In this document: one piece after another, positions 1 through 64,000 of the stretch
Position numbering within the stretch: position 1 is the first letter of the stretch
Layout: every line of letters starts with the position of its first letter
From: Dysosmobacter sp. Marseille-Q4140
GTDB taxonomy: Bacteria > Bacillota > Clostridia > Oscillospirales > Oscillospiraceae
DNA length: 64,000 bases
Assembly: GCA_018228705.1 (NCBI GenBank)
Contig: CP073694.1
Coordinates: 2,356,001 to 2,420,000, forward strand
Reading direction: 5' to 3'
The notes under the pieces: generated by a model
Databases searched by the model: none
The model's input: only the letters and a program-made list of their open reading frames with translations
What the model was told of the DNA's origin: nothing
Position numbers and translations under genes: made by a program

Positions 1-876
1 TTCATGCCCACCATCTCCATGGGCGAGGCCGACAAGGACTGGGCTGTGAGCTTCGCCTGCCCCACCGACGCCGAGGGCATGTACATGATCTACGGCCGTC
101 AGTCCTGCGACACCCGGAAGCTGGAGGAGAACGCCTCCATCGACGTGGGCAACGCCAAGTTCGGCGGCCAGGAGGCCCTGGTGGTCCTGGACCACGTGTT
201 CATCCCCAACGAGTACATCTTCCTCAACGGCGAGTATGAGTTCGCCGGCATGATCGTGGAGCGCTTCGCCGGCTATCACCGCCAGAGCTATGGCGGCTGC
301 AAGGTCGGCGTGGGCGACACCCTGATCGGCGCCGCGGCCCTTGCCGCCGAGTACAACGGCGTGGAGAAGGCCAGCGCTGTCAAGGACAAGCTGATCGAGA
401 TGACCCACCTGAACGAGACCCTGTTCTGCTGCGGCATCGCCTGCTCCGCCCAGGGCTTCAAGACCAAGGCGGGCAACTATCAGATCGACCTGCTGCTGGC
501 CAACGTCTGCAAGCAGAACGTCACCCGCTTCCCCTATGAGATCGTCCGTCTGGCCGAGGACATCGCCGGCGGCCTGGTGGTCACCATGCCCTCTCAGACC
601 GACTTCAACTCCGACACCGTGGTGGGCCGCAACGGCGAGACCATCGGCGAGATCTGCAACAAGTTCTTCGCCGCCCGCGAGGGTGTCAAGACTGAGGACC
701 GCCAGCGCATCATGCGCTTCATCGAGAACCTGTGCCTGGGCGCGGCCGCCGTTGGCTACCGTACCGAGTCCATGCACGGCGCCGGCTCTCCCCAGGCCCA
801 GCGCATCATGATCGCCCGCCAGGGCAACATCCAGGGCAAGAAGCAGCTGGCCAAGGACATCGCGGGCATCAAGTAA
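1..876 (+). CDS. abfD: 4-hydroxybutyryl-CoA dehydratase / vinylacetyl-CoA delta-isomerase, C-terminal part (5' end outside window)
   Basis: The enzyme dehydrates 4-hydroxybutyryl-CoA to crotonyl-CoA using FAD and a [4Fe-4S] cluster. The frame is open from the first base, so the gene starts upstream. If the ATG at position 4 is residue 201 of the 490-residue clostridial enzyme, the motif HRQSYGGC at residues 92-99 of the visible part falls on His292 and Cys299. These are two of the four cluster ligands; the two N-terminal cysteines (99 and 103) would lie outside the window. The C-terminus, with TESMHGAGSPQAQR, is typical of the family. The acyl-CoA dehydrogenase and EtfBA genes that reduce its product follow directly. 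Related 4-hydroxyphenylacetate 3-monooxygenase proteins lack the HxxxxxxC ligand pair, so the AbfD call is firm. Confidence 0.93.
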   Translation, partial: FMPTISMGEADKDWAVSFACPTDAEGMYMIYGRQSCDTRKLEENASIDVGNAKFGGQEALVVLDHVFIPNEYIFLNGEYEFAGMIVERFAGYHRQSYGGCKVGVGDTLIGAAALAAEYNGVEKASAVKDKLIEMTHLNETLFCCGIACSAQGFKTKAGNYQIDLLLANVCKQNVTRFPYEIVRLAEDIAGGLVVTMPSQTDFNSDTVVGRNGETIGEICNKFFAAREGVKTEDRQRIMRFIENLCLGAAAVGYRTESMHGAGSPQAQRIMIARQGNIQGKKQLAKDIAGIK

Positions 877-880
877 TCCG

Positions 881-1034
881 TCCAGGGGGGACGATGTCCC
901 CCCTGGATACGAAGCCACCGCGCCGCCTGCGGCGGCACAATGGCTTCGATACCCCCCTCTCCTCCGCACGGCGGAGGAGCCGCGCCCAATGGCGCGGGCA
1001 GTGGTGTTCCGGACAGGCAGAGCCTGTCCGGAAC
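881..1034. repeat. array of five consecutive perfect hairpins between abfD and the acyl-CoA dehydrogenase gene
   Basis: Five inverted repeats sit head to tail: 881-892/896-907 (12 bp stem, loop GAT); 922-927/931-936 nested inside 910-917/941-948; 959-967/971-979 (9 bp); 981-986/991-996 (6 bp); and 1006-1018/1022-1034 (13 bp, loop AGA). None is followed by a T-run, so they are not classical terminators. The block could be a 3'-end processing or mRNA-stabilising element between two genes of one operon, or a dispersed intergenic repeat. No coding frame is supported here. Confidence 0.75.
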
Positions 1035-1092
1035 GGACGGGGGACCCCTTTTCACATTGCGCGACCAAAATTTGATATAAGGAGACAACATC

Positions 1093-2232
<1,140 letters not shown>

Positions 2233-2250
2233 GAGGAGGAAGAAACGACT

Positions 2251-3051
2251 ATGAAGATCATTGTTTGCGTCAAGCAGGTACCCGATACCTCCGGCAAGGT
2301 GGCTGTCAATCCCGACGGCACCCTGAACCGTGCATCCATGCAGACCATCACCAACCCCGACGACATGAACGCCGTGGAGGCCGCCCTGAAGCTGAAGGAC
2401 GCCACCGGCTGCAAGGTCATCGTTATCACCATGGGTCCCCCGCCGGCAGCCGGCATGCTGCGTGAGCTGATGGCCATGGGCGCCGACGAGGGCGTTCTGG
2501 TGTCCGCCCGCGAGTTCGGCGGCTCCGATACCTACGCCACCTCCCAGATCCTGGCCGCCGCCATTTCCACCATCGGCGTGGAGAAGGACGATATCGTCAT
2601 GTGCGGCCGGCAGGCCATCGACGGCGACACCGCTCAGGTCGGTCCCCAGATCGCCGAGAAGCTGCACCTGCCCCAGGTCACCTATGCCGCCGACATCACC
2701 AAGGACGGCGACACCGTCACCGTCAAGCGTATGCTGGAGGACGGCTACATGACCATCAAGGTCCAGACCCCCTGCCTCATCACCTGCATCAAGGAGCTCA
2801 ACCAGCCCCGCTACATGAGCATCGGCGGCATCTATGCCACCTACAACAAGCCTCTGGAGACCTTTGACTATGAGAAGCTGAAGGATCATCCCCTGATCGA
2901 CGCCACCACCATCGGCCTCAAGGGCTCTCCCACCAACATCTTCAAGAGCTTCACCCCGCCTGCCAAGGGCGTCGGCATGATGCTGGAGGGCAACGGCAAG
3001 GAGACCTGCGAGAAGCTGGCCGGTATTCTGGCCGACAAGCACATCATCTGA
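2251..3051 (+). CDS. etfB: electron transfer flavoprotein subunit beta
   Basis: 266 residues, the usual EtfB length. It opens with the family N-terminus MKIIVCVKQVPD. The nucleotide-binding segment QAIDGDTAQVGPQ at about 121-133 is of the type seen in clostridial Etfs that carry a second FAD and bifurcate electrons. The protein forms a soluble heterodimer with EtfA and passes electrons to or from the acyl-CoA dehydrogenase encoded just upstream. An AGAGGAGG box precedes the ATG, and only 19 nt separate it from etfA. Bifurcation is expected from family and context but not shown by the sequence alone. Confidence 0.95.
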   Translation: MKIIVCVKQVPDTSGKVAVNPDGTLNRASMQTITNPDDMNAVEAALKLKDATGCKVIVITMGPPPAAGMLRELMAMGADEGVLVSAREFGGSDTYATSQILAAAISTIGVEKDDIVMCGRQAIDGDTAQVGPQIAEKLHLPQVTYAADITKDGDTVTVKRMLEDGYMTIKVQTPCLITCIKELNQPRYMSIGGIYATYNKPLETFDYEKLKDHPLIDATTIGLKGSPTNIFKSFTPPAKGVGMMLEGNGKETCEKLAGILADKHII

Positions 3052-3070
3052 GAAAGGGGAACATACGACT

Positions 3071-4180
3071 ATGTCTAACTTCAATAGCGCGGATATCGCT
3101 GCTTTCAAGGACGTATGGGTGTTCTGTGAGCAGCGCGAGGGCAAGCTGATGCCCACCGATTTCGAGCTGATCTCCAAGGGCCGCGACCTGGCCAACGAGC
3201 TGGGCGTGAACCTGTGCGGCCTGCTGCTGGGCGGCGAGGGGATCGAGAACGTTGCCAAGGAGCTGGGCGGCTACGGCGCCGACAAGGTGATCGTGTGCGA
3301 GAGCCCGCTGCTGGCCGTGTACAACACCGACGCCTATGCCAAGGTCATCTGCGACGTCATCGAGGAGATGAAGCCCGAGGCCTTCCTGATCGGCGCCACC
3401 AACATCGGCCGTGACCTGGGCCCCCGCTGCGCCGCCCGTCTGCACACCGGCCTGTGCGCTGACTGCACCCACCTGGACGTGGATGTGGCCAACTACATCC
3501 AGTTCCTGCGTGAGTCCTCCACCCTGGACGTGGACAACACCAAGTGGGACATGGAGGACCGGAACCTGAAGATGACCCGTCCCGCTTTCGGCGGTCACCT
3601 GATGGCCACCATCATCTGCCCCCGCTTCCGTCCCTGCATGGCGACGGTGCGTCCGGGCGTCATGAAGAAGAACCCCTTTGACCAGGCCAAGGCCGACGCC
3701 TGCGAGATCGTCAAGCCCGCCTTCTCCCTGACCGAGGCCGACATCCACACCGAGGTCACCGAGGTGGTCAAGGCCGCCAAGAAGCTGGTGGACCTGATCG
3801 GCGCCGACTACATCGTGTCCGTTGGCCGCGGCATCAGCAAGGATGTCGAGGGCGGCATCAAGCTGGCTGAGGAGCTGGCTGAGGTGCTGGGCGGCGTCGT
3901 GGGCGGCTCCCGTGCCACCATCGACTCCGGCTGGCTGTCCGCCGACCATCAGGTGGGCCAGACCGGCAAGACCGTGCATCCGAAGGTGTACATCGCTCTG
4001 GGCATTTCCGGCGCCATCCAGCACAAGGCCGGCATGCAGGACTCCGAGTGCATCATCGCGGTGAACAAGAACGACACCGCTCCCATCTTCGAGATCGCCG
4101 ACTACGGCATCTGCGGCGACCTGTTCAAGGTCACTCCCATGCTGATCGAGGCCATCAAGGCCGCCAAGGCTGCCAAGTAA
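3071..4180 (+). CDS. etfA: electron transfer flavoprotein subunit alpha
   Basis: 369 residues. The N-terminal half is the Rossmann-like Etf domain. The C-terminal half carries the FAD-binding elements GGSRATIDSGW, DHQVGQTGK and ALGISGAIQH at about residues 278-320. No ferredoxin-like N-terminal extension is present. This is the partner of EtfB in oxidising or reducing the acyl-CoA dehydrogenase. It is the last gene of the butyryl-CoA block; two hairpins follow before the TRAP transporter. Confidence 0.95.
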   Translation: MSNFNSADIAAFKDVWVFCEQREGKLMPTDFELISKGRDLANELGVNLCGLLLGGEGIENVAKELGGYGADKVIVCESPLLAVYNTDAYAKVICDVIEEMKPEAFLIGATNIGRDLGPRCAARLHTGLCADCTHLDVDVANYIQFLRESSTLDVDNTKWDMEDRNLKMTRPAFGGHLMATIICPRFRPCMATVRPGVMKKNPFDQAKADACEIVKPAFSLTEADIHTEVTEVVKAAKKLVDLIGADYIVSVGRGISKDVEGGIKLAEELAEVLGGVVGGSRATIDSGWLSADHQVGQTGKTVHPKVYIALGISGAIQHKAGMQDSECIIAVNKNDTAPIFEIADYGICGDLFKVTPMLIEAIKAAKAAK

Positions 4181-4201
4181 GGTACTGCCGGGAAATCCGC
4201 T

Positions 4202-4274
4202 GCTCTGCAACGCAGAGCTGAGCGAAAAACAACAGCCGGAGGTCCGGCGTTTCCAGAAGAAACGCCGGGCCTCC
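4202..4274 (+). terminator. two hairpins after etfA
   Basis: A 7 bp stem (4202-4208/4212-4218) is followed by a strong 16 bp stem with one G-T pair (4238-4253/4259-4274, loop CAGAA). No T-run follows, so termination may be partial, and the TRAP genes could be expressed at a lower level from the same transcript. Confidence 0.55.
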
Positions 4275-4378
4275 GTTGCGGGCTGACTTGTTAAAAAAAT
4301 CACGGCAAATTTTGTCTGATGGACCGGGTTTGCCTGATTGATAAACAGCAAGCTATTTTGGAAGGGAGAAAGAAACAC

Positions 4379-5509
4379 ATGAAGAAGAAAATTTTTGCGC
4401 TGCTGATGGCGGCCGCAATGTCCCTGGGCCTGTTAAGCGGCTGCGGAACCGCTGACAGCGGGGTCATGGACCAGGCCAACGCCAACGCTGTCTCCGGCGG
4501 CAACAGCGACCTGCCGGTGGTCACCTGGAAGATGGGCTCCACCTGGGGTGCCGGCAACGTCCACTTCACCGTGGATCAGCGGTTCAGCGAGATCCTCAGC
4601 CAGCTGACCGGCGGCCGCTTCACGGTCACCAACTACGCCGACGGCGAGCTGTGCTCCGCCAGCCAGCTGTTCGACTATGTCAGCCAGGGCACCATCGAGT
4701 GCGGCGGCGACTGGGGCGGCTACTGGTCCGGCAAGGACACCGCTTTCGAGCTGCTGTCCACCATCATGGACGACTTCACCGCGCTGGATTACTACACCTG
4801 GATCTATGAGGCCGGCGGTATGGAGTGCTACAAAGAGATGTACGGCCAGTACAACATGGAGTACTTCCCCCTGGTCACCAACCCCTCTGAGTCCGGTATC
4901 CGCTCCGTGAAGCCCATTACCTCCATTGAGGATATGCAGCACATGAAGATCCGTCTGGGCGGCGTTATGGCCGGTAAGGCGGCTCAGAAGCTGGGCATCA
5001 ACATCACCACTGTGGCCGCTTCCGAGCTGTATGAGTCCCTGCAGCGCGGCGTGATCGACGGCGGCGAGTTCTCCGGCCCCAAGGCTGACGACTCCCTGAA
5101 GCTGCAGGAGGTCGCTCCCTACTGGTGCGCTCCCGCCTGGTATCAGTCCGCCGGCGTCAACGGCGTCATGGTCAACCTGGACGCCTGGAACAAGCTGCCC
5201 GAGGAGTATCAGGTGGCCTTTGAGACCGCGGCCCGCCTGTGCTGCGGCGAGCAGCTGTCCCGCTACATCTACAACGACATGACCGTCACCAACCAGATGA
5301 TCGACGAGCAGGGCATCACCGTCACCCACCTGTCCGACGAGGACATGGAGCTGATCCGTCAGACCTGCCTGGAGACCTATCTGGAGGAGTGCGAGATCAA
5401 CCCCAATTTCAAGATGGTCTATGATTCCATGCAGGCGTATCGTGCGACTGCCGACAACTATCGCGACTGGACCGGTGACTACGGCTTCGGCTTCAACCGC
5501 GAAGCGTAA
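4379..5509 (+). CDS. dctP: TRAP transporter solute-binding lipoprotein, DctP family
   Basis: 376 residues starting at the ATG with a GGAAGGGAG box upstream. A longer in-frame start at 4319 adds 20 residues unlike a signal peptide and is rejected. The N-terminus is a lipoprotein signal with the lipobox LLSGC (Cys22). The mature part has the DctP fold, with MKIRLGGVMAGKAA and the ligand-site region ESLQRGVIDGG. It captures an organic acid outside the cell and delivers it to the DctQM permease encoded next. The ligand cannot be read from sequence. The neighbouring fermentation genes suggest a short carboxylate or hydroxycarboxylate, which is inference only. Confidence 0.9.
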   Translation: MKKKIFALLMAAAMSLGLLSGCGTADSGVMDQANANAVSGGNSDLPVVTWKMGSTWGAGNVHFTVDQRFSEILSQLTGGRFTVTNYADGELCSASQLFDYVSQGTIECGGDWGGYWSGKDTAFELLSTIMDDFTALDYYTWIYEAGGMECYKEMYGQYNMEYFPLVTNPSESGIRSVKPITSIEDMQHMKIRLGGVMAGKAAQKLGINITTVAASELYESLQRGVIDGGEFSGPKADDSLKLQEVAPYWCAPAWYQSAGVNGVMVNLDAWNKLPEEYQVAFETAARLCCGEQLSRYIYNDMTVTNQMIDEQGITVTHLSDEDMELIRQTCLETYLEECEINPNFKMVYDSMQAYRATADNYRDWTGDYGFGFNREA

Positions 5510-5551
5510 AGCGCCTCTTGAAAAAGAGAAAATCTTGAGAGAGGTGTAAAA

Positions 5552-6100
5552 ATGAAAGTAATCGATGCTATCTGCGGGGTCATCGACAAGGTGAACGACA
5601 TCCTTGGCAAGGTGTTTTCCCTGCTGGTTCTGGGCATTCTGGGCGTCATTTTGTGTGAGGTCGTGCTGCGGCGCATCTTCAACAGCCCCCAGATCTGGAC
5701 CCAGGATCTGATCGTTATGCTGTTTGCCAGCTATATCATCCTGATCTGCGCCTACGGCTTTCAGAAGAAGGCCTTCGTGGCGGTGGACGTGCTGTTTGCC
5801 CAGCTGCCCATGCTGGCCCAGCACATCCTCCACACGGTCACCTATCTGATCTTCCTGGTACCCTTCGTGGTGTCCATGCTGCCCGTGAGCTGGAACTTCT
5901 TCCTGAAGGCCTATACCACCGGCGAGCAGACCTACTCTGTGTGGGCCGCGCCTACCTGGCCTGTGAAGTTCTGCCTGTTCTTCGGCCTGCTGCTGCTGGC
6001 TGTCCAGTCTGTTTCCGAGATCCTCAAGCAGGTGCGCGGCATCATCGAGGATGTCACTGCTAAGAAACTGCCCAAGGATGGGAAGGAGGCGCAGAAATGA
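5552..6100 (+). CDS. dctQ: TRAP transporter small membrane subunit, DctQ family
   Basis: 182 residues with four predicted transmembrane segments (about 18-40, 52-72, 88-112 and 130-155). The family pattern is visible in CEVVLRRIFNSPQIWTQD, where Arg residues follow the first segment. DctQ associates with DctM and is needed for Na+-coupled uptake. An AGAGAGGTG box precedes the ATG. Its stop codon overlaps the dctM start as ATGA, so the two are translationally coupled. Confidence 0.9.
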   Translation: MKVIDAICGVIDKVNDILGKVFSLLVLGILGVILCEVVLRRIFNSPQIWTQDLIVMLFASYIILICAYGFQKKAFVAVDVLFAQLPMLAQHILHTVTYLIFLVPFVVSMLPVSWNFFLKAYTTGEQTYSVWAAPTWPVKFCLFFGLLLLAVQSVSEILKQVRGIIEDVTAKKLPKDGKEAQK

Positions 6101-7479
6101 CTGCTTTGATGGATTATTTACAGGGGCTTGTAGCCTCCTCCGGAATCGTGGCCAGCGACCTGGCCGTTGTCATGATCGCGCTGCTGTTCGGTTTGATGCT
6201 GGTGGGCCTGGTCCTGGGCCAGGAGCTGGCCTTCGTTCTGGGCGGCGTCGGCGTGCTGGTTGGCTGGCTGGCCTGGGGTGATCCCGGCGTCACCATCGCC
6301 ATGACCAAGATCTATGACCAGATGCAAAGCTACTCCATGGTGGCTATCCCCATGTTCGTGCTGATGGCCAATTTCCTGACCTACTCCAAGGTGGCGGACG
6401 GCCTGTTCGAGTCCATCCGCTACCTGCTGGGCCCCCTGAAGGGCGGTCTGGGCCTGGCCGTGATCCTGGTTTCCACCGTGTTCGCCGCCACCACCGGTAT
6501 CGTGGGCGCCTCCGTGGTCACCATGGGCATGCTGTCCCTGCCCGTGCTGCTGCGCAGCGGCTATAAGCCCTCTCTGGCCTGCGGCATGGTGTGCGCCGGC
6601 GGCTCTCTGGGCATTCTGATCCCGCCCTCCATCATGCTGGTGTCCATGGGCTCCTACGCGGAGGTCTCCGTCGGCAAGATCTTCTTTGCCGCCATCGTTC
6701 CCGGCCTGTGCCTGTCTCTGTGCTACATCATCTATCTGATGGTGGTCTGCCATATCCACCCCGACTGGGGCCCGGCCATGAGCGCTGAGGAGCTGGCGGA
6801 GATGCCCCTGCGGAAGCGCATCACCGGCTCCCTGGTGAACCTGGTCCCCCCGCTGCTGCTGATCATCGCCGTGCTGGGCTCCATCTTCGGCGGCATCGCC
6901 ACCCCCACGGAGGCTGCCGGTGTGGGCGCCTTCTTCGCCCTGATCCTGGCCATCTGCTACAAGCAGTTCAGCTGGAAGATGCTCTATGAGTCCCTGATGG
7001 ATACCGCCAAGACCACCGCCATGGTGTTCATCATCCTCTTCGGCGCGGCCGCCTTCACCGGCGTGTTCATGTCTCTGGACGGCGACCAGATCATCTCCAA
7101 CTGGGTGCTGGGCATGGGCATCGGCAAGTGGGGCGCCTTTGCCATCATGATGATCATCATGTTCATCCTGGGCATGTTCATCGACTGGCTGGGCATCGTC
7201 ATGATCGTGTTCCCCATCTTCCTGCCCATTATGGATCAGTTCGGCTTCGACCGTCTGTGGCTGGTGGCCGTCAGCGCCACGCTGCTGCAGACCTGCTTCA
7301 TGACCCCGCCCTTCGGCTTCGCTCTGTTCTATGTCAAGGGCATCCTGCCGGACAACATCAAGATCCAGGAGGTCTACAAGGGCGTCATTCCCTTTATCAT
7401 CATCATCTGCATTGTGACCGCCCTGTGCGCGGTCTTCCCGCCTGTGGTTACCTGGCTGCCCGGCCTGCTGGCTGCCTGA
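6097..7479 (+). CDS. dctM: TRAP transporter large permease subunit, DctM family
   Basis: 460 residues, almost wholly hydrophobic with about eleven to twelve membrane segments. The DctM hallmark GGSLGILIPPS lies near residue 168. Later conserved parts include TPTEAAGVGAFFA and FIDWLGIVMIVFPIF. It is the ion-coupled translocating subunit. Its start overlaps dctQ by 4 nt and it ends the operon at a strong terminator. Confidence 0.93.
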   Translation: MTALMDYLQGLVASSGIVASDLAVVMIALLFGLMLVGLVLGQELAFVLGGVGVLVGWLAWGDPGVTIAMTKIYDQMQSYSMVAIPMFVLMANFLTYSKVADGLFESIRYLLGPLKGGLGLAVILVSTVFAATTGIVGASVVTMGMLSLPVLLRSGYKPSLACGMVCAGGSLGILIPPSIMLVSMGSYAEVSVGKIFFAAIVPGLCLSLCYIIYLMVVCHIHPDWGPAMSAEELAEMPLRKRITGSLVNLVPPLLLIIAVLGSIFGGIATPTEAAGVGAFFALILAICYKQFSWKMLYESLMDTAKTTAMVFIILFGAAAFTGVFMSLDGDQIISNWVLGMGIGKWGAFAIMMIIMFILGMFIDWLGIVMIVFPIFLPIMDQFGFDRLWLVAVSATLLQTCFMTPPFGFALFYVKGILPDNIKIQEVYKGVIPFIIIICIVTALCAVFPPVVTWLPGLLAA

Positions 7480-7500
7480 GTGCTCTGCGGAGAACAAGCA

Positions 7501-7534
7501 AAACGGCCGTCCCGTATGGGACGGCCGTTTTTTC
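7501..7534 (+). terminator. intrinsic terminator of the dctPQM operon
   Basis: A 13 bp perfect stem (7501-7513/7518-7530, loop GTAT) runs into a seven-T tract at 7528-7534. It also separates the converging trmO gene. Confidence 0.9.
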
Positions 7535-7542
7535 TGATGGGT

Positions 7543-8238
7543 TTAAGGGGCCGCGGGACCGATCTCTCGCACCGTCAGGCGGTCGCCCGCCACAGAGAAG
7601 CGGACCTCCAGCCCGGCGAACACGAAGCCATAGACCCGCTCCGGGTCGTCCTGGTAGTGGGGCCGGGGGTCCAGGGCCAGTACACCGGTCAGGGCCTCCC
7701 GCCGCTCCGGCGGCACCCGCTCCAGCAGATGGGGCGGGATGTCCACCGTCAGCGCCGGCGCCGCCGGGGCGCTGGCAAAGCCGCCGGTGGCCTCCGGACG
7801 GCAGTCCCCGTAGGGGAGGTAGGGCTTGATGTCCAGAATGGGGGTCCCGTCCATCAGGTCCGCACCCCGGACGCGCAGCACCGTGCCGTCATGGGCCGTG
7901 GTCTCCACGGCCTCCAGCGCCACGCAGGAAAGGCCGATGGGATTGGGCCGGAAGGGGGAGCGGGTGGCGAATACGCCCATTCTGGCGTTGCCGCCCAGCC
8001 GCGGCGGCCGTACGGTGGGGGACCAGCCCTGCCGGAGGGACTGGTCAAAGGCCCAGATCAGCCAGATGTGGGAAAAGCCCTCCAGGCCCCGCAGGGCGTC
8101 GGGATTGCGGAACTCCGGCTCAAAGACCACGGTGGCGGAGAGAGCCTCCACCAGACCGCTCTGCCGAGGCACGCCGAACTTGGAGCCGAATTCGCTGTGG
8201 ATGCGGGCAATGGGCCGCATGGAAAAGGTATCCGCCAT
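7543..8238 (-). CDS. trmO: tRNA (N6-threonylcarbamoyladenosine(37)-N6)-methyltransferase, TrmO/TsaA (YaeB) family
   Basis: 231 residues from the ATG at 8238, which has a GGGAGG box. The upstream in-frame extension has no such box. The N-terminal beta-barrel domain shows the conserved IARIHSEFGSKFGVPRQ and FRPNPIGLSCV, and the SAM-dependent family motif DLMDGTPILDIKPYLPYGD. The enzyme methylates t6A37 in threonine tRNA. It is a single gene converging on the TRAP operon. The family assignment is secure; activity on t6A is taken from the E. coli member. Confidence 0.87.
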   Translation of the reverse strand: MADTFSMRPIARIHSEFGSKFGVPRQSGLVEALSATVVFEPEFRNPDALRGLEGFSHIWLIWAFDQSLRQGWSPTVRPPRLGGNARMGVFATRSPFRPNPIGLSCVALEAVETTAHDGTVLRVRGADLMDGTPILDIKPYLPYGDCRPEATGGFASAPAAPALTVDIPPHLLERVPPERREALTGVLALDPRPHYQDDPERVYGFVFAGLEVRFSVAGDRLTVREIGPAAP

Positions 8239-8339
8239 GAGAGGGCCTCCCTTGTGTGGTATGTAGATCGCTCCCATTATACCGGACCGGGCGGAAAAAG
8301 AAAACCAAAAAAACCGGAGGTGCAAAGGCCGGCCCTTCG

Positions 8340-8373
8340 AAAAAGAGCCCGACTCCCCACGGGAGTCGGGCTC
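8340..8373 (-). terminator. intrinsic terminator for the sigma / anti-sigma operon
   Basis: A 13 bp perfect stem (8345-8357/8361-8373, loop CAC) is followed on the minus strand by a T-run at 8344-8340. It lies downstream of the gene ending at 8510. The bases 8374-8509 between them hold no supported feature. Confidence 0.85.
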
Positions 8374-8509
8374 TCAGCATCGCCTGCCGGCGGGAGATGA
8401 AAGCGGGAAGGGGACGCAGGGCCGCCTCCGAACCCTGCCTCTGCCGGGCCGGTGCCCTCTGCCCGGAGCAGAGGGGTTTCGGGACAGACCCGCGGATCTC
8501 CGCGGCGGA

Positions 8510-8848
8510 TCACATGGCCCAGGCCGCGGCGCCCAACACGCTCTCCGGCATATGCATCACCCACCAGGCGGCGGCGAACAGCGACAGGGCGGTGAGGACG
8601 ATCACGGTGCACAGCAGCATCCCCACCCAGTCGTATTTGACGGCGCTGCTGTTCCGGGCCGCCAGCAGCACCTCTGCGCCCAGCAGCACCAGCACCAGGG
8701 GGCTCAGCTTCAAAAGCCACAGCAGGTCCGCCTCCGGCAGGAGGAGGGAGGCCAGCATCCAAAGGCCGAAAACCACCAGGGTCACGCCGAAGGTGAAAGT
8801 GCCCACCCGCCGGGAAGGACGCATCGGTGTCTGCTCACGGTTCTCCAT
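8510..8848 (-). CDS. small membrane protein, unknown function
   Basis: 112 residues with three predicted transmembrane segments (about 18-37, 43-62 and 78-98), a short cytoplasmic N-terminus rich in Arg, and little else. The hydrophobic layout resembles the N-terminal part of LiaF/LiaI-type envelope-stress membrane proteins, but I see no specific motif. It overlaps the previous gene by 14 nt and is the last gene of an ECF sigma / anti-sigma operon. A role in envelope sensing or as a regulon member is inferred from position only. Confidence 0.7.
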   Translation of the reverse strand: MENREQTPMRPSRRVGTFTFGVTLVVFGLWMLASLLLPEADLLWLLKLSPLVLVLLGAEVLLAARNSSAVKYDWVGMLLCTVIVLTALSLFAAAWWVMHMPESVLGAAAWAM

Positions 8849-9482
8849 GGATATCCTCCTCGTTCTCCGACTCCGCAGATTGTTCCGTTTCCAAAGGCTC
8901 TGCCGCCTCCGGCTCCGGGCTGTCCTCCGGCTCCGCTCCGCCGGAGACCGGCGGGGTGAAGGGCGGGATGTCGTCCTCCGGCACGGCCCGGACCTTGGGG
9001 CCCCGGATGAACCACAGGCCCAGCGCGATCACCAGCACCGTCATCACCACCCGGGGCAGGTCGTAGCACAGGAAGTAGTACAGCCAGTCCCAGAGGATCC
9101 CGCCCAGACGGCGGATCAGCGTGTCGTAGAGCAGATACATGCCCACGATCACCAGTACCCAGCCGATGACGCTGTGGCGCTTTTGCAGCAGGGCGGTCAT
9201 CTGACGGGCGTCCATATCCGACAGGCCGAAGAGGTAGGCGTCCTCCGGCGCGGTGCCCTGGTCGATCTGGCGGCGGAGGTTGTAGCTGTCAAAGAAGGCA
9301 TACAGCCAGATCACCGGCGCGAAGAAGGCCAGGGGCCCCAGCCTCAGAAAGCCCGCCGCGGCGATCAGGGTAAAAACGCCCAGCAGCAGAGAGAGGCCTC
9401 GCTTCATGTACCCCTGGTACATCTGGCCGCAGCCGCACAGGCAAGAGGTGAGAAAGAGCAAAAATCCGTGTGGTTGTTTCAT
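8835..9482 (-). CDS. polytopic membrane protein with acidic C-terminal tail, unknown function
   Basis: 215 residues. The N-terminus has a TM2-like arrangement (CLCGCGQMYQGYMKRG followed by paired hydrophobic segments at about 28-66). Two further membrane segments lie near 104-122 and 138-158. The last 50 residues are Glu/Pro rich and presumably cytoplasmic. It overlaps the anti-sigma gene by 4 nt and the next gene by 14 nt, so translation is coupled. Function is unknown. The repeated pairing with an anti-sigma factor suggests control by, or input to, the sigma factor. Confidence 0.72.
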   Translation of the reverse strand: MKQPHGFLLFLTSCLCGCGQMYQGYMKRGLSLLLGVFTLIAAAGFLRLGPLAFFAPVIWLYAFFDSYNLRRQIDQGTAPEDAYLFGLSDMDARQMTALLQKRHSVIGWVLVIVGMYLLYDTLIRRLGGILWDWLYYFLCYDLPRVVMTVLVIALGLWFIRGPKVRAVPEDDIPPFTPPVSGGAEPEDSPEPEAAEPLETEQSAESENEEDIHGEP

Positions 9483-9949
9483 GGGTGGGTTCCTCCTTGT
9501 GTGGTGCCCGGCTCACCGCCGAGCGAGTCGAACCATCCGGCCAGGCCGGAAAAGGCGTCCTGAAAATTTTGGGGCCAGTCGGCGGCCCACTCCGTCATGG
9601 CGGTGCCCGCCTCCGCCAGGGGGCGGGGCCGGTCCTGCCGCTCCGGGCTTATGCCGCCCCACAGCAGCGTCAGCGCCAGGGCCACGGCGGCGGCCGCTGT
9701 GGCGTAGCGGCTGGTGACCAGCCGGATCACCCGCCGCCGGATGCGGCGGCCCAGGCCCTCCCGGCAGGCCGGGGTGGGGGCCAGCAGCGCCTCATCGGTC
9801 AGACGCTCCGTATAGCGCTGGAGGCACCGGTCGCAGAAGGCCAGGTGCTCTGCGATCTCCAGCCGGTGGAGTTCGTCCAGCGGGGCTCCGCCGGTCAGTG
9901 CCTCCAGGGCTTGATCCGTCAGGTGTCCGTGACTGTCAAAGATCTCCAT
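9479..9949 (-). CDS. anti-sigma factor with N-terminal zinc-finger (zf-HC2) and one membrane segment
   Basis: 156 residues. Residues 28-45 contain the HC2-type zinc site HLAFCDRCLQRY (His, then CxxC), the usual binding module that holds an ECF sigma factor at the membrane. One hydrophobic segment follows at about 82-100, leaving a short extracytoplasmic tail. The gene overlaps the sigma gene by 14 nt, the typical coupling of such pairs. Release is probably triggered from outside the cell; the signal is unknown. Confidence 0.85.
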   Translation of the reverse strand: MEIFDSHGHLTDQALEALTGGAPLDELHRLEIAEHLAFCDRCLQRYTERLTDEALLAPTPACREGLGRRIRRRVIRLVTSRYATAAAAVALALTLLWGGISPERQDRPRPLAEAGTAMTEWAADWPQNFQDAFSGLAGWFDSLGGEPGTTQGGTHP

Positions 9950-10457
9950 TCCGCCGCCTCCTTTCCAATTCCTCCCGCAGCAGCCGTTTGCCCCGGGAGA
10001 GCTGTGTATGAATGGTTTTCACCGGCCGGCCCAGGGCCAGGGCCGCCTCCTCCGGCGTCCGCTCCTTCAGCAGGCACAGCTTGCACACGGAGCGGTAGGG
10101 CTCCCGCAGGGCCGTCACCAGATCCGCGATCTCTCCGGCGGAGGCCCGGCTCAGGGCGATCTCCTCCGCTGGGGGAGACAGGCCCGGGGGAAGCTCCTCC
10201 TCCCCCGGCAGCACCGTGCGGCGGCTCCAGGCGCTTTGCAGGTGGTCCTTGGCCTTGTTGGCCGCCACCCGCCCCAGCCACTGCCGTTCGTAGCCGGCAG
10301 GGATGGTGTCCCGGTGAAGATAGGCGGAGAGGAAGGTCTCCTGGGTCAGATCCTCTGCCGCGGCGCCGTCCCGGACCAGCTGGAAGCAGATGGTGTACAC
10401 CAGCCGCTCGTACTGCCGTACCAGCTGGGAAAAGCTCTCACTTGTCATGACTGCCAC
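9936..10457 (-). CDS. RNA polymerase sigma factor, ECF (sigma-70 family)
   Basis: 173 residues with region 2 (YERLVYTICFQLVRD, then AEDLTQETFLSAY) and region 4 (TPEEAALALGRPVKTIHTQLSRGK, a helix-turn-helix). There is no region 1 or 3, as in ECF factors. The start is uncertain: the first possible start is GTG at 10457, 13 nt from an AGAGGAG box, and an ATG lies at 10448. A TATGAT hexamer at 10493-10498 on this strand could serve as a -10, but I do not see a convincing ECF-type autoregulatory promoter. It heads the operon of sigma, anti-sigma and two membrane proteins. Confidence 0.88.
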   Translation of the reverse strand: MAVMTSESFSQLVRQYERLVYTICFQLVRDGAAAEDLTQETFLSAYLHRDTIPAGYERQWLGRVAANKAKDHLQSAWSRRTVLPGEEELPPGLSPPAEEIALSRASAGEIADLVTALREPYRSVCKLCLLKERTPEEAALALGRPVKTIHTQLSRGKRLLREELERRRRNGDL

Positions 10458-10522
10458 GCCGCGCCGCCGCCTCCTCTCTTGCTCCGTCGTTTATCATACG
10501 AGACAGCGTCCCGGATTTCTTC

Positions 10523-10569
10523 AAAAAAATGAAAATTCTCTCCCCGGCCAGGCTCCGGCAGGGGAGAGA
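10523..10569 (-). terminator. intrinsic terminator after the lar / transporter operon
   Basis: A 9 bp stem (10537-10545/10561-10569) with a partly paired loop is followed on the minus strand by T-rich sequence (ATTTTC then seven Ts). Confidence 0.75.
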
Positions 10570-10573
10570 GCGC

Positions 10574-11341
10574 TCAGTTCCGGCGAATGCCCCGGACCAC
10601 CACCGCCGGCTCTCCGGCGGCATGGGTCACGGCGGCCTCCACTCCGTAGACCGCGGCCAGGGCCTCCGGCGTCACCACGGAGGCGTCCCCGGCGGCGTGG
10701 ACGGCGCCGCCCCGGAGCAGCAAAAAGCGGTCGCAGAAGCGCAGCGCCTGGGTGAGGTCGTGGAGCACCGCCACGGCGGTGAGCCGTTCCTCCCGGCAGA
10801 TCCGGCGCACCAGATCCAGCACCTCGTACTGGTTGCGCAGGTCCAGATTGCTGGTGGGCTCGTCCAGCAGCAGGAGCTTCGGCCGCTGGGCCAGGGCCCG
10901 GCCCAGCAACACCTTCTGCCGCTCGCCGCCGGAGAGCCGGTCAAGCTCCCGGTCCGCCAGCGTCTCCAGGTCCAGGCGGCGCAGGACGGCCTCCACCGCC
11001 CGCCGGTCCTCACCGGAAACGCCCCAGCGCAGATAGGGCTTGCGGCCCAGCAGCACCGTATCGTAAACCGTCAGCGCCGCGGCGGTGTTCTCCTGGGCCA
11101 CGAAGGCCGCCTGCCGGGCCAGCGCGCCGGGGGAGAGGGCCGTGAGGTCCGTACCGTCCAGCATTGCCCGCCCGGCTCTGGGGCGCAGGATGCCGCCCAG
11201 GCATTTGAGCAGGGTGGACTTTCCGGCACCGTTGTTGCCCAGGACCGCCAGAAAGGAGCCCGGTTCCACGGAAAAAGAGATGTCCCGCAGGATCTCCCGC
11301 CCGCAGGGATAGGAGAAGGAGAGGCATTCCACATTCAGCAC
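10574..11341 (-). CDS. ABC transporter ATP-binding protein, FecE/FhuC/BtuD family
   Basis: 255 residues. It has Walker A (GNNGAGKSTL, about residues 33-42), the Q-loop, the signature RLSGGERQKV and Walker B (LLLLDEPTSNLD) with catalytic Glu, plus the H-loop in AVLHDLTQA. It energises import through the permease encoded upstream. The start is the GTG at 11341, 6 nt after GGGGGA and overlapping the permease stop by 7 nt; no ATG fits in frame. It is the last gene of the larE-to-ATPase operon, so nickel or a nickel chelate is the likeliest cargo. Siderophore or cobalamin are the alternatives for this family. Confidence 0.9.
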   Translation of the reverse strand: MLNVECLSFSYPCGREILRDISFSVEPGSFLAVLGNNGAGKSTLLKCLGGILRPRAGRAMLDGTDLTALSPGALARQAAFVAQENTAAALTVYDTVLLGRKPYLRWGVSGEDRRAVEAVLRRLDLETLADRELDRLSGGERQKVLLGRALAQRPKLLLLDEPTSNLDLRNQYEVLDLVRRICREERLTAVAVLHDLTQALRFCDRFLLLRGGAVHAAGDASVVTPEALAAVYGVEAAVTHAAGEPAVVVRGIRRN

Positions 11342-12408
11342 AGGCGGTCCCCCCTTCGAAACAGCAGATAGAGAAACATAGGCGCCCCCAAAAAGGAGGT
11401 GATGGCCCCGATGGGCAGCACCGCCGGAGACAGCAGTTCCCTGGCCGCCAGATCGCCCAGCAGCAGCAGCGCCGCGCCGCCCAGGGCGGAGGCGGGGATC
11501 AGAAAACGGTGGTCGGCGCCGGTGAAGCGGCGCAGCATGTGGGGCGCCACCAGCCCCACAAAGCTGACCACCCCCACGAAGGCCACGCTGACGGCGGCGA
11601 TGAGGGTACACAGCGCCATGCTGGCGCAGGTCAGGACGCCCACGTTGACGCCCAGGCTTCGTGCGGTGTCTCCGCCGCCGGAGAGGGCGTTGTAGTTCCA
11701 GCGGTTCCACAGGAAAAAGAGCAGGGCCGCCGCCGTGCAGGCGGCGATGAGGCCGATCTCGCTCCAGCCGGGCCGGCCCAGGTCCCCGAAGGTCCAGTAG
11801 ACCACCGTGGCTACCTGGACGTCGTCGGCAAAGTATTGCAGCAGGGTGGTGCCGCCGGTGAACAGGGAGCTCAATGCCACCCCCGCCAGGATCATGGAGG
11901 AGGGCGCGGCGCCCCGCAGCCGGGACAGTGCCAGCACGAATACCGTGGTGGCCATACCGCCTAAAAAGGCGCACACCGTCACGGCGGCGGGGGAGGAGAT
12001 GGTGACGGCGGAAGCAGCGTTGGCGGCGTTCTGGACCCCGGCGTCCAGGCCGATGATGGCCGCCGCCGCGCCGAAGGCCGCCCCCTGAGATACCCCCAGT
12101 GTGGAGGCAGAGGCCAGGGGATTGCGGAGCACGCACTGCATCACGCAGCCGGACAGGGCCAGGGCGGCGCCCACCACGGTGGCCGCCGCCGTCCGGGGCA
12201 GCCGCACCCGGAAGAGGATGGCCCGGGTCTGGTCGGTGCCCCGGCCCAGCAGGGCCTCCAGCAGATCGCCCGCCGTCAGGGCGGAGGAACCGGTGGTCAG
12301 GGAGACCAGGACCAGAGCCCCCACCAGCAGCGCCAGCACCGCCAGGGTCAGCCATCTGCGCCGGAGGAGGCGGCCGTATGCCGCCGGCATGGTCCGCTCA
12401 CGTCCCAT
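11335..12408 (-). CDS. FecCD-family ABC transporter permease
   Basis: 357 residues with about ten transmembrane segments. Family signatures are visible in LPRTAAATVVGAALALSG, ASASTLGVSQGAAFGA and FVGLVAPHMLR. It forms the membrane dimer of a BtuCD-like importer. It overlaps the binding-protein gene upstream by 11 nt and the ATPase gene by 7 nt. The same family moves ferric siderophores, haem, cobalamin and other metal chelates. Position inside a nickel-cofactor operon makes a nickel species the best guess. Confidence 0.9.
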   Translation of the reverse strand: MGRERTMPAAYGRLLRRRWLTLAVLALLVGALVLVSLTTGSSALTAGDLLEALLGRGTDQTRAILFRVRLPRTAAATVVGAALALSGCVMQCVLRNPLASASTLGVSQGAAFGAAAAIIGLDAGVQNAANAASAVTISSPAAVTVCAFLGGMATTVFVLALSRLRGAAPSSMILAGVALSSLFTGGTTLLQYFADDVQVATVVYWTFGDLGRPGWSEIGLIAACTAAALLFFLWNRWNYNALSGGGDTARSLGVNVGVLTCASMALCTLIAAVSVAFVGVVSFVGLVAPHMLRRFTGADHRFLIPASALGGAALLLLGDLAARELLSPAVLPIGAITSFLGAPMFLYLLFRRGDRLC

Positions 12409-13519
12409 GGCCGATCACCAGGGGACCAAAGCCCAGACCCTCCGCCGCCATCTCGGCGTAATAGCCCCGACCCAGCAGGAATTCCAGGATCTCGTCGGTC
12501 GTTTCCGCCATATCCACGTCAGCAAACCGCTCCGGATACAGGACGGACCCGGCGTAGTAGGCGTCGGCCAGGGCATAGCCCACGTTGGTGGAGTAGTTGT
12601 TGTAGGACACGCAGGCGTAGACCTGTCCCTGCCGCACCGCCGTCAGAGCGTCGAAGAAGCCGGGGTTGGCGTCGTATTCCCCGTTGACCAGCTCCAGGCT
12701 GCCCGGGTCCAGAAAGATCACGTCCGGGTCCCAGGTGAGGAGCTTCTCCGGATCGGCGTCGTAGTAGCCCTCCTGGTCCGCCTCGTCGGCCACGTTCCGG
12801 GCGCCGATGGCCAGGAAGGGGCCGAAGCGGGAGTAGGTGCCGGTGAAGCCGTGGGCCCCGGAGAAAGTGACGGCCCCGGCGTAGCAGGCGGGCTTGTCCG
12901 ATTCCGGAATGTCCGCCGTCCGGGCGGCCAGATCCGCCTTGCAGCCGTCGATGTAATCCAAAACCGCCTCACACCGCTCCCGGGCCCCCAGCACCTGGGC
13001 GGCCACGGTCATGGCGGTGTAGAAGCTCTCATCGATGAAGTTGATGCTCTGGGCCCGGACGGATACGCAGGGGATGCCGGTGGCGGCCTGGAGATCCTCC
13101 AGGGCCTCCTGGGTGTAGCCGGAGAGGATCACGTCCGGCTGGAGGGTGATGAGCTCCTCCACATAGGCGGTGTTGGCGGTGCCGCCGCCCTTGCCGATGG
13201 AGGGAAGGCGCTCCAGAAGGTCGTGGTAGACATAGGCGTAGTCCCGGAGGGGGGAGGTCCCGTAGGTTTTGTCGGTGTCCTCCACGCCGGCGAGGCGGTC
13301 GGTGCACTGGAGATAGCACACCATCCGCAGCGCGCCGGAGCCGGTGCACACCACCGTCTCCACGGTCTCCGGAATCTCCACGGTCCGGCAGTAGCTGTCC
13401 GTCACGGTGCGGACGGCGGTATCCGCGGCGGGATCATCACCGCCGCCAGCCCCGCCGCCGCAGGCGGTGAGGCCCGCCAGGGCCAGCAGGGTCAAAAGCA
13501 GAGAAAACAGTCGTCTCAT
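12398..13519 (-). CDS. ABC transporter substrate-binding lipoprotein, FecB/BtuF family
   Basis: 373 residues. The N-terminus is a lipoprotein signal with lipobox GLTAC (Cys20). Two Rossmann-like lobes follow, joined by a helix as in class III binding proteins. The segment DVIFLDPGSLELV and the C-terminal part YNNYSTNVGYALADAYY are characteristic. The latter is Tyr/Asn-rich and may line the ligand cleft. It is translationally coupled to the permease. The ligand is unknown; a nickel chelate is inferred from the lar genes in the same operon. Confidence 0.88.
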   Translation of the reverse strand: MRRLFSLLLTLLALAGLTACGGGAGGGDDPAADTAVRTVTDSYCRTVEIPETVETVVCTGSGALRMVCYLQCTDRLAGVEDTDKTYGTSPLRDYAYVYHDLLERLPSIGKGGGTANTAYVEELITLQPDVILSGYTQEALEDLQAATGIPCVSVRAQSINFIDESFYTAMTVAAQVLGARERCEAVLDYIDGCKADLAARTADIPESDKPACYAGAVTFSGAHGFTGTYSRFGPFLAIGARNVADEADQEGYYDADPEKLLTWDPDVIFLDPGSLELVNGEYDANPGFFDALTAVRQGQVYACVSYNNYSTNVGYALADAYYAGSVLYPERFADVDMAETTDEILEFLLGRGYYAEMAAEGLGFGPLVIGHGT

Positions 13520-13543
13520 GCAGGTTCCTTTCCTTGATGGGGG

Positions 13544-14062
13544 TCAGCGGTCATAGGGGCGGAAGCAGTGCAGGCACACCACCTTCCCGTCCTGGAGACG
13601 GGCCATGTGCTCCGCCATGGTCTCCCCGCAGATCGCGCAGGTGCAGGTGCGGAAGAGCTGGGCCTTTTCCGGCAGGGGGACTCTGGGAGCCGTGGTGGTG
13701 AAGAGGTCCTCCAGCGGGGCCTCCAGGATCCACCGCATCCGCTCCTCCCGGGTCATGTCCGACTGATTGCGCAGGGCCACCACCCGGACGCCCTTTCCCG
13801 TGGCCCGGCTGTAAAAGGTGTAGGCGCTCTTGCCGGTGGGGGTGTAAAGGAGATTGCCCTTGCCGAAGGTGCAGCCCAGCAGCACCTGGACAGCGTCCAC
13901 CGGGCAGGCGTCGGTCTCGGCGATGCACACCAGCTCCTCGTCGGGGGAGAAGCCCCAGCCCAGCCGGTCCCGGACGTACTCGCACAGACGCACGCCCAGG
14001 GCCAGGCCCGGGCAGGTATGGCCGTGGAAGGCCGCGCACTTGTCCCAGATGGCTTTATCCAC
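13544..14062 (-). CDS. fmdE: FmdE-family protein with C-terminal treble-clef zinc finger
   Basis: 172 residues. The FmdE core carries the conserved FHGHTCPGLALG near residue 12-23 (His and Cys at the metal-binding position of the family), followed by ETDACPVDAVQVLLGCTFGKGN. The C-terminus has paired CxxC motifs (CAICGE and CLHCFR) forming an auxiliary zinc finger known from structures of this family. FmdE was named for formylmethanofuran dehydrogenase operons, but most homologues are in non-methanogens and their role is unresolved. Here it overlaps larC by 8 nt and precedes a metal-chelate importer, so a role in metal handling for the NPN cofactor is likely. No formylmethanofuran dehydrogenase genes are nearby. 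Confidence 0.85.
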   Translation of the reverse strand: MDKAIWDKCAAFHGHTCPGLALGVRLCEYVRDRLGWGFSPDEELVCIAETDACPVDAVQVLLGCTFGKGNLLYTPTGKSAYTFYSRATGKGVRVVALRNQSDMTREERMRWILEAPLEDLFTTTAPRVPLPEKAQLFRTCTCAICGETMAEHMARLQDGKVVCLHCFRPYDR

Positions 14063-15377
14063 GGGGTGCCTCCTGTTCCGCCGCGGCCTTCACCGCCGCC
14101 TCCCACACGGTCTGAAAGGGGACGCCGCAGCGCCGGGCGGCGGCTGCCGCGTCGCCGTACTCCGGCTTTTCCTTACAGATGCCGAAGCCCTCCCCCCGCT
14201 TCATGGCGATGGGGCCAAAGGCCGTCTCCACCGTGCGGCAGGAGGGGGTGAGCACATAGCGGGCGCACCGCCGGGCCCGGACCCCCAGGGTAGAGGTCTC
14301 CCGCAGCACGGCCCGGGCCAGGCGCTCCTCGTCGGCGGGACGGCACAGCACCGTCAGCGCCGCGGCGGCACGGCCCTTTTTCATGACGATGGGGGCGGTG
14401 GTTACGTCCAGGGCCCCCTGGGCCATCAGGGTCTCGCAGGCGTAGGCCAGGGCCTCCGCCGTGGAGTCGTCGATGTGGCAGACCAGCTCCGTGATCTCCT
14501 CCCGGCCCGCCTGGCCGCTCTCGCCCAGCAGGGCGCGGACGCAGTTGGCGGCGGGGAACTCCTTGCGGCCCACGCCCACGCCGGTGGCCTCCAGGGTCAT
14601 CAGGGGCTGGGGGCCGAAGGAGGCGGCAAAGTGGGCCAGCAGGGCCGCGCCGGTGGGGGTGCACAGCTCTCCCCGGATCTCGCCGCCGTAGCAGGGGACG
14701 CCCCGCAGCAGGTAGGCGGTGGCGGGGGCGGGCACCGGCATAATGCCGTGGGCGCAGCGGACCTGACCGCTGCCCACATGGACCGGGGAGGCCGTGATCC
14801 GCTCCGCGCCCAGCAGGTGCAGCGCCAGGCACACGCCGGTCACGTCCGCCACCGCGTCCAGGGCGCCCACCTCGTGGAAATGGACCTCTGTCACCGGAAC
14901 GCCGTGGGCCGCGGCCTCGGCGTCGGCGATGCGGCGGTAGACGGCTTTGGCGTTCTCCCGCACCGCCTCCGGCACCGGCAGATGGTCCAGAATGCGGTCG
15001 ATGTCCGCCGGAGCCGCGTGGTGATGGTGGCCGTGCTCATGGGAGTGCTCGTGGTCGTGGGGATGGTCGTGGTCATGGTGATGGTCGTGCTCATGGGGAT
15101 GTTCGTGGTCGTGAGGGTGCTCGTGGACCTCCGGCGCAGCGGTGCCCAGGGGCAGGTCGTGACTGACCTCCTCCTGGCCGTGGACCGTCACCTCCATCCG
15201 CGTCCCGGCGATGCCGCAGGTGACGGCAGGGACTGCCGCCACGGTCACGCCGGGCAGGAGGCCGTTCATGGTGCGCAGGAAGTCCTCCTTCTGCTGCCGG
15301 TCCAGCAGCTCATACAGGGCCGCCGTCAGCATATCGCCTGCGGCGCCCATGTTGCACTCGAGATACAGCGTTTTCAT
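14055..15377 (-). CDS. larC: nickel-pincer cofactor nickel insertase LarC
   Basis: 440 residues in one uninterrupted frame. The N-terminus ECNMGAAGDMLTAALYELL is the LarC signature. Residues 85-120 are a very His/Asp/Glu-rich loop that should bind nickel. A C-terminal domain follows with VHFHEVGALDAV and GTELCTP-like segments. LarC is a CTP-dependent cyclometallase that inserts Ni into the pyridinium dithiocarboxylic nucleotide. In Lactiplantibacillus plantarum LarC is made by a ribosomal frameshift between larC1 and larC2; here no frameshift is needed. It overlaps larB by 4 nt (ATGA) and fmdE by 8 nt. Confidence 0.93.
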   Translation of the reverse strand: MKTLYLECNMGAAGDMLTAALYELLDRQQKEDFLRTMNGLLPGVTVAAVPAVTCGIAGTRMEVTVHGQEEVSHDLPLGTAAPEVHEHPHDHEHPHEHDHHHDHDHPHDHEHSHEHGHHHHAAPADIDRILDHLPVPEAVRENAKAVYRRIADAEAAAHGVPVTEVHFHEVGALDAVADVTGVCLALHLLGAERITASPVHVGSGQVRCAHGIMPVPAPATAYLLRGVPCYGGEIRGELCTPTGAALLAHFAASFGPQPLMTLEATGVGVGRKEFPAANCVRALLGESGQAGREEITELVCHIDDSTAEALAYACETLMAQGALDVTTAPIVMKKGRAAAALTVLCRPADEERLARAVLRETSTLGVRARRCARYVLTPSCRTVETAFGPIAMKRGEGFGICKEKPEYGDAAAAARRCGVPFQTVWEAAVKAAAEQEAPRG

Positions 15378-16135
15378 TCCCGGATCCCCTCCATGAGATT
15401 GATGCGGCTGGCGAGAAATCCCGCGCCGAAGCCGTTGTCGATGTTCACCACGCTGATGCCGCTGGCGCAGGCGTTCAGCATGGACAGCAGGGCGCTGAGC
15501 CCGCCGAAGGAGGCCCCGTAGCCCACGCTGGTGGGCACGGCGATGACGGGGCAGTCCACCAGGCCCCCGACTACGCTGGCAAGGGCCCCCTCCATGCCCG
15601 CCACGGCCACCACCGCCCGGGCGCTCATCAGAGGCTCCAGGTTGGAAAGGAGCCGGTGCAGCCCCGCCACGCCCACGTCGTAGAGCCGGGTCACGGCGCT
15701 GCCCAGGGCCTCGGCGGTGAGAGCCGCCTCCTCCGCCACGGGCAGGTCGCTGGTGCCGCCGGTGGCCACCACCACGCTGCCCCGGCCCGTCACCGCTTTG
15801 GGGAAGGCCACCGCCAGGCGGGACAGGGGATCGTAGCGCAGGGGGAACCGGGCCTGGAGGATCTCCGCCGTCTCCGGGGCGATCCGGGACACCAGGACGT
15901 TTTCCGCTCCCCGGCCGCCCATGGCCTCCAGGATCCCGGCGATCTGCTCCGGCGTCTTGGACTGGCCGTAGATCACCTCCGCGGACCCCTGGCGCAGGGC
16001 GCGGTGGTGGTCCACCTTGGCGTAGCCCAGGTCCTGGAAGGGGGCCAGCTTCAGCCGCAGCAGCGCCCCCTCCGGGGTCAGTTCGCCAGCCTGGACCTGC
16101 TGCAAAATGTGCAAGATATCATTCTTTTCAGACAT
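15374..16135 (-). CDS. larB: nickel-pincer cofactor biosynthesis carboxylase/hydrolase LarB
   Basis: 253 residues. The C-terminal two-thirds is a PurE-like (AIR carboxylase) domain with VVVATGGTSDLPVAEEA and PTSVGYGASFGGLSALL. The N-terminal part carries the LarB-type YAKVDHHRALRQGSAEVIYG. LarB carboxylates nicotinic acid adenine dinucleotide and releases AMP, the first step of NPN synthesis. The ATG at 16135 is chosen because GGGAG sits 12 nt before it. A TTG at 16147 directly abuts that box and is unlikely. It lies 18 nt after larE. Confidence 0.92.
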   Translation of the reverse strand: MSEKNDILHILQQVQAGELTPEGALLRLKLAPFQDLGYAKVDHHRALRQGSAEVIYGQSKTPEQIAGILEAMGGRGAENVLVSRIAPETAEILQARFPLRYDPLSRLAVAFPKAVTGRGSVVVATGGTSDLPVAEEAALTAEALGSAVTRLYDVGVAGLHRLLSNLEPLMSARAVVAVAGMEGALASVVGGLVDCPVIAVPTSVGYGASFGGLSALLSMLNACASGISVVNIDNGFGAGFLASRINLMEGIRE

Positions 16136-16153
16136 GATATACGACAACTCCCT

Positions 16154-16909
16154 TCAATTCGACGGCGTTCGGGCCGTGAGGTCCAGATGGACGGCGGCAA
16201 ACAGCGGCGCAAGACCCGCCAGGATCTCCGCCCGCCGCTCCAGCGCCAGGGGCATCTGGGCGGCCGTGACCTGCACCAGGGCGCCGTCCCCCCGCTGCCG
16301 CAATCGGAAGTCCCGGAAGCCCAGGGCCGCCAGCACCGCCTCGCCCTGCTCCACCTTCTTCAGCGCCGCCGCCGTCAGGGGCGTGCCGGCGGGGACCCGG
16401 GTGGCGAGGCAGGCATAGGCGGGCTTGTCCCAGGTGGGGAGGCCCGCCTCCCGGCTCAGGCGCCGGACGTCGGCCTTGGTCAGCCCGCACTCCCGGAGGG
16501 GGGACCGGACTCCCAGCTCCGCCAGGGCCGCCATGCCGGGGCGGTCGCCGGCGTCGTCGGAGGCGTTGGTGCCGTCGGCCACCAGGGGAAGGCCCTCTGC
16601 CGCCGCGTGGTCCAGGATGGCCCGGAACAGGGCCCGCTTGCAGAAGTAGCACCGCCGGGGCGGGTTGGCGGCCACCTGCGGGTCCGCCAGCACGTCCGCC
16701 TCCAGCACCGTCAGGGGCAGACCGCACAGGTCCGCCAGGGTCTCGGCGTCTGCCCGCTCATGGGCGGGCTGGAAGGGTGTCTGGACAAAGCAGGCCCTCC
16801 AGCCGGCGCCGTATTTGCCCGCCGCCCAGGCCAGCAGGGCGGAGTCCACGCCGCCGGAGAGGGCCAGGAGCCCTCTGGGATGCTGCTGAAAGAAGGATGG
16901 AAGATCCAT
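16154..16909 (-). CDS. larE: ATP-dependent sacrificial sulfur transferase LarE
   Basis: 251 residues. The PP-loop SGGVDS is at 18-23. A conserved pair of cysteines sits in RRCYFCKR (87 and 90), and Cys167 lies in DKPAYACLATR, the motif that holds the sulfur-donor cysteine of L. plantarum LarE. LarE adenylates the carboxylated nucleotide and adds sulfur to give the dithiocarboxylic ligand. The ATG at 16909 has a perfect GGAGGTGA box 5 nt upstream. An earlier ATG at 16939 lies inside the leader terminator stem and is rejected. It is the first gene of the operon, read from the promoter at 17059-17087. Confidence 0.92.
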   Translation of the reverse strand: MDLPSFFQQHPRGLLALSGGVDSALLAWAAGKYGAGWRACFVQTPFQPAHERADAETLADLCGLPLTVLEADVLADPQVAANPPRRCYFCKRALFRAILDHAAAEGLPLVADGTNASDDAGDRPGMAALAELGVRSPLRECGLTKADVRRLSREAGLPTWDKPAYACLATRVPAGTPLTAAALKKVEQGEAVLAALGFRDFRLRQRGDGALVQVTAAQMPLALERRAEILAGLAPLFAAVHLDLTARTPSN

Positions 16910-17052
16910 CGCCGTCACCTCCGAAACAAAAAAGGGCATACCCCGGCCGGGGTATGCCTTCTGGCATCGCTGAACAGGCTCCGCCTCCGGCGGAGCGGAC
17001 AGAGAGGATCGGCGCCCTGGGCGCCGGGCGGGGACCTTCTGATCCCCCGTAG
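16910..17052 (-). promoter_or_regulatory. structured 5' leader of the lar operon, candidate metal- or cofactor-sensing attenuator
   Basis: From the predicted start near 17052 the transcript runs about 95 nt before a terminator (16935-16958). It can form at least two strong hairpins on the way (7 bp stems around 17010-17026 and 16979-16995) and a possible long-range GGATC/GATCC pair. The larE ribosome site lies just beyond the terminator. This layout is that of an attenuator or riboswitch. I do not recognise the conserved boxes of the NiCo class, so the class is unknown. Confidence 0.6.
16935..16958 (-). terminator. intrinsic terminator inside the lar leader
   Basis: A perfect 24 nt palindrome (12 bp arms at 16935-16946 and 16947-16958) is followed on the minus strand by six Ts (16931-16926). 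It lies between the lar promoter and the larE ribosome site, where no gene upstream needs ending, so it most likely attenuates the operon. Confidence 0.8.
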
Positions 17053-17058
17053 AAATTC

Positions 17059-17087
17059 ATTATACCGTGCCGCCCGGCCGCCGTCAA
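17059..17087 (-). promoter_or_regulatory. sigma-A promoter of the lar operon
   Basis: TTGACG at 17087-17082, a 17 nt spacer and a perfect TATAAT at 17064-17059 on the minus strand, back to back with the promoter of the divergent gene. Confidence 0.85.
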
Positions 17088-17095
17088 GGCGCACC

Positions 17096-17124
17096 TTGAC
17101 AAGGGCCGGGAAGATGGGTATTCT
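17096..17124 (+). promoter_or_regulatory. sigma-A promoter of the DUF3842-symporter-xdhC genes
   Basis: TTGACA at 17096-17101, a 17 nt spacer and TATTCT at 17119-17124. The two divergent -35 boxes are only 8 nt apart, so one regulator could control both sides. Confidence 0.75.
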
Positions 17125-17152
17125 GGGAGAAACAAAAAGAGGAGGGATGACC

Positions 17153-17614
17153 GTGGGGGAGCGGGACGTGCTGGTGGCTGTGGTGGACGGCCAGGGAGGC
17201 GGCATGGGCCGGGGACTGGTGGAGGCCGTGAAGCGGGCCTGGCCGGACCTGCGGGTCCGGGCCCTGGGCACCAACGCCCTGGCCACCGCCGCCATGCTGC
17301 GGGCCGGGGCCGACGACGGCGCCACCGGCGAGAACGCCGTGGCGGTGAATGCCGCCCGGGCGGACGTGATCCTGGGCCCCGTGGGGATCGCCATTCCCAA
17401 CGGACTGTTGGGAGAGGTGACGCCCCGGATGGCGGAGGCCGTGGGGGAGAGCGCCGCGGCGAAGATCCTGCTGCCCTCCCAGCGCTGCGGTATCCGCCTG
17501 GCGGTGGGCCCGGTCCAGCCCATGCAGTTCTATCTGGACGAGGCGGTGCGCCTGCTGGGCCAGGAGCTGGGGCGGCTGGGCCGTATCCCTCACAACGACG
17601 ACGGGAGGACCTGA
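17153..17614 (+). CDS. DUF3842 family protein
   Basis: 153 residues from the GTG at 17153, which stands 6 nt after GAGGAGGG; an ATG at 17147 touches that box. The N-terminus VLVAVVDGQGGGMGRGLVEA is a glycine-rich nucleotide-binding-like loop typical of DUF3842. Later parts include GTNALATAAMLRAGAD and ILLPSQRCGIRLAVG. The biochemical role of the family is not established. The gene is 1 nt from the NSS symporter gene and divergent from the lar operon. The fold suggests binding of a dinucleotide or nucleotide, which is inference. Confidence 0.8.
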   Translation: MGERDVLVAVVDGQGGGMGRGLVEAVKRAWPDLRVRALGTNALATAAMLRAGADDGATGENAVAVNAARADVILGPVGIAIPNGLLGEVTPRMAEAVGESAAAKILLPSQRCGIRLAVGPVQPMQFYLDEAVRLLGQELGRLGRIPHNDDGRT

Positions 17615-17615
17615 C

Positions 17616-18956
17616 ATGAAAAACCATCCGACCTCCGGCGGGCGGGACGCCTTCCGCTCCCGCTGGGGCTTCAAGCTGGCCTGCATCGGCTCCGCCGTGG
17701 GCATGGGGAACATCTGGATGTTCCCCTCCCGGGTGTCGGCCTACGGGGCGGTGTTCCTGCTGCCCTATATTCTGTTCGTGGCCCTGATCGCCTCCACCGG
17801 CGTCATCGGGGAGATGGCCTTCGGCCGGGCGGCCGGGGGCGGGCCCATCGTGGCCTTCGGCGAGGCGGCCCGGCGCCGCACCGGCAGCCGCCGCTGGGGC
17901 GAGGCCCTGGGCCTGGTGCCGGTGGCGGGCTCCCTGGCCATGGCCATCGGCTACTCCGTGGTGGTGGGCTGGCTGCTGAAATACGCCGCCGACGCCCTGA
18001 CCGGCGCCTGGCTGGAAAACCGGGGCGTGGAGGCCTTCGACGCGGCCTTCTCCTCCGCCGCCTCCGCCTGGGGCAACAACCTCTGGCAGACCGCGGCGGT
18101 GGTGATCGCCATGGCCATCATGGCCCTGGGCATCGGCGGGGGCATCGAAAAGGCCAATAAGGTGATGATGCCCCTGTTCTTCTGCCTCTTCCTGGGCCTG
18201 GCGGTGTACATCTCCACCCTGCCCGGCGCCGGGGCGGGCTACCGCTATATGTTCCTCATGGACCCGGCGGGGCTGCTGGACCCCATGGTGTGGGTCTATG
18301 CCCTGGGCCAGGCCTTTTTCTCGCTGTCCGTGGCTGGCAACGGCACGCTGATCTACGGATCGTATCTGTCCCGGGAGGCGGACGTGCCCGCCTCCGCCCG
18401 GACCGTGGCCCTGTTTGACACCCTGGCCGCCATGCTGGCGGCGCTGGTCATCATCCCCGCCATGGCTACCGCCGGGGAGACCCTCAGCCGCAGCGGCCCG
18501 GGCCTCCTGTTCATCTTCCTGCCCAACCTCTTCCGGGAGATGCCCGGCGGGCCGGTCATCATGGCGGTATTTTTCGTGGCGGCCCTCTTTGCCGGTATGA
18601 CCTCCCTCATCAACCTCTTCGAGGCCCCCATCGCCACGGTCCAGGAGAAGTTTCGCCTGAGCCGCCTGGCCGCCGTGGGCGCGGTGGGTGCCGTGGGCCT
18701 CGCGGCCAGCCTGGCCATCCAGGGGATCGTGTCCCCGTGGATGGACGTGTGCTCCATCTACGCCTGCCCCGTGGGGGCATTACTGGCGGGCGTGTTCTTC
18801 TTCTGGGTCTGGGGGAAGGCGGACTGCCTGTCCCAGGTGAACCTGGCCCGTCGTAAGCCCCTGGGAAGCTGGTTCTACCCCCTGGCAAAATACGCATTCT
18901 GCGGCGTGACGGTGATCGTTCTGGTCATGGGCGCCATCAAGGGAGGCATTGGCTGA
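17616..18956 (+). CDS. sodium-dependent transporter of the NSS (SNF) family
   Basis: 446 residues with about eleven transmembrane segments, as in bacterial LeuT-fold NSS members. The N-terminal signature GSAVGMGNIWMFP contains the sodium-site and unwound TM1 residues. SLINLFEAPIATVQEKF in TM8 to the following loop is also conserved. It imports an amino acid or related amine with Na+. The start is one base after the preceding stop. Which substrate it takes cannot be told. It sits between DUF3842 and XdhC genes. Confidence 0.9.
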   Translation: MKNHPTSGGRDAFRSRWGFKLACIGSAVGMGNIWMFPSRVSAYGAVFLLPYILFVALIASTGVIGEMAFGRAAGGGPIVAFGEAARRRTGSRRWGEALGLVPVAGSLAMAIGYSVVVGWLLKYAADALTGAWLENRGVEAFDAAFSSAASAWGNNLWQTAAVVIAMAIMALGIGGGIEKANKVMMPLFFCLFLGLAVYISTLPGAGAGYRYMFLMDPAGLLDPMVWVYALGQAFFSLSVAGNGTLIYGSYLSREADVPASARTVALFDTLAAMLAALVIIPAMATAGETLSRSGPGLLFIFLPNLFREMPGGPVIMAVFFVAALFAGMTSLINLFEAPIATVQEKFRLSRLAAVGAVGAVGLAASLAIQGIVSPWMDVCSIYACPVGALLAGVFFFWVWGKADCLSQVNLARRKPLGSWFYPLAKYAFCGVTVIVLVMGAIKGGIG

Positions 18957-18957
18957 G

Positions 18958-19962
18958 ATGCGGGAATTTTTCAGAGAGATCCTTCACGCTCTGGAGGCTG
19001 GGCGGCCGGTGGAGCTGGTCAGCGTGGTCCGCGCCAGCGGCTCCACCCCCCGGGGCGCCGGGGCCATGATGGCCGTGTTCCCCGATGGCCGCGCCGTCGG
19101 TACCGTGGGCGGCGGCAGCGCTGAGTTCGAGTCTCAGAAACATGCCGCGGCCCTGCTGAAAACCGGCGGGGAGGACCTGTGCCGCTTCCGCTTCATCCAG
19201 GGCGAGGCCGCCAGTCTCGGCATGGTCTGCGGCGGCGATGTGGAGGTCCAGTTCCAGTATCTGTCCCCGGCGGACGAGGCCGTCCTCACCGTCCTGCGGG
19301 AGATGAAGGAGGCCTGCGCCCACAGTGCGGACCTGTGGCTGGTGCGGCGGATCGAGGACGGCCGCGTCACCGCCATGGGCACCGCAGGGCGGGATGCGGT
19401 ACGCCATCTGGAGGCCCCGCCGGAGAATTTGCCGGACCTGCTGGGTCCCCGGGCGGTCTATGACGGGCAGTGGTTCGCGGTGCCGGTGGTGAAGGCCGGA
19501 CGGACCTATATCTTCGGCGGCGGCCATGTGTCCCAGGCCCTGGTGCCGGTGCTGGCGGGGCTGGACTTCCGCCCGGTGGTGTACGACGACCGGCCGGAGT
19601 TTGCCGACCCGGCCCTGTTTCCCGGCGCGGAGCAGACCCTCTGCGGCAGCTTCCTGGAGTTGTCCCGGCACGTCACGGTGACGCCGGACGACTGCGTGGT
19701 CATCATGACCCGGGGTCACCAGGCGGACTACGAGGTGCTCACTCAGGTCCTGCGCAGCGGCGCCCGGTACATCGGGTGCATCGGCTCCCGGAAGAAGCTG
19801 GCACTTTGCCGGGACAAGCTGCTCGCCGCCGGCTTTACCGAGGCGGAATACGCCTGCGTCCACGCCCCCATCGGCCTTGCCATCGGGGCGGAGACCCCGG
19901 CGGAGATCGCCATTTCCGTGGCGGCGGAGATGATCGCCGTCCGGGCGGGCGTGAAGCCCTGA
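18958..19962 (+). CDS. XdhC/CoxI family protein (molybdenum-enzyme maturation factor type)
   Basis: 334 residues. The N-terminal XdhC/CoxI domain has LVSVVRASGSTPRGAGAMM and GTVGGGSAEFE; the C-terminal Rossmann domain has YIFGGGHVSQALVPV. XdhC proteins bind molybdenum cofactor, help its sulfuration and insert it into hydroxylases. The start is the ATG at 18958, one base after the symporter stop and 11 nt from GGGAGG. A TTG at 18949 is too close to that box. No molybdenum hydroxylase lies in the window. Some lone homologues serve selenium-dependent hydroxylases, which cannot be judged here. Confidence 0.88.
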   Translation: MREFFREILHALEAGRPVELVSVVRASGSTPRGAGAMMAVFPDGRAVGTVGGGSAEFESQKHAAALLKTGGEDLCRFRFIQGEAASLGMVCGGDVEVQFQYLSPADEAVLTVLREMKEACAHSADLWLVRRIEDGRVTAMGTAGRDAVRHLEAPPENLPDLLGPRAVYDGQWFAVPVVKAGRTYIFGGGHVSQALVPVLAGLDFRPVVYDDRPEFADPALFPGAEQTLCGSFLELSRHVTVTPDDCVVIMTRGHQADYEVLTQVLRSGARYIGCIGSRKKLALCRDKLLAAGFTEAEYACVHAPIGLAIGAETPAEIAISVAAEMIAVRAGVKP

Positions 19963-19986
19963 GAAAAAGCGGGAAAATTTCCCCGG

Positions 19987-20009
19987 CAGCCCTCCCATTG
20001 GGAGGGCTG
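19987..20009 (+). terminator. hairpin after xdhC
   Basis: A 10 bp perfect stem (19987-19996/20000-20009, loop ATT) without a clear T-run; a weak terminator or transcript-end stabiliser. Confidence 0.5.
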
Positions 20010-20014
20010 TCTGC

Positions 20015-20044
20015 TTGCATTGGGGGCCGGGGCCATGGTACAAT
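20015..20044 (+). promoter_or_regulatory. promoter of the deaminase gene
   Basis: TTGCAT at 20015-20020, an 18 nt spacer and TACAAT at 20039-20044, about 60 nt before the ATG. Confidence 0.6.
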
Positions 20045-20105
20045 AAATCCTGACAAAATGGCCGCCCAAGGGGACCGGCAGATCATCACGACGGAGGGGA
20101 AGCCT

Positions 20106-20612
20106 ATGAACCGCATCAGCAAGGAGAACTACTACCTGGACATCGCCCAGACCGTTCTGGAGCGGGCTACCTGCCTGCGGCGGGTGTACGGCGCCATCAT
20201 TGTGAAGAACGATGAGATCATTGCCACCGGCTACAACGGCGCTCCCCGGGGCCGGGCCAACTGCGTGGACATGGGCTACTGCTCCCGGGAGGCCCAGAAG
20301 GTGCCCCGGGGCGAGCGGTACGAGCTGTGCCGCAGCGTCCACGCCGAGGCCAACGCCATCATCTCCGCCGCCCGGCGGGACATGGTGGGCGGCACGCTGT
20401 ATCTGGTGGGCCGGGACGCCCGCACCGGAGAGCTGCTCTCCGACGCCACCTCCTGCCCCATGTGCCGCCGCCTGGTCATCAATGCGGGCCTGGCCCGGGT
20501 GGTGATCCGCCGGACTCCCACGGAGTTCGACGTGGTGGACGTGGAGCAGTGGGTCCACGAGGACGACCTGCTGGTGCCCCGGGACCCGGATGCCATTCTG
20601 GACCAGATGTGA
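20106..20612 (+). CDS. dCMP deaminase family protein (ComEB type)
   Basis: 168 residues. The zinc site of cytidine/deoxycytidylate deaminases is complete: His79 and Glu81 in SVHAEANAI and Cys117/Cys120 in SCPMCRRL. The additional N-terminal ATGYNGAPRGRANC motif is the dCMP-deaminase type. It should convert dCMP to dUMP for thymidylate synthesis in the cytosol. The ATG has an ACGGAGGGG box 6 nt upstream. The 20 nt to the next gene suggest co-transcription. Confidence 0.9.
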   Translation: MNRISKENYYLDIAQTVLERATCLRRVYGAIIVKNDEIIATGYNGAPRGRANCVDMGYCSREAQKVPRGERYELCRSVHAEANAIISAARRDMVGGTLYLVGRDARTGELLSDATSCPMCRRLVINAGLARVVIRRTPTEFDVVDVEQWVHEDDLLVPRDPDAILDQM

Positions 20613-20631
20613 GAGAAAGGAAGCCTGCGGT

Positions 20632-22962
20632 TTGAAGATCGGACTTGTGACCTTTTACCATATCCACCATTACGGCGCTCTGCTCCAGGCCTGCGCCACG
20701 GAGCGGGCGGTGGAGGCCCTGGGGGGCCAGTGCGAGATCATCGACTACTACGTCAATCAGAACAACGCGCTCTTCCAGGCCCCCAAAGGCCTGGGCAGCG
20801 CCGCCCACGACGCCCATACCGCCCTGCACTACGGGCCGCTCAAGGCCCGGTACGGCCGGTTCGAGGCCTTTGCCCGTCAGCACCTGCGCATCTCCCCCCA
20901 CCGCTTTGAGAGCCTGGAGGAGCTGCGCTCGGCGGAGCTGCCCTACGACCTGATCCTCTCCGGCAGCGACCAGATCTGGAACCCGAAGATCTTCCCGGAC
21001 GGACACTTTGACCCGGTGTTCTTCGGCGCCTTCACGGACCGGCGGAAGATCGCCTACGCCCCCTCCTTCGGCATCCCCCGGATCCCGGAGGAGATGGAGG
21101 AGGAGCTGCGGGGCTATCTGGAGCAGTTCTCCCACCTCTCCGTCCGGGAGCGGCAGGGCCGGCGGATCGTCCGGGACCTGACGGGCCGGGAGGTGGAGGT
21201 GGTGCTGGATCCCACACTGCTGCTGACGGCGGAGCAGTGGAAGGCCATGGCCTCCGACACGCTGTTCACCGGCCGGAACGCCCTGCCAAAGGGCGGCTAC
21301 CTCCTTTGCTACTGCATCAGCCGCCCCGGCGCCCTGGAGCCCTACATCCGGCGCCTGGCGGCCGAGACCGGGCTGCCGGTGGTGCAGCTGTGCGGCATCC
21401 GCCAGAAGGTCCACCCCAAGGCCCGCTGCGTGCTGGACGCGGGCCCGGCGGAATTCCTGAGCCTCTTTGCCAACGCCGCCGCCGTGTGTACCAACTCCTT
21501 CCACGGCACGGTGTTCTCCCTCCAGTTCCAGGTGCCCTTCTTCACCGCTGTGTCTCCGGCGGAGCTGGCGGCGCCGGAGAGCTCCCGGACCTTCAGCCTT
21601 TTGAGCCGCCTGGGCCTCCAGGACCGGATCATCGGCACCGGCACCTCCGCCGGACCCGGCGACCCCGTGGATTGGGCCGCCGCCGGGGAGCGGCTGGAGG
21701 CGGAGCGCCAGGCCTCCCTGGACTACCTGTGGGCCGCCATGACCGGTGCCCCCCGGGAGGAGGCGCCCGCCCACGTGGAGCCGCCGGCCTCCGCCGGTCC
21801 CGTCCTGGCCGACCGCACCCGCTGTACCGGCTGCTCCGCCTGCGCTGCTGTCTGCCCCAAAGACGCCATCGCCATGAAGCGGGACAAGGAGGGCTTTGCC
21901 TATCCGGCCGTGGACCCGGAGCGCTGCGTCCGCTGCGGCCGCTGCACCGCCGTGTGCCCCATCCTGAACCCCAAGGAGCGCAGCGGCGTCCCGGCGGTGT
22001 TCGCCGCCTGGAACAAGGACGACGCCATCCGAAAGGACTCCACCTCCGGCGGCGTGTTCTCCCTGGTGGCGGAGTATGTGCTGGAGGGGGGCGGCGTGGT
22101 GTTCGGCGCCGCCTTTGACGCCCACCAGCACCTGCGCCACATCGCCTGCTTCCGCAAGGAGGACCTGTGGCGCCTGCGGGGGGCCAAGTACGTCCAGAGC
22201 GACCTGGGCGATCTGGGCCAGACCTTCCGGGAGATCAAGATTGCCCTGGAGACCCGGCAGGTGCTCTTCTCCGGTACCCCCTGTCAGGTGGAGGGGCTGT
22301 ACCGCTTCCTGGGCGGACGGCCGGAGAACCTCACCACCTGCGACCTGGTGTGCCACGGCGTGCCCTCCCCCGGCGTGTGGGAGGACATGGCCCGGTCCAT
22401 CGAGCGCCGCCGGCGCAAGGATCTCCAGGCGGTGCGCTTCCGCAACAAGGTCACCGGCTGGAAGGACAGCCACTTCACCACCGTCTACGACGACGGCACC
22501 GTGGACACGGCGCCCCTCTTTTCCACGGAGTACGGCCGGGCCTTCGGCCGGGCGCTGTTCCTGCGGCCCAGCTGCTACGCCTGTCCCTATACCACCATGG
22601 CCCGGGTGGGCGACCTGACCCTGGGCGACTTCTGGGGCCTGCGGGACGACGAGCTGCCGGAGCAGCAGGAGAAGGGCGTCAGCCTCCTCATGGTCAACAC
22701 CCCCCACGGCAGCCACCTCTTCGACCAGCTGCTGCTGGGCAAGCAGGTGTTCCCGCCGGAGCGGGCCGTGGCGGGCAATCCACGGCTGGCCTCTCCCATC
22801 GGGCGTCCCGCCGAGCGGGCGGCCTTCTTCGCCGCCTATGCAACAGAGCCTTTCGAGCAGGTCCGCAAGCGCTTTTTCCGGCTGCCGCCCCTGCCGGTGC
22901 GGGCCGCCGGGAAGGTGCTGTCCCCGGAGATCAAGGAGAAGCTGCGGAAAAAGCTGCGCTGA
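20632..22962 (+). CDS. fusion protein: polysaccharide pyruvyltransferase-like domain, 2[4Fe-4S] ferredoxin domain, FrhB/FdhB-like flavoprotein domain
   Basis: 776 residues from a TTG start 9 nt after an AAAGGAAG box; an ATG at 20590 lies inside the preceding gene. Residues 1-370 match the polysaccharide pyruvyltransferase fold (GLVTFYHIHHYGALLQ, LSGSDQIWNP, TNSFHGTVFSLQF). Residues 398-445 hold two CxxCxxCxxxCP iron-sulfur sites. Residues 450-760 resemble the coenzyme F420 hydrogenase beta subunit (STSGGVFSLVAEYVL, FSGTPCQVEGLY, DLVCHGVPSPGVW). Such fusions are known in gut anaerobes, often in glycan loci, but their reaction is not established. The order implies redox chemistry joined to transfer onto a glycan. 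No other glycan genes flank it. Confidence 0.87.
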   Translation: MKIGLVTFYHIHHYGALLQACATERAVEALGGQCEIIDYYVNQNNALFQAPKGLGSAAHDAHTALHYGPLKARYGRFEAFARQHLRISPHRFESLEELRSAELPYDLILSGSDQIWNPKIFPDGHFDPVFFGAFTDRRKIAYAPSFGIPRIPEEMEEELRGYLEQFSHLSVRERQGRRIVRDLTGREVEVVLDPTLLLTAEQWKAMASDTLFTGRNALPKGGYLLCYCISRPGALEPYIRRLAAETGLPVVQLCGIRQKVHPKARCVLDAGPAEFLSLFANAAAVCTNSFHGTVFSLQFQVPFFTAVSPAELAAPESSRTFSLLSRLGLQDRIIGTGTSAGPGDPVDWAAAGERLEAERQASLDYLWAAMTGAPREEAPAHVEPPASAGPVLADRTRCTGCSACAAVCPKDAIAMKRDKEGFAYPAVDPERCVRCGRCTAVCPILNPKERSGVPAVFAAWNKDDAIRKDSTSGGVFSLVAEYVLEGGGVVFGAAFDAHQHLRHIACFRKEDLWRLRGAKYVQSDLGDLGQTFREIKIALETRQVLFSGTPCQVEGLYRFLGGRPENLTTCDLVCHGVPSPGVWEDMARSIERRRRKDLQAVRFRNKVTGWKDSHFTTVYDDGTVDTAPLFSTEYGRAFGRALFLRPSCYACPYTTMARVGDLTLGDFWGLRDDELPEQQEKGVSLLMVNTPHGSHLFDQLLLGKQVFPPERAVAGNPRLASPIGRPAERAAFFAAYATEPFEQVRKRFFRLPPLPVRAAGKVLSPEIKEKLRKKLR

Positions 22963-23001
22963 AGAAGAAAAAATTCTGTTTCGTTGCAAAAACAACATCT
23001 T

Positions 23002-23030
23002 TTGACACGGCACCGTGGTATGCTTCCTAA
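23002..23030 (+). promoter_or_regulatory. possible promoter of the rubredoxin gene
   Basis: A perfect TTGACA at 23002-23007; the -10 is weak (TCCTAA at 23025-23030 or a TG-extended TTCCTA). Two short GC hairpins follow in the leader (stems CCCCGC/GCGGGG and CCGCC/GGCGG). Confidence 0.45.
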
Positions 23031-23104
23031 CAGAAACCACCCCCCGCGGAGCGGGGCAGAATAGAGGAACCGCCGAAGAGGCGGAAAACAGGAGGTAAAT
23101 GATC

Positions 23105-23263
23105 ATGAAGCAGTATGAGTGCGATCTTTGCGGTTATATCTACGACGAGGCCGCCGGCGACCCCGACAACGGCGTGACCCCCGGCACCAAGTGGGAGGAC
23201 GTGCCCGCTGACTGGGTGTGCCCCCTGTGCGGCGCCGGCAAGGACGAGTTCACCGCGAAGTAA
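23105..23263 (+). CDS. rubredoxin
   Basis: 52 residues, the classic rubredoxin length. Four cysteine ligands of the single iron stand at 6, 9, 39 and 42 in ECDLCGY and VCPLCGAG, with the usual PxDxGVxPGTxWEDVPxDW between them. It is a small cytosolic electron carrier used by anaerobes, often towards oxygen- or peroxide-reducing proteins. The ATG at 23105 lies 9 nt from GGAGG; another ATG at 23099 is only 3 nt from it. It stands alone between its own promoter and a strong terminator. Confidence 0.95.
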
Positions 23264-23280
23264 GACCCGGCAGACGAAAA

Positions 23281-23312
23281 AGTCCCGCTCCGACTGGAGC
23301 GGGACTTTTTTT
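23281..23312. terminator. bidirectional intrinsic terminator between rubredoxin and queT
   Basis: An 11 bp perfect stem (23281-23291/23296-23306, loop GACT) with seven Ts on the plus strand and As on the left side that become Ts on the minus strand. Confidence 0.92.
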
Positions 23313-23317
23313 GCCGT

Positions 23318-23839
23318 TTAGGCCGCCTCATGGCGGAGGGTCATCCGCTTGCGCAGGACGGGGATCCTGGGCAGGACCCGCAGCAGCAAAGAGCCCAGCA
23401 CGTAGCAGGCGATGGCCTCGCCTGCGCCCACGGTCAGGGCGTTGAAGCCAAAGGCCGGCAGGAAGGCCGCGCCGTCCTGGACGGAGAACCAGGCGATCTC
23501 CGCGCCCACGATGACGGCGTTGCAGAGCACTGGCGGCAGCGGTGCCAGTGCCAGGTTGGGCATCCGGCGGGTCCACAGGGCCGCCAGCAGCGTGGCGGCG
23601 GTGCCGAAGATCCAGTCCAGGGGGATGGGGGACATCAGTACGTTGGAGAGGAAGCACCCCACGGCCAGGCCGGGGATGGCCTCCGGGAAGAAGAAGGGCA
23701 GCACGGTCATGGCCTCGGCCACCCGCAGCTGGATGGCCCCGTACTGGGGGATGGGCAGCAGGGTGGTCAGCACCGTGTATACGGCGGCGATGACGGCGGC
23801 GGTGGTCAGCTGGCGGACGGTAAAGCGGGAGTTGGACAT
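23318..23839 (-). CDS. queT: QueT-family membrane transporter (ECF S-component type)
   Basis: 173 residues with five to six hydrophobic segments. The start TTAAVIAAVYTVLTTLLP and the motif GAIQLRVAEAMTVLPFF are typical of QueT, the substrate-binding subunit of an energy-coupling-factor transporter for a queuosine precursor. It needs the general EcfAAT module, which is not in the window. The SD (GGAGG) can pair with a GGCCUCC stretch just upstream, so expression is probably controlled at translation. Substrate is inferred from family. Confidence 0.85.
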   Translation of the reverse strand: MSNSRFTVRQLTTAAVIAAVYTVLTTLLPIPQYGAIQLRVAEAMTVLPFFFPEAIPGLAVGCFLSNVLMSPIPLDWIFGTAATLLAALWTRRMPNLALAPLPPVLCNAVIVGAEIAWFSVQDGAAFLPAFGFNALTVGAGEAIACYVLGSLLLRVLPRIPVLRKRMTLRHEAA

Positions 23840-23846
23840 GAAAAAA

Positions 23847-23873
23847 GACCTCCTTGTGAAGTGTGGGAGGCCT
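23847..23873 (-). promoter_or_regulatory. SD-sequestering hairpin in the queT leader, candidate preQ1-type riboswitch
   Basis: On the minus strand GGCCUCC (23873-23867) can pair with GGAGGUC (23853-23847), burying the queT ribosome site. The leader from the promoter at 24029-24057 is about 185 nt long and GC-structured. QueT genes are often controlled by preQ1 riboswitches; I cannot assign a class by eye. Confidence 0.55.
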
Positions 23874-24028
23874 GTTGACTGCCGGCGGGCAGGAAAACAC
23901 GCGGGAATTCAGGCCCGCGCCGCCTCCATTTTTTTGTTTAGAGAACGACGGGCCCGACAGACCGGGAAACCGCCGAACGAACGCCCCGCCGGGGCGCTTG
24001 GACAGGGAGATGGCACCTGTCGGAAAGC

Positions 24029-24057
24029 AGTATATCATATGTCCAAGGGAAAGGCAA
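24029..24057 (-). promoter_or_regulatory. promoter of queT
   Basis: TTGCCT at 24057-24052, a 17 nt spacer and TATACT at 24034-24029 on the minus strand. Confidence 0.65.
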
Positions 24058-24087
24058 GAAAAAGCGGAAGCCATCGGCTTCCGCTTT
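24058..24087. terminator. bidirectional intrinsic terminator after the anti-sigma gene
   Basis: A 12 bp perfect stem (24061-24072/24076-24087, loop ATC) flanked by A-run and T-run. It ends the dus-sigma-anti-sigma transcript on the minus strand. Confidence 0.9.
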
Positions 24088-24093
24088 TTTGGA

Positions 24094-25161
24094 CTATTTG
24101 CCTATGGAGGAAGAGGAAATTTCCTCCTCCGTCACCACGATACAGCAGAGTTCCGTGGTGCGTTCCGGATTCTCCGCCGGTCCAAGGGGCGTGTCCAGCA
24201 CGTCGTAGAGGATGTGCTCCGCCTCCTCCACCGTCATGGCGTAGCCTGTTCCGATCACGCCCTTGTCAGGGAAATTGGCGTTGGAATAAGGCTTGCCCTC
24301 GTAACCGTCCAGAGCGTCTGCCACGGTATCTTTCGACAGAAATACCGTGAAGGAAAATACCACGTTGCCGTTTTCCACCCAGCTGTCCGCCGCGCTGGTG
24401 GTGGCGGCAGCGACGCTGTTTTCGCTTGGCGTCTCCGGCTGAGCGGCATCCTCGGCGGCGGCTCCGGCGTTCTCTGTGCCCGCCCCGTCTTCCGTAATCG
24501 CTCCGGCGCCCTCAGTGACGGCCTCAGTACCCTCCTGGGCAATGGCCCCGGTGTCCTCTTCGGCGATGGCTCCGGCGTCCTCCTGCCCGTTGGTCTGGGC
24601 GGTGTAGGCGTGGGGCTGGACCGCGTCTGCGGCCGTCCCCGTCTTCATCCCCATCTCCGGCGGTTCTCCGGCGGTTTCTGCGGCGGGAGTGCTGGCCTCG
24701 GCCACGGGGGGTTCCTCTGTCTCCGCTGCCTCCGGTTCAGAGTTCCGGGCGGCGGCCGTGTCGTCCCGGGTCTGTGCGGTCTCCGGGACAGTCTCCTCTG
24801 CCACGATACCGGCGGAGGCGGTGTCTGCCGTGGCTGCGTCCATGGGCAGGCTTTTTACCAAGATCACGATGGCGCAGCAGGCGGCCAGGGGCGCCAGCAC
24901 CTTGAGCCAGGGGGTCCTGCGCTTTTTGCGCGGCGCTGCGCCGGAGCGGATGGCACCCATGACGGACGCGGCAAAGCCGTCCGGGACTTCGGTCTCTTCG
25001 ATCTCCGGGAAGTTCTCCCGCAGCAGCAGCGCCGCCTGGACGTAGGCCCGGCAGCCGCCGCACACCGTCAGGTGCTCCCGGACGCGGGCGGCATCCTCCG
25101 GCGGCAGCTCGCCGTCGATATACGGATCCAGCAGGGCCGCGTAGTCCTCGCAGTATTTCAT
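24094..25161 (-). CDS. anti-sigma factor with zf-HC2 zinc finger, one membrane segment and long acidic extracytoplasmic part
   Basis: 355 residues. Residues 1-50 hold the zinc finger (EHLTVCGGCRAY) that binds the sigma factor. A basic patch (RKKRR) precedes one membrane segment at about 82-100. Residues 105-240 form a low-complexity Glu/Ala/Thr spacer with repeated EDTGAIA-like and EGTEAVT-like units. The C-terminal 95 residues (VFSFTVFLSKDTVADAL to the end) form a small folded domain outside the membrane. The ATG overlaps the sigma stop by 4 nt. The exported domain is likely the sensor; its signal is unknown. Confidence 0.87.
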   Translation of the reverse strand: MKYCEDYAALLDPYIDGELPPEDAARVREHLTVCGGCRAYVQAALLLRENFPEIEETEVPDGFAASVMGAIRSGAAPRKKRRTPWLKVLAPLAACCAIVILVKSLPMDAATADTASAGIVAEETVPETAQTRDDTAAARNSEPEAAETEEPPVAEASTPAAETAGEPPEMGMKTGTAADAVQPHAYTAQTNGQEDAGAIAEEDTGAIAQEGTEAVTEGAGAITEDGAGTENAGAAAEDAAQPETPSENSVAAATTSAADSWVENGNVVFSFTVFLSKDTVADALDGYEGKPYSNANFPDKGVIGTGYAMTVEEAEHILYDVLDTPLGPAENPERTTELCCIVVTEEEISSSSIGK

Positions 25162-25775
25162 TGGCAGCCCTCCTTTCCTGTCTCTTTGGACGGAGGCGCC
25201 GCCAAAAAGTTCCCGCTGCGCAGCAAAAAGTTTCGCAGCTGTTTCCGCCCCCGGCTGATCCGGGATTTCACGGTGCCCACGTCCAGGTCCAACGTGTCCG
25301 CGATCTCGTCGTAGCTGAGCTGGTGCATCTCCCGCAGGACCAGCACCTGTCGGTGCTCCGGGGACAGTGCCCGGAGGCCCTCCTCGATCTGGGCGCGCAG
25401 CTCCCGGCGCTCCGCCTCCTCCTGGGGGGAGGGGGCGGCGTCTGGCACATCGCAGTTGAGCTCCTCGTCGTCCAGGGAGGGGCCCGCCGCGGCGCGGTGG
25501 CGGCCCTCCCGCCGCAGAAGGTCCACGCAGGCGTTGGACGTCAGCCGGTACAGCCAGGTGGAGAAGCTGGAGTCTCCCCGGAAGAACCGCAGCCCCTGCC
25601 AGGCGGCGAGAAAGGCCTCCTGGGCGGCCTCGGCGGCGTCCTCCTGGTTGCCGCACATCCGCACGGCCAGGGCGAACACCCGCTTCTCATACAGGCGCAC
25701 CAGGGACTCGAAGGCCCCCTCGTCCCCCTGCCGGGCGGCGTCCACCAGCCGTTGTTCTTGTGTCGTATCCGTCAT
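25158..25775 (-). CDS. RNA polymerase sigma factor, ECF family (SigW/RpoE-like)
   Basis: 205 residues with region 2 ([24 protein letters not shown] split around QEAFLAAW) and region 4 ([20 protein letters not shown]), the typical ECF helix-turn-helix. It is coupled by ATGA overlaps to the dus gene before it and the anti-sigma gene after it. Its regulon probably answers cell-envelope conditions. The promoter in front of dus looks like a housekeeping promoter, so the sigma factor has constitutive supply. Confidence 0.92.
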
Positions 25776-26740
25776 GTCAGATCCCTCTTGATGCCCTTGG
25801 TCACCCGGTACACATCCTCCAGGGTGCTCATCTGCACGATCTGTTCCTTGTAGTAATTGGAGTGGGGCACGCCCTTGAGATACCAGCAGTAGTGGCGACG
25901 GGCCTCCAGCACCGCCACCCGCTCGCCCTTGTACCGGGCCGCCAGCTCAAACTGGCGCACGGCGGTGTCGCACCGCTCCGCAAGGGGCGGCAGCGGCGGG
26001 ATGGGCAGCCCCTCCAGGGCCGCTTTCGCCTGCTGGAACAGCCAGGGGTTGCCGAAGCACCCCCGGCCGATCATGGCCATGTCCGCCTTGGTGTGCTGCA
26101 GGATGCGCACGGCGTCCTCCGGCTTCCAGATGTCGCCGTTGGCCATGACCGGGATGGACACCGCCTCCTTTACCTGCCGGATGCAGGTCCAGTCCGCCTG
26201 TCCGCTGTATACCTGGGCCCGGGTCCGGCCGTGGACCGCCACGGCGCTGACGCCGGCCTGCTCCAGACCCCGGGCGAACTCCACACAGTTGCAGCTGCCC
26301 ATATCCCAGCCCCGGCGGAATTTGGCGGTGACGGGGACGGACACCGCCTTCACCACCGCTTCGGCGATGCGGGCGGCCTTCTCCGGGTCCTTCATCAGCG
26401 CGGCGCCGTCGCCGTTGTTCACGATCTTGCCCATGGGGCAGCCCATGTTCAGGTCGATGATGTCGGCCCCGGTGGCCTCCAGGGCGATCTGGGCGGCCTC
26501 TGCCATGCACACCGGGTCGCTGCCGAAGATCTGCACGGCGGCGGGGTGCTCCCCGGGAAATTGCGTCAGCAGGGAGAAGGTCTTTTTATCGCGGTAGCAC
26601 AGGGCTTTGGAGGAGATCAGCTCTGTGACGGTGTAGCCCGCTCCCAGCTCCGAACAGATCTGGCGGAAGGCCGTGTCCGTGACGCCAGCCATGGGCGCCA
26701 GGACCAGCCGGGAGTCGATCTCAACATTTCCGATCCGCAA
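25772..26740 (-). CDS. dusB: tRNA-dihydrouridine synthase, DusB-like
   Basis: 322 residues from a TTG start with GGAGG 7 nt upstream; no ATG fits the family N-terminus ([22 protein letters not shown]). The TIM-barrel FMN protein shows [18 protein letters not shown] (active-site Cys), KFRRGWD and [12 protein letters not shown], plus the C-terminal tRNA-binding helical part. It reduces uridines in the tRNA D-loop. The first gene of an operon with an ECF sigma and anti-sigma, overlapping the sigma gene by 4 nt. Confidence 0.92.
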
Positions 26741-26774
26741 AAGCGTCCCTCCTTTTCCGCTGAAATGCCCATAT

Positions 26775-26803
26775 ACTATACCATATCCCGCAAAAAAAGT
26801 CCA
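26775..26803 (-). promoter_or_regulatory. promoter of the dus-sigma-anti-sigma operon
   Basis: TATAGT at 26780-26775 on the minus strand, with TGGACT at 26803-26798 and a 17 nt spacer. The -35 is only a partial match. Confidence 0.5.
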
Positions 26804-26944
26804 CAGGGGAATCCCTGCGGCCCCTTTTGGCAAAAATTCCGGCCTTCCTCCTTTCCCGACGAGATTTTACCGGCGAGGGCTGTAAAATGATGGAAAACAA
26901 CCAAGGAGGCCGCGGCGACGCGGCGAAGGCAGGAGGAATTTGCT

Positions 26945-28990
26945 GTGCGGCACGGTCAGATCAAGTTGGAGGGGGAGCAGTCGGCCAGACTGCTGTCCTG
27001 GGGCATCCGGTTTTTCCTGGCGGCGGCTCTGAGCGCCAGCCAGACGCCGGGGGGCTACGCCCCCTTCGCCCTGGGCTGTGTGGCTGCGTCAGGGCCGGGA
27101 TCCATGGGCGGCGCGGCACTGGTGGGCTGCGTGGTGGGGGCGGCGCTGTTCATGGACTTCGCCCAGGCGCTGCCGTTCCTGGCGGCGGGGGTGCTGATCC
27201 TCTCCGCCGCCACCGCCTTCCGGGACCTGAGGCTGCTGGAGACAAAGTGGTTTTTGCCCCTGACGGCGGCGGGGCTGTTCTTGTCGGTCAGCGGCATCTA
27301 TGTGCTCCAGTCCCTGGCGCCGCTGGAGGACCTGAGCCCCTGCGTGGCGGCAGCGGTGCTGGTGGGGCTTTCGGCGTGGTACGACCAGCCCCTGCTGTGG
27401 CCGGGGCGGGAGCGGCTGGAGCCGGACAGCCTGCTGTTTCTGGCCGGGTCCGTGGTGCTGGCCCTGACGGACCTGGAGCTGGTGGGGCTCTCCGTGGGCC
27501 GGGCGCTGCTGTGCGCCCTGCTGCTGTATACCGCCTACCAGCGGGGCACCCTGGCCGGCGCGGCGGCGGGTCTGGGCGCAGGGCTCACCGCGGACTTCCT
27601 CTCCGGCGGCGGCAGCGTCCTCTTCGGCGCGGCCTACGGTCTTGCGGGCATGGCGGCGGGCAGCCGGACCGGACATCGCCGGGGCGGGGCGGCCCTGGCC
27701 TTTCTGGGGGCGGTGCTGGCGGCGCTGCTGCCGGTGCACGACGCCCTGGCCGTGCCGCTGCTGCTGGAGTCCGCCGTGGGCACGGCGCTCTTTTTGCTGC
27801 TGCCGGGCCGGGTGTTCGGCGGCAAGCGGGTCAAGCGGCCTGAGGCGGCGGAGGGGGGACCGGCCCCTCTGGAGCGGATGAAGCAGCAGCTGACCCGGAC
27901 GGCGGCGGTGCTGCGGGACCTGTATGACAGCATGGGCCGGGGGACCCCGGTCTCCACGGAGGAAAACCCCGCCATCATCTTCGACCGGGCGGCGGAGAAG
28001 GTGTGCCGTGGCTGTGCCCTGTGCGAGCTGTGCTGGCAGCGGGAGTACACCGGCACCTTCAACGCCCTCAACGACGCCACGCCCTTCCTCCTGGAGCGGG
28101 GACGGGCCCTGCCCAAGGACTTCCCCGGCTACTTTGCCGACCGCTGCGTCCATCTGCCGGACTTTCTCACCGCCGTCAACGGGGAGCTCTCGGCCTTTCT
28201 GCTGCGGCGGCAGTACCGGCGGCAGCTGGAGGAGACCCGCCGCAGCGCCCGGGGCCAGTACGCCCAGCTCAGCGAGCTGCTGACCGCCACCGCCGCGGGA
28301 CTGGGGGAGGTACCTGTCTCCGGCGAGGCGGAGGCCGCCTGCCGTATCGGCGCGGCCCTGCGGCCCAAGGAGGGGGAGCTGGTGTGCGGGGACACGGTGG
28401 TGTCCTTCCGCACGGGGACGGGCCTTTTGTGCCTGCTGCTGGCCGACGGCATGGGCAGCGGCGAGGCCGCCCGGAAGGAGTCGGCCCTGACCTGCCGCCT
28501 GGTGGAGCAGTTCCTGGAGGCAGGCATTGAGCCGGAGGCGGCCCTCAAGACCCTCAACTCCGCCATGGCCCTCCGGGGGGCGGACACCGGCAGCTTCACC
28601 ACCATCGACCTGCTCACCTGCCGCCCGGAGACCGGGGAGGCGGTGTTCTACAAGTACGGCGCCGCCCCCAGCTACCTGAAAAAGGGCGGCGTGGTCCGTC
28701 GGGTCACCGGCGGCACCCTGCCGGCGGGGCTGCGGGGATCACCGGCGGTGCCGGACGTGACCCGGGCGACACTGGAGCCCGGCGGCTTTGCGGTGCTCAT
28801 CAGCGACGGCGTGGCGGACCCGGGCCGGGACGAGTGGCTCATGGACCTGCTGGCCGGCTGGGAAGGGGAGGACCCCCAGGTATTGGCTGGGCTGATCCTC
28901 AGCGAAAGCGTCCGCCGGGAGGGCCTCCAGGACGACTGCGGCATCCAGGTGCTGTACCGGGCGAAGGAGGGCGCTGTAAAAAAGGTGTGA
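26945..28990 (+). CDS. spoIIE: stage II sporulation protein E, PP2C-type phosphatase
   Basis: 681 residues from a GTG start 8 nt after AGGAGG. About ten membrane segments fill residues 18-300. A central region (310-450, with a Cys cluster CRGCALCELCW) follows. The C-terminal PP2C-type domain (470-680) has LLADGMGSGEAARKES and VLISDGVADPGRDEW with metal-binding Asp residues. SpoIIE sits at the polar septum and dephosphorylates SpoIIAA to release sigma-F in the forespore, so the organism can probably sporulate. TGTAAAAT at 26880-26887 may be its -10; I do not find a clear Spo0A box. Confidence 0.93.
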   Translation: MRHGQIKLEGEQSARLLSWGIRFFLAAALSASQTPGGYAPFALGCVAASGPGSMGGAALVGCVVGAALFMDFAQALPFLAAGVLILSAATAFRDLRLLETKWFLPLTAAGLFLSVSGIYVLQSLAPLEDLSPCVAAAVLVGLSAWYDQPLLWPGRERLEPDSLLFLAGSVVLALTDLELVGLSVGRALLCALLLYTAYQRGTLAGAAAGLGAGLTADFLSGGGSVLFGAAYGLAGMAAGSRTGHRRGGAALAFLGAVLAALLPVHDALAVPLLLESAVGTALFLLLPGRVFGGKRVKRPEAAEGGPAPLERMKQQLTRTAAVLRDLYDSMGRGTPVSTEENPAIIFDRAAEKVCRGCALCELCWQREYTGTFNALNDATPFLLERGRALPKDFPGYFADRCVHLPDFLTAVNGELSAFLLRRQYRRQLEETRRSARGQYAQLSELLTATAAGLGEVPVSGEAEAACRIGAALRPKEGELVCGDTVVSFRTGTGLLCLLLADGMGSGEAARKESALTCRLVEQFLEAGIEPEAALKTLNSAMALRGADTGSFTTIDLLTCRPETGEAVFYKYGAAPSYLKKGGVVRRVTGGTLPAGLRGSPAVPDVTRATLEPGGFAVLISDGVADPGRDEWLMDLLAGWEGEDPQVLAGLILSESVRREGLQDDCGIQVLYRAKEGAVKKV

Positions 28991-29066
28991 CAGCGGTATA
29001 ATTCTCCTGCCGCCGCGGCAAACTGGAATCATCAAAACTGTGAGCAAACAGGAGGCTTGAGAGCGG

Positions 29067-29336
29067 ATGGTGAAAGGTATTTCCAGACGGGTCGTGGTGC
29101 TGGACTCCCCGGACCAGCGGTATTTTGAACAGGCGATCTTCATTGTGCGCAACGACGCCGCCGGCGAGGGCGTCAGCGCCCGGGAGCTGGTGGAGGAGGC
29201 CAAGCGGGTGGCCCGGAACTACGCGGGCGGCGAGCACGGGAAGTTCAGCCGCCTGTGGCGGCTGAACCCGGCGGTGTACACGCTGCTGGGCGCGGGCGGC
29301 ATCGGCCTGGCGTGGCTGACGGTGGCCCTGATCTGA
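29067..29336 (+). CDS. small conserved-looking protein with C-terminal membrane anchor, unknown function
   Basis: 89 residues. The N-terminal 60 residues are soluble (VVVLDSPDQRYFEQAIFIV, then a helix rich in Arg/Lys/Glu). Residues 66-88 form one hydrophobic segment, so it is probably a tail-anchored cytoplasmic protein. A CAGGAGG box lies 11 nt before the ATG. It follows spoIIE by 76 nt and may be co-transcribed, which would suggest a sporulation link. I do not recognise the family. Confidence 0.65.
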   Translation: MVKGISRRVVVLDSPDQRYFEQAIFIVRNDAAGEGVSARELVEEAKRVARNYAGGEHGKFSRLWRLNPAVYTLLGAGGIGLAWLTVALI

Positions 29337-29343
29337 ACAGACC

Positions 29344-29381
29344 AAAAAACAGGAGGCCGGTCCGAAAGGACCGGCCTCCTG
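29344..29381 (-). terminator. intrinsic terminator of the infB/truB/ribF operon
   Basis: A 14 bp perfect stem (29350-29363/29368-29381, loop GAAA) followed on the minus strand by six Ts. Confidence 0.9.
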
Positions 29382-29386
29382 CGGCT

Positions 29387-30283
29387 TTATGCGTGTTCAA
29401 AATAGCGCCGGGTGGTCTCCGCGTCGGCGGCGATCCGGGCCTTCAGGGCGTCCAGGGAGTCGAAGCGCATCTCGTCGCGCAGGTGCTGGAAAAACTCCAG
29501 GCGGACGGTCTGGCCGTACAGATCTCCCTCGAAATCCAGCAGGCAGGCCTCCACCGTCACGTCGGTGCCGTTGTTCACCGTGGGCCGGGTGCCCACGTTG
29601 GTGACGGCGGCGTAGCTCTCCCCGCCGGGCAGGTACGCCCGGGTCACGTAGACGCCGTGGCTGGGCACCAGCACGTGGGGCGGGATGGTGAGGTTGGCGG
29701 TGGGGAACAGCCGGGCGGAGCCGATTCCGCGGCCGTGGCGGACGGTGCCCGTCATGGTGTGGGGGTGGCCCAGGAAGCGGTTGGCACGGTCGATCTGCCC
29801 CAGTTCCACCAGACGGCGGATGTAGGTGGAGCTGACGGTGATGCCCGCCACCTCCACCTTGGGGATGATGTCGCAGCCAAGGCCCAGCTCCCGGCACTTT
29901 TCCACCAGCCGCTCCGGGTTGCCCCCGTTCTTGTGGCCGAAGTGGTGGTCGTGGCCCGCCACCAGGTGGACGGCGTGATACCGTCCCACCAGGATCTCCG
30001 TGATGTAGGGCTCCCAGGGGGTGGTCATCATCTCCTGATCAAAGGGTACCATCAGCACGTCCCGGATGCCGTACAGCCGCCGGATCAGGTCCCGCCGGTC
30101 CTCCGGCGAGTTGATCAGGGGGCAGGGGACGCCGGTGACCACCTCCTTGGGCGGGCGGTCAAAGGTGAACACCGCCGGGGTGCAGCCCCGGCGGGCGGCC
30201 TCCTCCGCGGTGCGCCGCAGCAGAGCGGCGTGGCCCAGGTGGACTCCGTCAAAGAAGCCCAGGGCAATGACTCTCTCTTTCAT
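29387..30283 (-). CDS. ribF: bifunctional riboflavin kinase / FAD synthetase
   Basis: 298 residues. The N-terminal FMN adenylyltransferase domain has IALGFFDGVHLGHAALL (nucleotidyltransferase HxGH) and AGHDHHFGHKNGG. The C-terminal riboflavin kinase domain has GRGIGSARLFPTANL and VNNGTDVTVEACLLDF. It makes FMN then FAD, needed by the many flavoproteins here. The ATG has GGAG 7 nt upstream and the gene directly follows truB (2 nt gap), a common bacterial order. Confidence 0.95.
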   Translation of the reverse strand: MKERVIALGFFDGVHLGHAALLRRTAEEAARRGCTPAVFTFDRPPKEVVTGVPCPLINSPEDRRDLIRRLYGIRDVLMVPFDQEMMTTPWEPYITEILVGRYHAVHLVAGHDHHFGHKNGGNPERLVEKCRELGLGCDIIPKVEVAGITVSSTYIRRLVELGQIDRANRFLGHPHTMTGTVRHGRGIGSARLFPTANLTIPPHVLVPSHGVYVTRAYLPGGESYAAVTNVGTRPTVNNGTDVTVEACLLDFEGDLYGQTVRLEFFQHLRDEMRFDSLDALKARIAADAETTRRYFEHA

Positions 30284-30285
30284 GC

Positions 30286-31152
30286 TTATGCTCCGAAAAA
30301 GTTTTTGATGGACGTGAGGACGCCGCCCTCCGCCCGGGAAAGGCACAGGAACTGCCGGCCCTGACCGTAGACACGGTAGGTGCCGTCGGCGGTGCCGGGC
30401 AGGGTGATGGGATTGCCGCAGCGGACCCGCTTTTCCAGCTTGTCCGATTTCAGCAGCAGTATGGGATGGTCGGAAAAGAGGCTGTCCGTGGGCAGCAGCA
30501 GCTCTTCCCCCCGAGACTGGACGTCCTCCAGCGTCACCGCCTGGTCCGCCGTGAAGGCGGCGGCCATGGTGCGGCGCAGGGAGTACATGGCACCGCCGCA
30601 GCCCAGGGCCTGGCCGATGTCGTGGCACAATGTCCGGATGTACGTCCCCTTGGAGCACAGGCACCGCAGCACGAAGTCCGTCTCGCTCACCTGCTCCAGC
30701 AGCTCCAGTTCGTAAAAGATAACGGACCGGGGCTTGCGCTCCACCTCCTGCCCCTTCCGGGCCAGGTCGTAGAGCTTCTGCCCGCCGATCTTGATGGCGG
30801 AGTACATGGGCGGGATCTGCTGCTGAGGTCCCCGGAACCGCTCCAGCACCTGCCGCACTTGCTCCGCCGTGACGGTGACCGGATGGGTCTCCAGGGCGGT
30901 GCCGGTGGTGTCCTGGGTGTCGGTGACGAGCCCTAAGCGCAGACCCGCCACATACTCTTTGCGGCCGTTCTCCGCGAACTCCACGCCCCGGGTGGCCTGC
31001 CCCACGAACACCGGCAGCACGCCGGTGGCCATGGGGTCCAGGGTTCCGCCGTGGCCCACCCGCTTCTCGCGGAGGATGCCCCGGACCTTGGCGCACACGT
31101 CCATGCTGGTCCAGCCGGCGGGTTTGTCAATGATGAGGATCCCGTTGGGCAT
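30286..31152 (-). CDS. truB: tRNA pseudouridine(55) synthase
   Basis: 288 residues. GHGGTLDPMATGVLPV near residue 33-48 contains the catalytic Asp. CSKGTYIRTLCHDIG is the second family motif. It forms pseudouridine 55 in the T-loop of tRNAs. The start is the ATG at 31152, beginning MPNGILIIDKPAGWTS; the longer in-frame reading upstream is unlike the family. It lies 31 nt after the DHH gene. Confidence 0.95.
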   Translation of the reverse strand: MPNGILIIDKPAGWTSMDVCAKVRGILREKRVGHGGTLDPMATGVLPVFVGQATRGVEFAENGRKEYVAGLRLGLVTDTQDTTGTALETHPVTVTAEQVRQVLERFRGPQQQIPPMYSAIKIGGQKLYDLARKGQEVERKPRSVIFYELELLEQVSETDFVLRCLCSKGTYIRTLCHDIGQALGCGGAMYSLRRTMAAAFTADQAVTLEDVQSRGEELLLPTDSLFSDHPILLLKSDKLEKRVRCGNPITLPGTADGTYRVYGQGRQFLCLSRAEGGVLTSIKNFFGA

Positions 31153-31183
31153 GGGAACACCTGCCTCTCTTGGCCGATCTGTG

Positions 31184-32140
31184 TCAGCCCTGATAGTCGG
31201 GGACGGTCTGGGCAATGGCGCCCAGAATGGCCGCCTTGGCCTGGGGCCAGGGGGCCTCCACGGTGCAGCCCGCGGCGGCGGCGTGGCCGCCTCCGCCCAG
31301 CAGACGGCAGACCTCCGTGGCGTTGACCCGCGCGCCGGTGCGCACGGACATCTTCCAAACGTCCGGCCGCAGCTCCCGCATGGTCACGGCGCAGTCCACG
31401 CCCTCCATCTGGCCGCCCAGGGCGCTGAGGTCCTCGGCGTCGGTCTCGTCGGCACCCAGCCGCTCCATCAGGGACATGGGCACGGACAGCAGCGCCACCC
31501 GGTCGTTGTCATAGAACTCGCAGCCACTCAGCATGGCGCCCTCCAGCTGCATCCGCTTGCGGCTCTTGGTGCGGAAGAACACCTTGTTGACGGTCCGGTA
31601 GTCGATGCCGGTCCGCAGCAGCGCCGCCGCCACGGCGTGGGTGTAGGCGGTGGTGTTGGCGTAGGCGAAGCAGCCGGTGTCCGTGGACACGGCCACGTAG
31701 AGGGGCAGCGCCATCTCCGCCGTCACGGGGCCCAGCCGGGCCAGGATGTCGTAGATCAGCTCGCCGCAGGCGGCGGCCTCGGGCCGGACGATGTTGGCTT
31801 TGCCGAAGTGCTCGAAGGAGGGGTGGTGGTCGATGGCCAGGTCGATGCGCCCCAGATAGGCTTTGGCATTCTCTGGCAGCAGGCTGACGGTGGCCACGTC
31901 GGTGGAGACCACGAAGGCGGGCTCAAAGCCCTCCGGCGCGGCGTAGGGGGCGAAGTAGGGGGCGGTGGTGCGGGTCAGCTCCGGATTGGGCAGCAGGTAT
32001 GCGGTCTTGCCCTGGGCCCGCAGCCCGGCGCACAGCGCCGCCGCGCAGCCCACGGTGTCCCCGTCAGGGCGCACGTGGGTCAGGATCAGCACATTGTCAT
32101 AGGTCCGCAGCAGTGCCGCGGTCTGTTCCACGGTCAGCAT
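31184..32140 (-). CDS. nrnA: DHH-family phosphoesterase, NrnA-like (nanoRNase / pAp phosphatase)
   Basis: 318 residues. The DHH domain has LTHVRPDGDTVGCA, VSTDVATVS and AIDHHPSFEHFG, giving all metal-binding Asp/His. The C-terminal DHHA1 domain ends with LLGGGGHAAAAGCTVEAP. NrnA degrades short RNA oligomers and pAp; some relatives cleave linear c-di-NMP products. It is located between rbfA (3 nt gap) and truB as in many Firmicutes. A GGAGTGAG box precedes the ATG. Confidence 0.88.
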   Translation of the reverse strand: MLTVEQTAALLRTYDNVLILTHVRPDGDTVGCAAALCAGLRAQGKTAYLLPNPELTRTTAPYFAPYAAPEGFEPAFVVSTDVATVSLLPENAKAYLGRIDLAIDHHPSFEHFGKANIVRPEAAACGELIYDILARLGPVTAEMALPLYVAVSTDTGCFAYANTTAYTHAVAAALLRTGIDYRTVNKVFFRTKSRKRMQLEGAMLSGCEFYDNDRVALLSVPMSLMERLGADETDAEDLSALGGQMEGVDCAVTMRELRPDVWKMSVRTGARVNATEVCRLLGGGGHAAAAGCTVEAPWPQAKAAILGAIAQTVPDYQG

Positions 32141-32143
32141 GGC

Positions 32144-32530
32144 TCACTCCTCCTCTGCGGGAGCGCCGTCCTGCTGGGCCGCGTCCTTCTCCTCCACCTG
32201 CCGCAGCACCTCCAGGATGTGGGCGCCGTGGAGGATGGAGTCGTCGGGGATGAACTGGAGCTCCGGGGTGTAGCGCAGCTGCAAGGCCCGGCCCAGCTCC
32301 CGCCGCAAAAAGCCCGCGGCGGACTTGAGGCCCTTGAGCACGTCCTTCTCCTGGGTCTTGTCCAGAACGGAGATATAGACCCGGGCGTAGCGCAGGTCGC
32401 CGGTGGTGTCCACCCGGGTGATGGAGACCATGCCCACCTGGGCCACCCGGGGGTCCTTCAGGCGGCGCAGCTGGTCCGCCAGCTCCCGCTGGATCTCTTC
32501 ATTGATGCGGCCGATGCGATTGCTAGGCAT
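32144..32530 (-). CDS. rbfA: 30S ribosome-binding factor A
   Basis: 128 residues. The KH-type fold shows MPSNRIGRINEEIQREL and GMVSITRVDTTGDLRYARVY. It acts in 16S rRNA 5'-end maturation and cold adaptation. The ATG at 32530 has a perfect GGAGGTAA box; the open frame continues upstream but without family similarity. Unlike the usual tight infB-rbfA arrangement, 948 nt of gene-free repeat sequence separate it from infB. Confidence 0.93.
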   Translation of the reverse strand: MPSNRIGRINEEIQRELADQLRRLKDPRVAQVGMVSITRVDTTGDLRYARVYISVLDKTQEKDVLKGLKSAAGFLRRELGRALQLRYTPELQFIPDDSILHGAHILEVLRQVEEKDAAQQDGAPAEEE

Positions 32531-32596
32531 AAAAGTTACCTCCTTGGTGTGGAAGGGGTTGGGGATGTCCACCGGGACCGGTGGGGGAGGCCGGGA

Positions 32597-33383
32597 GGTT
32601 CCCGGAGGATGCACCCCCCATTTTCTTTTCGTCTTGCCGAAAAGACTGCGTCCGCAGGCGCGTGTCGGAGGCCAACCGCCGCTTGCGGCGGCTCTTGGGC
32701 CGGAGACAAACGGGCCGTGCACGGTCCAAAAGAAAAGGCACTGGGTGCCAAACCTCGCGCGGAGAGCGCAAGATTTGGCAAATGTGGAGGTCGTGTGAAT
32801 CGGTGCGGCGGGTGTCGACAGCCCCGTCTGCCTTGCGCCTTGCTCCGGTGGTCGAAAGACCCTTGGGCCGTACAGACCGTGCGGCGGGCAGATGGGGTGC
32901 AAAATCGCATTTGCCCCGGCTTCTCGTTCCGCGCCTTCCGCTTCGCTAGGTGCTGCCCCGGCGGGTGCGGGCAGAGACGGCGGGACACGCGGGTCCCGCC
33001 CTACCACCGCCCGGGGCGCGGGGCACGGCGATGCCGGGTCTTCCGGGCCTTCCGTAGGGGCCGATTCCATATCGGCCCGCCGCCAGGTGCTCCGCTGGCA
33101 CCAGGTGAGCGGCAGCGGAAAGAGACGCTGGTCAATTCGTTGACTACCCACGTCCCTCCGCCGCAGTTGTTATGCGGGGACCAGGCTCTTCAAGTGCCAT
33201 GGTAAAACACAGGGACGACGGGGCCATCGATCTTCGCCGGACCGATTCGCACGACCCCTGTATTTTCCAAACCTTGCACTACAGGTGCAAGGTTTGGCAC
33301 CTAGCGGTTTTCTTTTGACCGGCCGCGACCGTTTTCTTTTGTCACGACAAAAGAAAATGGGGGCGGATCCCCCGCGGGAAGCC
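32597..33383. repeat. fold-back element with imperfect inverted arms A-B...B'-A'
   Basis: The exact core CCCCCATTTTCTTTT at 32615-32629 is the reverse complement of 33349-33363; similarity extends outwards (GGTTCCCG...GGAT against the right-hand GGATCC...GGGAAGCC). Inside, the block at 32720-32754 is matched in reverse by GGTTTGGCACC and TTTTCTTTTGACCG at 33291-33322. No transposase frame or clear target duplication is visible, so a MITE, a fold-back element or a paired insertion of a genome-wide repeat all remain possible. Confidence 0.7.
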
Positions 33384-33416
33384 CGTACGTCCTCCCGGCC
33401 CGCCGGGGAAAAACAC

Positions 33417-33443
33417 AGGGGCGGCGACGCGGTCGCCGCCCCT
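33417..33443 (-). terminator. strong hairpin just downstream of infB
   Basis: A 12 bp perfect stem (33417-33428/33432-33443, loop GCG), 36 nt past the infB stop. On the minus strand it is followed by CCTGTGTTTTT, so it could act as a partial terminator splitting infB from rbfA. Confidence 0.5.
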
Positions 33444-33478
33444 ATCGTGCGCAGTGATTGGGTTGGAAATGCCCCTGT

Positions 33479-35863
33479 TTATCTGGGGATCTCCTCCATG
33501 GTGAAGGCCTCGATGATGTCGCCTTCCTTGATGTCGTTGAACTTCTCCACGGTGAGGCCGCACTCGTAGTTCTCGGCCACCTCCTTGGCGTCGTCCTTGA
33601 AGCGCTTCAGGGAGGCGAGGCTGCCCTCGTGGATCACGATGCCGTCCCGGACCACCCGCACGGAGCAGGCACGGACGATCTTGCCGTCCTGGACGTAGCA
33701 GCCGGCCACGGTGCCCACGCTGGACACCCGGTAGGTCTGGCGGACCTCCGCGTGGCCCAGGACCACCTCCCGGTACTTGGGCGCCAGCATGCCCTTCATG
33801 GCGGCGGTGATCTCATCGATGCAGTCGTAGATGACCCGGTACATCCGCATATCCACGTTCTGGCGGATGGCGCCGTCGCGGGCGGCGGCGTCGGGCCGGA
33901 CATTGAAGCCCACGATGATGGCGTTGGAGGAGGCGGCCAGCATCACGTCGGACTCGTTGATGGCGCCCACGCCGCCGTGGATCACCTTCACGTTGACCTC
34001 GTCGTTGCTGAGCTTCTCCAGAGAGGCCTTCACGGCCTCCACGCTGCCCTGGACGTCGGCCTTGACGATCAGAGCCAGCTCCTTGCGCTCACCGGCCTGG
34101 ATCTGGTCGAACAGGTTCTCCAGGGAGACCTTCTGCACCGGCGCGGCGGCCTTGGCACGGGCCTCGGCCTTGCGCTGCTCCACCAGCTCCCGGGCCATGC
34201 GCTCGTCGGCCACGGCGAAGAAGGGGCTGCCGGCCTCGGGGGCCTCGCTGAGGCCCGCGATCTCCACGGGCACGGAGGGACCGGCCTCGGTCAGGCGGTT
34301 GCCCTTGTAGTCCAGCATGGTGCGCACGCGGCCCACGGCGGTGCCGGCGATGATGATGTCGCCCTGCTTGAGGGTGCCGTTCTGGACCAGGAGGGTAGCC
34401 ACGGGACCACGGCCCTTGTCAAGCCGGGCCTCGATGACGGTGCCCTGACCAGCGCGGTTGGGGTTGGCCTTCAGCTCCGCCATCTCGGCGGTGAGGGTCA
34501 CCATCTCCAGCAGGTTGTCGATGCCGATGTTCTTCTTGGCGGAGACCTTGCAGCAGATGGTCTCGCCGCCCCAGTCCTCGGGCACCAGGCCGTGCTCGGT
34601 CAGCTGCTGGAGCACCCGGTCGGGGTTGGCGTTTTCCTTGTCGATCTTGTTGATGGCCACGATGATGGGGATATTGGCGGCCTTGGCGTGGTTGATGGAC
34701 TCGATGGTCTGGGGCATGATGCCGTCGTCCGCCGCCACCATCAAGATGGCGATGTCGGTGATCATGGCGCCGCGGGCACGCATGGAGGTGAAGGCCTCGT
34801 GGCCCGGAGTGTCCAGGAAGGTGATGGGCTTGCCGTTCACCTGGACCTGGTAGGCGCCGATGTGCTGGGTGATGCCGCCGGCCTCGCCGGCCGCCACGGA
34901 GGTGTTGCGGATGGTGTCCAGCAAAGAGGTCTTGCCGTGGTCGACGTGGCCCATGACCACCACCACGGGGGCCCGGGGCACCAGGTCCTCCGGCTTATCC
35001 TCGTGGTCGTCGATCAGACGCTCTTCGATGGTGACGGTGATCTCCTTCTCCACCTTGCAGCCCATCTCTTCGGCGATGATGGCGGCGGTGTCGAAGTCGA
35101 TGATCTGACTGAGGGAGGCCATGACGCCGTTCTTCATCAGGCACTTGACCACCTCGGCGCCGGTCTTTTTCATGCGGCTGGCCAGCTCGCCCACGCTGAT
35201 CTCGTCGGGGATCATGACCTTCACGGGGGCCTTCTTGGCGATCTCCAGCTGGAGGCGGCGCATCTTCTCGGCCTCGTCCTGGCGGCGCTTGTTGGAGAAG
35301 GTCATGCCGCCCCGGCGCTGGCTGTTGGTGCGGATCTTCTCCTTGCCGCTGCGCTGCTGCATCCGGTTGGCCCGCTCGGGAGCCAGCTCCTCCAGCCTCT
35401 GGTCATACTTGGCCAGGTTCACGTCGCCGCCCTTGCGGGTATCGACGATCTTCTTCTGGGGCACCCGGGACATGGGCTGCTGGGGCTGCTGCGCCGCCTG
35501 CTGGCCGCCCTGGGGGGCCGCCTGGGGCTTGCCGCCGTTTTGCGCGGGCGCGGCGCCGGCCTGCTTGGGAGCGGGCTTGGCGGCGCTGCTGTCCTGCACG
35601 GGGGCAGCAGCCTTCTCGGCGGCGGGGGCCTTGGGGGCCTCCTTCTCTTTTTCCTTGAAGGTGTCTGCGAAGATCGCCTGGATGCTGGACACCTGGTTGT
35701 GCTGGGTCAGATAGTCGAAGATCAGCGACAGCTCGTGATCCGTGAGAACCTGCATATGGTTCTTGGGGGCCTGGGCGTACTTCGTCAGGATCTCCGTAAT
35801 GGTCTTGGTGGGAAGGCCGAAGTCCTTGGCCACCTCATGCACTCTGTATTTTTCAATACCCAA
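33479..35863 (-). CDS. infB: translation initiation factor IF-2
   Basis: 794 residues from a TTG start with GAGGTG 7 nt upstream. The N-terminus begins [20 protein letters not shown] Lys/Gln/Ala-rich linker (about 80-150) follows, then the GTPase domain with G1 [12 protein letters not shown] near residue 308, G3 DTPGHEAF and G4 NKID, then the C-terminal domains that bind fMet-tRNA. It brings initiator tRNA to the 30S subunit. It lies 91 nt after ylxQ in the nusA operon. Confidence 0.97.
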
Positions 35864-35954
35864 TCAAAACACCTCGTCTTGCTCCAACCCGAGGGCTGGG
35901 AAATTTATTTGCAGTTGCCGCCCCGGACCTGCGCCGGGGCAGCGGCGCGGCCCG

Positions 35955-36791
35955 TCAGCCCTCCTTCTTGCGGAAGGAGCCCTTGCCCTTTTTCACCGGG
36001 CGGCTGTTGGCATAGGGACGCGCCTGTCCCTTCGGCTTGGGGCGTTTGTCCCTGCTGGGACGGGAATACCGCTTGGATGCCGGGGCGTCCCCGCGTCCGG
36101 CGGCTCCGCCTGGGGTCCGCTGTTCCGCACTCCGCCGGCCATGGATCTGGCGGCCGGCCTGGCCTGCGGAGCCGCGACGGTCATAGGGGCGGCGGTCCGG
36201 GGCCTGCCCGTCACGGGCTTTCCGGCCGGGGGAACGGTTCTGGGCGCTCCGCCGGTCCGGCGGACGCTCTCCGGCGGGCCGTCTGTGGGACGGCGCACGG
36301 CCGGGGGCCTCGGGACGCCGGGGCGCCTCCGGTTCCGGAGGCCGGGGAGCCGGCTCCGGGGGCTTTCGCCGTCCCCTGCGGAGATTCTTCTCATGGGCGG
36401 CCTGCTCGGCCTTCCGCTCTGCCGCCCGGCGGGCCTTCTCGGCCATCCGCACCGCGGTGTCGCCGTACTGGGCGACGTCCAGCTCCGCCAGGAGCTTCGC
36501 CAGGGCGGAGGCAAGGCCGATATCGGTCACCGCCGCCAGGGCCACGGAATTCCGCCCCAGGGCCCGGCCCATCTGCTCCTTGGGGCAGGGCAGGCGGACC
36601 CACAGGCAGCTGCCTGCCAGGGCCATGTGCTCGCAGCGGCGGCGGGTATTGTCGGCGCTGTCGGCGGCCAGCAGCAGCAGCCGGGCGTCCTTGGCCCTGG
36701 CGGCCGCGTCCACCGGCTCCTCGCCCACCGCCAGATTTCCGCCCCGGAGGCTCAGGCCCAGCAGGGAGAGGATCCGGTCATTGCTGTTCAT
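35955..36791 (-). CDS. ylxQ: L7Ae-like RNA-binding protein YlxQ with long basic disordered tail
   Basis: 278 residues. The first 100 form the L7Ae/L30e-type domain (ILSLLGLSLRGGNLAVGEE). About 165 further residues are Arg/Pro/Gly/Lys rich with many RR, RPP and RRP units and no fold signature. Ordinary YlxQ is about 100 residues, so this tail is unusual. It may be an RNA-binding or condensate-type extension, or simple low-complexity growth in a GC-rich genome. Its start overlaps the ylxR end by 14 nt. Confidence 0.85.
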   Translation of the reverse strand: MNSNDRILSLLGLSLRGGNLAVGEEPVDAAARAKDARLLLLAADSADNTRRRCEHMALAGSCLWVRLPCPKEQMGRALGRNSVALAAVTDIGLASALAKLLAELDVAQYGDTAVRMAEKARRAAERKAEQAAHEKNLRRGRRKPPEPAPRPPEPEAPRRPEAPGRAPSHRRPAGERPPDRRSAQNRSPGRKARDGQAPDRRPYDRRGSAGQAGRQIHGRRSAEQRTPGGAAGRGDAPASKRYSRPSRDKRPKPKGQARPYANSRPVKKGKGSFRKKEG

Positions 36792-37059
36792 CCGCACCTC
36801 GCAGTTCCGCCTCCATGGCGTCGTAAACCTCCGCCGGGATGGCCGTCTCAAAGGCCCGCTCCAGGGCCCGGGACTTCCGGGCCCGCCGCAGGCACTCCAC
36901 ATCGTGGCACACATAGGCGCCGCGGCCGGGCTTCTTTCCTCCGAAGTCCAGGGAGACCGTCCCCTCCGGGGACTTCACCACCCGCAGCAGGGACTTTTTG
37001 TCTTTCATTTCCCGGCAGCCCACACACTGCCGCTGGGGGATCTTTTTCACTTTCGGCAT
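36778..37059 (-). CDS. ylxR: YlxR (DUF448) family RNA-binding protein
   Basis: 93 residues. The conserved start RQCVGCREMKDKKSLLRVV and the GRGAYVCHDVECL motif define the family. YlxR regulates RNase P activity and transcription of some genes in Bacillus and is always near nusA and infB. The gene lies 34 nt after nusA and overlaps ylxQ by 14 nt. Confidence 0.92.
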   Translation of the reverse strand: MPKVKKIPQRQCVGCREMKDKKSLLRVVKSPEGTVSLDFGGKKPGRGAYVCHDVECLRRARKSRALERAFETAIPAEVYDAMEAELRGADEQQ

Positions 37060-37093
37060 CCGTCAGGCCGCCTTTCTGGTTGATTTTTTGATA

Positions 37094-38254
37094 TTATTCC
37101 TCCACGGGCGCGGTTTCAGCCGCGTCCTCCGGCATCTCCGGGGCGGTTTCCGCCTCGTCGCCCTCCTGGTAGCTCTCGGGCTTAATGTCGATCTTGTAGC
37201 CGGTCAGGCGGGCGGCCAGGCGGGCGTTCTGACCCTCCTTGCCGATGGCCAGGGACAGCTGATCGTCCGGCACCACACAGCGGCAGGCCTTGCCCTCGTC
37301 GGCCATCCACACGTCCACCACGTCGGCGGGCGCCAGGGCGGCGGCGATAAACTGGGCGGGGTCCTCGCTCCACTTGATGATGTCGATCTTCTCGCCCCGC
37401 AGCTCCTCCACGATGGCGGCCACCCGCTGGCCCTTGGGGCCCACGCAGGCGCCGATGGGATCCACGTTCTCGTCGTTGGACCACACGGCCATCTTGGTGC
37501 GGCTGCCGGCCTCCCGGGCGATGGACTTGACCTCCACGGTGCCGTCGTAGATCTCCGGCACCTCCAGCTCGAACAGACGCTTGACAAGGCCCGGGTGGGT
37601 CCGGGAGATCAGCACCTGGGGACCCCGGGTGCTGCGGCGGACCTCCACCACGTAGACCTTCACGTGCATGCCCTCGGTGAGCTCCTCACCGGGAACCTGC
37701 TCGCCGGACATCAGCAGCGCCTCGGTGGACTCGGCGCCGGTGCCGATGCGCAGGGAGACGCTGCCGGTGCGGGGATCGATGCGGGTCACCACACCGGTGA
37801 GGATCTCGTGCTGCTTGGAGTTGAACTCGTCGTACACCATGCCCCGCTCGGCCTCCCGCAGACCCTGGATGATGACCTGCTTGCCGTTGCCGGCGGCGAT
37901 GCGGCCGAACTCCACGGTGTCCACGGGGATGTTGACGATGTCGCCGATCTCATACTTGGCGGAGAGCTTCTTGGCCTCCTCCACGGTCATCTCATTGGCC
38001 GGGTCCACGTAGTCCTCCTCGTCCACCACGTTCTTCTGGACGAACATCTTCAGGTCCTGGTGGGCCTCATCCACGTCCACGATCACGTTCTCCACGTCCA
38101 CGTGGTCCCGCTTGTAGGCGGTGGTCAGGGCCTGGATGATCTTCTCCATCATGAAGGACTGGGGGATGCCCCGCTCCTTTTCCAGCAGAGCCAGAGCGGC
38201 AAAGATCTCCGCAGGGTTGAAGCCCACGGGTTCCTTTTGCTTTTTGCCTTTCAT
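37094..38254 (-). CDS. nusA: transcription termination/antitermination factor NusA
   Basis: 386 residues: an N-terminal RNA polymerase-binding domain (EIFAALALLEKERGIPQSFM), an S1 domain (about 135-200, VNIPVDTVEFGRIAA before it) and two KH domains with VGPKGQRVAAIVEELRGEK and VVPDDQLSLAIGKEGQNARL. An acidic tail follows. The extra repeats of the E. coli protein are absent, as in Firmicutes. It modulates pausing and termination. It lies 51 nt after rimP. Confidence 0.96.
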   Translation of the reverse strand: MKGKKQKEPVGFNPAEIFAALALLEKERGIPQSFMMEKIIQALTTAYKRDHVDVENVIVDVDEAHQDLKMFVQKNVVDEEDYVDPANEMTVEEAKKLSAKYEIGDIVNIPVDTVEFGRIAAGNGKQVIIQGLREAERGMVYDEFNSKQHEILTGVVTRIDPRTGSVSLRIGTGAESTEALLMSGEQVPGEELTEGMHVKVYVVEVRRSTRGPQVLISRTHPGLVKRLFELEVPEIYDGTVEVKSIAREAGSRTKMAVWSNDENVDPIGACVGPKGQRVAAIVEELRGEKIDIIKWSEDPAQFIAAALAPADVVDVWMADEGKACRCVVPDDQLSLAIGKEGQNARLAARLTGYKIDIKPESYQEGDEAETAPEMPEDAAETAPVEE

Positions 38255-38305
38255 CGCTGATTCTCCTTAGTTATAAAATATACGTCTTTTTGGACGGTTG
38301 GGGTC

Positions 38306-38767
38306 TTAGAATTCCACCCGCAGGCGGACCAGGGCGATGTCCTTTTTGGGGAAGGTCAGCTCCCGGCTGCCGAAGGTGATGGTCACGTCGCCGCTGGCCT
38401 CGTCATAGGCCTTCAGCACGCCGGGGAACTCCTTGCGGCCCTCCAGGTTCCGGTACAGCTTCACCAGCACCGGGCTGCCCAGATACCGCTGGAAGTCGCC
38501 GGGGCGCTTGAGGGCCCGCTCGGCTCCGGCGGAGCCCACCTCCAGGGTGTAACTGCCCTCGATGGGGTCGGCCTCGTCCAGCAGGTCGCTGACCTTCCGG
38601 GAGACGGCCTCACAGTCCAGGATGTCCACGCCGCCCTCCTTGTCCAGTAGGATGCGCAGATACCAGGTGCCGGCCTCCTTGACGTACTCCACGTCCCAGA
38701 GGGTGCAGCCCTGCTCGGCGATGGCGGGGGCCGCCAGTTCGACGGTCAGTTCCGTGATTTTTTTCAT
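38306..38767 (-). CDS. rimP: ribosome maturation factor RimP
   Basis: 153 residues. The typical segments are EQGCTLWDVEYVKEAGTWYL, DCEAVSRKVSDLLDEAD and YTLEVGSAGAERALKRPGDF. It aids assembly of the 30S subunit. The ATG at 38767 follows GGAAGGGAG; the in-frame extension upstream has no family match. It is the first gene of the nusA/infB operon, with its promoter about 110 nt upstream. Confidence 0.93.
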   Translation of the reverse strand: MKKITELTVELAAPAIAEQGCTLWDVEYVKEAGTWYLRILLDKEGGVDILDCEAVSRKVSDLLDEADPIEGSYTLEVGSAGAERALKRPGDFQRYLGSPVLVKLYRNLEGRKEFPGVLKAYDEASGDVTITFGSRELTFPKKDIALVRLRVEF

Positions 38768-38878
38768 GGAAGGACTCCCTTCTTCCGCAGAATATGCAGA
38801 TTTTGACAGACCGAAAAAAGTCAAGAAAAAGAGCGGACCGGCGGCCCACTCCACATACCTTACACTTCTAACATATGC

Positions 38879-38907
38879 ATCATAGCACAGGAGGCATCAA
38901 AGCGCAA
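38879..38907 (-). promoter_or_regulatory. promoter of the rimP-nusA-infB operon
   Basis: TTGCGC at 38907-38902, a 17 nt spacer and TATGAT at 38884-38879 on the minus strand. Confidence 0.7.
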
Positions 38908-38953
38908 GACTTTTCTTTCATATTCCTCTGCATTTACAGGAAAAAACCGGGCG

Positions 38954-38999
38954 AAAAACCCCGCGGCGGGCCGAAAAGCGGGCTCGGTCCGCCGCGGGG
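38954..38999 (-). terminator. terminator of the zur-znuCB operon
   Basis: An 11 bp GC stem (38959-38969/38989-38999) followed on the minus strand by five Ts (38958-38954). Confidence 0.8.
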
Positions 39000-39056
39000 C
39001 GGGAATGGAGGCCGGAACGGAGAACGGGACCGCCGGTTTCGCCCCCTCCGCCGCCC

Positions 39057-39869
39057 TCAGCGGCTGCGCGCAAAGGCGGCGCCGCAGGAGAGCAGGAACA
39101 CCGTGAGGTTGGCCGCCACCACGGACGCGCCCACCGGCGTGGACCAGACCCAGGAGGCGGTGAGCCCCGCGCAGAAGCACACCACCGCCGTGGTCCCGGC
39201 GCAGATCATGACGCCCCGGAAACTCTTGAACAGCCGCATGGCCGTCAGGGCCGGGAAGATCACCAGGGAGGAGATCAGCATGGCGCCCATCATCCGCATC
39301 CCCAGCACGATGGTCAGCGCCGTCAGCACCGCGAGAAGGGTGTTGTACCGGTCCACCTTCAGCCCCGTGGCCCGGGAGAAGCTCTCGTCGAAAGTGACGG
39401 CGAAGAGCTTGTGGTAAAAGAGCACGAACAGCACCAGCACCGCCAGGCTCAGCCCCGCCGCCAGCAGCACGTCCAGATCCGTCATGGCCAGGACGCTGCC
39501 GAACATGTAGTTGTCCACGTCGGTGGTCATGCCGGTGGTGCGGGAGATGACGATGACGCCCACCGCCAGGGCCGAGGCGCTCATGACCGCCACGGCGGCG
39601 TCGCTGTTCCACCGGGGATGGCTGGCCATGCGCAGCAGGAAGAAGGCCGCCAGGATCACCACCGGAATGGAGAAGTACAGGGGCGTCACCCCCAGCGCCA
39701 CGGCAATGGCCAATGCGCCGAAGGACACGTGGCTGAGGCCGTCGCCGATCATGGAGTAGCGCTTGAGGACCAGGGACACCCCCAGCAGCGCCGCGCACAG
39801 GCTCACCAGCACGCCGGCGATCAGGGCCCGCTGCATGAAGGGCCAGGTCAGCATTTCCAGAATATTCAT
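39057..39869 (-). CDS. znuB: ABC-3 family metal transporter permease, ZnuB-like
   Basis: 270 residues with about eight membrane segments. Family motifs include VSLCAALLGVSLVLKRYSMIGDGLSHVSF (only part shown by the conserved GDGLSH), DFDESF-like FDESFSRATGL and MRMMGAMLISSLVIFPA. It forms the channel of a zinc (or manganese) importer. It overlaps the ATPase gene by 4 nt and shares the operon with a Fur-family regulator, favouring zinc. Confidence 0.9.
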   Translation of the reverse strand: MNILEMLTWPFMQRALIAGVLVSLCAALLGVSLVLKRYSMIGDGLSHVSFGALAIAVALGVTPLYFSIPVVILAAFFLLRMASHPRWNSDAAVAVMSASALAVGVIVISRTTGMTTDVDNYMFGSVLAMTDLDVLLAAGLSLAVLVLFVLFYHKLFAVTFDESFSRATGLKVDRYNTLLAVLTALTIVLGMRMMGAMLISSLVIFPALTAMRLFKSFRGVMICAGTTAVVCFCAGLTASWVWSTPVGASVVAANLTVFLLSCGAAFARSR

Positions 39870-40579
39870 ACGTCCTCCTCCCGGAACCGCCGCCCCTGGG
39901 GCGAGGCCAGATACTCCGCCGCCGTCCCCAGAAAGACGCTGTCGTGGCCGATGTGCAGTACCCGGCGGGCGCCCTTCAGCGCGGCCTTGAGGTCGTGGGT
40001 CACCATGACCACCGCCATGCCCTCTTTGCGGTTGAGGTAGGACAGCAGCTTATACAGGTCCTGGGCGGCGGCGGGGTCCAGACCCGTCACCGGCTCGTCC
40101 AGGATCAGCAGCCACCCGGCGGCGCACAGGGCCCGGGCCAGCAGGGCCCGCTGCTGCTGGCCGCCGGAGAGGTCCCGGTAGCACTTGTCCTTGAGCTCCA
40201 GGATGCCCAGCTTGCCCATGTTCATCAACGCCTGGGACTTCTGGGCGGCGGAGTAGAAGAACCGCATCCCCTTGCGGTTGAGGCAGCCGGAGAGGACCAC
40301 CTCGTACACCGTGGCGGGGAAGTCCCGCTGGGCCCGGGTCTGCTGGGGCAGGTATCCGATGGCCCCCCGCTCCAGCTCCGGCGAGCGGAGGATCTGGCCC
40401 GACTGGGGGGCGATCAGGCCCAGCAGGCCCCGCAGCAGGGTGGACTTGCCGGAGCCGTTGTCCCCCACGATGCAAAGGTAGTCCCCGGCCCGGACCGTCA
40501 GGTCCAGATGAGTCAGGACGCTCTGACCCTCATAGCCCAGAGACACGTCCCGGCAGACGATCAGTTCATTGCTCTCCAC
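39866..40579 (-). CDS. znuC: ABC transporter ATP-binding protein, ZnuC-like
   Basis: 237 residues from the GTG at 40579 with a GAGGAGGA box. Walker A GDNGSGKSTLLRG, signature DLSGGQQQRALLARAL and Walker B WLLILDEPVTGLD are all intact. The N-terminus overlaps the end of the zur gene by 14 nt. It powers metal uptake with ZnuB. No substrate-binding protein gene (znuA) lies in the operon or window. Confidence 0.9.
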   Translation of the reverse strand: MESNELIVCRDVSLGYEGQSVLTHLDLTVRAGDYLCIVGDNGSGKSTLLRGLLGLIAPQSGQILRSPELERGAIGYLPQQTRAQRDFPATVYEVVLSGCLNRKGMRFFYSAAQKSQALMNMGKLGILELKDKCYRDLSGGQQQRALLARALCAAGWLLILDEPVTGLDPAAAQDLYKLLSYLNRKEGMAVVMVTHDLKAALKGARRVLHIGHDSVFLGTAAEYLASPQGRRFREEDV

Positions 40580-40985
40580 GCGTTTCCTCCTCTTTGGCGC
40601 ACTGGTCACAGATCCCCGAGAGCAGCGTGCCCCGGGGGTTGATGCGGAAGTGGTGCTCCCGCTCCAGGTGGTCGTAGAGCCCCTGGAGCTGGACGCAGTC
40701 CACATGGCGGATGCGGCCGCAGCGCTCGCATCTGAGCAGAAAGCAGTCCCGGTGACCGTGGCCGTCCCGGCCGCAGAACTGGTAAAAGGCGCCGTCCTCG
40801 GTGTTGATCTTGTGGACGATGCCCGCCGCCTCCAGCCGCTCCAGCTGGCGGTAGACGGTGGCGAGGCCCACGGGACACCCGGCGGAGCGCAGGTCCTCTG
40901 CCAGCTCCCCGGCGGTGACGGAGGCGTCCCCCCGCCGCTGGAGGCACTGCAAAATGGCCTGGCGCTGTCTGGTGGTGTAGGGCAT
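40566..40985 (-). CDS. zur: Fur-family metal-responsive repressor, probably Zur
   Basis: 139 residues. The N-terminal winged helix (TTRQRQAILQCL, VGLATVYRQLERLEAAG) precedes the metal-binding part with HGHRDCFLLRCERCGRIRHVDC and a C-terminal CDQC, giving the two CxxC structural zinc sites. The gene heads the operon with znuCB, so zinc control is more likely than iron. A Fur-like box covers its own transcription start, suggesting autorepression. GGAGGG lies before the ATG. Confidence 0.88.
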   Translation of the reverse strand: MPYTTRQRQAILQCLQRRGDASVTAGELAEDLRSAGCPVGLATVYRQLERLEAAGIVHKINTEDGAFYQFCGRDGHGHRDCFLLRCERCGRIRHVDCVQLQGLYDHLEREHHFRINPRGTLLSGICDQCAKEEETRGEQ

Positions 40986-41004
40986 GGCGCACCCTCCTCA
41001 ATTT

Positions 41005-41023
41005 GAAAATGATTCTCGTTCTC
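41005..41023. promoter_or_regulatory. Fur/Zur-type operator
   Basis: The 19-mer GAAAATGATTCTCGTTCTC matches the classical Fur box at 14 of 19 positions. It lies at the predicted transcription start of the zur operon and 37 bp from the divergent promoter. Confidence 0.7.
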
Positions 41024-41025
41024 GT

Positions 41026-41053
41026 ATTATAGACAGCGGGAGAAAAAAGTCAA
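41026..41053 (-). promoter_or_regulatory. promoter of zur-znuCB
   Basis: TTGACT at 41053-41048, a 16 nt spacer and a perfect TATAAT at 41031-41026 on the minus strand. Confidence 0.8.
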
Positions 41054-41059
41054 GAGCGG

Positions 41060-41088
41060 TTGCAAAAGTCCGGCAAATAGGGTATGGT
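41060..41088 (+). promoter_or_regulatory. promoter of the nucleotidyltransferase gene
   Basis: TTGCAA at 41060-41065, a 17 nt spacer and TATGGT at 41083-41088, divergent from the zur promoter. Confidence 0.7.
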
Positions 41089-41154
41089 AGAGCTATACGG
41101 GATTTGCGCATGGTTGCGTAAATCCAATTTTAATGAAATGCAGGAGAGGATCCC

Positions 41155-42072
41155 ATGAAAGTCTCTTTGGTGATCATGGCCGCGGGCCTGGGCTCCCGGT
41201 ACGGCGGAAGCAAGCAGGTGGACGGCATCGGCCCCAACGGGGAGATCCTGATGGAGTACTCCATCTACGACGCCCTCCGGGCCGGGTTCAATAAAGTGGT
41301 GTTCATCATCAAGCCGGAAATGGAGGAGATGGTCCGCCGCCTGTGCGGCGACGCTCTGGCCCGCCGCACCGCCGCCGACGGTTCGCCGGTGGAGGTGGCC
41401 TACGCCTTCCAGGACTTTACCTCGGTGCCGGACTTCTATCACATCCCGGCGGAGCGGACCAAGCCCTTCGGCACGGTCCACGCCCTGCTGTGCGCCGCCG
41501 GCGTGGTCCATGAGCCCTGCTGCGTCATCAACGCCGACGACTATTACGGTGTGGACGCCTTCCGCACCATTTACGACGAGCTGGTGAAGCTGCCTGAAAA
41601 CGGCAGGGCCACCATGGTGGGATACCTCCTCAAGAACACCGCCAGCCTCCACGGCACCGTGTCCCGGGGCGTCTGCGCCGTGGAGGACGGGAAGCTGCGC
41701 GCCATCCGGGAGGCGCTGAAGATCCAGCTGTATCCCGACGGGTCCCTGAAGGACCTGGCGGAGGACCGCTCCCTGGCGCCGGACACGGTGGTGTCCATGA
41801 ACTTCTGGGGCTTTGCCCCCAGCATTTTCCCGGCGCTGAAGGACTACTTTGAGAACTTCCTGCGCCACGAGGCCGGGGACAACATCAAGGCCGAGTGCCT
41901 GCTGCCGCTGATGGTGGGCGAGCAGCTGGAGAAGGGGGCTCTGGAGGTCTCCGTGCTCCACTCCGCCGACAAGTGGTTCGGCATGACCTATCAGGAGGAC
42001 CGGGCCCTGGTGGCGGAGGAACTGAAAAAACTCCACGCCCGGGGGGTCTATCCCGCCAGCCTGCGGGACTGA
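41155..42072 (+). CDS. sugar-phosphate nucleotidyltransferase family protein
   Basis: 305 residues. The N-terminus has LVIMAAGLGSRYGGSKQVD, the nucleotide-binding signature with the catalytic GxGxR...K pattern, and CVINADDYYGVDAF with the metal-binding Asp. The family joins a sugar phosphate to an NTP. A C-terminal extension with VVSMNFWGFAPSIFPAL is typical of a gut-clostridial subgroup often encoded beside a phosphotransferase; here it stands alone. The exact sugar is unknown. AGGAGAGG precedes the ATG. Confidence 0.85.
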   Translation: MKVSLVIMAAGLGSRYGGSKQVDGIGPNGEILMEYSIYDALRAGFNKVVFIIKPEMEEMVRRLCGDALARRTAADGSPVEVAYAFQDFTSVPDFYHIPAERTKPFGTVHALLCAAGVVHEPCCVINADDYYGVDAFRTIYDELVKLPENGRATMVGYLLKNTASLHGTVSRGVCAVEDGKLRAIREALKIQLYPDGSLKDLAEDRSLAPDTVVSMNFWGFAPSIFPALKDYFENFLRHEAGDNIKAECLLPLMVGEQLEKGALEVSVLHSADKWFGMTYQEDRALVAEELKKLHARGVYPASLRD

Positions 42073-42177
42073 GAGGCGGCGCCGTGGCCGGACAGGAGAA
42101 GCGGCGGCTGGACTGCCCCCTATGTGGCCTGCGGTAGAAGGCGCCGTGAGCGGTCCCGGTGAACAGCGTGAAAAAAC

Positions 42178-42217
42178 AGCGGCGGACACCTTTCGGTGTC
42201 CGCCGCCGCTTCTTTTT
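42178..42217. terminator. bidirectional intrinsic terminator
   Basis: A stem of at least 10 bp (42181-42190/42195-42204, loop TTTC) with further GC pairing outside, six As before it and TTCTTTTT after it. It ends both the nucleotidyltransferase (+) and the DUF4173 operon (-). The bases 42073-42170 hold no supported gene. Confidence 0.85.
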
Positions 42218-42226
42218 CAGGGATAT

Positions 42227-42673
42227 TCAGAGGAATGACTCCGCCGCGTACAGCCGGGTGCCGTCGGCCGAGAGCAGCAGCCACAGCTCATTGCGGCTGT
42301 CTGAGGGATGGGCCTTGGTGAAGCAGCGGCACTGCGCCGGGTCCGGCCGCCAGTCCGCGGGAACGGACAGGCCGTCCCAGATGAACGCCGCTCCGCACTC
42401 CGCCGGGGCGCATTCCTCCGTCTGCTCCTCCAGCGCCGCCGCCAGTCCGCTGCCGGGGGCGTATTCCAGCACGTGGTACCGCAAACCGTCCCCATGGGGG
42501 CTGGCGCCGCTGTCCGTCTCGTAAAGGCAGCCGCTGCTGCGGGGCAGGTCCGGATCCCAGTTGAGGCCGATGATCCGCTCATAGCCGCCGGAGAAAAGGA
42601 CCGTCAGCGAAACGGAAACTGCCGCCAGAAGGACCAGCAAAAGGAGAGAGATCCCGACCATTTTTCGCCTCAT
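42227..42673 (-). CDS. hypothetical protein with N-terminal membrane anchor
   Basis: 148 residues from the ATG at 42673. One hydrophobic segment (about 6-27) follows MRRK, so the remaining 120 residues face outside. The exported part is rich in Cys, Pro and Trp with no motif I recognise. It begins 1 nt after the DUF4173 stop, so they are co-translated and may work together at the membrane. Confidence 0.65.
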   Translation of the reverse strand: MRRKMVGISLLLLVLLAAVSVSLTVLFSGGYERIIGLNWDPDLPRSSGCLYETDSGASPHGDGLRYHVLEYAPGSGLAAALEEQTEECAPAECGAAFIWDGLSVPADWRPDPAQCRCFTKAHPSDSRNELWLLLSADGTRLYAAESFL

Positions 42674-42674
42674 C

Positions 42675-44210
42675 TCAGTCCCCTCCCATGGCCGCCAGAC
42701 ACGCCGACAGGTCCCAGCTGCGCCAGCCGGCGCAGTCCCGCCGGGCCTCCGCCCGGCGCTCATCCAGCAGGGTGGACAATCGGGTCTGCCCGTAGCTGTC
42801 CCCCCAGTCCGTCCAGGTCTGGCAGATCAGATCCCCGTCCAGCCGCTCCAGCTGGGACAGGGTGTCGTAGGACAGGCTGTACAGCAGGTACTCCACATCG
42901 ATGGTCTGGCTCTCGCCGGAGAGGCAGCGGTCCACCTGGTCCTTTGCCACCAGGTAGTCCACCGGCACGCAGTTGATCACCAGCCACCCGGCCAGGGCCA
43001 CCGGCGCCGCCGCCCGGAAGAAGCCGAAGTCCGGCCGCGCCAGCTTGACCGCCGCCGCCAGGAAAAACAGAGCCATCATCCCCATGCCCCAGTAGGTCAT
43101 GCAGCGCTTGAAGGACAGGCCGTAGGCCTCCACGTACAGTGTCATCCGCCAGGCGGCGGAGGCCAGCAGCAAAAAGCTTTCCGCCGTCAGCACCGCCCCC
43201 AGCAGCCGCACCGCCGCGTAACTGCCGCCGCTGCGGCGGGAGAAGGTCAGGCAGACCAGCAGCACCGTCAGGTTCACCGCCGTGACGCCCACCATCTGGA
43301 AAAAGCCGCTGCGGGCCCACTCGGCATAGGAAAGGCCCCGGCTGGCGAGGTATGCCTCCCCGCCGAAAAGCCCGGCGGACTGGACCGCCAGGAACAGGGC
43401 GTAGAGGGCGGCCACCGCCGCCAGCACCACGGCGAAGCCCAGACCGTCCACGGTCCGGCCCGTCCGCTCCGCGGACCGGGACAGGGGAGTGGGGCGCCGC
43501 AGGAAGTACAGCAGGCTGAATACGAAGGGCGTCAGGATCAGCGCCCAGACCAGCTTCCACACCGTGGAGGTGAAGTGCTCCCGGAGGAAGATCCGCACCT
43601 CCGCCGTGGCGGCGGCGAAGAGGGCGTCGGCGGAGGCCAGCACCGGCACCAGCACCGCCAGCAGCACCAGGGCTCCCACGGCGCCCAGCACCGCCGCCCA
43701 GGTCCGGCGCCGGGGGGCGGAGGAGGCGGTCAGCACCGCGCCCAGGGCGCCCAACTGACCGAACAGGCCCACCAAAAGCAGACACAGCCGCTCCCACAGC
43801 ATGACCGGCTGCTGCCAGGGCAGGCGTCCCGCCCCGGACAGGGACATCAGGTGCACCGGCACCAGGACCAGCAGCGCCAGCAGGTTCCACCACCGGAACC
43901 AGCTGTTGGAGGTCAGGGCAAAGGAGGCCAGCAGCGCCAGGTTCATCACCAGCAGCACCCGGTCCTCCCGCCGCCGCAGGCACGCCCGGCCCAGATAGCC
44001 CAGCGCCAGGGCGTACCACAGAAAGCCCGCGGCGGTCAGCCCCAGGCCCCAGGGCCAGTGCCAAAAGAAACTGTCCACCAACAGGAAACACCAAACCGGC
44101 GTCAGGAGCAGCGCCCGCCGGTCCTGCCGGTCGGCGGCGTAGGGTTTTCCGGGATTTTGGGTAGGCTTCGCCGGCCCTCCCGCGGGGAGGGCGTTTTCAG
44201 GAACAGACAT
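42675..44210 (-). CDS. DUF4173 family polytopic membrane protein
   Basis: 511 residues with about ten to twelve membrane segments. The family pattern is seen in FFQMVGVTAVNLTVLL, SFKRCMTYWGMGMMALFF and the C-terminal VDYLVAKDQVDRCLSG followed by a soluble Asp/Trp-rich tail. Function of DUF4173 is unknown; it commonly stands beside DUF2975 and small XRE regulators. The ATG at 44210 has AAGGAG 8 nt upstream; a TTG two codons earlier is less likely. Confidence 0.8.
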   Translation of the reverse strand: MSVPENALPAGGPAKPTQNPGKPYAADRQDRRALLLTPVWCFLLVDSFFWHWPWGLGLTAAGFLWYALALGYLGRACLRRREDRVLLVMNLALLASFALTSNSWFRWWNLLALLVLVPVHLMSLSGAGRLPWQQPVMLWERLCLLLVGLFGQLGALGAVLTASSAPRRRTWAAVLGAVGALVLLAVLVPVLASADALFAAATAEVRIFLREHFTSTVWKLVWALILTPFVFSLLYFLRRPTPLSRSAERTGRTVDGLGFAVVLAAVAALYALFLAVQSAGLFGGEAYLASRGLSYAEWARSGFFQMVGVTAVNLTVLLVCLTFSRRSGGSYAAVRLLGAVLTAESFLLLASAAWRMTLYVEAYGLSFKRCMTYWGMGMMALFFLAAAVKLARPDFGFFRAAAPVALAGWLVINCVPVDYLVAKDQVDRCLSGESQTIDVEYLLYSLSYDTLSQLERLDGDLICQTWTDWGDSYGQTRLSTLLDERRAEARRDCAGWRSWDLSACLAAMGGD

Positions 44211-44296
44211 ATGCAATTCTCCTTATGATCGGGTCCGCCGCAGGCGGACATAGTTTGTGGGGTCAGAGGCAGGGGAAGGGAAGCGCGGAGAGGGAT

Positions 44297-44512
44297 TTAG
44301 CTTCCCTGATCCGGCACGTATTCCAGGATGTCCCCCGGCTGGCAGTCCAGGGCGGCGCAGATGGCCTCCAGGGTGGAAAAGCGCACCGCCTTGGCCTTGT
44401 TGTTTTTCAGAATCGACAGATTGGCCAGGGTGATGTCTACCTTTTCCGACAGCTGGCTCAGGGACATCTTCCGTCTGGCCATCATCACGTCCAAATTCAC
44501 TACGATCGCCAT
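44297..44512 (-). CDS. small XRE-family transcriptional regulator (YozG-like)
   Basis: 71 residues, nearly all helix-turn-helix: MSLSQLSEKVDITLANLSIL then RFSTLEAICAALDCQPGDIL. Such minimal Cro/C1-type proteins are usually paired with DUF2975 membrane proteins, as here (9 nt after the gene at 44522). It probably regulates its own operon. It lies 86 nt before the DUF4173 gene, with only a 7 bp hairpin (44231-44247) and no T-run between. Confidence 0.88.
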   Translation of the reverse strand: MAIVVNLDVMMARRKMSLSQLSEKVDITLANLSILKNNKAKAVRFSTLEAICAALDCQPGDILEYVPDQGS

Positions 44513-44521
44513 AGACTCACC

Positions 44522-45091
44522 TCAAATCGTCAGGTCATTCTCCGCCTTGATCTCCGCCGCCTGGCGGAACAGGGCGGACATGACCAGGCACAGAAGCCCC
44601 GCCATGGCGAACAGGGGGACCAGCAGGGCGGTATAGGAGGCCAGAGCGGCGGAACCCTCCCGGAAGAGGGTAAACATGGTCCGGCCCAGGGCTCCGGCGG
44701 CGATGACAAAGCAGGCCTCGCCCGCGCGGCGGAGAGAAACCGCGTTTTTCGGAGAGAAGGGCGTGCCGTCTGCCACCGTGGCCAGAATACGGATGCCCTG
44801 GATCAAAATGACGGCGCCGCAGATGGACACCAGCCATAAAAACAGGGCCAGGACAGCGGAGTGGGCGTGGCTCCAGCTCTCCAGAGAGATCCGGAGGAGA
44901 TTCCCCAGGCCGTCGTCAAAATCATAGGCAAAAACCCCCATCAGATGCTCCAGCGTGGGCCCGCCGGCCACATTGACCTGGAAGTAGGCAAACGCGTTGA
45001 TCCAGGGCAGCAGAAAGGCCTCTGTGATCAGCGCCAGAATGGACAGGCAGATCAGGGCGTCGGCGATCTTCTGCGCAGGCGTTCGTATCAT
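44522..45091 (-). CDS. DUF2975 family membrane protein (copy B)
   Basis: 189 residues from the ATG at 45091 (GGAGGTG box). Four membrane segments (about 10-35, 75-97, 115-137 and 150-172), a loop GTPFSPKNAVSLRRAG and the C-terminus AMAGLLCLVMSALFRQAAE. The last 28 codons are almost identical, at DNA level too, to those of the adjacent copy A. DUF2975 proteins are uncharacterised and are usually encoded with a tiny XRE regulator. The pair may form a membrane sensor for it. Confidence 0.82.
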   Translation of the reverse strand: MIRTPAQKIADALICLSILALITEAFLLPWINAFAYFQVNVAGGPTLEHLMGVFAYDFDDGLGNLLRISLESWSHAHSAVLALFLWLVSICGAVILIQGIRILATVADGTPFSPKNAVSLRRAGEACFVIAAGALGRTMFTLFREGSAALASYTALLVPLFAMAGLLCLVMSALFRQAAEIKAENDLTI

Positions 45092-45104
45092 TCCGCCCAC
45101 CTCC

Positions 45105-45701
45105 TCAGATCGTCAGGTCGTTTTCCGCCTTCATCTCCGCCGCCTGGCGGAACAGGGCGGACATGACCAGGCACAGAAGCCCCGCCATGGCGAAGATGGG
45201 GACGAACAGGGCGTTGTAGGACAGCAGGGGCTGGGGCGAGCGGAAATAGCACACGCTGAACACCAGCCGCGCCAGAGCCGCGCCGGAGACGACGAAGGAA
45301 CACACCGCGGCCCGCCGCAGGCTGACAGCGTTTTCCGCCGAGAAGGGCGCGCCCCGCAGAATGGTGCGCAGCACCCGCCGCCCCTGCCAGAGGATCAGAG
45401 CCGTGCACACACCGGCCACCAGCAGAAACAGCGTCAGCACCAGAGCGCGGGTACTCTTCCAGCACCAGAACCAGGCCAGGAAGCTGGCAGCCGCGGTGGC
45501 GGTCAGGATGTCGTCCTGTCCGGGGTGGAGAAAGTCCCGCAGATAGGCTGCGACACCCTCCAGCAGGCCGGACCCCTCCGACAGCTCCAGGGACACCACG
45601 GCCACCGGAACCAGATATAAGATGATGATGTTGCACACCAGGGCGGCGATTACCAGGACATTCAGCACCCGGGCGATCTTCTGCACGTGGGAACCCTCCA
45701 T
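45105..45701 (-). CDS. DUF2975 family membrane protein (copy A)
   Basis: 198 residues from the ATG at 45701 with GGAGGAG 6 nt upstream. It has the same four-segment layout and GAPFSAENAVSLRRAA loop as copy B but a different first extracellular loop (45-75). It is first in the operon, 13 nt from copy B. The strongly conserved 3' end next to diverged 5' parts suggests a tandem duplication with later gene conversion. Confidence 0.82.
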   Translation of the reverse strand: MEGSHVQKIARVLNVLVIAALVCNIIILYLVPVAVVSLELSEGSGLLEGVAAYLRDFLHPGQDDILTATAAASFLAWFWCWKSTRALVLTLFLLVAGVCTALILWQGRRVLRTILRGAPFSAENAVSLRRAAVCSFVVSGAALARLVFSVCYFRSPQPLLSYNALFVPIFAMAGLLCLVMSALFRQAAEMKAENDLTI

Positions 45702-45723
45702 GGCCACTCCTCCTTTTGGCTGT

Positions 45724-45753
45724 ATCCTACCACGGGATGTTATTGTTTGTCAA
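45724..45753 (-). promoter_or_regulatory. promoter of the DUF2975 operon
   Basis: TTGACA at 45753-45748, an 18 nt spacer and TAGGAT at 45729-45724 on the minus strand. Confidence 0.7.
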
Positions 45754-45815
45754 CGATTATTTATTGTTTTTCGATAAATTTGGAGGAGGCAAGCGATCCG
45801 CAGAGGCCGGAAAAA

Positions 45816-45855
45816 CAGGAAAGCGGGCAGCCCGTTGGGACTGCCCGCTTTCCTG
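45816..45855. terminator. orphan hairpin with 15 bp stem
   Basis: Arms 45816-45830 and 45841-45855 pair perfectly; the 10 nt loop contains CCC/GGG. No gene ends here on either strand and there is no T-run, so its role is unclear: a terminator for a short RNA, or a leader element. Confidence 0.5.
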
Positions 45856-45881
45856 TATGATATAGAGAAAGGAGAGGGAAA

Positions 45882-45962
45882 ATGGTGTGTGTGTTCACAA
45901 GCTTCCTGCTTGTTGAACTCATCATAGCCGCCTGCCCACGGAAAGTCAACAGGCTGGAGTGA
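45882..45962 (+). CDS. possible 26-residue hydrophobic peptide
   Basis: ATG with an excellent AAAGGAG box 7 nt upstream and a TATGAT hexamer at 45856-45861. The predicted peptide is hydrophobic in the middle (FTSFLLVELIIAA) and ends with a short charged tail (PRKVNRLE), the profile of small membrane-acting peptides such as type I toxins. However, an imperfect inverted repeat (45893-45902/45908-45918) lies inside the frame, so the sequence could instead be a structured non-coding element. Uncertain. Confidence 0.3.
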   Translation: MVCVFTSFLLVELIIAACPRKVNRLE

Positions 45963-46044
45963 AGCTTCACAATTTGTTTACAGAACGGCAGAATTCGTCA
46001 AAATTCGTTCATAAATCGTTCAAAAAGTTCCGCCTGATTCCGCG

Positions 46045-46073
46045 TTGACAAGGGCGCTGCACTGTGCTAGTAT
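46045..46073 (+). promoter_or_regulatory. promoter of the marR-ABC exporter operon
   Basis: TTGACA at 46045-46050, a 17 nt spacer and TAGTAT at 46068-46073, preceded by an extended TG. Confidence 0.8.
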
Positions 46074-46101
46074 TTAGCGTGCTAATATTTAGCACACTAA
46101 A
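46073..46101. promoter_or_regulatory. MarR-type palindromic operator
   Basis: Arms TTTAGCGTGCTAA (46073-46085) and TTAGCACACTAAA (46089-46101) match at 12 of 13 positions around a 3 bp centre. The site begins at the -10 box and covers the transcription start, so a bound repressor would block the promoter. Confidence 0.8.
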
Positions 46102-46121
46102 TAAAAACGGGAGGTGTCTCC

Positions 46122-46559
46122 ATGTTTTATGCCAACGCCCTGGGACCCACGCTGGGGCGGTGTGCCCACCTGGCCCGGGCCGGGATGGAGGCCCGGCTCA
46201 GCCGGTACGAGGTCACTCCGGTCCAGACCCACGTGCTGCTGTATCTGTTCCGCCACGGCGGCCAGGCGCCCCAGTGCCAGGTGACGGACTTTTTGAAGGT
46301 AAAGCCCTCCACCGCCAACGGTATCCTGGATCGGATGGCGGAGAAGGAGCTGGTGGTCCGCAGCGTCAGCGGCAGCGACGCCCGGCGCCGCCTCATCACG
46401 CTCACCGACAAGGGCCGCCAGCAGCAGGCCCTGTTTGAGCAGGCCTTTCGGGAGTCGGAGGCCGCCATGGTGCGGGGCTTTACTCCCCAGGAGACGGAGC
46501 AGCTCCGGGAGCTCCTGGACAGGGTCATTCGGAATTTGGAGGAGGATCAAGCGACATGA
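46122..46559 (+). CDS. MarR-family transcriptional regulator
   Basis: 145 residues with the winged-helix core: VTPVQTHVLLYLFRHGG, VTDFLKVKPSTANGILDRMAEKELV and the wing SGSDARRRLITLTDKGR. N- and C-terminal helices form the dimer. A palindromic site lies on its promoter, so it probably represses itself and the two exporter genes, whose first start overlaps its stop as ATGA. Release by a small lipophilic compound or drug is expected for the family; the ligand is unknown. GGGAGGTG precedes the ATG. Confidence 0.9.
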   Translation: MFYANALGPTLGRCAHLARAGMEARLSRYEVTPVQTHVLLYLFRHGGQAPQCQVTDFLKVKPSTANGILDRMAEKELVVRSVSGSDARRRLITLTDKGRQQQALFEQAFRESEAAMVRGFTPQETEQLRELLDRVIRNLEEDQAT

Positions 46560-48307
46560 CGAAATATATGCGGCCTTACGCCGGCTGGATTGCCCTGGGC
46601 ATCGGGTGCAGTGCGGCGGAGGCGATCTTTGAGCTGCTGATCCCGCTGGTGATGAGCGACATTGTGGATGTGGGCATCGCCACCGGGGACCAGGGCTACA
46701 TCCTGCGCAAGGGCATTTTGATGGTGGTGATGGCCATGGTGTCCCTGGCCTTCGGCCTGGGAGCCGCCGCCTGCTCCGCCACGGCGGGCATGGGCTTCGG
46801 CGCGGGTCTCCGCGCGGCGGAGTATGACCACATCCAGGAATACGCCTTTTCCAATATCGAGAAATTTTCCACCGCCTCTTTGGTGACGCGCCTGACCAAC
46901 GACGTCAACAACCTGCAGATGACGCTGATGTTCGGTATGCGGCTGCTGGTGCGGGCCCCGGTGATGCTGGTGTGCGCCCTGTTTCTCTCCATCCGTATCA
47001 GCCGTCAGCTCAGCAATGTCTTTCTGGTGGCGCTGCCGCTGCTGGCGGTGTCCGTGGCGCTGATCCTCTCCAAGGCCAGCCCGCTGTTCCGCTCCATGCA
47101 GGAAAAGACCGACGCGCTGAACCTGGTGGTCCAGGAGGATCTGACCGGCATCCGGGTGGTGAAATCCTTTGTGCGGGAGGACCACGAGCGGGAGAAGTTC
47201 GCAAAGCGCAATCAGGATCTCAGGTCCAATGCCCAGCGGGCCTTCGGCATGGTGGTCATCAATATGCCCATCATGATGCTCATTGTTTACGGCACCATCA
47301 TTGCCGTTATGTGGTTCGGCGGCCAGATGGTCTTTGCCGGGTCCCTGGAGGCCGGAAAGCTCATCACCTTCTTCACCTACATCACCCAGATCATGATTTC
47401 CCTGATGATGGTATCCATGATCTTCATGATGATGACCCGGTCTGTGGCCTGTGCCCGCCGCATCCGGGAGGTGCTGGAGGAGCGGCCCGCCATCACCGAC
47501 GACCGGGCCGTCACCGACACCGATGACAGCGGCGCTGCCGTCCCCGCCCAGGTAAAGGACGGCAGCATCGATTTCGACCACGTCTCCTTCAAGTACAACA
47601 CCGAGGCCGCCGAGTGGATCCTGCGGGACGTGGACATCCACATCCGCTCCGGCCAGACCGTGGGCATCCTGGGCGGCACCGGCAGCGCCAAGACCACCCT
47701 GGTGTCCCTGATCCCCCGGCTGTACGAGGCCACGGAGGGCACCGTCTCCGTGGGCGGCCGGCCGGTGGCGGAGTATACTATGGAGCACCTGCGGGATGAG
47801 GTCAGCGTGGTGCTGCAGAAGAATACCCTCTTCTCCGGCACCATTCGGGAGAACCTCCTCTGGGGTGATCCCGACGCCACCGACGAGCAGCTCTGGGCGG
47901 CCTGCCGCTCCGCCTGCGCCGACGAGTTCCTGGAGCGGATGCCGGACGGCCTGGACACCGACCTGGGCCAGGGCGGCGTCAACGTCTCCGGCGGCCAGAA
48001 GCAGCGGCTGTGCATCGCCCGGGCCATTTTGAAGCGGCCCAAGGTGCTGATCCTGGACGACTCCACCTCCGCCGTGGACACCGCCACCGACGCCAAGATC
48101 CGCAGCGCCTTTGCCAATGAGCTCAAGGACACCACCAAGCTCATCATCGCCCAGCGGGTCACCTCTGTGTGCGAGGCGGACCTGATTTTGGTGATGGACG
48201 GCGGCCGGGTGGCGGCCCAGGGCACCCATGAAGAACTGATGAAGACCTGCGACATCTACCGCGAGGTCTATGAGTCCCAGCAGGAAGGAGTGAGCATCGG
48301 TGGCTGA
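46556..48307 (+). CDS. ABC exporter half-transporter with non-canonical ATP site (subunit 1)
   Basis: 583 residues: six membrane helices (about 10-310) then the ATPase domain. Walker A is GGTGSAKTTL, the signature VSGGQKQR, and Walker B is LILDDSTSAVD, where Asp replaces the catalytic Glu. This is the degenerate-site partner of heterodimeric exporters such as BmrCD, LmrCD or TM287/288. It pairs with the next protein. Start overlaps marR by 4 nt. Drugs, lipids or peptides are possible substrates. Confidence 0.92.
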   Translation: MTKYMRPYAGWIALGIGCSAAEAIFELLIPLVMSDIVDVGIATGDQGYILRKGILMVVMAMVSLAFGLGAAACSATAGMGFGAGLRAAEYDHIQEYAFSNIEKFSTASLVTRLTNDVNNLQMTLMFGMRLLVRAPVMLVCALFLSIRISRQLSNVFLVALPLLAVSVALILSKASPLFRSMQEKTDALNLVVQEDLTGIRVVKSFVREDHEREKFAKRNQDLRSNAQRAFGMVVINMPIMMLIVYGTIIAVMWFGGQMVFAGSLEAGKLITFFTYITQIMISLMMVSMIFMMMTRSVACARRIREVLEERPAITDDRAVTDTDDSGAAVPAQVKDGSIDFDHVSFKYNTEAAEWILRDVDIHIRSGQTVGILGGTGSAKTTLVSLIPRLYEATEGTVSVGGRPVAEYTMEHLRDEVSVVLQKNTLFSGTIRENLLWGDPDATDEQLWAACRSACADEFLERMPDGLDTDLGQGGVNVSGGQKQRLCIARAILKRPKVLILDDSTSAVDTATDAKIRSAFANELKDTTKLIIAQRVTSVCEADLILVMDGGRVAAQGTHEELMKTCDIYREVYESQQEGVSIGG

Positions 48308-50207
48308 ACAGCGTCAAAACAATTCCCGCCCCATGGGCCCCGGCGGCCCCGGACGGGGACCCGGCCGCCACGGCTTCCAGAAGCCCAAGGACCTGCGGGG
48401 GACCCTGGGAAAGCTGATGCGGTATCTGGGCCGGTACACCCACCTGCTGGTGATCGTGGCGGTGCTGCTGGTCATCAGCTCCGTGTGCACCGTGGGCGGG
48501 TCCTACCTCATCAAGCCCCTCATCAACGACTATATCCTCCCCGGCGACTTCCCGGGCCTTGCCAGGATGCTGGCCATCATGGCGGCGGTCTATATCACCG
48601 GCGCGGCCTGCTCTTTCGGCTACGCCCGCATCATGGTCCATGTATCCCAGAACACCGTGGCCAAGATCCGTGCCGACCTCTTTGACCGGATGCAGACCCT
48701 GCCGCTGAAATTTTTCGACACCCACACCCACGGCGAGCTCATGAGCCGCTACACCAACGACATCGACACCATCTCCGAGGCCCTGAACAACAGCTTCGGC
48801 AGCCTCATCTCCTGCACGCTGAACTTCACCGGCACCATCATCATGATGATCGTGCTGAGCCCGGCCCTGACCCTCATCACTCTGGTGATGCTGGTGGTGA
48901 TGCTGCGGGTGGTCAAGGTCATCGGCGGCCGCTCCCGGCAGTACTTTGCCGCCCAGCAGGCGGCCCTGGGCGCCGTCAACGGCTACATCGAGGAGATGAT
49001 CGAGGGCCAGAAGGTCATCAAGGTCTTTAACCACGAGCACGCCGCCAAAGCGGATTTCCGCAAGCTCAACGAGGACTACCGCCACGCGGCCACCCGGGCC
49101 CAGGCCTACGGCGGCGCCATGATGCCCGCCATGGGCAACCTCAGCTATATCAACTACGCCATCACCTGCGGCGTGGGCGCCATCCTGGCCATCGGCAGCG
49201 GAACCTTCCAGCTGGGGGACCTGGCGGCCTTCCTCCAGTACACCCGGCAGGTCAGCCAGCCCATCACCCAGATCTCCCAGCAGGTGAACACCATCCTCTC
49301 CGCCGTGGCCGGCGCCGAGCGGGTCTTTGAGGTCATGGAGGCCCGGCCCGAGACCGACGCGGGCAAGGTGAAGCTGGTCCGGGTCACCGAGGACCGCAGC
49401 GGCAGTCTGACCGAGGCGGACTTCGACACCGGCGAGTGGGCCTGGAAGCAGCCCGATGGCACGCTGATCCAGGTCCGGGGCGACGTGCGCTTTGACCATG
49501 TGGTCTTTGGCTATGACGAGAAAAAGACCGTCCTCCACGACATCTCCCTGTACGCCAAGCCGGGCCAGAAGATCGCCTTCGTGGGCTCCACCGGCGCCGG
49601 CAAGACCACCATCACCAACCTCATCAACCGCTTCTACGAGATCCAGTCCGGCACCATCACCTACGACGGCATCGATATCCGGGACATCGAGAAGGACTCC
49701 CTGCGCCGGTCCCTGGGCATCGTGCTCCAGGACACCCATCTCTTCACCGGCACCGTGGCCGACAACATCCGCTACGGCCGCCTGGAGGCCACCGACGAGG
49801 AGGTGGAGGCCGCCGCGGCCATGGCCGGAGCCGACGCCTTCATCCGCCGCCTGCCCCAGGGCTATCAGACCGTCCTCTCCGGCGACGGCGGGAACCTGAG
49901 CCAGGGCGAACGGCAGCTTTTGAACATCGCCCGGGCGGCCTGCGCCAACCCGCCGGTGCTGATCCTGGACGAGGCGACCAGCTCCATCGACACCCGCACG
50001 GAAAAGCTCATCGAGCAGGGCATGGACCGGCTCATGGCGGGCCGCACTGTGTTCGTCATCGCCCACCGGCTCTCCACCGTCCGCAACGCCAAGGCCATCA
50101 TGGTCCTGGAGCAGGGCGAGATCATCGAGCGGGGCGACCACGAGGACCTGCTGGCCCAGCACGGCCGGTACTACCAGCTCTACACCGGCCAGGCGGAACT
50201 GGACTAA
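48300..50207 (+). CDS. ABC exporter half-transporter with canonical catalytic Glu (subunit 2)
   Basis: 635 residues from a GTG start (AAGGAG 9 nt upstream), overlapping subunit 1 by 8 nt. After a Gly/Pro/Arg-rich N-terminal 30 residues come six membrane helices (about 45-330), a short insertion (350-385) and the ATPase domain with GSTGAGKTTI, LSQGERQLLNIARA and ILDEATSSID. The catalytic Glu is present, so it forms the active site with subunit 1. The N-terminal extension is common in this subfamily. Confidence 0.93.
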   Translation: MAEQRQNNSRPMGPGGPGRGPGRHGFQKPKDLRGTLGKLMRYLGRYTHLLVIVAVLLVISSVCTVGGSYLIKPLINDYILPGDFPGLARMLAIMAAVYITGAACSFGYARIMVHVSQNTVAKIRADLFDRMQTLPLKFFDTHTHGELMSRYTNDIDTISEALNNSFGSLISCTLNFTGTIIMMIVLSPALTLITLVMLVVMLRVVKVIGGRSRQYFAAQQAALGAVNGYIEEMIEGQKVIKVFNHEHAAKADFRKLNEDYRHAATRAQAYGGAMMPAMGNLSYINYAITCGVGAILAIGSGTFQLGDLAAFLQYTRQVSQPITQISQQVNTILSAVAGAERVFEVMEARPETDAGKVKLVRVTEDRSGSLTEADFDTGEWAWKQPDGTLIQVRGDVRFDHVVFGYDEKKTVLHDISLYAKPGQKIAFVGSTGAGKTTITNLINRFYEIQSGTITYDGIDIRDIEKDSLRRSLGIVLQDTHLFTGTVADNIRYGRLEATDEEVEAAAAMAGADAFIRRLPQGYQTVLSGDGGNLSQGERQLLNIARAACANPPVLILDEATSSIDTRTEKLIEQGMDRLMAGRTVFVIAHRLSTVRNAKAIMVLEQGEIIERGDHEDLLAQHGRYYQLYTGQAELD

Positions 50208-50236
50208 CCGCCGCTTTCCCCAAACCCAAAACAGAG

Positions 50237-50270
50237 AAACAGCGCACCCGGAATTCCGGGTGCGCTGTTT
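50237..50270. terminator. intrinsic terminator of the exporter operon
   Basis: A 15 bp stem (50237-50251/50256-50270, loop ATTC-like) forming a near-perfect palindrome, ending in TTTT. It also faces the convergent XRE gene. Confidence 0.85.
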
Positions 50271-50274
50271 TGCG

Positions 50275-51534
50275 TCAGCAGTGCCAGTTGGCCGGGTCGC
50301 TGTCCGAAGAGCTGATGTCCGGGTGGACCAGCTCGGCTGCCTCCGCGTCGGGAACATAGGGCACGTCCTGGCAGATGATGGTCCTGCCGTATACGTCCGT
50401 CACCACCGCGGCGATCTCGACGGTGTCCTGAGCGGTCAGATCCAGGTGCAGCTCCGGCAGACAGTAGAAGGAGCAGTCCTCAAAGCCGTGGAAGCTGTCG
50501 GGCTGTTCGCAGGGCTCCGCCCAGGCGGCCAGCTGCCGGTTTTTGAACAGTCCCACCCGCACGTCGGCGATGGCAGCGGCGCTGTCGGACCAGATCTGCT
50601 CCCGGGTCCAGAGATAGCGCTCGTGGCTGTGCTCCGTCAGAACCAGGGCTCCGTCTGTCAGGTCCATCCACATGAGATTGCTCTGTACATCCACGGCGGG
50701 CATAGTGTCGCTGTACAGGCTGTAAAACTGGTCCAGCAGCTGGGTGGAGCGGGTGCCGTCCGGGGCGATGAACACCACCGAGACGGTGATGCTGTCCGTC
50801 AGTTCTGCGGTCAGGCCAGCGGAGAAGGTCTGCCCCGGTTCCAGCTCCGCCGCTGTTTCCACGGGGCCGCTGCCGCTGTCCGTCTGGAACACGGCGGTCA
50901 TGCCCTCCACGTAGGTCTTGGGCACGGCCCAGGCACGGAAAGATACCGTGTTGGCGGCAGGGTCCAGGGCGGTCTGCTCGCAGCCGTAGTCGGCGGTGAG
51001 ACTGTTCTGGGCCTTCAAAATCTCCTCCACACGGCTTGAGATGGAGCCGATCTGGCTGTTGACGGTGCTCTCCACCCGGGTGATGTTGTTTTGCAGAGTG
51101 CCATACTGCTGATCCATCCGATCCAGCTGTTTGGAGAGACTGTAAAGGCCGCCCACCAGACACAGCGCCGCAGCGATCACTGCCGCCTTCAGCCACTTCC
51201 GCCTGCGGCGGGAAGGGGGCTTGGGCAGGGCGGCGGTGTACCGCGCCACGATCTCCTCCACCATGCGCAGCTGGGCCTCCGTCAGCTCGCCTGCCTCCGG
51301 GGCGGACTCCGCATCCGCTCCATCGTCCTGAGGCGGCTCCTCCACTCCCAGCAGCCACCCCACGGACACGCCGAAGAGGCGGCTGAGGGCGATCAGCTTG
51401 TCGATCTCCGGCAGAGCGGAGTCGCTCTCCCACTTGTAGATGGACTGCCGGGACACGCCCAGCTGCTCCCCCAGGGCCTCCTGGCTGAGCCCCAGCTCCT
51501 TTCGCTTTTGTCCCACGCGCTGTCCAATGGTCAT
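50275..51534 (-). CDS. transmembrane XRE-family regulator with exported sensor domain
   Basis: 419 residues from the ATG at 51534 (AAAAGGAGGG upstream). Residues 1-65 are a Cro/C1 helix-turn-helix (LGLSQEALGEQLGVSRQSIYKWE). An acidic linker and a basic patch (PSRRRRKW) precede one membrane segment at about 137-155, then a coiled-coil stretch (SKQLDRMDQQYGTLQNNI) and a 220-residue outer domain of beta-like repeats. This one-piece layout allows an outside signal to alter DNA binding. The signal and targets are unknown. Confidence 0.85.
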   Translation of the reverse strand: MTIGQRVGQKRKELGLSQEALGEQLGVSRQSIYKWESDSALPEIDKLIALSRLFGVSVGWLLGVEEPPQDDGADAESAPEAGELTEAQLRMVEEIVARYTAALPKPPSRRRRKWLKAAVIAAALCLVGGLYSLSKQLDRMDQQYGTLQNNITRVESTVNSQIGSISSRVEEILKAQNSLTADYGCEQTALDPAANTVSFRAWAVPKTYVEGMTAVFQTDSGSGPVETAAELEPGQTFSAGLTAELTDSITVSVVFIAPDGTRSTQLLDQFYSLYSDTMPAVDVQSNLMWMDLTDGALVLTEHSHERYLWTREQIWSDSAAAIADVRVGLFKNRQLAAWAEPCEQPDSFHGFEDCSFYCLPELHLDLTAQDTVEIAAVVTDVYGRTIICQDVPYVPDAEAAELVHPDISSSDSDPANWHC

Positions 51535-51662
51535 GGGCGATCCCTCCTTTTCGGTGCCAGCGTAACAGAAACAGCCCGTTCCGGGCCACCAACCGCCGGG
51601 CGGCACCGTGTCAACCTGCGGTTAGCAAAGGCGGAAACCCGCTGCGCCCCAAGACGTTCCGG

Positions 51663-52181
51663 TCACAGCAGCTTTTCGTAGCAGTTCAGCGTCTCATGGA
51701 TGAACCCCATGAAGAAGAACTCCGCCGCCCCGGCGTACCGGTAGCCGATGGAGGGATAGAGGCGGTTGGCGGGGAGGTTCCCCTCCCAGGTGTCCAGCCG
51801 GATGACGGTCTTGCCCTGGCGGCGGCACTCGGTCTCGCAGAAGGCCGCCAGTTCCCGGGCCAGGCCCCGCCCGGACCAGTCCGGGTGGATGCACAGCGTG
51901 TGGATCACGCCCACCTGGTCCCGCCGGGCCGGGATGGACCAGGGGATGGCGTCGTACTCCGGCAGCTGATCGCCGTTGAGGTTCACCACGCCCCAGAGGG
52001 CGCCGCCCTCCTCGCCCACGTACAGGGTCCCTGCCTCCAGGGCGGCGCGGGCGGTGTCGGCGGTGGGGTATTTGCCCCGCTGCCAGTTGGTGTAGACGGG
52101 GCCCTGCTCCTCCCGGTCCAGAATGGCGTTGTAGATGGCCTCCACGCCGGGCAGGTCGGCGGCCGTGGCTTTTCGGATCAT
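51663..52181 (-). CDS. GNAT-family N-acetyltransferase
   Basis: 172 residues. The GNAT fold is seen from MIRKATAADLPGVEAIYNAIL, the acetyl-CoA-binding loop HPDWSGRGLARELAAFCE (R/Q-x-x-G-x-G/A pattern, here SGRGLA) and RLDTWEGNLPANRLYPSIGYRYAG near the C-terminus. Substrate unknown. The gene stands alone between the XRE regulator and ftsH. Confidence 0.88.
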   Translation of the reverse strand: MIRKATAADLPGVEAIYNAILDREEQGPVYTNWQRGKYPTADTARAALEAGTLYVGEEGGALWGVVNLNGDQLPEYDAIPWSIPARRDQVGVIHTLCIHPDWSGRGLARELAAFCETECRRQGKTVIRLDTWEGNLPANRLYPSIGYRYAGAAEFFFMGFIHETLNCYEKLL

Positions 52182-52232
52182 GGATGTACCTCCTCATGGA
52201 TTTCGCCGCCCCGGCGGCAGACCGGGGAGGAT

Positions 52233-52264
52233 GAAAACGGCGCGCCGCCGGGGCAGCGCGCCGT
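52233..52264 (-). terminator. intrinsic terminator of ftsH
   Basis: A 9 bp stem (52237-52245/52256-52264) followed on the minus strand by TTTTC; on the plus strand a six-T run follows shortly, so it may act in both directions. Confidence 0.7.
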
Positions 52265-52276
52265 TGCTTTTTTGGA

Positions 52277-54424
52277 TCAGTTCTGCGGGGCGTCCGACTT
52301 GTTCTCCGCCGGAGTGCTTTCCGCCGGGGCGTCCGAGGCGGAGGGCTGCTCCGCCGGGGCCTCCGCCTGGACGGGCTGGTCCTCCGGGAGCTCCGGGGCC
52401 TCGATCTTCTGGGAGATCATGTGGACCTTCTTGGCCGCCGGCTCGATCACGTCCGGGGTGGAGGGACGGAAGCCGTCCTGCCGGGTGGAGGCGTAGGGGT
52501 TCTCCACCAGAGCGGGGTCCCGGCCTTCGATGATGGCCACCATCTCCGCGCCGGTGATGGTCTCCTTCTCCATCAGGTAGGCCACCACCTTGTCCATGTC
52601 ATCCCGGCTCTCTTGGATGACCTCCACGGCGGCCTTGTAGCACTTGTCCAGCAGCTCCTTGACCGCCTGGTCCATGCGGGCGGCGGTGTCCTGGGCGCAG
52701 TCCATGCCGTAGCCGCCGTCCAGGTACTGGTTGCGGCGGGAGGCCAGGGCCATCATGCCGAACTCGTCGCTCATGCCGAACATGGCTACCATGTTCCGCG
52801 CCACGTTGGTGGCGTCCTGGATATCCTGGCTGGCGCCGTTGGTCATGGTGTGCATGACCACCTCCTCGGCGGCGCGGCCGCCCATGGAGACGGTGATCTT
52901 GGCCATGAGCTCGTCCTTGGTGCGCAGCTCCGTCTTGTCCTCCTCGGGCATCAGCAACGTGTAGCCCAGAGACCCCTGGGTGTGGGGGACAATGGTGATC
53001 TTCTGGACCGGCTCGGTGTTCTTCTGCTTGTAAGCCACCATGGCGTGGCCCACCTCGTGGTAGGCCACCAGCTTCTTCTCGAACTCGGTGAGGACGCTGC
53101 CCTTTTTCTCCGTGCCGGCGATGACCAGCTCAAAGGCGGCCAGCAGGTCCTCCTGGGTCACCAGTTTGCGGCCCTTGCGCACGGCCCGGAGGGCCGCCTC
53201 GTTGACCAGGTTGGCAAGGTCCGCGCCCACGCACCCGGCGGTGGCCAGGGCCACCTTCTTGAGGTCCACGTCCTCGCCCAGCTTGATGTTGCGGGTGTGG
53301 ACCTGGAGCGTGGCGATGCGCCCGGCCAGGTTGGGCCGGTCGATGGTGATGCGCCGGTCGAAGCGGCCGGGCCGGAGCAATGCCTGGTCCAAGACCTCGG
53401 GGCGGTTGGTGGCGGCCAGAAGGATGACGCCCTTGGTGGGGTCGAAGCCGTCCATCTCCGCCAGCAGCTGGTTGAGGGTCTGCTCCCGCTCGTCATTGCC
53501 GCCCATGCGGTTGTCGCGGGACTTGCCGATGGTGTCGATCTCGTCGATGAACACGATGCAGGGGGCCACCTTGCTGGCCTCCTTAAAGAGGTCCCGGACG
53601 CGGGATGCACCCACGCCCACGAACATCTCCACGAAGTCGGAGCCGGAGATGGAGAAGAAGGGCACGTTGGCCTCGCCGGCCACGGCCTTTGCAAGCAGGG
53701 TCTTGCCGGTGCCCGGAGGGCCCACCAGCAGCGCGCCCTTGGGGAGCTTGGCGCCGATCTCCGTGTATTTCTGGGGGTTGTGGAGGAAGTCGATGATCTC
53801 CGTCAAAGACTCCTTGGCCTCGTCCTGACCGGCCACGTCCCGGAAGGTGACGCCGGTGGATTTCTCCATGTACACCTTGGCGTTGGCCTTGCCCACGCCG
53901 CCGATGCCGCCGATGCCTCCCATGCCGCCCTTTTTGTTGATCCAGCGCATGGCCAGGGAGAACATCAGGAAGATGAACACGAAGGGCACCACATAGCTGA
54001 TGAGGACCGCCAGAATGGGGTTCATGGCGGCCTGATAGGGCTCACCCAGAGGGACGCCGGCCTCCTCGCAGCGGGCGGTGATGGCGTCGCCGCTCTCCGT
54101 GGGGACGCAGTAGAGGTGGTAGTCCGTCTCATAGGTGGTCCCGGTCTCCGGGTCCTTGTACACGTACCCCTCCACGGGGGTGATGACCAGGGTGCCCTCG
54201 GTGCTGTCCACCTGGACCTCGCGGACCTGGCCCTCCTCCAGCAGGTCCAGGAAATCCGTGTACCGGATCTCCGCGGAGCCGGTGTGGCTGGCAGCGCTTC
54301 CCAGGTAATTGCTGGCATAGCTGATGACGATGGTCAGCAGCGCCGCCCAGCACAGCAGGGAGATCACGCCCCGCCAGTTGCTGTTTTTGTCGTTTTTGTT
54401 GTTTTTGTTGTCGTTTTGGTTCAT
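52277..54424 (-). CDS. ftsH: ATP-dependent zinc metalloprotease FtsH
   Basis: 715 residues. Two membrane segments (about 20-42 and 140-162) flank an outer loop. The AAA module has [17 protein letters not shown] near 237 and [18 protein letters not shown]. The protease site is HEVGH near residue 455, with a later Asp ligand. A 60-residue Pro/Ala/Glu-rich C-terminal tail is added. It degrades membrane and regulatory proteins. The N-terminus is Asn/Lys-rich ([14 protein letters not shown]). Confidence 0.96.
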
Positions 54425-54488
54425 GTATGGAACTCCTCTCAGGTGAAAGGCAAAATACCCTTACAAATAAAGGGATGAAATCCTTGCA

Positions 54489-54497
54489 AGTATAACA
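54489..54497 (-). promoter_or_regulatory. extended -10 promoter of ftsH
   Basis: TGT followed by TATACT (54494-54489) on the minus strand gives an extended -10. A possible -35 TTGTAG lies 17 nt upstream (54517-54512). Confidence 0.55.
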
Positions 54498-54579
54498 CAG
54501 AAGCGGCGGGGCTACAAGGAAAAGCCTTGGATTTTTGATGAAATTTCTGTGAATTCCACTTTATTGTGTCCGGCGGCTA

Positions 54580-54588
54580 TGGTATACT
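54580..54588 (+). promoter_or_regulatory. extended -10 promoter of rlmB
   Basis: TGG then TATACT at 54583-54588, with only a weak -35. It has the same extended TGnTATACT form as the divergent ftsH promoter 90 bp away. Confidence 0.6.
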
Positions 54589-54666
54589 AAACTGCAAATG
54601 TGAGAAAAAGAGCCCGCTGGAAAGACCGCTCCGGCGGGGTGAAGTAGTTTGCTTGGGGGAGACACC

Positions 54667-55434
54667 ATGGACCAACAGAGAAAAAACGACCTGACCGCCG
54701 GAGCCGACGGCATCATCGAGGGCCGCAACGCCGTCATCGAGGCCCTGCGGGCCGGGGAGACCATTGATAAGATCTACCTGCAAAAGGGCGAGACGGACCG
54801 GACCCTGGGCCACATCGCCTCCACGGCCCGCGCCGCCGGCGTGGTGGTGGTGGAGGCGGACAAGCGCAAGCTGGACGCCATGAGCCGCACCCACGCCCAC
54901 CAGGGTGTCATCGCCCTGGCGGCGGTGCGGGAATATGTCAGCGTGGAGAGCATCCTCTCCGCCGCGGCAGAGAAGGGGGAGGCGCCGCTGATCGTGGTGT
55001 GCGACGAGATCTCCGATCCCCACAATCTGGGCGCCATCATCCGCACCGCCGAGTGCGCCGGGGCCCACGGGGTGGTGATCCCCAAGCGCCGCAGCGCCGG
55101 GCTCACCGCCGTGGTGGCCAAGACCTCCGCCGGCGCCGTGGCCCACATGCCCGTGGCCCGGGTGCCCAACATCCCCACGCTGCTCAAGGATCTGAAAAAG
55201 CAGGGGGTGTGGGTGTTCGGCACCGCCGCCGGAGGGACCACCTCCCTCTATGACGCGGATCTGAAGGGCCCTGCCGCCATCGTCATCGGCAGCGAGGGCG
55301 ACGGCATGACCCGCCTGGCCATGGAAACGTGCGACTTTCTCGTCAGTATCCCCATGCGGGGCAAGCTGAACTCCCTCAACGCCAGCGCCGCCGCTGCCAT
55401 TTTGCTGTACGAGGCGGTGCGCCAGAGAGGCTGA
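54667..55434 (+). CDS. rlmB: 23S rRNA (guanosine-2'-O-)-methyltransferase RlmB (TrmH/SpoU family)
   Basis: 255 residues. An N-terminal L30e-like domain (IIEGRNAVIEALRAG) precedes the SpoU knot domain with DEISDPHNLGAIIRTAEC, VIGSEGDGMTRLAME and the knot motif ISIPMRG-like SIPMRGKLNSLNASAAAAI. It methylates G2251 in 23S rRNA. The ATG at 54667 has a GGGGGAG box; it is the first of a two-gene unit with the ATPase-like gene 34 nt downstream. Confidence 0.93.
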   Translation: MDQQRKNDLTAGADGIIEGRNAVIEALRAGETIDKIYLQKGETDRTLGHIASTARAAGVVVVEADKRKLDAMSRTHAHQGVIALAAVREYVSVESILSAAAEKGEAPLIVVCDEISDPHNLGAIIRTAECAGAHGVVIPKRRSAGLTAVVAKTSAGAVAHMPVARVPNIPTLLKDLKKQGVWVFGTAAGGTTSLYDADLKGPAAIVIGSEGDGMTRLAMETCDFLVSIPMRGKLNSLNASAAAAILLYEAVRQRG

Positions 55435-55468
55435 CCTTTACGAAAACCACGGAATAAAGAGGTTGGAT

Positions 55469-57571
55469 ATGGTTCCAAAGGACGCGGACAATCGATATGA
55501 CGATCTGCTCTCCGGCGGCGTGCCCGCCGCCTCGGAGGACTACTCTCTGGAGGAGATCCTGGCGGAGTTCGGCGCAGGGGAGGAGCAGCGGCTGCTGCGG
55601 GGCACCGAGGCAGAGGAGACACCGCCCTCCGCTCCGCCGCAGCCCCGGCAGAGGGAGGCCGCTCCTGCTCAAGCCCCGGCGCAGCCCCGGCGAAAGGAGG
55701 CCGCCCCGGCCGTCCCGGCGCAGCCGGAGCCGCCGGAGGCGGAGCTGCCCCCCGCCCCCCGGCCCATCCCGCTGGAGGAAGTGGTGGGCAGCACCGTGGA
55801 CGCGGTGATGGAGGAGAGCCGGGAGCCTCTGCTCAAGCCCCGGCGGCGCCGGGGCCTGTTCTCCCGCAAGCCCATGGAGGAAGAGGAGACGGAGGAGCTG
55901 TACCAGCGGCCTCCGGCCCCTGAGCCGGAGCCGGAGGCAGAGCCCATCGGGCCGGAGCCGGACCTTGTGGATGTGTCGGAGGCCTGCCGCCGGGAGAGCC
56001 GGATCCTCAGCGCACCCCTGCCAGCGGCGGCGGTGGTGTCGCTGCTGCCGGCGGTGCTGCTGGCGGCGGAGACCTACGGGCTGGAGATCCCCTTCTGGAC
56101 CGGACAGGTGAAAAACCAGTGCCTGGTGCTGCTGGGCTGTCTGGCGGTGGTGTCGCTGCTGGCCCGGCGGGTGTACCTGCGGGCGTTCCGGCTGCTGAGC
56201 CGCAGGCGCTGCTCCAGCCAGCTGCTGGCAGTGCTGTCGGCTCTGGCCTCGGCGGCGGACTGTGTGCTGTATCTGACGTCCCAGGCCCGTTCCGCCGCCA
56301 TGCCCTACGCCGCCGTCAGCTGTATGGCGCTGACCTTCGCCCTGTGGGGCGCCGCCCGGGAGGGCGAGGGTTATCGGGATACCTTTCGGGCGGCGGCTGT
56401 GGACGACGAGCCGCCGTACCTGGTGACGGAGACGGAGCGGGGCGCCTGCAAGCAGCGGGGCGCTGTGCGGGGGTTCTACACCACCGCCGTCCGGGACGAC
56501 GCGGTGACGGTCTGGCAGGCGGTGCTGCTGCCGGTGGTGCTGGTGGCCACGGTGGTGTTTGCCGGGCTCAGCTCCCTGGGCCAGGGCAGGGGGGCGGACT
56601 TCCTGCTCAACTGGTCCGCCATATTGGCGGCGGGAGCTACCTTCGCCCTGCCCCTTTGCTGGGCGCTGCCCTTTTCCAAGCTGGCCCGCCACCTGCAAAA
56701 AACCGGCTGCGCCGTGGCCGGCTGGAGCGGGGCGGAGAAGATCAGCAGCCAGCGCCGCATGATTTTGACCGACGGGGACCTCTTTCCCCCGGGCACCATC
56801 CAGCTCAACGGCGTCAAGGTCTTTGGCGAGGAGCTGGGACAGGCCGCCTCTTACGCGGCCACGCTGGCCCGGTGCGCCGGGTGCGGCCTGGAGCGGGTCT
56901 TTGACGGGCTGCTGCGCAGCGAGGGCGGCCGCTATCAGGAGGCCCAGGACTTCAGCTTCTACGAGGAGGGCGGCTATTCCGCCACCATCCACGGTGAGAC
57001 GGTGCTGCTGGGCACCGCCTCCTTCATGCGGAAGATGGAGGTGCGCCTGCCGGGGAACATCAACCTCAAGACCGGGATCTTCCTGGCGGTGGACCGGCAG
57101 CTGGCCGCGGCCTTCGCGGTGAAGTACCACGCCGCCGAGAATGTGGATTTCGCTCTGCGGATGATGCGCCGCAGCCGGGTGACGCCGGTGCTGGCGTCCC
57201 GGGACCCCAACATCACCCCGGCCCTTTTGAAGCGCAAGTTCCACAAGGGCGTGAAGGTGGAGTACCCGGACCTGACGGACCGGGTGGCCCTCAGCGAGGC
57301 GGAGCAGGACCGGGGACTGCCCCGGGCGCTGATCTTCCGGGAGGGCCTGCTGCCCTATGCTGAGGCCGTGTGCGGCAGCCGCCGGCTGTGCCGGGCGGTG
57401 CGGCGGGCGGCGGGGCTGTCCTTCTTCGCCAGTGCCGCCGGGACGCTGCTGACGTCCTATCTGGCGTTCCAGGGGTCCTACGACCTGCTCTCCCCGCTGG
57501 CGCTGCTGGTGTTCAGCCTGCTGTGGACGGCGCCGGTGCTGCTGATGGCCGACTGGACCGGCCGCTACTGA
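55469..57571 (+). CDS. P1B-type ATPase-like membrane protein lacking the phosphorylation and A-domain motifs (pseudo-P-type ATPase)
   Basis: 700 residues from the ATG 6 nt after GAGG. Residues 1-175 are low-complexity Pro/Glu/Ala. Six or more membrane segments lie between 175 and 420 and two at the C-terminus. Residues 392-440 follow the P1B pattern, but FALPLCWALP stands where CPCAL..P is usual, and ILTDGDLFPPG where FDKTGTLTxG is usual, so the phosphorylated Asp is missing. No TGES motif is present. A nucleotide-domain-like part (YSATIHGETVLLGTASFM) remains. It cannot be a normal pump; a sensor or partner role is possible. It follows rlmB by 34 nt. Confidence 0.72.
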   Translation: MVPKDADNRYDDLLSGGVPAASEDYSLEEILAEFGAGEEQRLLRGTEAEETPPSAPPQPRQREAAPAQAPAQPRRKEAAPAVPAQPEPPEAELPPAPRPIPLEEVVGSTVDAVMEESREPLLKPRRRRGLFSRKPMEEEETEELYQRPPAPEPEPEAEPIGPEPDLVDVSEACRRESRILSAPLPAAAVVSLLPAVLLAAETYGLEIPFWTGQVKNQCLVLLGCLAVVSLLARRVYLRAFRLLSRRRCSSQLLAVLSALASAADCVLYLTSQARSAAMPYAAVSCMALTFALWGAAREGEGYRDTFRAAAVDDEPPYLVTETERGACKQRGAVRGFYTTAVRDDAVTVWQAVLLPVVLVATVVFAGLSSLGQGRGADFLLNWSAILAAGATFALPLCWALPFSKLARHLQKTGCAVAGWSGAEKISSQRRMILTDGDLFPPGTIQLNGVKVFGEELGQAASYAATLARCAGCGLERVFDGLLRSEGGRYQEAQDFSFYEEGGYSATIHGETVLLGTASFMRKMEVRLPGNINLKTGIFLAVDRQLAAAFAVKYHAAENVDFALRMMRRSRVTPVLASRDPNITPALLKRKFHKGVKVEYPDLTDRVALSEAEQDRGLPRALIFREGLLPYAEAVCGSRRLCRAVRRAAGLSFFASAAGTLLTSYLAFQGSYDLLSPLALLVFSLLWTAPVLLMADWTGRY

Positions 57572-57596
57572 GCCGGAACCCACCCGAAAAACAGCG

Positions 57597-57619
57597 GAGG
57601 GCCGCCCGCCGGGCGGCCC
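57597..57619 (+). terminator. hairpin after the ATPase-like gene
   Basis: A 10 bp perfect GC stem (57597-57606/57610-57619, loop GCC), followed by TTCATTGATT rather than a T-run. Confidence 0.6.
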
Positions 57620-57764
57620 TTCATTGATTGATTGGAAGAATGCCGTAAGGCCCCCATTGTCTGCCGGAACGCTGCGCGGGCACAAAAACGCCCGGGAGCA
57701 GTGGGACCTGTTCCGGGCGGCACCGGGGCTGTTATAAAATTCATGTGAATGGAGGCAAGCTGCC

Positions 57765-59033
57765 ATGAAAAGAAGATTCCTCGCCGTATGCTGTGCCCTG
57801 GCCCTGGTGCTGGGTGCCGTTCCCGCCGCCGGCGCCCTGGAGGGGGAGGCCCGGCGCGCCGCCGATATCCTGGTGACCCTGGGCCTGACGGACGATGCCG
57901 GCGATCTTACCGCCCCCGCAACCCGGGGCCAGGCGGCGGAGCTGCTGGTGAAGCTGGCCGGAGCGGAGCAGGAGGCCGCGGCCTCCCGCTGGACCGCCGG
58001 GTTCCTGGACGTGACGGCCCAGGCGGCCGCCGCCGTGAACTACGCCGCCCGCCAGGGCTGGATCAGCGGCGTTACGGCCACGGCCTTCCAGCCCGGCAGG
58101 ACCGTCACCGCCAATGCCTGGAGCGCCTTTTTGCTGCGGATGCTGGGATACAGCGACAAGGACGGGGACTTCACCGTCACTGACGCCGCCCGCTTTGCCC
58201 AGCGGATCGGGCTCTTTCCCGCCGCCTGGGACGGCGCCATGACCCTGGGTGACCTGTATGAGACCGCCGCCGCGGCTCTGACCTTCTCCTACCGGGACGG
58301 CAGCGGCACCGTGATCGGCCGCATGGTGGAACAGGGTGCCGTCACCCGCTCCGCGGCCAACGCCCTGGGGCTCCTGACCCCCACCCTCACCGCCCGGCAG
58401 GCGGCGGACCGGTACGCCTCCGCCGTGTTCTGCCTCCAGGTCTACGAGAGCCAGGAGGCACTTCGGGAGAATACGCCCTCCGCCGCGGCCAGCGGCTTCT
58501 TCATCCGTGAGGACGGACTGGCGGTTACCAATTACCACTCCATCGAAGGAGGGGAGACCGCCTTCGCCATCCTCTCCACAGGAGAGGTCTGCGCCGTGGA
58601 GAGCGTGGTCTACTATGACAGCGGCATCGACATCGCGGTGCTCCGGATCGCCCGGACCACCCGGGACGGCACCGCTGTTTCCGCTTTCAACCATCTGGAC
58701 ATGGTTTCCACCGCCGACGTCCGCCCCGGCGACACGGTCTACACCATCAGCAACCCCCTGGGCATGGGCCTGGCCGTCAGCACCGGCGTCATCAGCGCCA
58801 CAGACCGGGAGGTGGAGCGCTACGCTCTGCCCTGCATCATGAACACCGCCGACATCTCCCAGGGCAGCAGCGGCGGCGCGCTGCTCAACGAGTATGGCCA
58901 GGCCATCGCCGTCACCTCCGGCGCCTACCTCTACGGCAACAACATGTATCTGGCCGTCCCCATCGACCCGGTCCTCACCGCGGACCTGACGGTCCCCGGC
59001 CAGCCCCTGGCAAAGGCCTCCGGCGCCGCCTGA
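57765..59033 (+). CDS. secreted HtrA-like serine protease with N-terminal SLH-like repeats
   Basis: 422 residues. A signal peptide (1-24, cleavage near AAGA) is followed by about 180 residues with SLH-like features (TRGQAAELLVKLAG, YAARQGWISGV, FQPGRTVTANAWS). The trypsin-like domain (about 215-410) has a full triad: His258 in TNYHSI, Asp289 in SGIDIAVLRI and Ser369 in GSSGG. No PDZ domain follows. It probably acts at the cell wall. GGAGG lies 9 nt before the ATG; TATAAA at 57733-57738 may be the -10. Confidence 0.88.
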   Translation: MKRRFLAVCCALALVLGAVPAAGALEGEARRAADILVTLGLTDDAGDLTAPATRGQAAELLVKLAGAEQEAAASRWTAGFLDVTAQAAAAVNYAARQGWISGVTATAFQPGRTVTANAWSAFLLRMLGYSDKDGDFTVTDAARFAQRIGLFPAAWDGAMTLGDLYETAAAALTFSYRDGSGTVIGRMVEQGAVTRSAANALGLLTPTLTARQAADRYASAVFCLQVYESQEALRENTPSAAASGFFIREDGLAVTNYHSIEGGETAFAILSTGEVCAVESVVYYDSGIDIAVLRIARTTRDGTAVSAFNHLDMVSTADVRPGDTVYTISNPLGMGLAVSTGVISATDREVERYALPCIMNTADISQGSSGGALLNEYGQAIAVTSGAYLYGNNMYLAVPIDPVLTADLTVPGQPLAKASGAA

Positions 59034-59056
59034 GGCCGCCCTCCGCGCAGCAAAAG

Positions 59057-59081
59057 GCCGCCCCTTTCGGGGCGGCTTTTT
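59057..59081. terminator. intrinsic terminator after the protease gene
   Basis: An 8 bp GC stem (59057-59064/59069-59076, loop TTTC) followed by TTTTT, with As on the left; it also serves the converging phosphatase gene. Confidence 0.85.
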
Positions 59082-59097
59082 CCGTCTGTGGTATTTG

Positions 59098-59766
59098 TCA
59101 GCGGCAGTCCCCGTGATCCAGCAGGAACGCCTCCAGCTCCTCCGCCGTCCGGACCACCGCCACGGCGCCGGCCTGCGCCAGCTCGCCGGGGGCGGCGTAG
59201 CCGAAGAACTCCACGCCCACGCAGTCGATGCCGCATTCCCGGGCGCCCAGCACGTCGAACTTCCGGTCGCCCACCATCAAAATGGCGGGTTTGTCGGCCT
59301 CGGTGAGGCCCAGGCGGCGCATGGTCTCCCGGATCACGTCCGCCTTGCTCCAGTCTCCCACCGGCGGGCTGCCGGTGATGGCCGCCATGGAGGGCGCGAA
59401 ACCGAACTTCTCACAGATGGGCACGCACATCTCCTCCGGCTTGGAGGAGGCCAGTGCCAGCACGAAGCCCCGCTCCTTCAGCCGCGCGCACAGCTCCGGC
59501 ATCCCGGGAGCCGCGGCGTTTTCAAACTTCCCGATGGGCGCGTAGCGCTCCCGGAACAGACGGATGCCCTCCAGGGCCTCCTCCTCGGTGAAGCCGCAGT
59601 ACTCCATGTAGGAGTCCTGAAGGGGCGGGCCGATGAAGTTCAGCAGCGTCTCCGTCGGCGGGACGGGCCGTCCCATCTTCTCCAGAGCGTAGCGCAGGCA
59701 GTTGAGGATGCCCTCCTTGGAGTCGGTCAGGGTCCCGTCCAGATCAAAAAATATGTAGTGATACAT
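59098..59766 (-). CDS. HAD-superfamily hydrolase, phosphoglycolate phosphatase-like
   Basis: 222 residues from the ATG at 59766. HAD motif I is FFDLDGTLTDS, motif II LALASSKPEE, and motif III with motif IV is KADVIRETM...MVGDRKFDVLGA. A helical cap (20-80) makes it a C1-type phosphatase of the Gph/PpaX kind. It should dephosphorylate a small metabolite in the cytosol; the substrate is not determined. A GGAGA box precedes the start. Confidence 0.88.
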   Translation of the reverse strand: MYHYIFFDLDGTLTDSKEGILNCLRYALEKMGRPVPPTETLLNFIGPPLQDSYMEYCGFTEEEALEGIRLFRERYAPIGKFENAAAPGMPELCARLKERGFVLALASSKPEEMCVPICEKFGFAPSMAAITGSPPVGDWSKADVIRETMRRLGLTEADKPAILMVGDRKFDVLGARECGIDCVGVEFFGYAAPGELAQAGAVAVVRTAEELEAFLLDHGDCR

Positions 59767-59906
59767 CAAATCTTCTCCTCTTGTCTCTCACGGAGAAAAT
59801 TCTATCATGCCCGCTCCGCTTTCGCAAGGGGGCGGGAGCCGTTTTTCCTCTTTGGGCAAAAAGGAAGTGCCTCCGGGGGATTCTTTTGGAAAACATCCGC
59901 AAACAA

Positions 59907-59939
59907 ATGCCGGGGCGGTGCCAAGCACCGCCCCGGCAT
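59907..59939 (-). terminator. terminator of the XRE membrane-protein gene
   Basis: A 14 bp perfect stem (59907-59920/59926-59939) followed on the minus strand by TTTGTTTG. Confidence 0.7.
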
Positions 59940-59952
59940 GACGTCCCGGCAC

Positions 59953-60990
59953 TCAAGCCGGGCGGCCGGCTTCTCCGTCGTCCCCGCCGGTGGAGCGTGC
60001 CCGCTTCCGTCGGGAGAGGATGCTTTTCACGCCGCCGGCCAGCAGTCCCAGCCCCGTGAGGCCCCCTGCCGCCAGCACCGCCCGCCGGAGCCGCAGCCAG
60101 GGCAGCACCTCTCCGTCCCGCTGAGCCTTCATCTGGGGCCACCACTCGTCAAACCGGGCGTCCTGCATCACGTCCTCTCCGAACCGCTGGATCCAGGGGG
60201 CGATGGCGGCGTCAAACTTCCCGTCCGCCCAGACCCACAGCGCCCAGAACGCCGCCAGCCACACTCCGGCGGCAAAGAGCAGGGCCTTCTGCCCCCGATT
60301 CAGGCGCGGTCCCAAAAGCCCCCGCTCCGGCCCCGCCAGGCGCCGCCCTGCCAGGGTGAAACCCGCGATCAGCACCAGCAGCCCTGCGCAGAAGATCACG
60401 GGCTTCCACTGGTCGTGGGTATAGGGGACTGTCAAGGTCCCCAGGTCCACGCTCTCCCAGTCCGGCGTCCCCAGCCGCAGCAGGCACACGAAGGCGTACC
60501 ACTGGAGGGCGGCGGAGAGCAGGAGCTTGCGCAGCAGGTTCAGCCAGAAGGCGCCCTCTGCCTCCACGCCGCCGTACCGCACCGGGTGGGCCGCCAGCAC
60601 GAAGCCGATCCACCCCATAGCCACCGACAGGGGCAGCGCCGCCAGGCTCACATAGGGAATGCCCAGCCGCGCCGTCACCGCCAGGGCCAGGGATACGGCA
60701 AAACACACGTCGAACCGCAGCCGCAGCCGGGACATGAGCCGCCGCTTCAGCGCCGCCGTCTCCGGCGGGCTCTCCTGCCGCAGGGTCTGGCCCGCCAGAA
60801 TGTCGTCGGCGGTGACGCCGTACAGCTCCGCCAGGGCCGGCAGTACCGTGATCTCCGGGAGCCCTCCCCCGGTCTCCCACTTGCTGACGGTCTTGTTGGA
60901 AACGCCCAGGATCTCCGCCGCGGCCTCCTGGGTCAGCCCCTTGGCCTTTCGCAGCATGGCGAGATACGCCCCGGTCTTGTTGGTGTCCAT
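59953..60990 (-). CDS. XRE-family regulator fused to a polytopic membrane domain
   Basis: 345 residues. Residues 1-65 form a helix-turn-helix (KGLTQEAAAEILGVSNKTVSKWE). The rest has about six hydrophobic segments (95-130, 155-170, 200-220, 240-260 and 305-325) and a soluble loop with DARFDEWWPQMKAQRDG. It may sense a membrane state or act with a second protein. GAAAGGAGG precedes the ATG. Unlike the regulator at 50275, the membrane part here is several passes rather than one. Confidence 0.83.
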   Translation of the reverse strand: MDTNKTGAYLAMLRKAKGLTQEAAAEILGVSNKTVSKWETGGGLPEITVLPALAELYGVTADDILAGQTLRQESPPETAALKRRLMSRLRLRFDVCFAVSLALAVTARLGIPYVSLAALPLSVAMGWIGFVLAAHPVRYGGVEAEGAFWLNLLRKLLLSAALQWYAFVCLLRLGTPDWESVDLGTLTVPYTHDQWKPVIFCAGLLVLIAGFTLAGRRLAGPERGLLGPRLNRGQKALLFAAGVWLAAFWALWVWADGKFDAAIAPWIQRFGEDVMQDARFDEWWPQMKAQRDGEVLPWLRLRRAVLAAGGLTGLGLLAGGVKSILSRRKRARSTGGDDGEAGRPA

Positions 60991-61101
60991 GGCCGTCCTC
61001 CTTTCTCTCTGGGTCCATGCTACCGGATGGGGCGGAAACTGTCCACCCCCGCTGGCGGAAGCGGACTCTGCGGAGCGCAGACTTCCTCCAACTCCCTGGG
61101 A

Positions 61102-61815
61102 TCACAGGGCTCCCGGCGCGCCGCTCTCCGTTTTCAGATCCGCCCACAGCAGATCCGCCAGCACCCAGGCCAGGGGGATCAGGGCCACCCAGATGGCCTT
61201 GCCCTGGATCCGGCGGCACAGCACGGTGGACAGCACACCGCCCAGCACGAACACCGCCAGCATCCCCAGGTGGCACAGGCTCCGCCGGACGTACTGCCGC
61301 TCCCGGGTCCGCAGGGCCATGCAGCAGGCGATGCCGGTCTGGCGCAGGTGGTTGGTGCAGAAGGTGGTGGCCATAGGAACGCCCTCCGCCGCCCGGAAGG
61401 TGTTGTACTGCATGGAGCAGATGAAGTTGATGGCCACCTGGGAGATCTGGAAGGGCGCCGTCTCCGGCAGCAGACCCAGGACGAACACAGCTGCCATCTC
61501 CACGGCCACCAGCACCGTCTCCCACTGGGTGGGCAGGCGCCAGCGGTCGGAGGTCCGGGCGGCCTCCGACAAAAAGGCGCCCAGGAAATAGGCGCTCATG
61601 GGGATCAGATAGTACAGGGCCTTTCCCCAGTGGGCGTCGCCGGCCGCCATGGCGAACAGCACGAAGTTGGCGGTCTGGGCGTTGCAGAACACGCCGCCCC
61701 GGATGGTGTAGGTAAAGGCGCCGAAGTAGCCGCCCACAAACATCAGGATGGTGAAGATCCACCACCGCTGGCTCTCCGGATAGTCCGTGCCGTCCCGTTT
61801 GCGCAAATGAAGCAT
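61102..61815 (-). CDS. DUF1275 (YoaK) family membrane protein
   Basis: 237 residues from the ATG at 61815 (GGGAGGA 7 nt upstream; an ATG at 61866 has a weaker site). About six membrane segments, with FTYTIRGGVFCNAQTANFV near residue 38 and FRAAEGVPMATTFCTNHLR, the family signatures. Function unknown; DUF1275 members are small putative transporters. It stands alone, 112 nt upstream of the XRE membrane-protein gene on the same strand. Confidence 0.85.
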   Translation of the reverse strand: MLHLRKRDGTDYPESQRWWIFTILMFVGGYFGAFTYTIRGGVFCNAQTANFVLFAMAAGDAHWGKALYYLIPMSAYFLGAFLSEAARTSDRWRLPTQWETVLVAVEMAAVFVLGLLPETAPFQISQVAINFICSMQYNTFRAAEGVPMATTFCTNHLRQTGIACCMALRTRERQYVRRSLCHLGMLAVFVLGGVLSTVLCRRIQGKAIWVALIPLAWVLADLLWADLKTESGAPGAL

Positions 61816-61915
61816 CCCGGTTCCTCCCGATCCGCCGCACCGGTCTTTTGCGGCGTTTTTCTCCATGATAGTACGGCCTTCGGCCGGATTCAAGAAAAAC
61901 CTGCCCGCCGGAGGG

Positions 61916-61948
61916 AAAAGGGAGGGGACCGCATTGCGGTCCCCTCCC
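61916..61948 (-). terminator. terminator of the PP2C-vWA/FHA operon
   Basis: A 13 bp perfect stem (61920-61932/61936-61948, loop ATT) followed on the minus strand by TTTTCC. Confidence 0.75.
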
Positions 61949-62020
61949 GAAAGATCCCCAGACAGTGTGTCCGCCTCCCGCGCCAGTCCCACGAGGGGCC
62001 GGAGGCGCCGGAGAAGGCGC

Positions 62021-63457
62021 TCAGAACTTCAGCTTCCAGACCACCTCGCCGGTGGTCAGGGTGTCCCCGCTGCGCAGGGCGCAGGGCATGGAGATGGCCG
62101 TGCCGTTGACCCGGGTGCCGTTCTGGGACCCCAGGTCCTCCAGGTACACGGTGTCCTCCGCCAGGAACACCCGGGCGTGCCGCCGGGAGACGGAGGGGTC
62201 GTCAAAGACGATGTCGCAGGTGCCGTCCCGGCCCACGGTCAGCTCCCGGACCAGGGTGTATTCCGGGCTGTCCCCGGCCAGGGTGCCGCAGACCGTCTCC
62301 ACCCGCAGGAAGATCCCCGCCGCCTCCGGAGCCGGAGGCGCGGCCGGGGCCGCCGGGGCGGCGGGCTGTTTCTTTTTCCGAAGCAGCACCGCGGCCAGGG
62401 CCGCCGCCAGCACTGCGGCTCCCCCGATGATCCACACCAGGGGCGGCACGGCGGGGCCGCCGTCCGGCTCCTCCGCCGGGGCGGCCTGGGCCGCCGCGCC
62501 GGTGTTCCCGGAGGGCGGCAGCTGGACCGGCGGCTCCGCCTGGCCGTCCGCCGTCTCCGCCTGCTCCGGCAGGTCCACGGTGCTCTCCGCCCGGCACAGC
62601 AGCTCGCCGCCGGAGGCGAAGGTGACGGTGAGGGGCTGGTCCGCGCCGGAGGCGGTGCAGCCGGTCAGGTCGAAGCCGGTGACCAGCATGGCCCCGTTGA
62701 GGGCGGCCAGCTGCTCCGCGGCCTCGGCCGCGGCGGCGGGATCCGCCGCCGCGCAGCTGGTGCCGCCGGAGGCCTCCGCCAGCAGGCCCAGGGACTCGAT
62801 GGCCCCGCTGTCTCCGCCCACGCCCACGGCGTGGAGCATCACGTCCGAGCCGCTCAGCCGCTCCAGCAGGTCCTCGTGGGAGACGCCGCCCGCCGGGTCG
62901 TACTGGACGGCGTCGGACAGCACCACCATGCACCGCAGCTCACTGCCCTCCCGGGGGATGGCCTCGAAGGCGTCCAGAGCCTGGTCGATGCAGCTGTGGA
63001 GGCGGGTGACGTCCTCGTCAAAGGGCAGGGCCTCCATGGCCTCCGCCAGGTCCTCCGCCGGGATCTCCTCCGCCGACAGGGAGAAGGCGTCGCCGAAGGT
63101 GGCCAGGAGGTAGCGGGTGTGCTCGCCCCCCTGGGCGGCCAGGGCCCCGGCGTAGGCCGCCAGCTCCTCCCGGAAAGGCGGCATGGAGGTGGAGTTGTCC
63201 ACCAGCAGCAGATAGGTCACGGGGGATCCGGCCTGGCGCACCGTCTCCAGGGCGTGGGCGGCGGAGAAGGTCTGGCCGCCGATCCCGGCCCGGGCCTGGG
63301 TGACGGGCCGGTCGGTCTCCGACAGCTCCACGTAGGTATACAGGGTGCTGCCCTGCACGAAGGCCCGGACGATCTCCGCGCCCTCCGCCGCCAGGGCGTT
63401 TACGCACAGCAGACCCGCCGCGGCGCAGGCCGCCAGGGCCCCAAGCAGTCGTCTCAT
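62021..63457 (-). CDS. membrane protein with von Willebrand A domain and C-terminal FHA domain
   Basis: 478 residues. A signal peptide (1-25) is followed by a vWA domain (about 80-260) with the MIDAS motif LLLVDNSTSMPP (DxSxS). A Pro/Ala-rich stretch precedes one membrane segment (about 340-362). The cytoplasmic end (about 380-478) is an FHA domain with VGRDGTCDIVFDDPSVSRRHA and GSQNGTRVNG. FHA domains bind phosphothreonine, so it may report phosphorylation to an outer vWA part. The ATG at 63457 has GGAGG 7 nt upstream; an ATG at 63463 touches that box. Confidence 0.87.
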   Translation of the reverse strand: MRRLLGALAACAAAGLLCVNALAAEGAEIVRAFVQGSTLYTYVELSETDRPVTQARAGIGGQTFSAAHALETVRQAGSPVTYLLLVDNSTSMPPFREELAAYAGALAAQGGEHTRYLLATFGDAFSLSAEEIPAEDLAEAMEALPFDEDVTRLHSCIDQALDAFEAIPREGSELRCMVVLSDAVQYDPAGGVSHEDLLERLSGSDVMLHAVGVGGDSGAIESLGLLAEASGGTSCAAADPAAAAEAAEQLAALNGAMLVTGFDLTGCTASGADQPLTVTFASGGELLCRAESTVDLPEQAETADGQAEPPVQLPPSGNTGAAAQAAPAEEPDGGPAVPPLVWIIGGAAVLAAALAAVLLRKKKQPAAPAAPAAPPAPEAAGIFLRVETVCGTLAGDSPEYTLVRELTVGRDGTCDIVFDDPSVSRRHARVFLAEDTVYLEDLGSQNGTRVNGTAISMPCALRSGDTLTTGEVVWKLKF

Positions 63458-63459
63458 GG

Positions 63460-64000
63460 TCATTCCTCCACAAATACGGTGATGAGGGAAAAGTTGTCGT
63501 TGCCCGGCGGGGTGCGGCGGATGTGCCGCAGCAGCATCAGCCGGGCCCACTGCTCCGGGGTCTGCGCCTTCAGGCAGTCCGCCAGGATCTCCTCCCGGTA
63601 CACATACTCCCAAAAGCCGTCGGAGCACAGCAAAAAGGCCTGGCCCGGTGCCAGGGGCGCCGAGGCGGTCTCCGGGGAACAGGTCTCCCGGCCCAGCACC
63701 CGCAGCAAACTGGAGCGGTCGTCGTCGTGGTAGACGTCCATCCGGGAGATCTCGCCCCCCAGGAACTTGCGGTAGGTGACGGAGTGGTCCGCGGTCAGCT
63801 GGGTGCAGCCGCCCTCCGCCACCCGGTAGAGCCGGGAGTCCCCGATGTGGCCCCAGAGGGCAGTGTCCCCCTCCAGCCACAGCGCCACGGCGGTGGTGCG
63901 CATCTCCTCCTGGCCGGGGAGCTTCTGCCCCTCCAGGATATCCCCGTTGGCCCGGACAAAGGCCTCCCGCAGGGCGGTCTCTCCGGCCTCGCCGGCGGAC
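63460..64000 (-). CDS. PP2C-family serine/threonine phosphatase, C-terminal part (5' end outside window)
   Basis: The frame is open to the window edge. The visible 179 residues have TTAVALWLEGDTALWGHIGDSRLYRV, FLLCSDGFWEYV and DNFSLITVFVEE, with the metal-binding Asp in GDSR, SDG and DNF. PP2C enzymes remove phosphate from Ser/Thr of proteins. Its stop overlaps the start region of the vWA/FHA gene, so it forms an operon with it. An eukaryote-like kinase is expected upstream, outside the window. Confidence 0.92.
   Translation of the reverse strand, partial: SAGEAGETALREAFVRANGDILEGQKLPGQEEMRTTAVALWLEGDTALWGHIGDSRLYRVAEGGCTQLTADHSVTYRKFLGGEISRMDVYHDDDRSSLLRVLGRETCSPETASAPLAPGQAFLLCSDGFWEYVYREEILADCLKAQTPEQWARLMLLRHIRRTPPGNDNFSLITVFVEE

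Follow-up and report, generated by a model that had tools for sequence, protein, structure and literature searches.

A putative transcription attenuator before the lar operon of Dysosmobacter sp. Marseille-Q4140, apparently belonging to a leader-RNA family that also precedes transporter operons

We found that the lar operon of Dysosmobacter sp. Marseille-Q4140 is preceded by a leader that we predict, with a probability of about 0.85, to be a transcription attenuator in which an antiterminator hairpin (P2) and an intrinsic terminator pair in mutually exclusive ways. Judged by sequence comparison, it belongs to a family of leader RNAs that display tandem (N)NGAA hairpins, a variable spacer and a P2 sharing an arm with the terminator. 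The window, i.e., the whole stretch of DNA analyzed, spans 64,000 nt, and the lar promoter, leader, terminator and larE all lie on its minus strand (Table 1).

Table 1. Positions of the promoter, leader elements and genes of the lar region in the window
Feature	Position	Strand	Basis
Sigma-70-type lar promoter, TTGACG-17-TATAAT (17-nt spacer)	17059..17087	-	11/12 consensus letters
Promoter box TTGACG	17087-17082	-	
Promoter box TATAAT	17064-17059	-	
Expected lar transcript start	near 17052	-	
P1a hairpin, GGGGAUC-AGAA-GGUCCCC, conserved AGAA loop	17030..17047	-	folding, loop pattern, R1 match
P1b hairpin, CGGCGCC-CAG-GGCGCCG, tandem partner of P1a	17010..17026	-	folding, R1 match
Third hairpin, GCUCCGCC-GGA-GGCGGAGC	16978..16996	-	folding, comparison with relatives
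P2 putative antiterminator hairpin, AUGCC-AGAA-GGCAU	16954..16967	-	loop pattern, shuffles, folding
Intrinsic terminator with T-run	16928..16958	-	10-bp stem, GGCC loop
larE	16154..16909	-	TIGR00268; ATG 16909 behind ribosome-binding site GGAGG
larB	15374..16147	-	NF033503, 1.8e-83
larC (LarC1+LarC2)	14055..15377	-	TIGR00299, NF052512
FmdE-like protein with zinc finger	13544..14062	-	PF02663, PF01258
Peripla_BP_2 substrate-binding protein of FecCD-type ABC transporter	12398..13519	-	family search
FecCD permease	11335..12408	-	PF01032
DUF3842 protein (PF12953), divergent to lar	17147..17614	+	2.1e-47

The succession of a promoter, a structured leader of about 95 nt, a terminator and the larE ribosome site, which had been proposed in an earlier sequence-only reading of this DNA, is borne out by the coordinates and by consensus scoring; promoter-like sites occur at 2 per 10 kb against a shuffle mean of 0.8. 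That reading had further described a perfect 12 bp terminator: at the DNA level, 24 nt do form a perfect 12+12 palindrome, but the RNA stem comprises 10 bp with a GGCC loop, and the terminator (16958-16935) has a tail of C and six T (16933-16928). The loops of P1a and P2, two hairpins that the sequence-only reading had not picked out, are identical in this leader (AGAA, closed by C-G), P1b has a degenerate 3-nt CAG loop, and the third hairpin occupies the place at which some relatives (e.g., L001 and L112) show a GAA-loop hairpin next to P2. Folding of the leader together with the terminator was equaled in 1 of 200 shuffles (z -3.1) and is less remarkable when the terminator is left off (z -1.6, with 15 of 200 shuffles as good), and at least two GAA-loop hairpins arose in only 1 of 3000 dinucleotide shuffles of the 143-nt window leader. 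The operon itself runs in the order larE, larB, larC, FmdE-like gene, Peripla_BP_2 gene and FecCD permease gene and, as had been claimed, has no gene upstream of it, its neighbor being the divergent DUF3842 gene. An inverted repeat (GTCAAGG-TGCG-CCTTGAC, 17083-17100) overlaps the -35 boxes of both divergent promoters; it was set aside, as by eye it is not seen in the nearest relative, L001. A gene for an XdhC-family protein (18949-19962, +), whose NF045664 match lies below the cut-off of that model, is found close to the operon. The available text of PMC9283937 places LarB, LarE and LarC in the NPN pathway, with NaAD, P2CMN and P2TMN, and describes a [4Fe-4S] type of LarE with a CXXC...C arrangement, which is also the arrangement in the window LarE, instead of a single sacrificial cysteine.

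A terminator thus stands between the promoter and the first gene together with a mutually exclusive antiterminator, the arrangement that characterizes an attenuator: the terminator begins with the 3′ arm of P2, and because the two share nucleotides they are mutually exclusive. We folded growing transcripts of eight leaders, one of which (L106) has no automatically called P2, and in 7 of 7 P2 had formed by the point at which its own end was reached and was gone once the terminator was complete; for the window leader, the printed structure has the terminator without its outermost pair. Since the terminator replaces P2 in these foldings, P2 would be an antiterminator that needs help, and since P1a and P1b carry the loops of P2, a single factor may read both. 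In five leaders of genes for ECF transporter S components (L201, L203 and L207-L209), the terminator apparently uses the 5′ arm of P2, as judged by eye, and the pairings would still be exclusive. In the mechanism that we propose, RNA polymerase would make P1a and P1b first and P2 next; if unaided, the longer terminator would displace P2 and transcription would end before larE, so that the default state would be OFF. A factor reading the conserved (N)NGAA loops would hold P2, presumably stabilizing it by binding, and the polymerase would pass, with nickel or NPN status as the proposed signal.

We defined the hairpins of this family by an (N)NGAA loop closed by C-G, those with stems of at least 4 being met overall at 0.21 per kb of strand. 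A first set of 80 LarE-relative loci supplied 42 upstream regions, 36 of which were hairpin-tested alongside the window, and 11 of these 36 have at least one such hairpin; among 30 further larE loci drawn from 200 genomes, 11 have at least two, with 2 of these repeating earlier loci. Across 111 distinct larE upstream regions, at least two hairpins are present in 25 (20 rounds of dinucleotide shuffling: mean 0.15, maximum 2) and a terminator-overlapping P2 in 21 (mean 0.15, maximum 1), with fewer than two hairpins in the remaining 86. The relatives share the layout of a promoter, P1a and P1b near the start, a spacer, P2, the terminator and a ribosome-binding site, the P1-to-P2 spacer being mostly 40-90 nt and reaching about 280 in L156. 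Their loops include AGAA, AGGAA, ANGAA, UGAA and CGAA, as well as ACAA, CAGA, AAGC and AUAA, and their stem letters are free to differ between species with the pairing kept. Comparison of the larE leaders of relatives, a check that had been suggested for this leader, shows covarying stems: in a first alignment 94% of 96 cells are paired, with 24 both-side changes against 8 in shuffles, and in a second alignment 95% of 381 cells are paired, with 129 against 43. Sliding the pairing partner abolishes the signal, and on a weaker measure in the second alignment, one of five, both-side-changed pairs number 11 against 9.4 and are equaled in 42 of 500 shuffles. Because the aligned rows were picked for having hairpins, which overstates covariation, the shuffle counts and the model finds given below are the better evidence. 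The larE leaders of L115 and L116, from DUF3842-bearing genomes, show a plain GGTACGCC terminator and no (N)NGAA hairpins by the hairpin filter; they are possibly a divergent form of the family.

A covariance model (R1) built from 8 tandem-hairpin sequences, with the window left out, recovers the window leader at 17047-17010 with 22.5 bits when 62 sources totaling 533 kb are searched (E 0.047). It also finds the larE leaders of L010, L023, L009, L025, L132 and L007, none of which was in training and all of which had been spotted by eye before the search. L023 derives from Anaerotruncus sp. G3, a culturable relative. Of the best 15 R1 matches in 400 genomes, 12 are before larE, 2 before an ECF-S gene and 1 is a chance match; genomes used in training account for 7 of the 15, and of the 8 from elsewhere 7 are larE leaders. 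Several leaders (L001, L114, L132 and L124) have a second R1 match, i.e., a doubled motif. A further model (R2) gave 12 matches, 7 of them before lar or ECF-S genes (2 of these 7 in training) and 5 chance-like. These genome searches, in a sample with many MAGs, scored 17 first-look candidates per genome, so absences in them mean little. Another R1 match in the window (61984-62021, +; 19.9 bits) was set aside as chance, as it sits, in antisense orientation, between two reading frames of the minus strand and has a different fold. The claim of conditional termination is well supported, given that the same arrangement of antiterminator and terminator, with stems that covary, is found again in relatives and before other operons.

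These other operons were found through a P2-like pattern, which occurs at 19 places in 19 of 200 genomes; among the 19 places, the full architecture is present at L094 and L106, besides the larE leader of L004, and a partial one at L103. The leaders of L094, L106 and L103 all precede members of one gene family, the ECF transporter S component (PF12822), and the models add further ECF-S leaders at L172, L175, L177 and L179. Lower R1 matches precede an SBP-FecCD-ATPase-larE-larB-larC operon (L166/L319), a FecCD permease gene (L171), two methyltransferase genes with an ABC transporter (L161/L316) and two genes of unclear role (L163 and L170), and an R2 match precedes a methyltransferase gene with an ABC transporter (L307); from their translations, we take the transporters of L161/L316 and L307 to be of the Nik/Opp type. 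The remaining loci among the 30 with R1 matches in 400 genomes show no such arrangement. At L304, DUF3842 and a single hairpin without a terminator precede larE and transporter genes that, from their translations, are presumably CbiM/Q/O-like. The SAM methyltransferase genes between the leader and the ABC transporter (L316 261-1754, +, two genes; L307 5108-5842, +) could possibly serve nickel-chelator chemistry. As the leader precedes lar, FecCD-type and Nik/Opp-type ABC transporter genes and the ECF-S gene, the genes bearing it have a nickel/NPN theme, which suggests that they form a nickel/NPN regulon. The sequence-only reading had offered a new RNA sensing nickel, NPN or nicotinate nucleotides; the carrier genes support a nickel or NPN theme, and nothing points specifically to nicotinate nucleotides. 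Sensing of NaAD or niacin, by analogy with the substrate of LarB, was likewise dropped, no gene of the regulon pointing there specifically.

A P-loop kinase gene, a class that we presume from its translations, is found near the ECF-S gene in 19 of 30 ECF-S loci. In L179, L177 and L103, the kinase gene behind ECF-S encodes an uncharacterized domain of about 190 aa fused to the P-loop kinase-like domain, and this domain, tested in L179 and L103, matches no Pfam family over its cut-off. The ECF-S gene adjoins larC in G094 and a LarC C-terminal domain in G191. In genomes without a LarE match, a lone LarC C-terminal (LarC2-like) domain (L315 4413-4847, -) lies directly beside ECF-S and DUF3842, and a LarA-like gene (L311 3827-4603, -) directly beside ECF-S. 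LarE and ECF-S almost exclude each other: of 200 genomes, 97 encode LarE, 74 encode ECF-S and 9 encode the two together (Fisher p 7e-16, without correction for kinship). What this vitamin-type transporter brings in may be the cofactor or one of its building blocks, and ECF-S with the kinase is a possible salvage route in genomes lacking NPN synthesis, in which the kinase would rephosphorylate the imported riboside. LarA (Lar_N, E <1e-7) is found in 25 of 65 ECF-S-only genomes and in 41 of 97 LarE-positive ones, against 7 of 38 genomes that have neither; this mildly supports such salvage, kinship again being uncorrected. If salvage imported a metal-free precursor, LarC would be expected to be retained; that all ECF-S genomes keep it was rejected, since among 43 close-ECF-S genomes 7 have LarC and one further is a weak case, versus 3 of 37 with neither. 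We tentatively sketch, at odds clearly below even, an NPN regulon in which either DUF3842 is a cofactor-sensing antiterminator of a new class or the hairpins bind NPN, and in which the ON state means synthesis or salvage: lar with nickel uptake would be switched on or, in genomes without LarE, NPN salvage by ECF-S and the P-loop kinase.

A protein factor fits the switch at least as well as direct RNA sensing and is the more likely of the two, and DUF3842, a candidate trans-acting factor or NPN-pathway protein, is the best candidate for it. We propose, with somewhat less than even confidence, that it is an RNA-binding antiterminator, a Rossmann-like protein that would sense nickel or NPN and hold P1 and P2. 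DUF3842 is encoded in 40 of 45 motif genomes, 6 of 20 LarE-positive genomes without the motif before larE and 1 of 15 with neither LarE nor ECF-S (a 35-aa fragment), the motif being judged by model or eye and kinship uncorrected; the 45 were chosen by R1, R2 or eye and include G009 (L020), G071 (L184) and G068 (L185), which fail the automatic filter, and the 5 lacking DUF3842 include G128, a 3.3-Mb assembly. With motif status called automatically (two hairpins, or P2 with a terminator) or from at least 25 R1 bits, DUF3842 accompanies 23 of 27 LarE rows with the motif and 7 of 38 without (65 rows in all); by the automatic filter alone, it accompanies 8 of 8 ECF-S genomes with the motif and 6 of 18 without (26 genomes of known DUF3842 status; p 0.002, kinship not corrected), leaving 7 LarE and 6 ECF-S rows with DUF3842 and no automatic motif. 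Among 18 further LarE-positive genomes, DUF3842 and the motif each occur in one, the same genome (G074). Of the six LarE misfits, one (G160) carries the motif ahead of an operon of the methyltransferase/Nik type. Placed on the LarE tree, motif and DUF3842 are strongly associated (Fisher p 1.3e-7), but the tree yields only 1-5 independent pairs, which do not suffice for a sign test. The gene adjoins larE in 8 of 124 LarE loci (two pairs being duplicates), ECF-S in 10 of 39 loci (some duplicate), a larB operon (L174) and the SBP-FecCD-lar operon (L166/L319). Around DUF3842, no R2 match up to E 3 was found in G011, G116, G155, G076, G165 and G016, and weak ones (14.6 and 13.9 bits) were found in G191. 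Invariant residues in 27 aligned sequences (D14, GTN41-43, ATGE59-62, GE89-90 and C114, the last a cysteine) speak for this role, but the predicted fold gives generic Rossmann-like matches with nothing RNA-specific, and DUF3842 could be an NPN-pathway enzyme. It is possible, if rather unlikely, that the tandem GAA loops instead bind nickel, NPN or a precursor directly, by analogy with the loop-loop interface of the guanidine-II riboswitch. The conserved part, two short hairpins with C-loop-G and a variable linker, would suit such a riboswitch, as would the occasional doubling of the motif and the metabolic coherence of the regulon. Against it stand the loops, which are variable and 4-5 nt long and beyond which we saw no conserved nucleotide, so that little is left to form a specific pocket, and the direction of control: by stabilizing the antiterminator, a ligand would activate uptake and synthesis, opposite to normal feedback. 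The Rfam searches, covering the window and 13 further distinct leader loci, also set it apart from guanidine-II: at the gathering threshold there was no match in the window, in agreement with the earlier remark that NiCo riboswitch boxes are not apparent, or in 9 leader loci; at E<=10, the 401 bases around the window leader gave 3 matches far below thresholds (human lncRNA and viral families); and at E<=1, 9 loci (5 repeating earlier leaders) gave 4 sub-threshold matches, none at the leader's own strand and place.

Antitermination by an ANTAR protein of the EutV/NasR/AmiR type would have the same layout, two hairpins of which the later overlaps the terminator (PMC3369931, available text), and ANTAR genes are present in 9 of the 11 genomes examined; we nevertheless regard it as very improbable. 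The ANTAR targets described in the available text of PMC3369931 have loops of six nucleotides, the first being A and the fourth G, on 3-bp stems, and this hexaloop is absent here, the loops being AGAA, AGGAA, ANGAA and the like. Two genomes with the leader, G005 and G010, gave no match in the ANTAR search. Among its 12 matches, 8 genes were inspected; the neighbor is a glutamine-synthetase-like gene for 7 of them and a glutamate-synthase-like gene for the eighth, and from the translations we take these neighbors to be GlnA and GltB. That the leader is an ordinary one, with hairpins devoid of regulatory meaning, or acts through a leader peptide, is improbable as well: GC-rich DNA folds easily and the z-score without the terminator is modest, but the loop enrichment, the exclusive pairing and the recurrence at unlinked operons speak against chance folding, and by eye no short ORF is seen behind a ribosome site in the window leader.

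We found no description of this leader family in Rfam or, among the records listed, in the literature on larE, nickel and NPN riboswitches and candidate structured RNAs, and our literature search turned up no report of RNA-level control of nickel-pincer cofactor genes, no mention of DUF3842 and no report of salvage of the organometallic nickel cofactor (NPN). In the main text of a microbiome RNA survey (PMC8040213), a word search found none of the terms nickel, larE, ECF transporter and DUF3842, and the supplements of this survey may hold an unnamed entry. Attenuation by tandem hairpins is already known as a kind of control, and more is possibly new if the sensor is new. By having this leader in common, the genes are marked as one regulon, and three unassigned proteins (DUF3842, the ECF-S transporter and the kinase) acquire roles that can be tested; confirmation would bring either a new riboswitch class or a new family of RNA-binding antiterminators, together with a way of salvaging an organometallic nickel cofactor.

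Among known systems, the leader resembles the targets of the ANTAR antiterminators EutV, NasR and AmiR in its tandem conserved-loop hairpins, the downstream one of which excludes a terminator, and differs from them in its 4-5-nt (N)NGAA loops and in stems longer than the 3 bp of ANTAR (PMC3369931, available text). Unlike in the ANTAR systems, the tandem pair here lies well upstream of P2, and the ANTAR genes inspected go with nitrogen genes. With the guanidine-II (mini-ykkC) riboswitch, it shares two short stem loops of like sequence (available text of PMC5486947). It departs from guanidine-II in matching no Rfam family and in overlapping an intrinsic terminator. The loop letters of guanidine-II also differ from those of this leader. 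The NiCo riboswitch regulates nickel- and cobalt-related genes, and the leader is like it in preceding nickel-related genes and unlike it in the absence of an Rfam match in the window and the 13 further leader loci. NikR-type repression places nickel uptake genes under nickel control through a DNA operator; the leader differs in being a predicted attenuator at the RNA level and is alike in standing before probable nickel uptake genes.
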